IMG/VR virus record: IMGVR_UViG_3300009705_000056
Span: 1-34,636 of that record
Source: a virus
Reading direction: 5' to 3' (one strand)
DNA: 34,636 bases
In this document: positions 1 to 34,636 of the stretch, piece after piece
Position numbering within the stretch: the first letter of the stretch is position 1
Layout: the number at the start of each line of letters is the position of its first letter
The notes under the pieces: model-generated
Told to the model about the DNA's origin: nothing
What the model saw: the letters and a program-made list of their open reading frames with translations, nothing else
The model's database searches: none
Made by a program: the position numbers and the translations under genes

Positions 1-34
1 ACCCGACAGGGTCGGGTGAGACACGCAGTGTCTC
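1..34. repeat. two abutting 17-nt palindromes
   Basis: Two perfect inverted repeats sit back to back. Positions 1-17 have 7-base arms ACCCGAC/GTCGGGT around AGG. Positions 18-34 have arms GAGACAC/GTGTCTC around GCA. Each unit is exactly 17 bases, the same length as the palindromes that follow at 40-154, although the arm sequences differ. They could be protein-binding sites or stem-loops in a transcript. The left window edge may cut a longer array. Confidence 0.7.
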
Positions 35-39
35 TCGTA

Positions 40-154
40 TTGAGACTGAGTCTCAATCTCAATCCAATTGAGACTGAGTCTCAATCTCGATTCAAGTTGA
101 GACTGAGTCTCAATCTCAATCCCCCAGAATAGCCGAATTGAGACTGAGTCTCAA
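40..154. repeat. array of four operator-like palindromes
   Basis: The 17-mer TTGAGACTGAGTCTCAA occurs four times, at 40-56, 68-84, 97-113 and 138-154. Each has perfect 8-base arms around a central G. Start-to-start spacings are 28, 29 and 41 bases, close to whole helical turns for the first three. A fifth copy in the opposite orientation (central C) is at 1729-1745, on the other side of the reverse-strand gene cluster. Dyad symmetry and spacing suggest a dimeric DNA-binding protein (operator, stoperator-like or origin iteron). This is inference; no cognate protein is identifiable in the window. Confidence 0.8.
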
Positions 155-170
155 TCGGCAGATTCTTAGG

Positions 171-190
171 AATAGGAAGCCGTTCCTATT
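171..190. other. stem-loop downstream of the reverse-strand cluster
   Basis: Arms AATAGGAA (171-178) and TTCCTATT (183-190) enclose the loop GCCG. The element lies about 65 bases beyond the stop of the last reverse-strand gene. It could end or protect that transcript's 3' end. On the reverse strand no U-run follows, so it is not a canonical intrinsic terminator. Confidence 0.45.
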
Positions 191-256
191 TCCGGCAAAG
201 CGGGTAGATTCCCAATAATGGAAATCCGATCCCGCAAATGGCAATCGTCAGATCGA

Positions 257-508
257 TCAGCATTGTGCAAGCTCCTCAGCAGAGTAGCAGAACTCGATTG
301 TCCAGGATCCTGGTCGATCCTGTTCGGCACGAGTCAGGACAAGCGTAGCCTGTCCGTATCCGGTCAGCAGTGCAGTATGCTCCGCATCGTATCCGCACCC
401 GCCTTTACTCTTCAGCAGTGCGTCAGCAGCGACTACCAATCGACCACCGTCGAAGTATGGTGCGTTGAATCGTTCTGACTGGTTCTGGTCGATGTAAACT
501 GTGTTCAT
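257..508 (-). CDS. small hypothetical protein, reverse-strand cluster
   Basis: An 83-residue protein of unknown function starting MNTVYIDQNQ. I chose the ATG at 508 rather than the longer open frame (to 604) because a Shine-Dalgarno GGAAG sits 7 bases upstream. The extra N-terminal stretch of the long frame is just translated leader DNA containing the 535-555 stem-loop. No domain, membrane segment or signal peptide is evident. The protein is mixed polar and hydrophobic with two cysteines near the C-terminus. It is last in a four-gene reverse-strand cluster, whose small genes of unknown function resemble early or accessory phage genes. No function can be assigned. Confidence 0.7.
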   Translation of the reverse strand: MNTVYIDQNQSERFNAPYFDGGRLVVAADALLKSKGGCGYDAEHTALLTGYGQATLVLTRAEQDRPGSWTIEFCYSAEELAQC

Positions 509-534
509 GATGTTACTTCCTTTGGAGGGTGATA

Positions 535-555
535 GGGGCTGGAACATCCAGCCCC
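535..555 (-). other. intergenic stem-loop, leader of the 83-residue gene
   Basis: Arms GGGGCTGGA (535-543) and TCCAGCCCC (547-555) enclose ACA. The stem lies between the stop of the upstream gene at 570 and the ribosome-binding site of the gene starting at 508. The flanking sequence (reverse strand CTCAACAATCCAGGG) is shared with the stem-loop at 1323-1345, while the arm bases differ yet still pair. This suggests a conserved RNA structure such as a processing, stabilising or termination element. Confidence 0.65.
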
Positions 556-569
556 CTGGATTGTTGAGC

Positions 570-794
570 CTAGTCCCAGGCTTGCTCGAATTCCATTTTG
601 TCAACAGTGAACGTCTTCGGGAATTGTTCCTCAGTACACTGAATCCGACAGACTATGCTGCCTGCCTTGCTTTCCCAAGGCGTCTGAACCACCTTTCCCT
701 GCCTTGCCTTGCCATTGTACGTGAACGCCACATCCGCCTCTTTGTTTTGCAGGAAGTCGAAATCGTTGATTGTCGTGATGCTGAAATGATTCAT
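570..794 (-). CDS. small hypothetical protein, reverse-strand cluster
   Basis: A 74-residue protein beginning MNHFSITTIND and ending EQAWD. An AAAGGAAAA ribosome-binding site precedes the ATG at 794. The middle (ADVAFTYNGKARQGKVVQT) alternates polar and hydrophobic residues as in a small beta-sheet or SH3-like fold, but I recognise no family. Stem-loops lie on both sides (535-555 downstream, 820-840 in its leader). The gene is third in transcription order in the reverse-strand cluster. Function unknown. Confidence 0.75.
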   Translation of the reverse strand: MNHFSITTINDFDFLQNKEADVAFTYNGKARQGKVVQTPWESKAGSIVCRIQCTEEQFPKTFTVDKMEFEQAWD

Positions 795-819
795 GTTCGT
801 TTTCCTTTGGGGAGAGTGA

Positions 820-840
820 GGGACAGGAACATCCTGTCCC
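820..840 (-). other. intergenic stem-loop, leader of the 74-residue gene
   Basis: Arms GGGACAGGA (820-828) and TCCTGTCCC (832-840) enclose ACA. The position relative to the next gene's ribosome-binding site matches the stem-loops at 535-555 and 1323-1345. Flanking sequence is more diverged than in those two, but the overall arrangement is the same: stop codon, stem, short spacer, purine-rich site, start. Confidence 0.6.
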
Positions 841-856
841 GTAGTGTGGAGCTTAC

Positions 857-1297
857 CTAACGAATGTTCGCAAGGATCTGATCGACGATTCCTGGTGTAG
901 TCACCTTGTCCAGACGTTTTCTGATCGTTAGACCGCGTCTTCCTTCGGCCTGCCAGCTTTGAGCCTTGTTCGTCAATTCGACAATCCGCTCGATTCTTGC
1001 GTTCTCGATTGACTTACTGAATTCCATTCGGTCGCAGAAGACATCAAACTGATCGCCAAAACCTTCACCATATGCCAAAGGTTCCCGAATTGCCAGTGTT
1101 TCGATTTCTACGTTAGCTTTCGTATTGTTACAGAACGAGCACAAAACCTGCAGATTGTCCAGATCGTCTGAACCACCTAAACTACGTGGCTTAACATGGT
1201 CGATTTCCAGTGTGAGACGATCTTTAAAACCGCATGCACGACAACGACAGTTGTCGCGATCCAGGATTTCCGATTTGAGTGATTCGCTGATTGGCAT
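857..1297 (-). CDS. HNH endonuclease
   Basis: A 146-residue HNH-family nuclease. Near the N-terminus CRACG supplies one zinc-binding cysteine pair. The core follows as EIDHVKPRSLGG, with the catalytic His of the DH pair, then DLDNLQVLCSFCNNTK, with the structural Asn and the second cysteine pair. The remaining ~80 residues form a charged helical extension. Start is the ATG at 1297, preceded by AGGAAG; the open frame running to 1525 reads through the leader stem-loop and is not used. HNH proteins in phages are often homing endonucleases or take part in packaging. This one lies in a small-gene cluster rather than beside the terminase, so a homing or host-DNA role is as likely. Family confident, role not. 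Confidence 0.9.
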   Translation of the reverse strand: MPISESLKSEILDRDNCRCRACGFKDRLTLEIDHVKPRSLGGSDDLDNLQVLCSFCNNTKANVEIETLAIREPLAYGEGFGDQFDVFCDRMEFSKSIENARIERIVELTNKAQSWQAEGRRGLTIRKRLDKVTTPGIVDQILANIR

Positions 1298-1322
1298 GAT
1301 GTTGCTTCCTGTTGAGAGTGAC

Positions 1323-1345
1323 GGGAGCCGGCGAATCCGGCTCCC
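1323..1345 (-). other. intergenic stem-loop, leader of the HNH gene
   Basis: Arms GGGAGCCGG (1323-1331) and CCGGCTCCC (1337-1345) enclose CGAAT. This is the strongest of the three stems in the cluster. It begins about 14 bases after the stop of the upstream gene (1359) and ends 26 bases before the HNH start. It shares the left flank CTCAACAATCCAGGG (reverse strand) with the element at 535-555, with compensated arm changes. Confidence 0.65.
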
Positions 1346-1358
1346 TGGATTGTTGAGT

Positions 1359-1559
1359 CTAGTATGTCCAGACAAATGATTGTTCCATGATCCATTCGTA
1401 GGGGCAGCCGAATCGTGCCTTAGCGACGCCGTATGGCATTTCACCACCGAAGACGAAGTAGTTGTAAAGAGCCTGAAACAGATCGTCGTGGTTGGCCAGA
1501 TCGTCGCCAGCTTTGACTGCGTCATAGGCTGCTCTGTTGTCTCGAATGATTTTCTGCAT
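1359..1559 (-). CDS. small hypothetical protein, first in reverse cluster
   Basis: A 66-residue protein starting MQKIIRDNRAAYDAVKAG. The ATG at 1559 has AAGGAATC about 6 bases upstream; the ATG at 1574 lacks a site. The sequence is predicted helical and acidic to mixed (GDDLANHDDLFQALYNYF) with an aromatic C-terminus (CPYEWIMEQSFVWTY). No family recognised. It is the promoter-proximal gene of the reverse cluster, so its transcript should start in the 1560-1750 region. Confidence 0.75.
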   Translation of the reverse strand: MQKIIRDNRAAYDAVKAGDDLANHDDLFQALYNYFVFGGEMPYGVAKARFGCPYEWIMEQSFVWTY

Positions 1560-1728
1560 TGTTGATTCCTTCATGTTCGTGGTTTGTTGCGTGTTGTGAT
1601 TGTCTTGCGTCTGTATTCATTATCGTCATTTTGAATCATAAATCTACACCAAACTTTGAGATCTTAAACGTGAGAATACTGTGTTCATTCTTGAGAATCT
1701 TTCCTGTGCCCATCGTCGCCGCCTATCG

Positions 1729-1745
1729 TTGAGACTCAGTCTCAA
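1729..1745. repeat. fifth operator-like palindrome, opposite orientation
   Basis: TTGAGACTCAGTCTCAA is the exact reverse complement of the 17-mer found four times at 40-154; only the central base shows the orientation. It lies upstream of the first reverse-strand gene, so the cluster is bracketed by the motif. I saw no further copy in the rest of the window. Confidence 0.8.
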
Positions 1746-1940
1746 TTTCCGCTGCTCTGTTGTCGCTCCCGTCGCTGGGAATACCATCCCCAATGTTGAG
1801 AAGTTACCTTGGGTAAGCTTGGTAGTCTGGGTAGGGTGGGGGTTTTAGTGACTCCTGGCAAGGTGGGCTGGCTGGGTAATTTAGCCAGGGGGGTGCAGAC
1901 ACCTCTCAAAAACCTCAACCTAAATGTACTATCGAAACCA

Positions 1941-1985
1941 CCCCTATCAGCCCCTATCAGCCCCTATCAGCCCCTCATTCGCCCC
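1941..1985. repeat. C4 iterons (CCCCTATCAG), possible G-quadruplex strand
   Basis: CCCCTATCAG is repeated exactly three times (1941-1970), followed by CCCCTCATTCG and CCCCTATTTT. Five C4 runs therefore begin at 1941, 1951, 1961, 1971 and 1982. The complementary strand carries five G4 runs with 6-7 base loops, which fits the intramolecular G-quadruplex pattern. An AT-rich stretch follows directly. Iterons beside AT-rich DNA are typical of replication origins, but a regulatory role is equally possible. Confidence 0.7.
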
Positions 1986-2032
1986 TATTTTGTATTTTTT
2001 TTGGACTATTTTCTTGAAAACGGGAAATTTAT

Positions 2033-2060
2033 TTGACAAAACCCCCTTCTGGTGTATATT
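2033..2060 (+). promoter_or_regulatory. near-consensus sigma70 promoter for the + strand operon
   Basis: TTGACA at 2033-2038 is a perfect -35 box. TATATT at 2055-2060 is a good -10, with a 16-base spacer, and GTG directly precedes the -10. This is the only candidate in the window with a consensus -35, so host RNA polymerase probably reads the 2116-onward operon. The -10 portion (GTGTATATTA) also matches the motif seen at 9207, 11318, 17699 and 31397. Confidence 0.75.
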
Positions 2061-2064
2061 ACTA

Positions 2065-2084
2065 GTAGGGAGCAAGCTCCCTAC
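2065..2084 (+). other. 5' leader hairpin of the + strand operon
   Basis: GTAGGGAGC (2065-2073) and GCTCCCTAC (2076-2084) form a perfect inverted repeat. A start site about 7 bases after the -10 would place the hairpin at the 5' end of the mRNA. Such hairpins can protect phage transcripts from decay. It resembles the GGGAGCC-type stems in the reverse-strand leaders. Confidence 0.6.
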
Positions 2085-2115
2085 GTAAACAGAACCAATA
2101 TAGCGAGGTATTGAT

Positions 2116-2334
2116 ATGAAAAATTCTGATGATGGAGTTGGAGACGGAGGCGTAAACGACCCTTTTGTGTGCGAGAGTACACTGGTAACTAGAGCAACCG
2201 CTGAGTTGAACGAGGAGATCCTAGAGGAACTTAGTCAAGAAGACTGTTCCATAGCCTCCGTTTTGGATCATCTGAAGAAGAATCCGCCAGTATGGGCTTC
2301 TAATGATCGAGGGAGCAACGCGACCGATGCATAA
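2116..2334 (+). CDS. small acidic hypothetical protein
   Basis: A 72-residue protein starting MKNSDDGVGDGG, with GAGGT 6 bases upstream of the ATG. It is acidic, with a disordered N-terminus, then a helical segment (TAELNEEILEELSQEDCS) and a short basic patch DHLKKNPP. No family recognised. It is the first gene after the sigma70-type promoter and overlaps the start of the next gene, so the two are probably translated together. Function unknown. Confidence 0.7.
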   Translation: MKNSDDGVGDGGVNDPFVCESTLVTRATAELNEEILEELSQEDCSIASVLDHLKKNPPVWASNDRGSNATDA

Positions 2335-3094
2335 TGTTATGTGTAAATGTGGCTTAACGTCTCCATGTGGGAGAATTAGCAACAGTGAGGATCTAGAGAT
2401 CTTGGATTGCTCCTATCTTGAGAAAACCGGGTGCGGGTTTTCCATAGGTGAGGAGTGCTGCGTAAGCCATTTACCGGAAAATCAGAATTTCTTTTATGAG
2501 ATTTCCTATTATGATAATGGTCGTGCTGTGTGGTCGGAATATGGAATCGGGGAAATATATTCGTATGGTAGAAAGCAGACCGCCTTAAAACGCGAGTTTG
2601 CATTTAAAACAGTTACTAAAAAGGGTACGCGAGGGATTGAGGATTTTAAACCAAAACCGCTAGATCCCAATATAGAATATTTTGTTGTTGATACTTATGT
2701 GCCAACATGCCATGAGGCATTAGTTACACCCAACTCCGTCCTGTGTAGTGTTGAGAGATTCGATCCAACGCCCGTTGAGCTTGAGGACAACACTGTCCTT
2801 GGCAGGCTTAATGACAAGATCCAATCTATTGACGGGGCGGAGTTGCGGACTATCTTAACCGATGACCGTATTATTTCTGCCGTAAAGGAATTGAAAAAAC
2901 CGTTAATCCTCGCTACCAATAATCTCGAATTATCTGGTAAAAAATCCCGCGTAGCCTGTGACCACATATTCTTAAGGCCCGGACCTAGACCATCAAAACC
3001 AAGACCTGGCTTTTTACATTATAATAATGGGCTTGACTGTCTGGAAGTCTTTACGTCGCAAGGTTGGCGTAGCGTGACTACACCAACTGGCTAG
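2303..3094 (+). CDS. hypothetical protein with N-terminal Cys motif
   Basis: 263 residues if started at 2303; the ATG at 2327 (MHNVMCKCGL, overlapping the previous stop) is an alternative with GAGGGAG about 12 bases upstream. The N-terminus carries CKCG, SPCG and EECC cysteines over ~60 residues. A central beta-rich region follows, then a helical segment (LNDKIQSIDGAELRTILTDD). The C-terminus (GFLHYNNGLDCLEVFTSQGW) looks like the G-x-YYN-x-W motif that closes many phage fibre or virion proteins. That similarity is suggestive only. It is followed directly by the sigma factor gene. Function unknown. Confidence 0.75.
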   Translation: MIEGATRPMHNVMCKCGLTSPCGRISNSEDLEILDCSYLEKTGCGFSIGEECCVSHLPENQNFFYEISYYDNGRAVWSEYGIGEIYSYGRKQTALKREFAFKTVTKKGTRGIEDFKPKPLDPNIEYFVVDTYVPTCHEALVTPNSVLCSVERFDPTPVELEDNTVLGRLNDKIQSIDGAELRTILTDDRIISAVKELKKPLILATNNLELSGKKSRVACDHIFLRPGPRPSKPRPGFLHYNNGLDCLEVFTSQGWRSVTTPTG

Positions 3095-3117
3095 ATAAAT
3101 AGAATAGGACGGTTATT

Positions 3118-3627
3118 TTGAAGGTTCCAGAAGGTATGACAGAACAACAAGTGATTGACCAGATTATGATCGTGGTTGATCGCATTGCACCCCGTTATAT
3201 CTTTTACGGTTATACGGTCGATGATATTAAGCAAGAGGCATTTATTATCTGCATGGACGCACTTAACCGTTTTGATAATACGAGGAAACTAGAAAATTTC
3301 TTATCGGTGAATCTTTCAAATCGCCTAAAGAATTTTGTAAGAGATAACCATTTCACTACAAATGATTCTACTGAACGTATTAGGCTTGTTAAACCGGCAC
3401 AGTTAGATAATGAGGACAGTCTGGAAGAGACATTTTTAGATGATGACGGTTATAATATTGATATTAAAGATATGGTCGGTATTATTAACCGCGATTTACC
3501 ACCGTTTATGCGAATGGACTACCTTAGAATGATGAATGACGTATATGTGCCGATTGCTCGTAAGGTGGATATTAAAGAAACGATTAAAACTATATTAGAG
3601 GATAACGGTTTTTATGAAGAAGGGTAG
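3118..3627 (+). CDS. T4 gp55-like late sigma factor
   Basis: A 169-residue protein that should bind RNA polymerase core and recognise late promoter -10 elements. The conserved sigma region 2 spans roughly residues 25-85: FYGYTVDDIKQEAFIICMDA, then LNRFD, then a helical NFLSVNLSNRLKNFVR segment. This matches the pattern of T4 gp55 (F-x-GYT-x4-KQE ... NFDE ... A-Y-I-x4-NAF). There is no region 4 for -35 recognition, as expected for gp55. Start is a TTG at 3118 with AGGAC upstream; an ATG six codons in is the alternative. The stop overlaps the next gene by 14 bases. Presence of a gp55 relative implies T4-type late transcription, normally tied to a sliding clamp and co-activator encoded elsewhere. 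Confidence 0.85.
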   Translation: MKVPEGMTEQQVIDQIMIVVDRIAPRYIFYGYTVDDIKQEAFIICMDALNRFDNTRKLENFLSVNLSNRLKNFVRDNHFTTNDSTERIRLVKPAQLDNEDSLEETFLDDDGYNIDIKDMVGIINRDLPPFMRMDYLRMMNDVYVPIARKVDIKETIKTILEDNGFYEEG

Positions 3628-4429
3628 AATATCCAAAACGGAAGAACAATACATACAGGATAACTTGTCTCTCATGTCCCATGTTGATATTGCGGAGAAG
3701 CTTGACAGAGATCCTTATAGTATACAGCAGTTCATCAAGCGAAAATTTAAAATCGGTTTGTCCGGCGAAGAGGAGGCGGCTTATCAATTAGAAGACCGTC
3801 CATACTGGACTAATATCAAGGAGCAATTTACGGAAGCAGAATTGGAACTTTTCAGGTATCACTGGTCAAGGATAATTTCTCAATTTAAGGACGATGTCAT
3901 TCCAACGGAAGAGGTTCAGGTTGTAGACCTGATCAAGCTGGATTTGTTGATGAATCGCTCTTTATCTTCGAGTAAGGACAACTTAGAACAGGTACGGGCC
4001 TTAGAGGTTCTAATAGCAGAAGAAAGAAATAGGGCAGAGGATCAGGACAGAGATCAGCTTTTCAATATGGAAAGGCAGGCGGCTTCTCTTAAGGCTTCTA
4101 CAGAGGCACTTGGTAGGGATTACCGCGATCTACAAGACAAGAAGAACAAGATGCTGAAAGAAATGAAGGCCACTAGGGAACAACGGGTTAAGCGACTTGA
4201 GGATAGTAACCAAAGTTTCACTGGTTGGCTTTCGTTTCTTATCAGTAATCCTGAGACAATGAGGGGTTACGGCTTAGAGATGGAAAAGATGAGACTCGCT
4301 ATGGAAAAAGAGAAGGTCCGTCTTGGATCATTCCATAAATATGACGATGGCGATGTTGATCGACCATTTTTGAATCATGAGACGGTTTTTTACGGCGAAG
4401 ACGCTGACGGCGAAGACGCTGATACATAA
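3614..4429 (+). CDS. HTH plus coiled-coil protein
   Basis: 271 residues. An N-terminal helix-turn-helix-like domain (about residues 6-43: ISKTEEQYIQDN, SHVDIAEKL, YSIQQFIKRK) is followed by an acidic linker and a long charged coiled coil (about 125-200). A further helix and an acidic tail ending in a GEDAD repeat complete it. HTH plus coiled coil fits a small terminase subunit (DNA recognition, oligomerisation). Overlap with the sigma gene makes a late-transcription accessory protein an alternative. I cannot choose between them from sequence. The terminase large subunit lies 2.8 kb downstream on the same strand. Confidence 0.8.
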   Translation: MKKGRISKTEEQYIQDNLSLMSHVDIAEKLDRDPYSIQQFIKRKFKIGLSGEEEAAYQLEDRPYWTNIKEQFTEAELELFRYHWSRIISQFKDDVIPTEEVQVVDLIKLDLLMNRSLSSSKDNLEQVRALEVLIAEERNRAEDQDRDQLFNMERQAASLKASTEALGRDYRDLQDKKNKMLKEMKATREQRVKRLEDSNQSFTGWLSFLISNPETMRGYGLEMEKMRLAMEKEKVRLGSFHKYDDGDVDRPFLNHETVFYGEDADGEDADT

Positions 4430-4450
4430 AGGTGTTTGGAGGAACAATTA

Positions 4451-5572
4451 ATGAAGGCGATTATATTCGGAGTTACCGGACAAGATGGAAGTTATCTTGC
4501 GGAGTTACTATTAGAAAAAGATTATCAAGTTGTTGGTGTTGCCCGACGATCCAGCGTGAACAATACCGAGCGTATCAAGCATCTGCTAGATATCGAGGGG
4601 TTTAACCTCGTGACTGGAGACGTAACAGATGTTTCGAGCATTACTAGTATCTTGCAGGCTCACCCCGATGTAAACGAGATATACAATCTGGCCGCTCAGT
4701 CTCACGTTGGAATCTCTTTTACTCAACCTGGAACCACATGGGATATTACCGGGAAGGGATGTTTGAACATTCTGCAGAGTATCGTGGATGTTGGATTAGA
4801 TGCACGGTTTTATCAAGCGTCTTCTAGCGAGATGTTTGGAGACAGCTACGATATCCGACTTCCAAAAGATATGAATGGTGAAGTTTATGGGGATAAATAC
4901 CAAGACGAAATGACTCGTTTTACACCCCAATCGCCATATGCCATTGCTAAAGTTGCTGCTCATCAATCTGTAAGGTTATATAGAGAAGCCTACGGTTTAC
5001 ATGGAAGTTGTGGTATTTTGTTTAATCATGAATCTCCACGTAGGGGTGAAAATTTTGTAACCCGTAAAATAACCAAGTGGATTGGCGAGTTTTTAGAATG
5101 GCTATCCCACAATGATATTCCGGCAGGGCGTCTCTCTAAGGAGTGCTGGAGTGACGACGTAGAACTACTATACTGTTCGGGTGAGCAAAATTCTTTTCCA
5201 AAATTGCGTTTAGGTAACCTAGACTCATTTCGGGATTGGGGATTTGCTGGTGATTATGTAGAGGCAATGTGGATGATGCTTCAACAAGATGAACCAGACG
5301 ACTTTGTTATTTGTACTGGCGAGACCCATAGTATTCGAGAATTTTTAAACATAGCCTTTGATCATGCTGGATTAGATGATTGGTCGCCCTATGTATTTAT
5401 AGATCCTGAATTTTATAGGCCAGCAGAAGTTGATTACCTTAAAGGCGACAGTTTTAAAGCACGTAATTTGTTAAATTGGAAACCTACACGTTCTTTTGAA
5501 GACTTAGTAGGAATGATGGTCGATAGTGATATTGATGACTCATATACTAAGGTTCCATCTTATGTACAGTAG
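4451..5572 (+). CDS. gmd: GDP-mannose 4,6-dehydratase
   Basis: A 373-residue short-chain dehydrogenase/reductase of the GMD family, which converts GDP-D-mannose to GDP-4-keto-6-deoxy-D-mannose, the precursor of GDP-fucose, rhamnose and related sugars. Visible: the NAD(P)-binding GVTGQDG (residues 7-13); RRSS; NLAAQSHVG; SSSEMFG; the catalytic YAIAK; and the GMD signature NHESPRRGENFVTRKIT. The C-terminal half retains LGNLDSFRDWGFAGDYVEAM. Length is normal for the family. Start is the ATG at 4451, with GGAGGAA just upstream; the open frame to 4436 is not needed. No partner epimerase or glycosyltransferase is present in the window. A phage copy probably alters host surface sugars or glycosylates phage or host molecules; that role is inference. 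Confidence 0.95.
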   Translation: MKAIIFGVTGQDGSYLAELLLEKDYQVVGVARRSSVNNTERIKHLLDIEGFNLVTGDVTDVSSITSILQAHPDVNEIYNLAAQSHVGISFTQPGTTWDITGKGCLNILQSIVDVGLDARFYQASSSEMFGDSYDIRLPKDMNGEVYGDKYQDEMTRFTPQSPYAIAKVAAHQSVRLYREAYGLHGSCGILFNHESPRRGENFVTRKITKWIGEFLEWLSHNDIPAGRLSKECWSDDVELLYCSGEQNSFPKLRLGNLDSFRDWGFAGDYVEAMWMMLQQDEPDDFVICTGETHSIREFLNIAFDHAGLDDWSPYVFIDPEFYRPAEVDYLKGDSFKARNLLNWKPTRSFEDLVGMMVDSDIDDSYTKVPSYVQ

Positions 5573-5584
5573 ATCAGACTAAAA

Positions 5585-5851
5585 ATGAAGCTATACAAAG
5601 TTTATATGTGTCTAGAGATAGTGATGGGTAGAATAAATAAATATAAACTTTATGAGTTCAACACTGTAAGCCCTATTATATTTATTACCGCTAATGATCC
5701 AGATGACGCATGTTTTAAAGTCAGTGCTAAATTAGCCAAGATTCTTCTCAAGCAGAATAAGTCAAATAAGAAAACCCTGACTTTTATTAAAGAGATACTG
5801 GGCGACATTAAGATTAAACGTGTAGAGGAATCTAATGAAACGAGATTATAA
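5585..5851 (+). CDS. small basic hypothetical protein
   Basis: 88 residues, strongly basic (KLAKILLKQNKSNKKTLTFIK). The N-terminal half reads like a small alpha/beta domain (YKLYEFNTVSPIIFITANDP, then DDACFKVSAKL). There is no clear ribosome-binding site before the ATG at 5585, so an internal start at the second or third Met is possible. Its 3' end overlaps the HNH gene by 17 bases. No family recognised; the basic character would fit nucleic-acid binding, but that is weak evidence. Confidence 0.65.
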   Translation: MKLYKVYMCLEIVMGRINKYKLYEFNTVSPIIFITANDPDDACFKVSAKLAKILLKQNKSNKKTLTFIKEILGDIKIKRVEESNETRL

Positions 5852-6104
5852 TGATCCGGTATACAAGGAGTGGAGGCGTAGAATTTTCACAAGAGACAAG
5901 TTTACTTGTCAGATGCCATCCTGTGGTTATAAGAAGCGATTGAATGCTCACCATATTAGGAAATGGTCGTCGGCACCCCATTTAAGATTTGATGAATACA
6001 ACGGCATTACATTATGCTATGAATGCCATAAAAATATTACTAAAGATGAACATATCTATGAATCTTTGTTTATGGATATAGTAAGGGTTAATAGCAATGG
6101 CTAA
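5835..6104 (+). CDS. small HNH endonuclease
   Basis: An 89-residue HNH protein, essentially only the nuclease core. RDKFTCQMPSCG gives the first cysteine pair, NAHHIRKWS the HH of the catalytic site, and LRFDEYNGITLCYECHKNI the Asn and second cysteine pair. AGAGGAA lies upstream, inside the preceding gene. Its stop overlaps the next nuclease gene. Stand-alone HNH proteins next to terminase genes are known in several phages to stimulate DNA cleavage during packaging, and here the large terminase is 1.1 kb downstream. A homing role is the alternative. Confidence 0.9.
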   Translation: MKRDYNDPVYKEWRRRIFTRDKFTCQMPSCGYKKRLNAHHIRKWSSAPHLRFDEYNGITLCYECHKNITKDEHIYESLFMDIVRVNSNG

Positions 6105-6579
6105 AGCTCCAGATTATACGGTTATACGTGATACCAGAGAAAGAGAAGGTTATCATTTTAGTAAATTTGATAAATGTCTAGGAATGGTTGTACGTAAGCT
6201 AGATACCGGTGATTATACCTTAGTTGGTTTAGAAGATAAAATATGTATAGAACGAAAGGGCTGTGTTGAAGAGGTAGCGATAAACTTTGGAAAGAAGAAA
6301 AAACAGTTTCTTGCAGAGATAGAAAGAATGCAAGAGTTTCCTCATAGGTTTATTCTTTTAGAATTTACATTAGAAGATCTTATGAAGTTTCCGCAAGATA
6401 CAAGGATACCCAATAAGAGTAGCGTCAAGATAACTGGGAAATATATTTTACGAACATTAATGGAATTTCAAGTAAACGATGATGTCCATGTCGTTTTTTG
6501 TGGCGATAAGCACAATGCTTTTCTATATGCTAATAGCTTATTCAAAAGAATAAATAGTAAGTATGAAAGGAAGCAATGA
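6097..6579 (+). CDS. ERCC4-fold nuclease
   Basis: 160 residues with the ERCC4 (XPF/MUS81) catalytic core. DTRERE (residues 12-17), LDTGDYTL (35-42) and IERKG (51-55), followed by acidic CVEEV, reproduce the GD-x(n)-ERK-x3-D/E active-site pattern, with Glu in the last position. The rest completes an alpha/beta nuclease domain (RFILLEFTLEDL; HVVFCGDKHNAF). There is no helix-hairpin-helix tail. Family members cut branched or flap DNA, so a role in resolving recombination or replication intermediates before packaging is plausible. It overlaps both neighbours, within a run HNH, ERCC4, ClpP-like, terminase. Confidence 0.85.
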   Translation: MAKAPDYTVIRDTREREGYHFSKFDKCLGMVVRKLDTGDYTLVGLEDKICIERKGCVEEVAINFGKKKKQFLAEIERMQEFPHRFILLEFTLEDLMKFPQDTRIPNKSSVKITGKYILRTLMEFQVNDDVHVVFCGDKHNAFLYANSLFKRINSKYERKQ

Positions 6580-7235
6580 TGGAATTTACAGATGTAATAG
6601 GAGATATACACTCATACAATATAAATATTAAATCTCGTGAGATATATCTTCATAGCCATATCGGTAACGAAGACGAAGATCCGGGTATTGAATATAAGAT
6701 GGCCTCCAAGTTTATCAAGAATATACGAACGCTTGATAGTATTAACAGTAGACCTATTCTCATACATATGTTGAGCGTTGGAGGTGACTGGCAAAGTGGC
6801 ATGGCTATTTATGATGCTATAACAATGTGTAAGTCATTTGTGTCTACTGTTGTTTATGGACAAGCTGAATCTATGAGTAGTATTGTATTGCAAGCATCAG
6901 ATAATCGTGTAATGACTACTCATTCTTATTTTATGTCGCATTACGGTAACGGTGGTTATGAGGGTAACTATCTTGATGTACAGGCGGCAAGCAAATACGA
7001 TAAATATTGTTGCGATGTAATGTTAGACATATACTCAAGTGCCTTTATAAAATCTAAGGTTTTTAAAGAGAGCTATAAAGGTGGAACAATAGACAAAGCC
7101 AGAAACTATATCACGAGAAAGATGAAAAACGGAGATTGGTATTTAAGTGCTTGTGGTGCTGTAGATCATGGTTTTGCAGATTATATACTCGGCAGTAAGT
7201 ATGACTTAGATAGTGTAAAAAATGAAGGCAAGTAA
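6576..7235 (+). CDS. ClpP-like serine protease
   Basis: 219 residues of the ClpP/crotonase-like protease fold. SVGGDWQSG (67-75) is the oxyanion and strand region, GQAESMSS (95-102) carries the nucleophile Ser99, and YFMSHYG places the catalytic His at 122. ALDHGFADYI-type sequence near the C-terminus (AVDHGFADYIL) is the family's conserved closing motif, and the third catalytic residue lies between. Phage ClpP-like proteins usually act as head-maturation proteases, but those are generally encoded after the portal. Here the gene precedes and overlaps the terminase, and another protease candidate is fused to the scaffold. Its target is therefore open. Confidence 0.88.
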   Translation: MMEFTDVIGDIHSYNINIKSREIYLHSHIGNEDEDPGIEYKMASKFIKNIRTLDSINSRPILIHMLSVGGDWQSGMAIYDAITMCKSFVSTVVYGQAESMSSIVLQASDNRVMTTHSYFMSHYGNGGYEGNYLDVQAASKYDKYCCDVMLDIYSSAFIKSKVFKESYKGGTIDKARNYITRKMKNGDWYLSACGAVDHGFADYILGSKYDLDSVKNEGK

Positions 7236-9201
7236 ATTAATTGAAATAAACGATGCTTGGTTGGGATTGGATGTGCCTGAAAGGGATATATTCAATCCTA
7301 TGTCTATTATATCGCCGGACGATGATGACTTCCATTTAAAGGTGACTTGGTTATTGTCAAAGCCAGAATACTTTTCCTTTATATGTTATCATATGTTTAA
7401 CATTAAGATTCTACCGTCACAAGCATTAATGTTGCATGAGATGTGGAACCGAAAATTTCCTATGTTAATTCCTTCGCGTGGATTTGGGAAATCATTTATT
7501 CTATCTTTGTATGCTATTTTAAGATGTATATTATTACCAAATCGTAAAGTTGTAGTGGTCGGTGCTGCGTTTAGACAATCTAAAGTTCTTTTTGAATATA
7601 TGGAGACCATATGGCATAACTCTCCAATACTACGAAGTATTTGCGATGTCAATAGCGGTCCAAGAAGAGAGACAGACCGTTGTGTTATGCGTCTTAATGG
7701 TAGTCGAGTAACTTGTTTACCGCTTGGTGATGGTCAGAAGATTCGTGGCCAGAGAGCAAATGATATTCTTGCCGATGAATTTGCTTCTATTCCTCGTGAT
7801 ATCTTCGAAACTGTTGTGGCTGGGTTCGGTGTTGTTAAAGCGGAGCCGATTGATAATGTGCAACGTGTAGCGGCGATAAAAAGAGCTAAAGAGTTAGGTG
7901 TTAAACTAAATGATGAGGGCGACCATCTAGAAAGCAAGGACAACCAAATCATACTTTCTGGAACTGCGTATTATGATTTTAACCATTTTGCTGCTTATTG
8001 GAAGAAGTGGAAATCTATTATAAAAAGCGGTGGTAATAAAAATAAGCTTAGAGATGTGTTCGGTGGCGAAGATCCGCCGAAAGAATTCGACTGGACTCAA
8101 TATTCTATTATACGCATCCCATTTGAGCTTCTTCCCGAGGGCTTCATGGATGCCGCCCACGTCGCTCGATCAAAAGCTACGGTACATGCGGGCATTTATA
8201 TGATGGAGTACGGTGCGTGCTTTACTAGGGACTCTCAGGGCTTCTTCAAGCGTACTCTCATAGAATCATGCGTTAGTTCTGACTTAGAACCTATTAAGAA
8301 TAGTAGTGGTCAGGATATTGTCTTTGAAGCAAAGTTGATAGGTGATACAAACAAAAAATATGTGTTCGGTGTTGACCCTGCCTCCGAAGTTGATAATTTT
8401 AGTATTGTTGTTATCGAATTAAATGGTGATCATAGAAGAATTGTTCATTGCTGGACGACTACTCGTGCTGACCATAAAGAAAAGGTTAAAAGAGGGTTTG
8501 TTTCTGATAACGATTTTTATTCTTATTGTGCAAGGAAGATACGAGACTTAATGAGATTGTTCCCATGTGTACATGTTGCTATGGACGCTCAAGGTGGCGG
8601 CATTGCCGTTATGGAATCTCTTCATGATAAAGACAAGGTTAGGGATGGCGAGGTTCCAATTTGGCCGATAATAGATCCCGATAAAGAGCAGGATACCGAT
8701 GGCGAACGTGGACTGCATATTCTTGAGATGTGTCAGTTTGCTAGATACGAATGGCTGGAGGAAGCTAACCATGGTTTAAGGAAAGACTTCGAAGATAAGG
8801 TTGTTCTTTTCCCTCGTTATGATGCTATCAGCATCGGACTGTCTAATGTGGAAGACGAAATAAAGGGTAGGCAGTATGATACTCTTGAAGAATGTGTCGT
8901 AGAAATAGAAGAACTCAAAGATGAATTAGCTATGATCCAAATGACAGAAACGCAGTCTGGTCGTGCTAGATGGGATACTCCAGAAATCATTGTGGCGGCA
9001 GGTAAGAAAAGCAAAGTCCGTAAGGACCGTTACTCTTCATTGATAATGGCTAATATGGCTGCAAGAAAGATTGATAGAACGCCCGAAACTCCAGATTATG
9101 TATTTTATGGAGGCTTCGCTACGTTTACAGACGCTAAACCAACAGGTGAAATGTTTACTGGTCCAAGTTGGTTCACAGATGGAATGCAGGATGTATATTA
9201 G
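7222..9201 (+). CDS. terminase large subunit
   Basis: A 659-residue DNA-packaging motor. ATPase: Walker A SRGFGKS (85-91), Walker B ILADEF (182-187) with Asp185/Glu186, and the coupling motif SGTA (246-249). RNase H-like nuclease: FGVDPASEVDNFS (Asp385), VAMDAQGGG (Asp454) and KDRYSS (Asp601) supply the three metal-binding acidic residues. Length and motif order fit T4 gp17-type enzymes. It overlaps the ClpP-like gene by 14 bases. A gap with a promoter-like motif separates it from the portal gene. It binds the portal ring on the procapsid and cuts and pumps DNA. Confidence 0.95.
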   Translation: MKASKLIEINDAWLGLDVPERDIFNPMSIISPDDDDFHLKVTWLLSKPEYFSFICYHMFNIKILPSQALMLHEMWNRKFPMLIPSRGFGKSFILSLYAILRCILLPNRKVVVVGAAFRQSKVLFEYMETIWHNSPILRSICDVNSGPRRETDRCVMRLNGSRVTCLPLGDGQKIRGQRANDILADEFASIPRDIFETVVAGFGVVKAEPIDNVQRVAAIKRAKELGVKLNDEGDHLESKDNQIILSGTAYYDFNHFAAYWKKWKSIIKSGGNKNKLRDVFGGEDPPKEFDWTQYSIIRIPFELLPEGFMDAAHVARSKATVHAGIYMMEYGACFTRDSQGFFKRTLIESCVSSDLEPIKNSSGQDIVFEAKLIGDTNKKYVFGVDPASEVDNFSIVVIELNGDHRRIVHCWTTTRADHKEKVKRGFVSDNDFYSYCARKIRDLMRLFPCVHVAMDAQGGGIAVMESLHDKDKVRDGEVPIWPIIDPDKEQDTDGERGLHILEMCQFARYEWLEEANHGLRKDFEDKVVLFPRYDAISIGLSNVEDEIKGRQYDTLEECVVEIEELKDELAMIQMTETQSGRARWDTPEIIVAAGKKSKVRKDRYSSLIMANMAARKIDRTPETPDYVFYGGFATFTDAKPTGEMFTGPSWFTDGMQDVY

Positions 9202-9206
9202 TTTTT

Positions 9207-9216
9207 GTGTATAGTA
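9207..9216 (+). promoter_or_regulatory. candidate phage promoter motif before the portal gene
   Basis: GTGTATAGTA preceded by a T-run (GTTTTT). It shares GTGTATANTA with intergenic sites at 2052, 17699 and 31397, and nearly with 11318. No -35-like hexamer lies at the right distance. It is 68 bases upstream of the portal start. With a gp55-type sigma factor in the genome, a -10-only late promoter is plausible. Confidence 0.5.
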
Positions 9217-9222
9217 CCATAG

Positions 9223-9265
9223 ACAATTTAATTCCAATTCAATTGATTTGAAAACAATTTAATTC
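9223..9265. repeat. 12-base direct repeat before the portal gene
   Basis: ACAATTTAATTC occurs at 9223-9234 and again at 9254-9265, separated by 19 AT-rich bases. It lies in the leader between the promoter-like motif and the portal ribosome-binding site, so it could be an operator or a leader element. In such AT-rich DNA part of the similarity may be chance. Confidence 0.5.
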
Positions 9266-9283
9266 ATAGTCAAGGGCATACAA

Positions 9284-11284
9284 ATGAGCGATAAAGATAA
9301 GACACAGTCTGTGGTTACTTGGAATGAAAACGATAGTGCTAGTAAAGAAAATGCCATGGCGGAATTTTCAGAAGCTATGGATAGTTATCACGGTGTGTCT
9401 AAGGGTAACCATAGAAGTTTCCTTGAGAAAACCAAGGGTGGCCATAGAGATTTTCTTGATATTGAACCAAATAAGTCTGTGCGTCCTGGGTTTAATCATA
9501 GTGATTATTATGCTTTTAGGTCAAACGAACAAGTACCAACGGAAAAGAAAAAAGCCATTAGTATGTGTATGCAGGCATACGACAAAGTTGGCATTATTAG
9601 AAATATTATTGATTTGATGGGAGATTTTGGTAGTCAGGGCATTAATGTAGTTCATGAGAATCCTAGTGTGGAGAAATTTTTCCAAGCTTGGTTCAAGAAG
9701 GTTGACGGTAAAGAAAGGTCTGAGCGATTCTTGAATAACTTGTATAGGACCGGTCAGGTGTTTGTCTACAAAAGTGATGCTAAGGTTACTCCTAAAATAG
9801 TTAAGCACATTAAGAGTATAGCTAATGACATAACCGTTAGAGCCCCTAATACTAAAAAGGGTATATTGCCTTGGAGGTATAATTTTCTCAATCCTTTGAA
9901 CATTGAACTTAAGGACGGAGACATCAATATGATGATGGGGAGAGCTTCTTATGAGATAGAAACCCCCGCCTTTTTGGACAATTTTAGTAAAGATATGTCC
10001 TCAATGGTTACATACAATACTCTGCCTCCAAATATAAAGCAAGCTATAAAACGAAAAGATAAGAGAATACCGTTAGATGATACTAAGCTATCGGTTTATT
10101 ATTACAAGAAGGATGATTGGCAGCAATGGGCGAACCCTCTTGTTTATGCCATTCTTGACGATATTATTATGCTTGAAAAGATGCGTTTGGCGGATCTCTC
10201 AGCGTTGGATGGTGCTATTTCCAATATCAGATTATGGACACTGGGAGACCTCGAACACAAGATTCTACCAACCAAGGCTGGTGTTGACAAGCTAAAAAAT
10301 GTTTTAGCATCAGATACCGGTGGGGGCACTATGGAACTCATTTGGGGTCCAGAATTGAAATACACAGAATCGAATAGTATGGTATATAAATTTCTTGGTT
10401 CTGAAAAGTATGTGTCTGTATTAAACTCTATCTATGCAGGTCTTGGTGTCCCTCCGACTCTTACGGGGATGGCTGGTCAATCTGGTGGATTCACTAATAA
10501 CTTCATTTCTCTTAAGACGCTTGTTGAACGCTTACAATATGGTAGAGATCAACTGATTAAGTTCTGGGAGAAGGAATTCGATATCGTTCGAAGATCTATG
10601 GGTTTCAGCAAATCAGCTCACATTACTTTTGATCAGATGAGCCTAACAGATGAGGGATCAGAGAAGAAATTACTGTTAGAACTTGCTGATAGAGACATTA
10701 TTAGTCATGAGACTATTCTAGAGAGATTTAAGGAGATCCCTGCTGTCGAGAAAATGCGTCTCAAGAGAGAAGTCAAGGTTAGAGATAATGATCGTAATCC
10801 AGATAAAGTAGGGCCGTATCATCCACCTAAAGAAGATGAGATGGAATATCAGCAGCCAAAGGATAATAAGAATGGTCGTCCTAAATTTAAAAAGGATGAA
10901 ATCAAAAGGAAGCCTCGTCGTGACAAGCCTAAAACTAAGCCTGGGGTAGCTAATCTGTTTATATGGGCTAACAATACATTTGACAGGGTGTCTACTCTTA
11001 TCAATTCTGCACACTTAGGTGTGAAGGGTAAAAAGGATGCAAGACATCTAACAAAAGCAGACATTATAGGGCTAGAGCCAATAAAACTCCACGCATTTAC
11101 CAATATAGAGGTGATGTCGGAGGTTACTGATGAGTCTATAAATATAGCACTTAGCTCTGAACAAGCAATCCCTAAAGATTTCGATAATATGCTGAAAACC
11201 CATTCTATAAACATAAAGAGTATGAATGCAGATGAGTATAAAAAGGCAGTTATCGCTCTGTATGTAGAGTATGTATTGGGTTAA
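9284..11284 (+). CDS. portal protein
   Basis: A 666-residue portal (head-tail vertex) protein, assigned from pattern and position directly after the large terminase. The central part is typical: NPLVYAILDDIIMLEKMRLA, then DGAISNIRLW and YAGLGVPPTLTGMAG, then NFISLKTLVERLQYGRDQLIKFW, as in T4 gp20-like and other portals (wing and stem helices). A basic, Lys/Pro-rich segment at about 510-555 follows, then a C-terminal helical region. Start is the ATG with CAAGGG upstream. It should form the dodecameric ring on which the capsid assembles and through which DNA passes. Confidence 0.88.
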   Translation: MSDKDKTQSVVTWNENDSASKENAMAEFSEAMDSYHGVSKGNHRSFLEKTKGGHRDFLDIEPNKSVRPGFNHSDYYAFRSNEQVPTEKKKAISMCMQAYDKVGIIRNIIDLMGDFGSQGINVVHENPSVEKFFQAWFKKVDGKERSERFLNNLYRTGQVFVYKSDAKVTPKIVKHIKSIANDITVRAPNTKKGILPWRYNFLNPLNIELKDGDINMMMGRASYEIETPAFLDNFSKDMSSMVTYNTLPPNIKQAIKRKDKRIPLDDTKLSVYYYKKDDWQQWANPLVYAILDDIIMLEKMRLADLSALDGAISNIRLWTLGDLEHKILPTKAGVDKLKNVLASDTGGGTMELIWGPELKYTESNSMVYKFLGSEKYVSVLNSIYAGLGVPPTLTGMAGQSGGFTNNFISLKTLVERLQYGRDQLIKFWEKEFDIVRRSMGFSKSAHITFDQMSLTDEGSEKKLLLELADRDIISHETILERFKEIPAVEKMRLKREVKVRDNDRNPDKVGPYHPPKEDEMEYQQPKDNKNGRPKFKKDEIKRKPRRDKPKTKPGVANLFIWANNTFDRVSTLINSAHLGVKGKKDARHLTKADIIGLEPIKLHAFTNIEVMSEVTDESINIALSSEQAIPKDFDNMLKTHSINIKSMNADEYKKAVIALYVEYVLG

Positions 11285-11317
11285 AAGGGAGGTATTTCTA
11301 AATAAAAACAGTTTTTC

Positions 11318-11327
11318 GTGTATACTT
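11318..11327 (+). promoter_or_regulatory. candidate phage promoter motif before the protease/scaffold gene
   Basis: GTGTATACTT preceded by GTTTTTC. It is a one- to two-base variant of the GTGTATANTA motif, in the short gap between portal and protease/scaffold genes, 18 bases before the start codon. That is close, but the site GAGGT falls between it and the ATG. No -35 box is seen. Confidence 0.4.
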
Positions 11328-11344
11328 TTATAGAGGTAATAACT

Positions 11345-12802
11345 ATGAAAAAAATACAAATATTCGATAGAGAAACAGAAGACGGAATTTCTGATTCAGT
11401 TAGTAGCCAAGCATCGATTGCATACTGCAGTCCTGCTCTTCTTGTTGAACAAGGAGATACAGACCTTTCTTTAGCTACTATTATATCTGCTAACAGTTCA
11501 GGTGGCATCGCAGAAAGTACTGATCTCTATTATCTTGAGTCAGTTCTGGTTTCGACCAATTGGAATGGTAACGACGATGTCTTTATGGCTGATGCTACGT
11601 GGGCAGCAAGAGACACTCCAGTAGACAAACAATTTAACTTTATGCACGATGAAAATGATATCATCGGACATATTATAAGTAGTCGTGTCATTGACGGTGA
11701 GGGTACTGTAATATCTTCCGACACAACGGAGCCTCCAAGTAATTTTGATATTATAACCAAGGCCGTACTATATAATAGTTGGACAGACGTAGAGAACAAA
11801 ACCAGAATGGGCAATATCATTGCTGAGATTAAAGCGGGCGAATGGTTTGTTTCGATGGAATGTTCTTTTGCTGGTTTTGATTATTCTGTGATAGACGATT
11901 TGGGGAATCAACATGTCGTAACAAGAGATAGCGAATCGGCATTTTTAACCAAGCACTTGAGGGCCTATGGAGGCTCTGGAAAATACGAAGGATACAAAGT
12001 AGGTCGTGCCCTGCGTGATATTTCGTTTTCAGGAAAGGGTCTGGTATCAAATCCAGCTAACCCAAGAAGTATAATTTTAAACTCTAAAAGTATCGCTTTT
12101 AGCGTGGATTCATCTAGTTTTATAGGAGACTTAAAAATGTCCGATTCCAAGATTTTGGAAGAACAAATTAGTGAAATCAAATCTGAACTTACTCAAGCTA
12201 ATGAGACAATTAAAGAATTGAAAGCAGAAGCCGCCAAGGCTGAAGTATTATCTTCTGACATTGAAACTCTTGAAGCTTCCGTTAAGGGAAAAGAAGAGAT
12301 TATCGCTGGTTTGGAAGAAAAGATTAGCACATCTGAAACTGAAGTGAGTGAACTCACTGCTTCTCTTGAAGCATCTAAAACAGAACTGACTGCTAGCCAA
12401 TACGAAGTTAAGAAACGTGACGAAGAACTTGACGAAGTCAAGAAACGCGAAAAAGACAATAAGCGAAAAGCCGCACTTGTCGAAGCTGGCATGGAATCCA
12501 GTGATGCGGAAGCAAATCTTGCTTCATTTGAAGCGTTAGACGATGAAGCTTTTGACGCTGTGATTAGTCTTTATGCTACTAAAAACACTGTTGTTGCTGA
12601 AGAAGCAACGAGCACAGAAGAAGCTGATGAAACACAAGCATCAGAAGAAACCGAAGAAGCAATCGAAACTCCTGAAGAAGTATTTGAAGATGTCGTATCT
12701 GAAGATGCTACTTTGGTTGTTGCCGAAAAAGACGAAGCCACAGAGGCTATGTCAGCTAGAGCAGATTTGTCTGACTGGATTTCTGGTAGACTCAACAAGT
12801 AA
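11345..12802 (+). CDS. prohead protease fused to scaffold
   Basis: 485 residues, starting at the ATG with GAGGT 8 bases upstream. Residues ~60-240 look like a capsid-assembly protease: FNFMHDENDIIGHI gives a candidate catalytic His101, and EWFVSMECSFAGFDY a candidate Ser170, in the order and spacing of herpes-type prohead proteases (His ... Ser). Residues ~265-410 are a long charged coiled coil (SELTQANETIKELKAEAAKA), the form expected of a scaffold. An acidic Glu/Ala/Thr-rich linker and a short C-terminal helix (ARADLSDWISGRLNK), a likely capsid-binding tail, follow. Position between portal and capsid genes is the classic site. The protease assignment rests on motifs seen by eye. Confidence 0.8.
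   Translation: MKKIQIFDRETEDGISDSVSSQASIAYCSPALLVEQGDTDLSLATIISANSSGGIAESTDLYYLESVLVSTNWNGNDDVFMADATWAARDTPVDKQFNFMHDENDIIGHIISSRVIDGEGTVISSDTTEPPSNFDIITKAVLYNSWTDVENKTRMGNIIAEIKAGEWFVSMECSFAGFDYSVIDDLGNQHVVTRDSESAFLTKHLRAYGGSGKYEGYKVGRALRDISFSGKGLVSNPANPRSIILNSKSIAFSVDSSSFIGDLKMSDSKILEEQISEIKSELTQANETIKELKAEAAKAEVLSSDIETLEASVKGKEEIIAGLEEKISTSETEVSELTASLEASKTELTASQYEVKKRDEELDEVKKREKDNKRKAALVEAGMESSDAEANLASFEALDDEAFDAVISLYATKNTVVAEEATSTEEADETQASEETEEAIETPEEVFEDVVSEDATLVVAEKDEATEAMSARADLSDWISGRLNK
12137..12802 (+). CDS. nested in-frame scaffold protein (internal start)
   Basis: Within the protease/scaffold gene, ATG 12137 is in frame and is preceded by AGGAG (12124-12128) with an 8-base gap. 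This is a better ribosome-binding site than that of many genes here. It begins MSDSKILEEQISEIKSEL, exactly where the protease-like domain ends and the coiled coil begins, giving a separate 221-residue scaffold. The arrangement is the same as lambda C/Nu3, where the scaffold is made from an internal start. Expression is inferred from the site and the domain boundary. Confidence 0.7.
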   Translation: MSDSKILEEQISEIKSELTQANETIKELKAEAAKAEVLSSDIETLEASVKGKEEIIAGLEEKISTSETEVSELTASLEASKTELTASQYEVKKRDEELDEVKKREKDNKRKAALVEAGMESSDAEANLASFEALDDEAFDAVISLYATKNTVVAEEATSTEEADETQASEETEEAIETPEEVFEDVVSEDATLVVAEKDEATEAMSARADLSDWISGRLNK

Positions 12803-12837
12803 TAATAACCATTTTTCTTATATAGGAGAAATAAAAC

Positions 12838-13332
12838 ATGGCTCTTAAAGCAGATAGACACGTAGAAACTACTGATATTTCATTTTTCTACAACGCAGGC
12901 ACTGCTACTCGTGGTGGCGTTGCTATATACGATGGAAATCAACTTGCATCTGGTGCAGCAATGGACCAGGGTGAGAACCTCGTAAAGTACGCAACGGCTG
13001 TAGACACAAGCATTCCCGTTGGTATCCTTTTAAACGATGTTGTAAACAAAGACTTGACACGAACTCATCTGAACCAACATAAAGATGAAGTTCAGAAGGG
13101 TGGCAAGGTCACCATTATGACTCGTGGTACTGTTGTAACTAATATGATTACAGGTACTCCGACCCCTGGTGCTTTGGCTTATGCTAGCACGACTGGAACA
13201 ATTGGTGTTTCGGCTGGAAGTACCTCTATTGCTTCCGGCAACCTTTGTGTTGGCCGTTGGATGAGTCGTAAAGATTCTGATGGCTATGCCAAGCTGCATG
13301 TTAACCTTCCTAATCATGGTCCAGTGGCTTAA
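12838..13332 (+). CDS. capsid decoration-like protein
   Basis: 164 residues, with AGGAGA upstream of the ATG. The beta-rich sequence (TRGGVAIYDGNQLASGAAMD; VGILLNDVVN; GGKVTIMTRGTVVTNMI; GALAYASTTGTIGV) follows the pattern of DUF2190-type head-decoration proteins, in which a value is set, made constant and read out in short strands. It lies immediately before the major capsid protein, the usual position for a decoration or capsid-stabilising protein. Exact family not proven. Confidence 0.75.
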   Translation: MALKADRHVETTDISFFYNAGTATRGGVAIYDGNQLASGAAMDQGENLVKYATAVDTSIPVGILLNDVVNKDLTRTHLNQHKDEVQKGGKVTIMTRGTVVTNMITGTPTPGALAYASTTGTIGVSAGSTSIASGNLCVGRWMSRKDSDGYAKLHVNLPNHGPVA

Positions 13333-13369
13333 GAATTAATCACAACATTATAAAAAAGGAGATCTAAAT

Positions 13370-14374
13370 ATGTCTTATGATAGACCAAGCGAAGAAATTA
13401 TTTCGCTTCTGAAAAGCACTGGCGATTCTGACATCAATATCGCTCTTGCTGCACAAAGAGAATTCGCCAAAGCACTTGAAATGCCCTTGCGTAAAGGTGT
13501 TCTGAGTGGCGATATTCTTGATAACATTTTCGAAGTTATTCCGGTTGAGCCAGGTGCTGGTACTGAGTACCCACTGGACTTGATCTCTCCAGGACTTGAA
13601 GGTGAGCACATTGCTTACACAAATCCTGGTAACGGTAGAATTCCTGAACGAGCCGTCGAAGGTGACTATGTGACCATTCCGACGTATGGTATTACCAGTT
13701 CAATTGACTGGTTGCTGCGTTATGCTCGCGAAGCACGCTGGGACATCGTTTCTCGTGCTACGCAGGTTCTGGAAGCTTCTTTTGTGAAAAAGATGAATGA
13801 CGATGGTTGGCACACATTGCTGGCTGCTGGCGTTGACCGTAACATCCTTGTTTACGATGGCGATGCTACTGCCGGTATGTTTAGCAAGAGATTGATTTCT
13901 CTTATGCAGACTGTTATGCGTCGAAATGCTGGTGGAAATACTGGCACAAGTACTCGTGGTCGTCTGACTGACCTGTATGTCTCTCCAGAAGCTCTGGAAG
14001 ATATTCGTAACTGGGGTCTGGATCAGATCGATGAAGTAAGCCGTCGCGAAATCTATGTTGCATCTGAAGATGGTGCTCCGATTACTCGCGTGTTTGGTGT
14101 TAATCTTATCGATCTTGATGAGCTTGGTGAAGGCCAAGAGTACCAGACGTTCTTTACAGATAGTCTTTCTGGTGCTGTTCAGACTGCCGACCTTGAATTG
14201 GTCGTTGGTCTTGATAAATCATCTAATGATAGTTTTGTTATGCCAGTTAAGCAGCCATTGGAGGTCTTTGAAGATCCCGCACTGCACCGGCATCAACGAG
14301 CTGGATTCTACGGTTGGGCAGAAGTTGGATTTGGCGTTCTGGACAACAGACGCATCCTACTGGGCTCCTTCTAA
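13370..14374 (+). CDS. major capsid protein (HK97-fold)
   Basis: 334 residues, with AAGGAGAT upstream of the ATG, consistent with high expression. N-terminal helical arm, then a body with ERAVEGDYVTIPTYGITSSI (E-loop and spine-helix region), a long spine helix (IVSRATQVLEASFVKKMNDD), GRLTDLYVSPEALEDIRNW (P-domain/A-domain transition seen in many capsid proteins) and a C-terminal A domain. Location after scaffold and decoration genes, and closure of the block by a strong terminator, support the call. The assignment uses gene order and pattern; no close relative is recognised. Confidence 0.88.
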   Translation: MSYDRPSEEIISLLKSTGDSDINIALAAQREFAKALEMPLRKGVLSGDILDNIFEVIPVEPGAGTEYPLDLISPGLEGEHIAYTNPGNGRIPERAVEGDYVTIPTYGITSSIDWLLRYAREARWDIVSRATQVLEASFVKKMNDDGWHTLLAAGVDRNILVYDGDATAGMFSKRLISLMQTVMRRNAGGNTGTSTRGRLTDLYVSPEALEDIRNWGLDQIDEVSRREIYVASEDGAPITRVFGVNLIDLDELGEGQEYQTFFTDSLSGAVQTADLELVVGLDKSSNDSFVMPVKQPLEVFEDPALHRHQRAGFYGWAEVGFGVLDNRRILLGSF

Positions 14375-14394
14375 GAGTCGATTTGTTTATAACG

Positions 14395-14432
14395 AACTAG
14401 GCTCTTTCTGTTATGGATTGAGCCTAGTTTTT
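14395..14432 (+). terminator. intrinsic terminator after the major capsid gene
   Basis: Stem arms AACTAGGCTC (14395-14404) and GAGCCTAGTT (14420-14429) pair perfectly over 10 bases, with a 15-base loop and a T-run (TTTTTT beginning inside the arm). It lies 20 bases after the capsid stop codon and should end most capsid-module transcripts. The remaining gap to 14506 has no clear promoter. Confidence 0.9.
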
Positions 14433-14506
14433 TCTCTAACAATCAAACATACCACGTATTAGGAAGATGTAAGGATACAACAACGATACTCAAATGGTGA
14501 GCAAAT

Positions 14507-15346
14507 ATGTCTAAAATTAACGAACATAACATATCTCGTGCAGCCATACTATCAAATGTAATATATCGTGCTAAAGAGACTGAACAATGGTCAAATGAGA
14601 ATCAATGGCACAATAACGCTTTTTGGGCGAAAGGGATTTCATTAAAGAGAAACTTGATAGGTGATGATGGAACAATAAAGGTAGGGTATACCGTAGAAGA
14701 CCAAACATTGTACCTTACTTATTCCGGCACGCAAGATATTGAATTTTGGTTGTACAATGCCGATACAGATGTTCGCCATTTACATGGTATAGGTCTTCAT
14801 GAGGGATTTTTGAGACTTGCCGAAGAAGTTGAAACAGTTCTTGTCAAAGATAGTTACATCTTTGACATAATAAACAATAACAATATTACAAAAGTTGTTC
14901 ATTGTGGCCATAGTGCTGGTGGAGCAGTAGCTGGCATAATGGCTCTTAAGTTTTTTGAGGCCGACGCTTATTACGGGCCGGGTCTTGCTTGTGACCACGT
15001 CATTATCGATTTTGGATCACCAAGATATCTAAAAGATGACCAGCCTATAGACATCTTTCCTTGCGAAAGACTCAGGTTTCAAGAAATTTATGATATTGTT
15101 CCGTGTACACCTCTCACTTGGAGAGGGCCGTTACCCGGCTTTGAACATTTCGGCTCAGTCAGATATACAGCACCGGACTTTAAACTATTAACCAAGCTCC
15201 CTTGGTATCGCCCTTTAATGTTTATTAAAAAATATTTTGGGTCTCTATGGTTGGGTAAATCGGTTAGTGAAGCGACAAGCCACCATTCTATTGATGGTTA
15301 TGCTTCTACAGTTGTTGTTAATCATTCCCTAAAGGATATATTATGA
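14507..15346 (+). CDS. class 3 (fungal-type) lipase
   Basis: A 279-residue alpha/beta hydrolase of the lipase class 3 family. TLYLTYSGTQDIEFWLYNAD is the oxyanion strand and loop; CGHSAGGAVAGIMALKF holds the nucleophile elbow G-H-S-A-G with Ser136; IIDFGSPRY follows as in the family; IYDIVPCTP supplies Asp196; and SHHSIDGY supplies His259 or His260. The catalytic triad is therefore complete. No signal peptide or membrane segment is visible, so it is cytoplasmic or carried on the virion. It overlaps the next (protease) gene by four bases (ATGA), so the two are translationally coupled. Likely substrates are acylglycerols or phospholipids; a role in lysis, entry or membrane remodelling is inference. 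Confidence 0.88.
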   Translation: MSKINEHNISRAAILSNVIYRAKETEQWSNENQWHNNAFWAKGISLKRNLIGDDGTIKVGYTVEDQTLYLTYSGTQDIEFWLYNADTDVRHLHGIGLHEGFLRLAEEVETVLVKDSYIFDIINNNNITKVVHCGHSAGGAVAGIMALKFFEADAYYGPGLACDHVIIDFGSPRYLKDDQPIDIFPCERLRFQEIYDIVPCTPLTWRGPLPGFEHFGSVRYTAPDFKLLTKLPWYRPLMFIKKYFGSLWLGKSVSEATSHHSIDGYASTVVVNHSLKDIL

Positions 15347-16926
15347 AATATATTTTATTGTTGTTATTAACGCTCGTTCCTATGCACACAGAAGTATATG
15401 CAGAAACGCAGAATTCACCACCAGCATATATGATTCATTCTACTGGACCTGGCCTTCTTGCAAGTGGGTTCCAGGGCACCGCAGTCAGTCTACGTGTATA
15501 TAAGAATTATGGTTGGTTTATCACAGCTAGCCACGTTATCAAAGGACGATCTACAGTAGTTATACAAGGACATAGCTATCCCGTTCGAGTTATGGATAAC
15601 TTTCGTACTACTGGATTAATTCCTGACGGATTGACGATTTTACGCACCGTAAACAAGATACCGCATGAGCATCTCAATACTTATCTTATGGATGTAGATA
15701 GACAGCCCAAGGTGGGGGATAAGGTATGGCTATTAGGATATCCCGGTGGTAAACTACAATCTAAACAAACATATGTCACACAATTAATTAAAAATCAATT
15801 TCTGACTAGGACTTACCTAAGTTTTGGTGCTTCTGGTGGACTTGTCGTGTATGATAATGGGAGTCTAGCGGGTATCATCCATGGGTTTGTAGAGGGTAAA
15901 GGTCGAGAGGGTGTTCATAGTAATATCGCACTCTTTGCAAGTAGCATCAACGAGAACTATCCATTTCTTGTTCCACGTTCTCAGAACGATGAAAAAAGAA
16001 TAGAGTTACACGATAAAGATGTCAAGAATGACGATGCTAAGGATGACGATCATCATCATGATAAATGTGATTGTGGGTGTGTAGGATGTGAGGATTGTAA
16101 AAACGGCGAATGTCCGTGTGATTCAGACTGTAAGTGTGACACAGATTGTGCTTGCAGAATAAAGAATAGAAGTGAGCCTGAGTCTCGTATACAGGGTGGA
16201 CCACCACTGCCACCAGACCAAGAGGAGCCTGTTACAGAAGACCCTGTCGATTCTACACCATTACCTCCATTCAAAGAACCTGATGTAGAAGAACCCGTAG
16301 TCGAGGAGCCTGTTACAGAAGAACCTCTTAAGCTAGAAGACAAGGGAGTGCAGGAAGAAGATAATAAATACATAGACGAAAGGATGAAGAAATTTAAAGA
16401 AGAAATCATTAGTGTTATTAAGGATATGCACTCAATAGACAATGCGGTTGTTCCACCGGTTGTTCCACCGGTTGTTCCAGAGGTAACTCCAGAATCGAAA
16501 CCGGACCCACAACCGGTTATTCCTCCGGAAAAAGAAAATGTGGGCATTTTAGGAAATTTAATCAGTAAGTCTGGTTGGATATTACCAATTTTAGGTGTTG
16601 CTGTTCCGGGCGGTGCTTTGGGGTGGCTTGGTGTTCAAGGTGTCTTGTCTTTAGTTAGACGGAGAAAACGTCGTAAGGAGGCGGGGGATGATACTATTCC
16701 ACCTTTGTTTCACAGAGACGTTACGGAAGCCGAACAAATCATTGGTCTTCGCCAATCAGAACAACGCGAACCAATATTTGACACAATGCGAGGAATCCTT
16801 TTCGAGGATGAATTTAACTCCAACCCTGACCAATCGTTCAAGGAAGCTTTTGCAACCGTCAATTCTAAATTTAACCAAATTACACCGGTCGCAACACGGC
16901 ACACGAGAGTAGACACCAATAAGTAA
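15343..16926 (+). CDS. secreted, membrane-anchored trypsin-like protease with Cys-cluster
   Basis: 527 residues in ordered blocks. 1-20 is a signal peptide (MKYILLLLLTLVPMHTEVYA). About 30-205 is a trypsin-like protease: TASHV gives His64, DGLTIL Asp95, and GASGG Ser164. About 230-272 has HHH followed by 11 cysteines in 30 residues (KCDCGCVGCEDCKNGECPCD), metallothionein-like. About 278-395 is a Pro/Glu/Val-rich spacer with EEPV and VVPP repeats. About 401-438 is a hydrophobic membrane helix ending in RRRKRRK, and the last ~90 residues are polar. Predicted topology puts the protease outside the membrane and the tail in the cytoplasm. Four-base overlap with the lipase gene. I know no described phage protein with this architecture. 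Confidence 0.88.
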   Translation: MKYILLLLLTLVPMHTEVYAETQNSPPAYMIHSTGPGLLASGFQGTAVSLRVYKNYGWFITASHVIKGRSTVVIQGHSYPVRVMDNFRTTGLIPDGLTILRTVNKIPHEHLNTYLMDVDRQPKVGDKVWLLGYPGGKLQSKQTYVTQLIKNQFLTRTYLSFGASGGLVVYDNGSLAGIIHGFVEGKGREGVHSNIALFASSINENYPFLVPRSQNDEKRIELHDKDVKNDDAKDDDHHHDKCDCGCVGCEDCKNGECPCDSDCKCDTDCACRIKNRSEPESRIQGGPPLPPDQEEPVTEDPVDSTPLPPFKEPDVEEPVVEEPVTEEPLKLEDKGVQEEDNKYIDERMKKFKEEIISVIKDMHSIDNAVVPPVVPPVVPEVTPESKPDPQPVIPPEKENVGILGNLISKSGWILPILGVAVPGGALGWLGVQGVLSLVRRRKRRKEAGDDTIPPLFHRDVTEAEQIIGLRQSEQREPIFDTMRGILFEDEFNSNPDQSFKEAFATVNSKFNQITPVATRHTRVDTNK

Positions 16927-16953
16927 CTCAATAACTTTTACAGGAGAATAATT

Positions 16954-17634
16954 ATGACAGAGCAAGTAGCAGTAGGCAATTTTACTGGAATGATTACCAG
17001 ATTTAAGAATCAGAGCATCCTTCTTGGCATGAGGCCATGTGTTGATCTATTGCATGAAATCGTTGGTAATGATGAATTTAACAATCGGGTAGGTACTGAT
17101 GATTCGACACAGGCACATATGAACCAATTGGTTGGTATGTGTGATCGAACACGGCGTGTAATCACTTACAACCCTGAAGACGTTGATATTATGTCTGTTC
17201 TGGATGCTGACATAGAACTTAGCGAAAGCTTGCGTCCTATCAATTTGGATAATATTCAAATGTCCAGTACTCCACTGATCGAGATTCCGTGGATGTTCGA
17301 TGGTACAGATGCTAATATTCCTATTTGGAGCAGTTTGCAGTTCCGTAACGGTATCGGTGGAATGCTTTATTCAGCAGCTTCTCAGATCTTGGTCCAGTAT
17401 ACAAGGTTGGAATCCAGAAATCGTAGTTATCTGATTACGGTTAATGATTCTTTACGTATGTATAGCCTGATGCAGACATTCCGTGATCTGTGTGATCGAT
17501 TCTTGGGTCATGATAACCAAATGGACATCGCCCAGCCTCTGGCAACAGATGAACCAAGCAATAACCCAGCACCTAATAGGGTTGGTAACGGGTCAGTGGC
17601 CTTTGGTAGCTCATTACAGAATCAAGATTCGTAG
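16954..17634 (+). CDS. hypothetical protein between protease and tail genes
   Basis: 226 residues with CAGGAGAA upstream of the ATG. Largely helical with even charge. A central hydrophobic patch (RNGIGGMLYSAASQILVQYT) is followed by a helix-rich segment (RMYSLMQTFRDLCDRFLGHD) and a disordered Pro/Asn/Gly/Ser tail. No membrane helix, signal or recognised domain. It is closed by the terminator at 17661, so it is the last gene of the lipase-protease unit. A structural or virion-assembly protein is possible; unknown. Confidence 0.75.
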   Translation: MTEQVAVGNFTGMITRFKNQSILLGMRPCVDLLHEIVGNDEFNNRVGTDDSTQAHMNQLVGMCDRTRRVITYNPEDVDIMSVLDADIELSESLRPINLDNIQMSSTPLIEIPWMFDGTDANIPIWSSLQFRNGIGGMLYSAASQILVQYTRLESRNRSYLITVNDSLRMYSLMQTFRDLCDRFLGHDNQMDIAQPLATDEPSNNPAPNRVGNGSVAFGSSLQNQDS

Positions 17635-17660
17635 ACTTTTACGGTCTTAAAGGATAATAG

Positions 17661-17698
17661 AGGGGTATTCGCCAATTAATGGTGATGCCCCTTTTTTT
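17661..17698 (+). terminator. intrinsic terminator
   Basis: AGGGGTATTCGCC (17661-17673) pairs with GGTGATGCCCCT (17681-17692) over 12 pairs with one bulge and two wobbles, around a short AT loop. A run of T follows directly (17692-17698). It ends the lipase-protease-unknown unit. The next promoter motif begins at the end of the T-run. Confidence 0.88.
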
Positions 17699-17708
17699 GT
17701 GTATAATA
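17699..17708 (+). promoter_or_regulatory. candidate phage promoter motif before the tail/fibre block
   Basis: GTGTATAATA (TATAAT at 17702-17707) abuts the T-run of the terminator. The place for a -35 box is inside the terminator stem and has no consensus hexamer. It is 47 bases upstream of the first gene of the surface block, whose ribosome-binding site is GGAGA. Copies with the same core lie at 2052, 9207 and 31397. Confidence 0.6.
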
Positions 17709-17754
17709 CAGTACATATGAATACATTCAGGAATTTTACTTGGAGAATTGACCC

Positions 17755-18225
17755 ATGGCAGCACTTTCAGATTATTTGGAGTCTGGACTATTACATCATT
17801 TATTCCGTAGTGACTCTTTTCAGAAACCATCTGGCATTTGCATCGCTCTCACGAGCGGTGTACCTATTGACTCAGATACTGGTCTTACTATTCCTGAATT
17901 ACCTTCTGGTATAGATGGGGTAGATACTGGTTATAGAAGAAAAGATCTTGGAGATCCATCGTCTGTAGGCGATGCAATATGGAGTTTTACGACTACTAGT
18001 GATGACGACCCCAAGGGTGGTCTTAGCGGAGTAGTTGGGAATAGTGATTCTATCACTTTTGAGACAGCATTAACAGATTGGGGTTGGGTTTCAGGCGTTG
18101 CCATATGTGATTCTGGAGCAGGTGGAAACCTACTAATGCACGCAGAATTAGGAAATGCTCGCAAAATCTATATTGGAGACAGTGTTAAATTTGATACAGA
18201 TACGCTTCAAATAAGTTTAAGGTAG
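17755..18225 (+). CDS. phage tail/fibre-associated structural protein
   Basis: 156 residues of a small structural family common in tailed phages. The N-terminus is MAALSDYLESGLLHHLFRSD, then GICIALTSGVP. The C-terminus has WGWVSGVAICDSGAGGNLLM, then HAELGNARKIYIGDSVKF. The pattern of helix, beta strands, a WG turn and GGNLL is characteristic; such proteins are usually annotated as tail fibre or virion proteins. GGAGA lies 8 bases before the ATG. It is the first gene after the terminator/promoter pair and precedes the giant fibre gene. Confidence 0.8.
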   Translation: MAALSDYLESGLLHHLFRSDSFQKPSGICIALTSGVPIDSDTGLTIPELPSGIDGVDTGYRRKDLGDPSSVGDAIWSFTTTSDDDPKGGLSGVVGNSDSITFETALTDWGWVSGVAICDSGAGGNLLMHAELGNARKIYIGDSVKFDTDTLQISLR

Positions 18226-18243
18226 TAGAGAGAGGGTAATTAG

Positions 18244-21200
18244 ATGATTCTCACCAAAGAGGGATATATTACCTCTATAGGGTTGCTGTTGCCAGACAAC
18301 TCTACTCAACAAATATCGCCAGCAGATTTAAGAACTAGTCTTGTTAATTTATCTGATTCAGTTCATATATTTCTTGACAATCAAGATATTCTAGCTAAAA
18401 ATATTGATAGTATTGATACTAGAACTACTCTTGTTGGCGATGGTGCTATCGCAAAAAGAGATCTTGTTGGAAGGTCAAATCAAGATAATTCTGCATTTGG
18501 CTATAATGCTCTACATGGAAATTACAATGGCGTAAAAAACACAGCTATTGGTGCCACCGCTTTAAGTTGTAACGTTACTGGTCGTCAGAATGTTGCGGTA
18601 GGGTATAATGCTATTGCTGGTAACACTGTTGGTTCTGGCAACGTTGGCATTGGTAATTTTGCGTTACAGACCAACAAAAAGGGTGATTTTAATATTGCTA
18701 TTGGTCATGGTGCTGGGGCTTATATTGGTGAGAACTCTAATTATAATTTTTATGTTGGTGCTCACCCTGTTGACTACGAGGGCTTGTGCGATACGTCAGA
18801 AATAACTACCAATGTTCCGTTATTGTTTGGTGATCTTCTTAACAAAAAGCTGGGTGTAGGTGTTAGTAGCTTACACAGTTTTGGTGCCATACAATCTTCT
18901 GGTGATGTGTCTCCATCTCAAAATGCCATTTTTAATCTTGGGCATGGTTCGTACAATTGGGGTACTGCGTTCTTAGCAAGCGGTCTGTCATACCCTAGTT
19001 CTGGCGATTTTTTGGTCACAAGGCACACGCCGCAAGGTGTAGATTATCCAGATCAATATAATTATTCCACCGTCTTTTCTATGGATCGCGATGGTTATAT
19101 TGGAATTAATACAGCAGCTCCATCTGGAAGCCACGGGATTCTCACAGTTGATGGTAATATCGTACCAAATGAGACCCATGCATATAGTTTAGGTAGACCT
19201 GAGTTGAAATGGCATGGTTGGTTCAACGATGTTGTTGGTGATAATCTAGATATACTAGAAAACGCAAGTGTTACTGGGCTGCTTAATGTCAGTGGAGATG
19301 CTACTTTTGGTAATGATGTACTTGTTAAAAGTGACCTTACCGTAGATCAAGACACGTCTATTGGACGCAATGTAGATGTCAGCGGTAATGCGGATATTGG
19401 TGGCGATGTATATACGAGCGGTCATTTGAATGTAGCGGAAACTGTAGGTATTAGTGGTACTATGGTAACCAGTGGCGAGGTTACTTTTGGTAGTGGCCTT
19501 ACTGTAATGTCAAATATAATTACTAGTGGAAATTTAGACGTAGAAGAAAACATAACTGGTGATGGTAACATAGCTGTATCAGGAACAGCTACATTTGGCA
19601 ATGTGCTTCCGCATCAGACAGATATCTATTCTATCGGTAGTTCTGAATTAAAATGGGATGGTTGGTTTAATGATCTTGTTGTTACTGGGCTGCTTTCTGT
19701 TCATGATACGAACTTTACTTGGAATACTATCACAGAATGTATTTATGATTGCAAGACATTACATCTGGCTACCAGTGGGTTCTGTGATCCTGAAACTGAT
19801 GGTTTAACAGGTGGTAATCTTTGTGGGTACTTAAGTGATGCATCTCTAGACGGTGCTGGATTTGAAGTACACTCCAGTGGTATTGGATACGTCAGAGATT
19901 ATCGCTATATCTTTAAAGAGCCAAATCAAGACCTCACTTGTCTTGAAGTAGATAGTAGTTATGCTAGGTCAAGATGGCAATCTAATATTTCCATCGAAGT
20001 AGAAGATGGGCTGCATATGCAGACACAGCGGGTTCTTAGTGATAAGAAATTGTCTTTAGTTACTCAGAGCGGTTGTCATGGGTTGTTCTTTAGGACATTA
20101 CAAAGTAACTCTAATAACATAACGTATTTTGGGTCTGAGGACCATGTCGAAGCGTATTCTTATAATCAGCCCGTTAACTTTATTGGACCGTCTGGCAATG
20201 GTGATTATCACTTATCCATAGCCACAGTTGATTCTGGAGTAACTGTTGGTATTGATCTTGCCACGAGAATATCTGGCACTATGCATGGGTTTGGTCTTGA
20301 AAATCATGACGATCTCAATGCAGATACTGACAGGTTTGCCTTAAGAGTACACAACAATACTACTACAGTGCTTGAGCCCTTTAGCGTTCTAAGGGCTAGT
20401 GGTTTAGTTGGTATTACTAATATTGCCGTTGCTTCTGGTGCTGAACCTATTGTGCCAGCTACCTTGTTTAATGTGCAAGGTGACAATAGTTGCAACGTGA
20501 GATTTTCCGCTAGTGGTCTTGAAACTTCTAGTCTCGATATTATTAGCAATGGCAACACTCGTGCTTCTGGGGTACAAATTGCATATAATGCAGGAAACCA
20601 ACTTGTTGATTTTTCATTAATCAAACCAAGTGGGGATATTGGTGCATTATCTAGCTTTTTGTCTGTTACCAACGATGGATATGTTGGCATTGGAGAATTG
20701 AGAAGAGGTGGCTATAGAGATGTAACTCCATTTGAGCCATTGGTTATTAGTCATTCAGGCGTTACTAACAGTGGAACGGTTGCTATTAGAGAGCAGTCTT
20801 TAGCTCCTTCTGCTACGCCAGCTTATGGCAAACTATATATTAAGCCAAAAATTGCTGATAATCAAACTCAATCAATATTTTTCCTTGATGATGATGGTAA
20901 CGAATTTGATATAATAACTGGTGATCATACTCACGATTATGCAGACCCATCACATACCCATTCTCATGAGCATGAGCATGACCATGATTATGATTATGAC
21001 ACATTGTATGTTGATGTCAGGGGTAACACTTATGCTGGTTCAGGGTCTCCAGATTCTAGGCCGACGCTCTCTGCTCATAGAAATACTACATTGGGTCATT
21101 ATGCACTCAATTCTTTATCTACCGGCTCTGACAATATAGCTATCGGCAGTGGCAGTCTGCAAAGTCTCACAACAAGTGCTCATAACACAGTAGTCGGTGT

Positions 21201-23187
21201 AGGCTCTTTGTTTACAGCTATTACTCCAAACAGTAACACTATTGTGGGTGCTTTAAACCTTGGTTCGGGAGAACAAGCTGAAGGCAATGTGATTGTAGGT
21301 TACGGAAATCTTCAACAATCGACCTCTTCTACACCAACGGGCTGTATTATTATTGGTACAGGAATAGAAGATGGTCTGAATGACCACATGGACAACTACG
21401 CTCTTGCTATTGGCCACGGGGATACGCCAATCGTATTGGGTTCCATGGGCGGTAGTAATGGTAGAAATGTTTCTATTAATTATGCTGATTTTTCTGTTAC
21501 TGATGGTGACCTTACTGTTGCTCCAGTGGCTGACACAGAAATGACCTTTAATAGCAATGGCTTGACTGTTGCTGAAGGTCACGTAATTATTGCCAGTGGT
21601 GATATTCGTTCGTCTAATCCGGGTTATCCTACAAAGTTATTAGTTCAAGATGGCAGCTTGTCTCTTGGTGGTCAAAATGATAGACATATCTTGTCATTTA
21701 GCCATGCGGTTGAAACAGAAAGAGATATAGCCATAATAGATCTGAAAGATAACGATCACACTTCTGTGAACGGTCTTCTTTCTCTTAGATTTACAGATAC
21801 CGATAGTTCACATGAATTAATGCAGTTTGATCACACTTCTGTGGCAATGCCATTGGCTGCAAATGAAAAGACTACAAGTGTTAATTATGTTGGCCCTACA
21901 GGTACTAATAGTGCAGCAATAAGTCGTCCGTTTGTTAAACTTCACGGTGACATGTTGGTTAGGGGTTCTGTTCAGTTTGCTGACGGTACATACATAGATT
22001 CGGCTAATGTTCAATCTAACTTTGCTGGAACAGGCTTGAGATTGGCGAGCTTTAGCAATGGCAAGAGGATGCATCTAGACTTCACGACCCTTGCAGATGC
22101 AGAGACTTTAACGCCTGAGATAGATAACGATGAATCATATATTGCCCTAAGTGTTCCGTCTGGAACAAGTGATAAAATTGGTTCGATGTCGCTAACAGAT
22201 CTTAGCAGGATTATACATCCTTATGCTGGACGCGGCTACGCTTTAGTGTCTGATAACTGTAACCATATATGGTCAAATTCTGGAAATCTTGTAGACACTG
22301 TTAAGAATACTGGTTGTGTAGTGATTGGTTGTGAAGCTGCTGCTTCTGCTACTGGCTGGAAAAATGCTGTAATGATTGGTGCTGAAGCGGGTAGGGATGC
22401 CACCACTAATAACCCGGATATTTTGGGTCCGGCTACTATAGATACTCCAGTAATATTTATTGGTAGTCGTGCAGGTAGGGATTCGGATAATATATCTAAT
22501 TCAATATTTATTGGTACTGATGCTGGGTATTTAGCTAGGAGTGCTGAAGGAACTATATTTATCGGGGAAAGTGCTGGTACTGACAGCAATATGGATGATT
22601 CCATTGGTATTGGTGAACATGCGTTAAGAGGTATGTTGAGCCGTGATGACAATGGCACGCAAAACATAGAGATTGTTGCTGGTCTTGAAGATAATGAAAG
22701 GTTGATGTTTGGTTCAGGCAACCTTTCTAATAGGCTTAATATTCAAAATAGCATTGCGGGAAAAACTGACGCAAAAAGAATTTCCATTGGTGATGCAGTG
22801 CTTAATCCAGACGCTCCGTTGTCTGTTAGGCTTGACCACACTATACCGGGTCACAATGGCATTGATGATATGCAAACTTGGTATTGTAATGACACTAAGG
22901 TTGCTCAAATAACTTGCCCTGGTGATATTGAAATTCACTATAGTGGTGGGCTTATGTTGCCGATGACTGTTGAAGGGTTCGCACAGCAGGAAATAGCATG
23001 TCCAACGTCATACGCATCACCAACAAGTGGCACGTTAAGAACTAAGGATTACGACTTCATTACTAACATTGATGTCTCTCTCGTTAATAGAGATGCTAGA
23101 CTGACTGTGCAAAGTGGTGCGTATGTAATAGCACAAAGAGTAAATCGGGAATATAGGCCAATTTGGGTGAATTGTTCAGGAGTATGA
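18244..23187 (+). CDS. giant tail fibre/adhesin with YadA-like head repeats
   Basis: 1647 residues. N-terminus (1-45, LLPDNSTQQISPADLR) is an anchor also found in the 32513 protein. About 81-160, about 947-1020 and about 1356-1465 are three blocks of YadA/Hia head-type repeats (NTAIGATAL, NVAVGYNAI, NIAIGHGAG and similar), which form left-handed beta-rolls in trimeric adhesins. Between them are DLTVDGDL-like strand repeats (about 350-460), two GELKWDGWFND-type duplicated segments (about 315 and 460), and a His-rich stretch at about 894-920 (DHTHDYADPSHTHSHEHEHD), like the metal-binding HxH sites of T4 fibres and gp12. GAGAGAGGG precedes the ATG. It is most likely a trimeric host-binding fibre. 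Attachment partner unknown. Confidence 0.85.
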   Translation: MILTKEGYITSIGLLLPDNSTQQISPADLRTSLVNLSDSVHIFLDNQDILAKNIDSIDTRTTLVGDGAIAKRDLVGRSNQDNSAFGYNALHGNYNGVKNTAIGATALSCNVTGRQNVAVGYNAIAGNTVGSGNVGIGNFALQTNKKGDFNIAIGHGAGAYIGENSNYNFYVGAHPVDYEGLCDTSEITTNVPLLFGDLLNKKLGVGVSSLHSFGAIQSSGDVSPSQNAIFNLGHGSYNWGTAFLASGLSYPSSGDFLVTRHTPQGVDYPDQYNYSTVFSMDRDGYIGINTAAPSGSHGILTVDGNIVPNETHAYSLGRPELKWHGWFNDVVGDNLDILENASVTGLLNVSGDATFGNDVLVKSDLTVDQDTSIGRNVDVSGNADIGGDVYTSGHLNVAETVGISGTMVTSGEVTFGSGLTVMSNIITSGNLDVEENITGDGNIAVSGTATFGNVLPHQTDIYSIGSSELKWDGWFNDLVVTGLLSVHDTNFTWNTITECIYDCKTLHLATSGFCDPETDGLTGGNLCGYLSDASLDGAGFEVHSSGIGYVRDYRYIFKEPNQDLTCLEVDSSYARSRWQSNISIEVEDGLHMQTQRVLSDKKLSLVTQSGCHGLFFRTLQSNSNNITYFGSEDHVEAYSYNQPVNFIGPSGNGDYHLSIATVDSGVTVGIDLATRISGTMHGFGLENHDDLNADTDRFALRVHNNTTTVLEPFSVLRASGLVGITNIAVASGAEPIVPATLFNVQGDNSCNVRFSASGLETSSLDIISNGNTRASGVQIAYNAGNQLVDFSLIKPSGDIGALSSFLSVTNDGYVGIGELRRGGYRDVTPFEPLVISHSGVTNSGTVAIREQSLAPSATPAYGKLYIKPKIADNQTQSIFFLDDDGNEFDIITGDHTHDYADPSHTHSHEHEHDHDYDYDTLYVDVRGNTYAGSGSPDSRPTLSAHRNTTLGHYALNSLSTGSDNIAIGSGSLQSLTTSAHNTVVGVGSLFTAITPNSNTIVGALNLGSGEQAEGNVIVGYGNLQQSTSSTPTGCIIIGTGIEDGLNDHMDNYALAIGHGDTPIVLGSMGGSNGRNVSINYADFSVTDGDLTVAPVADTEMTFNSNGLTVAEGHVIIASGDIRSSNPGYPTKLLVQDGSLSLGGQNDRHILSFSHAVETERDIAIIDLKDNDHTSVNGLLSLRFTDTDSSHELMQFDHTSVAMPLAANEKTTSVNYVGPTGTNSAAISRPFVKLHGDMLVRGSVQFADGTYIDSANVQSNFAGTGLRLASFSNGKRMHLDFTTLADAETLTPEIDNDESYIALSVPSGTSDKIGSMSLTDLSRIIHPYAGRGYALVSDNCNHIWSNSGNLVDTVKNTGCVVIGCEAAASATGWKNAVMIGAEAGRDATTNNPDILGPATIDTPVIFIGSRAGRDSDNISNSIFIGTDAGYLARSAEGTIFIGESAGTDSNMDDSIGIGEHALRGMLSRDDNGTQNIEIVAGLEDNERLMFGSGNLSNRLNIQNSIAGKTDAKRISIGDAVLNPDAPLSVRLDHTIPGHNGIDDMQTWYCNDTKVAQITCPGDIEIHYSGGLMLPMTVEGFAQQEIACPTSYASPTSGTLRTKDYDFITNIDVSLVNRDARLTVQSGAYVIAQRVNREYRPIWVNCSGV

Positions 23188-23188
23188 T

Positions 23189-26100
23189 ATGCCAGTGTAT
23201 TTAGACGCTATACTTTTTCCCAGTGGTGACGGGGCTGGAACGTTTGAGGCTATAGGTGGACCTACAGCAAAGTGGCAAACCGTTAATAGTGGAATTGAAG
23301 CACCATTTGACTCAACATACCTACGAGCTTCTGGAGTTGAAGTAAAACAAGCTGGTGGCAAAACTCAGTTTCTTAACTTGGAAGAGCTTCCTCCTTATTT
23401 TAACACGATGGATACTATTTCTGGAATTGTAAGACTGCAAGTTGCTCATGATGATGACTATGAGCTTACTTTGCAGTTTTTTGAAGGAGATAGCACTACG
23501 CCGCTTACTAGTGCTAGTGGTAAGTTTGGGTACTGTAATACTAGCACATGTAGCGAATTTCCTGGAACACCTGTCTCGCAGGGTGGTACATTTGCAAATT
23601 ATGTATTTAATTTTGATTTAAAAAATAGGAATCACGGTTTTTGTGCTTGGGAAGATGCGTTACTTAAAATAACAGTTGAGTCTGATGAAGATTCTAGTCC
23701 TGTTGACATATCAGAAATACAAGTTAATGCAATTTATACTTCTGGTGCTGGTAGGTGTGCAGATGGTAGACCTATACGTCATTGTGACTGCGATCCTCCT
23801 GTTGCCACAGACGGTACGTGTTGCTGGTGTGATAAAACAACAAATCCTGCAAGTTTTTCGTACTACTGTGTAGAGAATATAACCCCAGCGGATTGTTTTT
23901 CACAATACCCAAATTCTTCATGGGCAAAAGTTGCCGGTGGTTGTTCTTCGCGTGACTGTTCTAGCATTTGTGGAGAAAACAAGTGGACTTGTGTAGACCC
24001 AGAAATTACAACAATTGACAGGTGCATTGAAGCATCAAATGGTCAGTATTTAAGTCAACAAGAGTGCTTGGATGCTTGCAAGACCACGGGATGGAATTGC
24101 GTTGGAAATGCGTGTGTAGAAGTAGATAAATCAGTAAGTACTTATGCAACCCAAGCCGAATGTGAATCCGCATGTTGGTTATGGGAGTGTAGCGGTGTGC
24201 CTGATCCTAATGATATTCCAGGGGGACGCGAATGCCAATGTGTTCAGAGTCCGAATGGAACTTACGACACTCAAGACGTTTGTAGATCCGGAGAATGGTG
24301 GTGGGGGTGTTCTTGGGATGAGGTGGCAGAAGATAGCATATGTATCCAAACTTCATCAGGAATATATTTAAATGCACCTATTTGTTCAGGTGCTATTGCT
24401 GCGGAGGGATGCCCTCCAACAGATTGTTGTCAATGGGATGGTGTAGCTTCTATTGTATTATCAGGAGTCACTTGTGATGATAATAATGTTTATCAAACAT
24501 TTACTGTGCCAGAAGGTCCACCTGGCTCTTGGAATTGGGAATCTCAGCTAGCGTGTGGAGATAATTTTAGCATTGGAATATCATGTGATTCTGCAGCAGC
24601 GGTTGGTCCCGACAAATGGCAAATAGACTCTTTTTCAGCTACATGTATGGATATAGAACTTGAAGGCGAATTGACACCACCCACTTGTGACGTTGCTCCC
24701 AGTTGGCTGTTTAAAATTAATTCATCGGATGGTTGTGCGGAATGTTGCCCTAGCGGTGATTGGATTTGTCAAGATAATGAATGCGTTGATGTTGGGCCGG
24801 ATTATACAGGGGGCGAAACGGTATATATAAGTGAACAAGAGTGTCAGGAAAACTGTTCAGTACCTTCGGGGGCATGTTGTTACCAAACGGGGTCAGATGG
24901 ATGGGAATGCATGAACTACAAAACCGAGGAAGAGTGTACAGCTTTTGCGACAGTGACAAATTGGTACGAGGACGAAGTCTGTGTTGATTGTACTTGGTTG
25001 TATGAATGCGTGACTCCGTGTGGCGATCCTGATGGTTGTAGCGAACCGTCATGCGTTCGCACTGCGGATGGAACTTATGCAACTAAAGCATTGTGTGAAG
25101 CAGAGTGTGTGGCCCCAACGGGTGCATGTTGTGTAGACAATGTTTGTACTCCGAATCAAACTGAGGCACAGTGTGAGGCTCTTGGAGTAGGGGCAACATC
25201 AGTAGCGTGGTATGAGAATGAGGATTGTGTTGATTGTACTTGGCTTTATGAATGTGTTGACGGATCGTGTGTTCGCACTGAGAACGGAACGCACGCAACT
25301 AAAGAATTATGCCAAGCATCGTGTTTAGGTTCATGTTGTTACCAAGATGAAGATCTTAATTGGTTTTGTCAGGAGAATAAAACTGAGACAGAGTGCAGTG
25401 CTCTTGCTGAATCCCCCGGAATATCAAATTGGTATTATGATGAAGTTTGCGTTGATTGCACTTGGCTTTATGAATGTACTGATGCGGGTTGTGTTCGTAC
25501 TGCGGATGGGACGTACAATACTAAGGCAGAGTGTGAAGCAGCGTGCATAGGTGCGTGTTGTGCAGATGGTGTTTGCACTCCGAATCAAACTGAAGCACAG
25601 TGTGAGGCTCTTGGTAGTGTGACAAATTGGTATCAGGGTGAAGACTGTGTTGATTGTAGCTGGCTTTATGAATGCACTGACGCAGGATGTGTTCGTACTG
25701 AGGATGGGACGTATAGCACTAAAGCAGAATGTGTAGCAGCGTGCATAGGTGCGTGTTGTGCAGATGGTGTTTGCACTCCGAATCAAACTGAGCCTGAATG
25801 TAGTGAGCGTGATGGAGCAACAACTTGGTATCAAGGTGAAGATTGTGTTGATTGTAATTGGCTGTATGAATGTACTGATGTATCAGGCTGTGTTCGTACT
25901 GCCGATGGAACGTATGCAACTAAAGCATTGTGCAGAGCAGAGTGTACGGGTGCATGTTGTTACCGTTCTGTGAAGGAAATTTTGCGTCCTAATGGGCATA
26001 CAGGCAATCCTTGGGATAGTTTTAATTACACTTTGATCAATGATGATGTTGAATATCCTTCTGCGGCAGGAGACAGTGATATAGCGGTGTGTGACAACTC

Positions 26101-28561
26101 TGACGACGGAGATCGTGGCACTTGGGATATGACTGCAGTTACTACTCTGACATCAATAACTAACTGTAGAATTCATCTTCGACATAAAGGGGGTGGTTAT
26201 TCTAACCCAGTTGATGTTGATCTTTATATTGGTGGATCTTGGCAAACTGCCGTATCCCTAAGTGTTACTAGTTCCTTTGCTTGGGTATATGCTGATTTTT
26301 CTGGTAGCTGGTCGTCTTCTGATTTTGATGATGCTTTATTGGGTGTAACAACAGGCTCTATAGGTGGCGGTGGTGAGTATCATTTAGCAGTTGCGTATTT
26401 CGAACTAAGCGAAGGAGATCCGGCAGATCCGGGAGAAGAATGGACCTGTGTTGAGAATCAAACTGAGGAACAGTGCAGCAGTTTTTCTGGTGAAACAAAA
26501 TGGTATCGGGACGAAAATTGTGATCCTGATTGTGATTGGTTATATGAATGTGTCGATCAGTCAGCAACCGACCCAAGTAATCCGACTGTGTGTATTCGTA
26601 CTGCAGATGGCACGCATGCAACTAAAGCATTGTGCGAAGCAGTGTGCGATGATCCACTACCTTCGGGTGCATGTTGTGTAAACGATGGTGGTGCTTGGAC
26701 CTGTTATCCTGATAGAACTTCGCAACAGTGCAGCGACCTTGGTGCTGCAGCGTCATATTCGAATTGGTATCAGGACGAAACTTGTGAGCCTGATTGTAGT
26801 TGGCTGTATGAATGTGTTGATGGGTCATGTGTTCGTACTGCGGATGGTACTTTTGATACTAAAGATTTATGTGTAGCTGATTGTGTAGCCGTGGGTGCGT
26901 GTTGCGTAGATAGTGTTTGTACTCCGAATCAAACTCAGGAAGAGTGTAGCGGTCTTGCGGTTTCAGCAGTATCAGCAACGTGGTATGTGAATGAAACTTG
27001 TGATCCTGACTGTGACTGGTTATACGAATGCACCGAAGTGTCAGGCTGCGTTCGTACTCCTGATGGAACGTATGAGACTAAAGACTTATGCGACTCTTAT
27101 TGTATAATGGGTCGGTGTTGTTGGCTAACTGAAGACGACGACGAAAACACCGTGGAAAATTGTGATACTACACATGAGTCGGGATGTGCAGTGTTGAGGG
27201 AAAACGAGGTAATCGATCCGTTAGTAGCTGTTTCAGGTTGGGTTTCGGGTGTAAATTGTACTGATGATCCTTGTGAATGGTATGATGCATGTTGTAATTG
27301 GGATGGTAAAGTTACAATATCATTTGCTGGACCTTCAGGGTTATATCTTGATCCAAATTCTGACATACTGAGATTTGGATGGTCTGATGGTGATAGTTAT
27401 ACGGATGTAGATGATGGCGTGCGAATGCCGCAATCGCATCTCAATGAAGGTCAGGTTACTTCCTACAACAGTGGTGAATATATCCAGTTTGGCACTGAGG
27501 ATGTTCCGGAAATACCAGCTACTTCTTTTGCAGTTAGTGTTCTTATACACACTGACGATACAGAAGGATCTGGAGTAGACCTCATGTGGGCAGGTGCATG
27601 GCAAGGTTTTAAACTACATAGTGAACGAGAAAGAGGCCCCGTCTTCGATAGGAGAGAATGGGATCAATATAGGTGGGATATTGTTACGGACTTGTCTGCT
27701 GGCGTATCCGGTATTGGAATGGAAATTTTAAATGGATGGAACGAGAACGAGTCTAACTGCACCCAATATTGTGGCGAAGATGAGACTGAAGTTGATGCTG
27801 CCTATATTGAAGTGGAGTATGTTTGTAATGAAGATGCCCCGGAATGCCCATATTGTTCTCACACTGAAGAGATACAAATGACAGGCTGTAGAGAAGATTT
27901 TTATCCTAATGCTATTATTCCACACTGCTGGGAGTATTTTGGCGAGGTTGATTGTGGCGATACTGTAGCTTTGAAAGTATATTGTGACCCAGACTTGCCC
28001 GTGTCAGATTCAGGTAAATGGACTCTAACACAATTTGACCGTTCTTGTGCTGATCCAGTGACCCCATCAGCAACTGGGGTGCTTTCAAATCCTGAAGAGT
28101 GTGATAAGTCTCCTTCATTTTACGGCAAATGGGCTGAGACTAAAGATTGTGAGTGTTGTAGGGAACACTGTTGTGATTGGGATGGTAGTGCTGCCGTTAC
28201 ATTCTTAAACGGTGAGACGCCATGTTTTGATGTGTCGTACACATTGACCAAAAGATCTGATTACATATGGGAGTTTGGCAGTTCTGGTATTGGTGATGCA
28301 AGCCCCGTATCTGGCGATTTAGGCGGCAATGATTACTACCTTAGACTCAGTTGTGATCCAGACAAAAGTCTCTCGGACTCTGATGAAATAAAAGAAAAAT
28401 GGACCATTCTTGATATAGATTTACCATGTGCGGAAAACTTTAGGGTGGTCGGGGGAAGCTCCCCTTGGTTATCACCACCTAGTTGTGATAACCCACCTAA
28501 TTTTCATCTTGCCTTTGATAGCATGGCCGGATGTACTGGCTCTACTTGTCCAGATTCTTAG
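23189..28561 (+). CDS. giant cysteine-repeat virion surface protein
   Basis: 1790 residues; the stop of the fibre gene is one base before the ATG, and CAGGAG precedes it. About 1-190: a beta-sandwich domain (GGPTAKWQTVNSG) shared with the 30398 protein. About 195-420: irregular Cys-rich modules (W-x-C, CIEASNGQYLSQQECLDACK). About 420-555: a CCQWDG beta domain that recurs near about 1370 and 1660. About 561-1308: eight tandem ~65-residue modules with 10 Cys each (GACC...C...C, WY..E.C..DC.WLYEC, CVRT.DGTY.TK..C...C). The sixth module is interrupted by a ~158-residue beta domain (about 927-1084). GACC motifs are common in Planctomycetota proteins. No catalytic motif or membrane segment. Probably a disulfide-stabilised fibre or capsid-surface protein. 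Confidence 0.85.
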   Translation: MPVYLDAILFPSGDGAGTFEAIGGPTAKWQTVNSGIEAPFDSTYLRASGVEVKQAGGKTQFLNLEELPPYFNTMDTISGIVRLQVAHDDDYELTLQFFEGDSTTPLTSASGKFGYCNTSTCSEFPGTPVSQGGTFANYVFNFDLKNRNHGFCAWEDALLKITVESDEDSSPVDISEIQVNAIYTSGAGRCADGRPIRHCDCDPPVATDGTCCWCDKTTNPASFSYYCVENITPADCFSQYPNSSWAKVAGGCSSRDCSSICGENKWTCVDPEITTIDRCIEASNGQYLSQQECLDACKTTGWNCVGNACVEVDKSVSTYATQAECESACWLWECSGVPDPNDIPGGRECQCVQSPNGTYDTQDVCRSGEWWWGCSWDEVAEDSICIQTSSGIYLNAPICSGAIAAEGCPPTDCCQWDGVASIVLSGVTCDDNNVYQTFTVPEGPPGSWNWESQLACGDNFSIGISCDSAAAVGPDKWQIDSFSATCMDIELEGELTPPTCDVAPSWLFKINSSDGCAECCPSGDWICQDNECVDVGPDYTGGETVYISEQECQENCSVPSGACCYQTGSDGWECMNYKTEEECTAFATVTNWYEDEVCVDCTWLYECVTPCGDPDGCSEPSCVRTADGTYATKALCEAECVAPTGACCVDNVCTPNQTEAQCEALGVGATSVAWYENEDCVDCTWLYECVDGSCVRTENGTHATKELCQASCLGSCCYQDEDLNWFCQENKTETECSALAESPGISNWYYDEVCVDCTWLYECTDAGCVRTADGTYNTKAECEAACIGACCADGVCTPNQTEAQCEALGSVTNWYQGEDCVDCSWLYECTDAGCVRTEDGTYSTKAECVAACIGACCADGVCTPNQTEPECSERDGATTWYQGEDCVDCNWLYECTDVSGCVRTADGTYATKALCRAECTGACCYRSVKEILRPNGHTGNPWDSFNYTLINDDVEYPSAAGDSDIAVCDNSDDGDRGTWDMTAVTTLTSITNCRIHLRHKGGGYSNPVDVDLYIGGSWQTAVSLSVTSSFAWVYADFSGSWSSSDFDDALLGVTTGSIGGGGEYHLAVAYFELSEGDPADPGEEWTCVENQTEEQCSSFSGETKWYRDENCDPDCDWLYECVDQSATDPSNPTVCIRTADGTHATKALCEAVCDDPLPSGACCVNDGGAWTCYPDRTSQQCSDLGAAASYSNWYQDETCEPDCSWLYECVDGSCVRTADGTFDTKDLCVADCVAVGACCVDSVCTPNQTQEECSGLAVSAVSATWYVNETCDPDCDWLYECTEVSGCVRTPDGTYETKDLCDSYCIMGRCCWLTEDDDENTVENCDTTHESGCAVLRENEVIDPLVAVSGWVSGVNCTDDPCEWYDACCNWDGKVTISFAGPSGLYLDPNSDILRFGWSDGDSYTDVDDGVRMPQSHLNEGQVTSYNSGEYIQFGTEDVPEIPATSFAVSVLIHTDDTEGSGVDLMWAGAWQGFKLHSERERGPVFDRREWDQYRWDIVTDLSAGVSGIGMEILNGWNENESNCTQYCGEDETEVDAAYIEVEYVCNEDAPECPYCSHTEEIQMTGCREDFYPNAIIPHCWEYFGEVDCGDTVALKVYCDPDLPVSDSGKWTLTQFDRSCADPVTPSATGVLSNPEECDKSPSFYGKWAETKDCECCREHCCDWDGSAAVTFLNGETPCFDVSYTLTKRSDYIWEFGSSGIGDASPVSGDLGGNDYYLRLSCDPDKSLSDSDEIKEKWTILDIDLPCAENFRVVGGSSPWLSPPSCDNPPNFHLAFDSMAGCTGSTCPDS
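24869..27112 (+). repeat. eight tandem ~200-bp coding repeats
   Basis: Eight units, mostly 195-240 bases, encode the 10-Cys modules; the sixth carries a ~470-base insertion. Units four and five share an exact 57-base stretch (25537-25593 and 25735-25791, offset 198 bases = 66 codons), indicating recent duplication. Other units are diverged at many positions. The tract could vary in copy number by recombination. It has no unique spacers and is not a CRISPR array. Confidence 0.85.
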
Positions 28562-28626
28562 TTCGACTAATTCGTAAAAATTATAGATATATACAACATA
28601 AAGAAAATTCTTATTATAGGTAAATT

Positions 28627-29679
28627 ATGTCCTTGGTGATATCAGATAGAGTAAAAGAAACGTCTATTACAACGGGCACGGGGACGGTATCTCTTGGTGG
28701 GACTTTCGGAGCATTCCAGTCTTTTGGATCGTCTGTGGGTGATGGTAACCAGACCTATTACGGCATAGAAAACGAGTCAAGATGGGAGGTTGGTGTAGGT
28801 ACTTATACTGCCTCTGAGAATACTTTATCGAGAGATACCGTTCTTGATAGTTCGCTTGGGCCGGGATCAGGTGTGAATTTAAATGGTGTGTCCATTGTTT
28901 TTTGTACTTATCCAGCTAGTAAGGCGGTTTATTTAAATACCGCTAATGATGTAGAGCTTAGTGGTAATCTTAATTTAACGTCATATGACAACCAATTAAC
29001 AACGTTCAAGTTATCGGATGCTGGTAATGTATTTCATACTTATGTAGATAGCGTGTATAATAGAACAATTAGTTTACATAATAATGGGACGGTTTCTCCA
29101 ACTTGGAAGCTAGGTCTTAAGACTTCTCCAAATGATGTATTAGAACCCCCGCAGTACGGTTATGTATACGGTCAAGATGGAGACGTTGGATTAGTAGGAA
29201 ATTCCACAAGTTTATTTAATTTATCAAATTCTTACGGGTTTACTGTTAAACATCAAGGATCTGATCTTATAAGAGCACATGCTATTACGGGTGTTAGTGT
29301 AGATGCTGATCTAGACCTGAAACAAGGCTTAACCCCAGCTAAATTAAATGTGTATAATAAATTTATAACCGCTTCAAGTTATGAGAGATTAAGTATTTAC
29401 GGTCAGCTATCTAGTAATTTTATAATTGCTGCAGAAGCTGATGGTGTAGGTGCGGTAAGGGATATTGAATTTCCTACTGCGGTACAGTTTACTGGTGATG
29501 TATCGATTAATAAAACAACGGAAAACGCTGGACTGATTGACTTTCGTGCAACAGCGGATGCGGATGCAACATCCGCGATTTCTACATTAACTAACAGTTC
29601 TGCCACTACGCATCATATTCAAGTTGAAATAAATGGTGCTAAGGCTTGGATTGCTTGTTCAACAACCGATCCAACATAG
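28627..29679 (+). CDS. phage fibre protein (SDRVKETS-type N-terminus)
   Basis: 350 residues. The first ~100 (SDRVKETSITTGTGTVSLGG, then GAFQSFGSSVGDGNQTYYGI, EVGVGTYTASENTLSRDTVL) form a domain widespread in tailed-phage virion proteins. The same domain begins the last gene of the window (33487). The rest is beta-rich and repetitive with short strands and TTDP at the end, typical of a fibre shaft and tip. A short site AGGT precedes the ATG. It ends just before a small membrane protein gene. Confidence 0.8.
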   Translation: MSLVISDRVKETSITTGTGTVSLGGTFGAFQSFGSSVGDGNQTYYGIENESRWEVGVGTYTASENTLSRDTVLDSSLGPGSGVNLNGVSIVFCTYPASKAVYLNTANDVELSGNLNLTSYDNQLTTFKLSDAGNVFHTYVDSVYNRTISLHNNGTVSPTWKLGLKTSPNDVLEPPQYGYVYGQDGDVGLVGNSTSLFNLSNSYGFTVKHQGSDLIRAHAITGVSVDADLDLKQGLTPAKLNVYNKFITASSYERLSIYGQLSSNFIIAAEADGVGAVRDIEFPTAVQFTGDVSINKTTENAGLIDFRATADADATSAISTLTNSSATTHHIQVEINGAKAWIACSTTDPT

Positions 29680-29689
29680 AAAGATCAAC

Positions 29690-29974
29690 ATGTCAGAAAG
29701 TTTAGACAGTCTATATAAATTCGTTATTCCATTGGTAATGTCTCTTTCTGGTGCTATCGCCGTATTATGGAAAGCAATGCATCACCAAATGGTCAAAACC
29801 GAAAAACGTATATCTATAAAACTAAAGGATTGCGAGGATAGACATGTAGAGCGTGACAAGTGGTCTGTAGAAATGGCAGAGAAAGTTGGAAAATTAGAAG
29901 GTTTAATGGAAGGCCATAAACAAGCACGAGAAGATTTAAAAGAATTATCAGTTAAAGTAGCTGAATTAATATAA
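29690..29974 (+). CDS. small single-pass membrane protein (holin-like)
   Basis: 94 residues starting MSESLDSLYK. One membrane helix (about 11-32: FVIPLVMSLSGAIAVLWKAM) is followed by a charged, predicted coiled-coil C-terminus (HMVKTEKRISIKL-type, then ERDKWSVEMAEKVGKLEG). The ATG at 29690 lies 10 bases after the fibre stop; the longer frame from 29633 overlaps that gene and is unnecessary. Membrane helix plus coiled-coil tail is common among phage holins or spanin-like proteins, but no endolysin is adjacent, so lysis is only a guess. Confidence 0.75.
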   Translation: MSESLDSLYKFVIPLVMSLSGAIAVLWKAMHHQMVKTEKRISIKLKDCEDRHVERDKWSVEMAEKVGKLEGLMEGHKQAREDLKELSVKVAELI

Positions 29975-29986
29975 AAGGTATTCATT

Positions 29987-30370
29987 ATGTATCAAAAGAT
30001 AACGCTATCCCACGATAGACAAAAGGCATTTAATGATCGTATAGATCAGGCTAATGTGACTAGGTATGGTATCATCAAATTATGGAAGGATGCTTACGAG
30101 TCTTTTTGGCAAACACCAAGAACTCATAGCGATAAGGCAATTTCAATAACAGATCTACAAGCTACTATTGATCAAAATCAGGTAGAAATCGGCAGGATGC
30201 TATCAGATGCTGGCGAATTTTTAACATTTGTGATGACATCGTATCCAGAGGCATTTGGTGATGATGATTCGCTTATACCTCTAAGATACCTTGCATATCC
30301 TTACGATTATATTGGTATTGCTGGTGCAGATCTGACTTTAACAGGTCTTAAGCCTGAGTGGGAAAATTAA
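29987..30370 (+). CDS. hypothetical protein
   Basis: 127 residues, mostly helical. N-terminal MYQKITLSHDRQKAFNDRID, a DLQATIDQNQVEIGRMLSDA helix, then an aromatic C-terminus (RYLAYPYDYIGIAGADLTL). No domain recognised. AAGGT lies a few bases before the ATG, and the gene follows the small membrane protein by 12 bases. It sits within the fibre block, so a virion or chaperone role is possible. Confidence 0.7.
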   Translation: MYQKITLSHDRQKAFNDRIDQANVTRYGIIKLWKDAYESFWQTPRTHSDKAISITDLQATIDQNQVEIGRMLSDAGEFLTFVMTSYPEAFGDDDSLIPLRYLAYPYDYIGIAGADLTLTGLKPEWEN

Positions 30371-30397
30371 CAAGTATAATTTTATTAGGAGAGCACA

Positions 30398-31369
30398 ATG
30401 GCTACGACGACAGTAAAACCAAATGGCGATGGTACGTTTGTCGATGGTAATTACAGCAGCTGGTCCATCGTTGGTGGCCCGACCGATAAATATGCCGCTG
30501 TAAATAATGGGACCGCCACCCCGGATGACACGGATTATGTCGTTAGCTCGATGCAAGAGGGCCAAGGTAATGACTACGGCTATTTTCTTTTTGAGGACAT
30601 GCCTGCGGATTTTGACACTGGCACGTCGGCGACAGTCAAGATACGTCAACGGTGTTACACTGGTGATGATAGCGTAAAGTATCGGTTGTTTGAGTCCAAT
30701 GAATCGACAGCGTTGACAAATGAAATAACACTGGAGTGTGACAATAGTGAAATTTCTCATTCGTACTCCCATCCGTTCCGGACCGATACTGTAAGTTTCT
30801 CGATCACCGGAGCCACAACGAAAACTGCTTGGGACGGAGTGGTACTAAAGATTTTCCATGTTGGAACAGGTGATGGCGACGATCCGCTGTACCACGTTTC
30901 TGAGATAGACTTGGTAATAGGTTATACTGTCTCAACGGCACCGGAAATTGCTGTTACCGGATTGGATGATGAAGCAATTGCAGACGGAGATAGCTCTCCG
31001 CGTACAGCAGATGGCACAGATTTTGGAACGATTACCGCAGGCGGTAGTATGGTTACCAGAACTTTCAAAGTTACTAATACTGGTGATGCTAATTTAACTA
31101 CAAGTACTCCAACCATACCCACAGGGTTCACTCTTACAGAAGGTCTTGACGCTACTATAGCTGCTGGAGCAAATGATACGTTTTCTGTGCGTCTGGATAA
31201 TTCTGTTGTGGGCACAAAAAGTGGTGACATTAGCATTGCTAATAATGATGCCGATGAAAACCCGTTCAATTTCGCTATTACAGGTGAAGTTAGTGCTGCG
31301 GCTGCGGCTGCATCCCCCATAGTACCTGTAACCAATGCTTTACTACGTCCCTCGTTTGCTGGGCTATAA
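30398..31369 (+). CDS. surface protein with choice-of-anchor D domain
   Basis: 323 residues, AGGAGAG before the ATG. About 1-185: the beta-sandwich domain shared with the giant Cys-repeat protein (GGPTDKYAAVNNGTATPDDT, FLFEDMPADFDTGT, AWDGVVLKI). About 190-300: a choice-of-anchor D (ASH/Hydin-like) domain with hallmark PEIAVTG, DGTDFGTI, FKVTNTGDANL, IANNDADENPFNFAITGEV. A short Ala-rich end (AAAAAS) follows. Choice-of-anchor D domains are frequent in surface proteins of Planctomycetota and other environmental bacteria and rare in phages. The DNA of the first two thirds is visibly GC-richer than its surroundings. Likely a virion surface or adhesion protein. Confidence 0.85.
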   Translation: MATTTVKPNGDGTFVDGNYSSWSIVGGPTDKYAAVNNGTATPDDTDYVVSSMQEGQGNDYGYFLFEDMPADFDTGTSATVKIRQRCYTGDDSVKYRLFESNESTALTNEITLECDNSEISHSYSHPFRTDTVSFSITGATTKTAWDGVVLKIFHVGTGDGDDPLYHVSEIDLVIGYTVSTAPEIAVTGLDDEAIADGDSSPRTADGTDFGTITAGGSMVTRTFKVTNTGDANLTTSTPTIPTGFTLTEGLDATIAAGANDTFSVRLDNSVVGTKSGDISIANNDADENPFNFAITGEVSAAAAAASPIVPVTNALLRPSFAGL

Positions 31370-31396
31370 TCTGTTTTCTGTAAAATCTTTATTTTA

Positions 31397-31406
31397 GTGT
31401 ATAATA
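31397..31406 (+). promoter_or_regulatory. candidate phage promoter motif
   Basis: GTGTATAATA (TATAAT at 31400-31405) follows ATTTTA in the gap after the choice-of-anchor D gene. It is identical over ten bases to the site at 17699. No -35 hexamer. A small AT-rich stem (TAAAAT/ATTTTA at 31381-31396) precedes it. It would serve the small genes from 31420 onward. Confidence 0.55.
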
Positions 31407-31419
31407 TACTGGATTAACT

Positions 31420-31560
31420 ATGATATTTGGCACTGTCTTAAGCGAATATCCCCTGTCTTCTACTAGACATATGGTATTAACCGTTAATGGGGAGGTAATA
31501 TCTATAGATATGTCTGTCCAGCAAGTGGTTAATGTTACATTAAACCTATACGAGCAATAA
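31420..31560 (+). CDS. possible small protein (46 residues)
   Basis: Open frame from ATG 31420: begins MIFGTVLSEYPLSSTRHMVL and ends VVNVTLNLYEQ. There is no strong ribosome-binding site. It lies 14 bases after the promoter-like motif and its stop is followed after one base by another small frame, so translational coupling is possible. Beta-rich character (MVLTVNGEVISIDM). Unknown function; it could also be a structured leader. Confidence 0.5.
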   Translation: MIFGTVLSEYPLSSTRHMVLTVNGEVISIDMSVQQVVNVTLNLYEQ

Positions 31561-31561
31561 A

Positions 31562-31621
31562 ATGACTGTAGAAGTTACATTATATATCAACACTGAAACT
31601 TCAGTTACTTTTTATAATTAG
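31562..31621 (+). CDS. possible very small peptide (19 residues)
   Basis: ATG 31562 to TAG 31621 encodes MTVEVTLYINTETSVTFYN. It begins directly after the stop of the 46-residue frame and ends 9 bases before the next gene. Arguments for: tight spacing and beta-strand periodicity. Against: length and no separate ribosome-binding site. Low confidence. Confidence 0.3.
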   Translation: MTVEVTLYINTETSVTFYN

Positions 31622-31630
31622 TGAGTCAAC

Positions 31631-31948
31631 ATGGCCCATAATGAAGTACATCAAGATGACATAGGTACACGATTTCTGGTTACCATTAAAGATGACGCAC
31701 ATGCGAGAGTTGATTTAACCAGTGCTACCTTAAAACAGTTAAATTTTAGAAAACCGGATGATATCGTATTAAATAGAGCTGGCTTGAGTCTTGGTGCAGA
31801 CAGTGACTCTTCAGGGATTATGTATTACGATACTGTCGCTGGCGATCTTGATGAGGCGGGTGTATATAAAATGCAAGGTAAGGTATCCATTCCTAGTGGT
31901 ACATACTACACTGACGTTTACACTTTCAAAGTTCATTCTAATCTATAA
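31631..31948 (+). CDS. phage virion protein, BppU-like domain
   Basis: 105 residues, a single small beta domain: MAHNEVHQDDIGTRFLVTIK, then DLTSATLKQLNFRKPDDIVL, then AGVYKMQGKVSIPSGTYYTD and VYTFKVHSNL. The pattern (potentially extreme inputs, polar loop, yKvqa... strand) is that of BppU-type or related small phage virion domains often found beside fibres and neck proteins. The ribosome-binding site is weak (GTGAG). It is followed 9 bases later by the putative neck protein. Confidence 0.7.
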   Translation: MAHNEVHQDDIGTRFLVTIKDDAHARVDLTSATLKQLNFRKPDDIVLNRAGLSLGADSDSSGIMYYDTVAGDLDEAGVYKMQGKVSIPSGTYYTDVYTFKVHSNL

Positions 31949-31957
31949 GGGTTTCCT

Positions 31958-32464
31958 ATGAGTTGGCAAGGCGAAATGGGTACAATAGTGAGGCACCTCA
32001 TTAATGATGTTGATTCCTCAAGTTATTCTTTTTCAACCAGTAGAATCGAAACATCTATTCTGGTCGCAGCACGGCTATCTTCCTTCAATGTAGATTTTGC
32101 TAATGAGTATACTATTAATGTCGAAGGTTGTAGTTTAAGTCCAGATCCAACAGACACTGACACAAAAGATAATGCCTTTTTAGCAATTATTTGCTTAAGG
32201 GCAGCGTGTATTATAGTTGGTAGTGAAATAAGAAGTGAATCAGGCAATGCTATATCTATCAAAGACGGTCCAAGCTCAATTGATCTTAGAGGTGTAACTG
32301 GTACATTGGCTGTTCTTTACAAAGATTTGTGTGAAAAATACGAGAGTGTTCTCTTAGATTATCGTGCAGGAAGTTCTGTTGCAGGACATGCTATACTGGG
32401 GCCGTATAGTCCCGGTTCTGATTTTGTCAGAAACAATGATCGTAGATCTGGACACATATTTTAA
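31958..32464 (+). CDS. putative head-tail connector / neck protein
   Basis: 168 residues. Helix-rich: an N-terminal amphipathic region (GTIVRHLINDVDSSSYSFST, then SRIETSILVAARL), a beta hairpin, a central hydrophobic helix (AFLAIICLRAACIIVGSEIR), then a conserved-looking loop (AISIKDGPSSIDLRG), a helix (LAVLYKDLCEKYESVL) and a flexible end. This plan matches the adaptor/neck proteins that bind the portal. The GPSSIDLRG loop is typical of such proteins in marine phages. AAGGG precedes the ATG. Assignment is by pattern only. Confidence 0.65.
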   Translation: MSWQGEMGTIVRHLINDVDSSSYSFSTSRIETSILVAARLSSFNVDFANEYTINVEGCSLSPDPTDTDTKDNAFLAIICLRAACIIVGSEIRSESGNAISIKDGPSSIDLRGVTGTLAVLYKDLCEKYESVLLDYRAGSSVAGHAILGPYSPGSDFVRNNDRRSGHIF

Positions 32465-32512
32465 ATTTAATAATTCAAGTGGTTAGAGACCTTATAAAGG
32501 GGATTAGTTACA

Positions 32513-33454
32513 ATGGCAACAATGAGAACTTCTGGTGTTATACTTGGTAATATCGCTGAACAATTGGCTGATAATAATGCAGGTTTGATTTCCGCTGGTG
32601 ATGTACGTGACAATATGGAAGACATAGTATTCTCTATCAACAGTATTGTTGCTAGTGGTGATACTGTTGTTCAGTTTCCATTCTTCAACGATGTTAAAGC
32701 AAAACACGATGCCAGTGAAGGAACTGGTGGTACATTTATTGCAGAATCAGGAATTACATTCCCTAATTCTACAGTGAGTACTGCAAGGCAAACAGAGCCA
32801 TTCCTTGGCGTGGGAGGTCTTTTGCATGATGACTTAGGTGGTTTAACTGCTGGAGATACACACACACAATATGTATCTATTAGTGGACATAAATCTGGTA
32901 GACCTATGACTGGCAATCTTGCTATGGCCAGTAATTGGATTGGGTCTGCTGGTAACAGCAATACGGGTTTTAAATTTTCTCCAAATGACGATAGTACTGA
33001 AGACATTCTTACTTCTGGTGATCTTGTGTTTGGTGATAATTCTCGTATAAATACCGGTTTCTCTGTTGCCAAAGCGTGGTTACGATTTGACGCTAACGAT
33101 GTAGATGCTGGTAACGTACCGGTTGTTCATTCTTGGTATAATATTAGTGGCATAAAAAGAGACGATGTAGGAAAATTTACTATCACGTTTGATTCTGGAG
33201 TTTTCGCTAATAATAATTATGTAGCCATTGGTACAAGTAATGGGACAATCACTTCAGGTTCTAAAGAAGACATGACTGTTAATACCGTGGCTTGTGTTCT
33301 TAGGAATGGTGATGATGCTTCAGCATTAAGAACCTGTACTTTTGTAACCGAAACTGGTCCCGGAACTTATGTTAATGGTAAAATTAATGATTTTGTAGCT
33401 TATGGATATGAACCCACTGCAATATCTGGAACTGTGCCTACAGTTACAGTTTAA
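32513..33454 (+). CDS. fibre-type virion protein
   Basis: 313 residues, AAGGGGA before the ATG. Residues 8-42 (GVILGNIAEQLADNNAGLIS, then AGDVRDNMEDIVFSIN) form the same N-terminal anchor as in the giant fibre (LPDN ... ISPADLR). A HDDLGGLTAGDTHTQYVSIS segment is a frequent phage-fibre linker. The C-terminal ~120 residues (AWLRFDANDV, IKRDDVGKFTITFDSGVFAN, NDFVAYGYEPT) are beta-rich, a likely tip or receptor-binding domain. Neighbours on both sides are virion genes. Confidence 0.8.
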   Translation: MATMRTSGVILGNIAEQLADNNAGLISAGDVRDNMEDIVFSINSIVASGDTVVQFPFFNDVKAKHDASEGTGGTFIAESGITFPNSTVSTARQTEPFLGVGGLLHDDLGGLTAGDTHTQYVSISGHKSGRPMTGNLAMASNWIGSAGNSNTGFKFSPNDDSTEDILTSGDLVFGDNSRINTGFSVAKAWLRFDANDVDAGNVPVVHSWYNISGIKRDDVGKFTITFDSGVFANNNYVAIGTSNGTITSGSKEDMTVNTVACVLRNGDDASALRTCTFVTETGPGTYVNGKINDFVAYGYEPTAISGTVPTVTV

Positions 33455-33460
33455 CCATAA

Positions 33461-33484
33461 TAAAGGTATAAATAAAGGTATAAA
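33461..33484 (+). repeat. tandem 12-base duplication at a ribosome-binding site
   Basis: TAAAGGTATAAA is repeated exactly twice, directly before the ATG at 33487. Each unit carries AAGG, so the duplication doubles the ribosome-binding site. Both copies also contain TATAAATA, the T4 late-promoter core, but they lie too close to the start codon to be a normal promoter of this gene. Confidence 0.65.
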
Positions 33485-33486
33485 TA

Positions 33487-34636
33487 ATGATAGTTCTGTC
33501 CGATAGAATAAAAGAGACAAGCCATTCAGTGGGTACGGCTACCTTTGTATTAGAAGGTGCTGCTCCAGGGTTTAGTGCGTTTGGTGACTTCTATAGCACT
33601 GGTGCTGTTGTATATTATGCTATCACTGACGGTTCAGATTATGAAGTTGGATCTGGTCAATATATTTCAGATGGTACTAATAAAATCACGCGGTTTCCGT
33701 TTGATAGTTCCGACAGTGATGGATTAGTTACCTTTGGCGGGGGTCTTAAGGAAGTATTTGTTACATACCCCGGTAAATATTCGGTATTTACTGCTGCTGG
33801 AATAGGTACATATCAAGAACCAGCCATGAGTGGATTGGCTTTTTGGGGCAGTAGACAGATATTAGACTATAATTCAAATCTGGTATGGAACACTGCAGAT
33901 AGTAAACTTGGTATTTTAACCAATAACCCACAGTACGCACTTGATATTGGCGGTTCTGAAGCTGACTCAATTATTCGATCATCTGGTATGATAGTTGGCG
34001 ATTCCGGAATTTGGTTTTCTGGTGTTAGTAATACACTTGGTCAACAGGTCGATCCATTTTTAAGAACATTACTTAGCAATGAAACAGGCACGGATGCCGT
34101 GTTTACTTTGGGTGGTATTGTTAATGAAAGCCTGCTTTTCCAAAAACAGATTAAAGGCTCTGTATTTAGTGGTCCACCTAGTGGTTGCACACCGTCGCTT
34201 TGTTCACCGGATTATCCTACATTCAGATATTTAGATCTTGAAGACATACCAGATCTTTCTACTCTTTATACAAGACAAGCTGGCGATGGTGTTGCAGGCA
34301 ATGTTCCTTTCTATAAAACAAGTGGTGTTCATGAATTTGATCCATATTTTACATGGAAGAAAGATACTAATCGTCTTGGGTTAATGGTTACCGATCCACA
34401 GTACACATTAGATATAGATGGAACTGCTGGAATCAGTGGAGCAGTTCAAGTTAGCGGAATTGCTACTTTCGGCAACACCTTGAATGTTAGCGGCAATGCT
34501 ATTTTTGATAGTAATGTAGGCATTGGCCTTGCTAGTCCCGAATCGTCACTGCATATACGTAATACAGCCACATCAGACTCTACGTACCTAGAAACGTTAA
34601 GGTTGGAGTTAGTTGATCCAAGTACTGGGAATGATA
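33487..34636 (+). CDS. phage fibre protein, cut by the window edge
   Basis: Open to the right edge: at least 383 residues with no stop. It starts at the ATG behind the duplicated AAGG site. The N-terminus (SDRIKETSHSVGTATFVLEG, GFSAFGDFYSTGAVVYYAI, YEVGSGQYISDG) is a paralogue of the first ~100 residues of the 28627 protein. Further on there are two NNPQYALDIGG-like segments (PQYALDI, PQYTLDI), a Cys-containing loop (CTPSLCSPDYP) and a VSGIATFGNTLNVSG-type strand repeat, then VGIGLASPESSLHI, a fibre-shaft motif. The C-terminal receptor-binding part is outside the window. Confidence 0.85.
   Translation, partial: MIVLSDRIKETSHSVGTATFVLEGAAPGFSAFGDFYSTGAVVYYAITDGSDYEVGSGQYISDGTNKITRFPFDSSDSDGLVTFGGGLKEVFVTYPGKYSVFTAAGIGTYQEPAMSGLAFWGSRQILDYNSNLVWNTADSKLGILTNNPQYALDIGGSEADSIIRSSGMIVGDSGIWFSGVSNTLGQQVDPFLRTLLSNETGTDAVFTLGGIVNESLLFQKQIKGSVFSGPPSGCTPSLCSPDYPTFRYLDLEDIPDLSTLYTRQAGDGVAGNVPFYKTSGVHEFDPYFTWKKDTNRLGLMVTDPQYTLDIDGTAGISGAVQVSGIATFGNTLNVSGNAIFDSNVGIGLASPESSLHIRNTATSDSTYLETLRLELVDPSTGND

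Follow-up and report, generated by a model that had tools for sequence, protein, structure and literature searches.

A 158-cysteine modular protein in a swappable gene slot of a phage family without a cultured member, a probable virion surface adhesin

Disulfide-rich folds are normally linked to export compartments. The question raised by the locus described here is what a giant cysteine-rich protein does when it is encoded among the structural genes of a phage and has no sign of being exported. The window that we analyzed is a 34,636-nucleotide stretch of viral DNA (IMG/VR record IMGVR_UViG_3300009705_000056), and the gene lies at 23189..28561 on its plus strand. It runs from an ATG to a stop codon with no internal stop in the window translation, its ATG is placed one base past the stop codon that ends the fibre gene upstream, and an AGGAG motif sits directly 5′ of this ATG. 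The product (P0001) is an acidic protein of 1790 amino acids and 194 kDa (pI ∼4.05) with no signal-like start and no hydrophobic or membrane segment. It contains exactly 158 Cys residues (8.83%), close to the earlier estimate of about 150, whereas the remaining 24 ORFs of the window have together 91 Cys in 8494 residues (1.07%). At this background, ∼19 Cys would be expected in a protein of 1790 residues, and the excess corresponds to a binomial log10 P of ∼−88. Synonymous changes exceed non-synonymous ones both among the eight repeated modules of the protein (pooled pS 0.54, pN 0.25) and between the whole gene and its ortholog in the closest relative, G001 (dN/dS ∼0.5). Positive selection among the modules, considered at four-fold sites, was dropped; all sites give dN/dS values of 0.2 to 0.6.

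The protein starts with a beta-rich domain containing 3 Cys (aa 1-188; 23189..23752), delimited by profile search. This domain is paralogous to the N terminus of a 323-aa protein encoded at 30398..31369 on the same strand (E value of 2e-7; profile i-E of 2e-69 after iteration), which combines it with a DUF1573/ASH-like Ig domain. An irregular region with 27 Cys (aa 189-410; 23753..24418) follows, including stand-alone 4-Cys W-x-C units, and then a CC-x-WDG domain that has 10 Cys and is predicted to be beta (aa 411-522; 24419..24754) and a linker unit with 4 Cys (aa 523-560; 24755..24868). These features, and all those described below for this gene, are on the plus strand.

The central part of the protein is a module array spanning aa 561-1307, with modules starting at aa 561, 645, 714, 788, 854, 921, 1160, and 1236. 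Each ∼65-aa module joins a GACC unit with 6 Cys to a WLYEC unit with 4 Cys, and the WLYEC unit is also found solitary in the irregular region at aa ∼266-400. The motifs WY..E.C, WLYEC, and R(T/E)x(D/N)GTx.TK..C are present in every one of the eight. A C-x5-C insertion brings module 1 (24869..25120; 84 aa) to 12 Cys, while 10 Cys are found in module 2 (25121..25327), module 3 (25328..25549; GSCC in place of GACC), modules 4 and 5 (25550..25747 and 25748..25948, modelled jointly), module 7 (26666..26893), and module 8 (26894..27109). Module 6 (25949..26665) has the same 10 Cys plus 2 in an insert, being split after its GACC motif by ∼158 Cys-poor residues (aa 927-1084; 25967..26440) for which the profile search found no relative. 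With this split module set aside, lengths range from 66 to 84 aa. The original prediction of eight tandem modules, each with 10 Cys in a fixed pattern, is thus right in the number of modules, while the array is broken by the module 6 insert and module 1 departs from the Cys count.

Two further CC-x-WDG domains close the protein, bringing the motifs to the predicted three (aa 413, 1368, and 1661). The second (27290..28153) is interrupted by a ∼146-aa Cys-poor insert (aa 1380-1525; 27326..27763) that has its own ortholog in G001, and both halves of the split domain match the WDG profile. The third, found by profile search, occupies the C terminus (aa 1656-1790; 28154..28558).

The setting of the gene is that of a structural and fibre cluster. 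The window encodes a terminase, a portal-sized protein, a head decoration-like protein, and a major capsid protein, and behind the capsid gene come a lipase-like protein, a trypsin-like protein, a 1647-aa spike or virion-type protein, the Cys-rich protein, and then several fibre-like proteins. The 1647-aa upstream neighbor (18244..23187, plus strand) matches phage virion structural and tail spike families, whereas the Cys-rich protein itself matches no known fibre or spike family. This location and the position of the gene fit the earlier suggestion of a phage fibre or coat protein. Related stretches number at least 598 in IMG/VR; in the best 80, the major capsid protein is 79 to 94% identical, and the contigs reach 174 kb. 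Isolate phage records match the family only weakly, which indicates that this family is large and has no cultured member.

The slot that the gene occupies is bordered by the giant fibre-like gene on one side and by other fibre genes on the other. In the relatives, homologs of the 1647-aa protein flank it, and homologs of the 350-aa downstream neighbor (28627..29679, plus strand) lie just behind it in many of them. We surveyed 40 relatives whose contigs continue for 5.5 kb or more behind the capsid gene; in most relatives, the slot lies only ∼5 kb from that gene. A Cys-rich giant of up to 1828 aa is present behind the fibre-like gene in 15 of the 40, and an unrelated large protein in the other 25. 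Ten slot proteins without Cys richness were examined, and their Pfam matches include FG-GAP repeats, a matrixin protease domain, and a phage-type glycine-rich domain, all of them surface-type domains.

The closest relative, G001, is a 57-kb record with a capsid protein 94% identical to that of the window, and the two are collinear from the decoration gene through the window end, save for one extra glycosyltransferase-like gene behind the Cys-rich gene. Its ortholog of the Cys-rich protein is an 867-codon frame with an N-terminal domain 61% identical to ours; it carries irregular Cys units, a poly-Thr stretch, and WDG domains including the same inserted domain, and the eight-module array is missing. 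Among the 16 genes shared with G001, the Cys-rich gene shows the highest dN, 0.47, compared to 0.03 for the capsid gene, 0.03 for the gene at 16954, and 0.24 for the fibre gene. The syntenic ortholog indicates that the gene is ancestral to this phage lineage. Slot swapping together with fast change is the behavior of a host-interaction protein, and the free swapping of the slot between related phages suggests that the gene probably encodes a fast-changing protein of the virion surface.

Some features of the slot proteins are absent from the window. In L060 (15255-20738, plus strand), the slot protein has 1828 aa and 121 Cys, with a different ∼40-aa repeat (e.g., CDDIEIKICLDENGNEIPATPTVDSNGCVTGYTC) and poly-Thr stretches; this repeat is a second family of Cys modules occupying the same slot. 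Long poly-Thr stretches resembling mucin-like linkers recur between the modules of slot proteins (L042, L052, L064, L070, and others). The extra gene directly behind the Cys-rich gene of G001 (L166 6566-7636, minus strand), which the window does not have, encodes a glycosyltransferase family 2-like protein that might be a candidate for glycosylating the Thr-rich protein. Six relatives (L006, L014, L015, L017, L029, and L031) have an intein-like Hint domain of ∼142 to 145 aa within their Cys-rich slot protein (e.g., aa 66-207 of the L017 ORF), with the pattern CF..dS ... DDHPI ... VNxxxFHNC. It starts with Cys and ends with HNC, and it looks able to splice or cleave; its Pfam matches (Hom_end_hint, PT-HINT, and Hint_2) are weak, and the window protein has no such domain.

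The GACC unit can be written as the regular expression G-A/S-C-C-x(n)-C-x(7-9)-C-x(n)-C-x(n)-C. The window modules match this pattern, and its six Cys are invariant in 20 phage units. We scanned one genome per bacterial and archaeal species with a DNA form of the pattern, which is biased toward GC-rich genomes because it fixes a GGC codon. Among the matches listed, 69 of 80 sit in an ORF of 150 aa or more, and by record titles 57 of these 69 listed ORFs belong to Planctomycetota, mostly Phycisphaerae, and 6 to Zixibacteria. An HMM built from the phage units alone matches 44 of the 69 listed cellular ORFs at an i-E below 1e-3, the best real match scoring 33.5 bits; no reversed or shuffled decoy was hit, the highest decoy score being 2.0 bits. 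The converse search is weaker, the window modules being recognized at an i-E of 0.001 to 0.004. That a phage-built HMM recognizes the cellular ORFs points to a GACC unit common to phages and Planctomycetota, as originally predicted, although Cys-rich sequences converge easily and the apparent homology should be read with that caution.

The cellular proteins (consensus GACCLPDGTCEDDLTEAECDAAGGTYQGDGTTCATVSC) resemble the phage protein in having six Cys in the same order and at similar spacing, in tandem copies within Cys-rich ORFs. They differ from it in mostly having a signal-like start and in the absence of the WLYEC unit, which was found neither in the cellular ORFs examined nor outside the phage lineage; a search of viral contigs for a WLYEC-like Cys pattern gave, among 80 of its 85 stretches, a single one in an ORF of 120 aa or more, a chance match. 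A scan of viral and bacterial contigs with a full module (A1) returned no relatives, and neither the whole protein nor a module matched anything in Pfam, PHROGs, NCBIfam, PDB, or isolate phages (50,697 phage records). No described family was found for the GACC unit, nor any description of GACC proteins in phages in the open literature apart from preprints.

Giant GACC proteins are nevertheless recurrent in environmental viral contigs. The pattern written with a GGT codon gave 27 viral stretches, with proteins such as those of L309 (1741 aa) and L313 (1924 aa, the longest, with 22 GACC/GSCC motifs), and the surrounding DNA examined at these stretches held no homolog of any window protein. Some of these genes adjoin baseplate wedge, tail, head-closure, and sheath genes. 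Like the window protein, these giants have the GACC unit and no signal sequence, and several lie in structural or tail clusters; unlike it, they have other N termini, some of them collagen-like, and no WLYEC array was detected in them.

We next consider whether the Cys would be paired with one another or would hold metal. The number of Cys is even in every module (10 or 12). An AlphaFold2 model of two adjacent modules (4 and 5) reached a mean pLDDT of 83 and shows repeated small beta-beta-alpha units, for which a Foldseek search against PDB gave nothing above chance. Among 483 full-length GACC units, cellular and viral taken together, all six that lack Cys1 also lack Cys6 (Fisher p of 4e-4), a count of six units in which the absence of Cys6 is partly alignment slack since that column is loose; this fits a bonded C1-C6 pair, and it is the sole Cys co-loss observed. 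By a crude heuristic, a signal-like N terminus is present in 39 of 56 cellular GACC ORFs, whereas all 14 proteins of this phage family and all 17 other viral ones lack it. We searched 20 relatives and found neither a phage DsbA nor Erv/Alr, the control search for the latter being equally silent, and thioredoxin, a reductant, is encoded by 4 of the 20. With no phage DsbA and some thioredoxin, oxidation would be passive or host-driven.

The even Cys numbers, the C1-C6 co-loss, and the presence of signals in cellular but not in viral GACC proteins make disulfides appear likelier than metal sites, and suggest that those of the phage would close late. It could be argued instead that the clusters bind Zn or Fe in the cytoplasm, giving a metal-loaded fibre (iron piracy) or a storage protein. 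CxxC and CC pairs do occur, the cytoplasm is reducing, and putative iron-binding domains have been reported for phage fibres (PMC11705849). Yet the same unit occurs in cellular ORFs with mostly signal-like starts, that is, in proteins bound for an oxidizing compartment, the loss of Cys1 is always paired with that of Cys6, and no known metal-site family was matched, so we regard metal binding as unlikely.

As for where the protein acts, a product that is secreted or released by lysis late in infection, serving as matrix, decoy, or modifier of the host surface, would be in keeping with the apparently secreted nature of the cellular proteins that bear the module. The Cys-rich protein and 30 other viral ones lack a signal sequence or hydrophobic segment, and the slot is within a structural and fibre operon, which makes a role outside the virion quite unlikely. 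A fibre or decoration of the head, coating the capsid and aiding adhesion to mucus-like or polymeric surfaces, we judge to be about equally improbable: the closeness of the slot to the capsid gene and the Ig-like companion protein at 30398 speak for it, but the GACC giants of other viral contigs adjoin baseplate wedge and tail genes, and the neighbors in the window match tail spike and fibre families. Least probable of all is the capture of an entire surface protein gene from a planctomycete host, now used as coat or fibre. The GACC unit is indeed found in Phycisphaerae as well, but relatives of the N- and C-terminal domains have so far been found only in the phage family, as illustrated by the N-terminal paralog at 30398-31369, the gene is syntenic in G001, and cellular ORFs examined lack WLYEC. 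In addition, a search for the capsid protein in 294 genomes from the phylum of a Phycisphaerales MAG, aimed at finding a host and run without a positive control, gave nothing. The prediction of a captured host protein therefore lacks support where the entire gene is concerned; only at the level of modules is exchange with planctomycetes, in either direction, plausible.

We thus favor the reading that the gene probably encodes a swappable adhesin or fibre of the virion surface, at the tail or baseplate, with disulfide modules as its scaffold. We infer that it would be carried in the virion as an interchangeable surface part, its variable slot lying between conserved structural genes, and that the phage-specific N-terminal domain would anchor it to the particle. 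The 6-Cys GACC, 4-Cys WLYEC, and ∼10-Cys CC-x-WDG modules would form a stiff, protease-resistant scaffold, and the Cys-poor beta domains set in loops of these modules may do the binding. The model of aa 1-530 was poor (mean pLDDT of 58.7), so that the evidence for a binding role of the N-terminal domain consists of weak fold matches; scattered beta-sandwich matches of this model (CBM28, TNF-like, and gingipain adhesin domains) were set aside as too weak. The absence of a signal sequence and of a membrane segment suggests synthesis in the cytoplasm in a reduced state. The protein would then be packaged with the particle, and its disulfides would close on meeting an oxidizing environment, at or after lysis.

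The view that extensive disulfide use is rare in phage virions has to be qualified, given the recurrent viral GACC giants and the disulfide network of Agrobacterium phage Milano, which strengthens the virion and whose stabilizing effect is lost with DTT (PMC10491603, PMC10811340). The likeness lies in Cys strengthening a virion, demonstrated for Milano and presumed for the window protein. Milano crosslinks capsid, collar, and sheath, with 2.4% Cys in its structural proteins (PMC10491603, PMC10811340), whereas in the window Cys makes up 0% of the capsid protein, 0.15% of the portal-sized protein, and 0.6% of the decoration protein and is concentrated in one modular protein at 8.8%. The YTV cell-wall proteins of planctomycetes (PMC8567305 and references therein) are likewise large, Cys-rich surface proteins, with a different motif.

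Hypervariable modular phage adhesins are a kind already known; the novelty lies in an architecture of disulfide modules that recurs across phage lineages and for which there is neither a described family nor an isolate. More tentatively, and with somewhat more doubt than confidence, we propose that giant virion proteins of this sort may form an as yet undescribed class, widespread among environmental phages, built on a planctomycete-type 6-Cys unit, never exported, oxidized after release, and in some relatives subject to self-splicing or cleavage by the intein-like Hint domain. If true, each cytoplasm-made fibre would bring hundreds of Cys into the virions of several phage lineages, and these phages would have to pair them after lysis or else control their oxidation; a pool of modules would also be common to exported planctomycete proteins and phage adhesins. 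The hypervariable slot could also help to track host interaction in this abundant family of uncultured phages.

Other parts of the window deserve mention. The class-3 lipase-like protein (Lipase_3; 14507-15346) is encoded between the capsid and protease genes, and G001 has a copy; in the remaining surveyed relatives, no such gene lies behind the capsid gene. The trypsin-like protein (15343-16926) begins with a signal-like sequence and has a hydrophobic C-terminal stretch; a tight cluster of Cys, KCDCGCVGCEDCKNGECPCDSDCKCDTDCAC, separates its protease domain from a proline-rich region. The first 2350 nucleotides of the window are rich in repeats and of higher GC content (∼0.5), with five TTGAGACTGAGTCTCAA-type palindromes; these repeats have no match in Rfam. 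Copies of a ∼39-nt element occur at 517, 802, and 1306, and their hairpin stems vary by compensating changes (GGGGCTGG/CCAGCCCC, GGGACAGG/CCTGTCCC, and GGAGCCGG/CCGGCTCC). Two of the copies are located just 5′ of the likely starts of minus-strand ORFs, one of 115 aa and the other HNH-like and of 222 aa, and the repeats of this region are found in relatives too.
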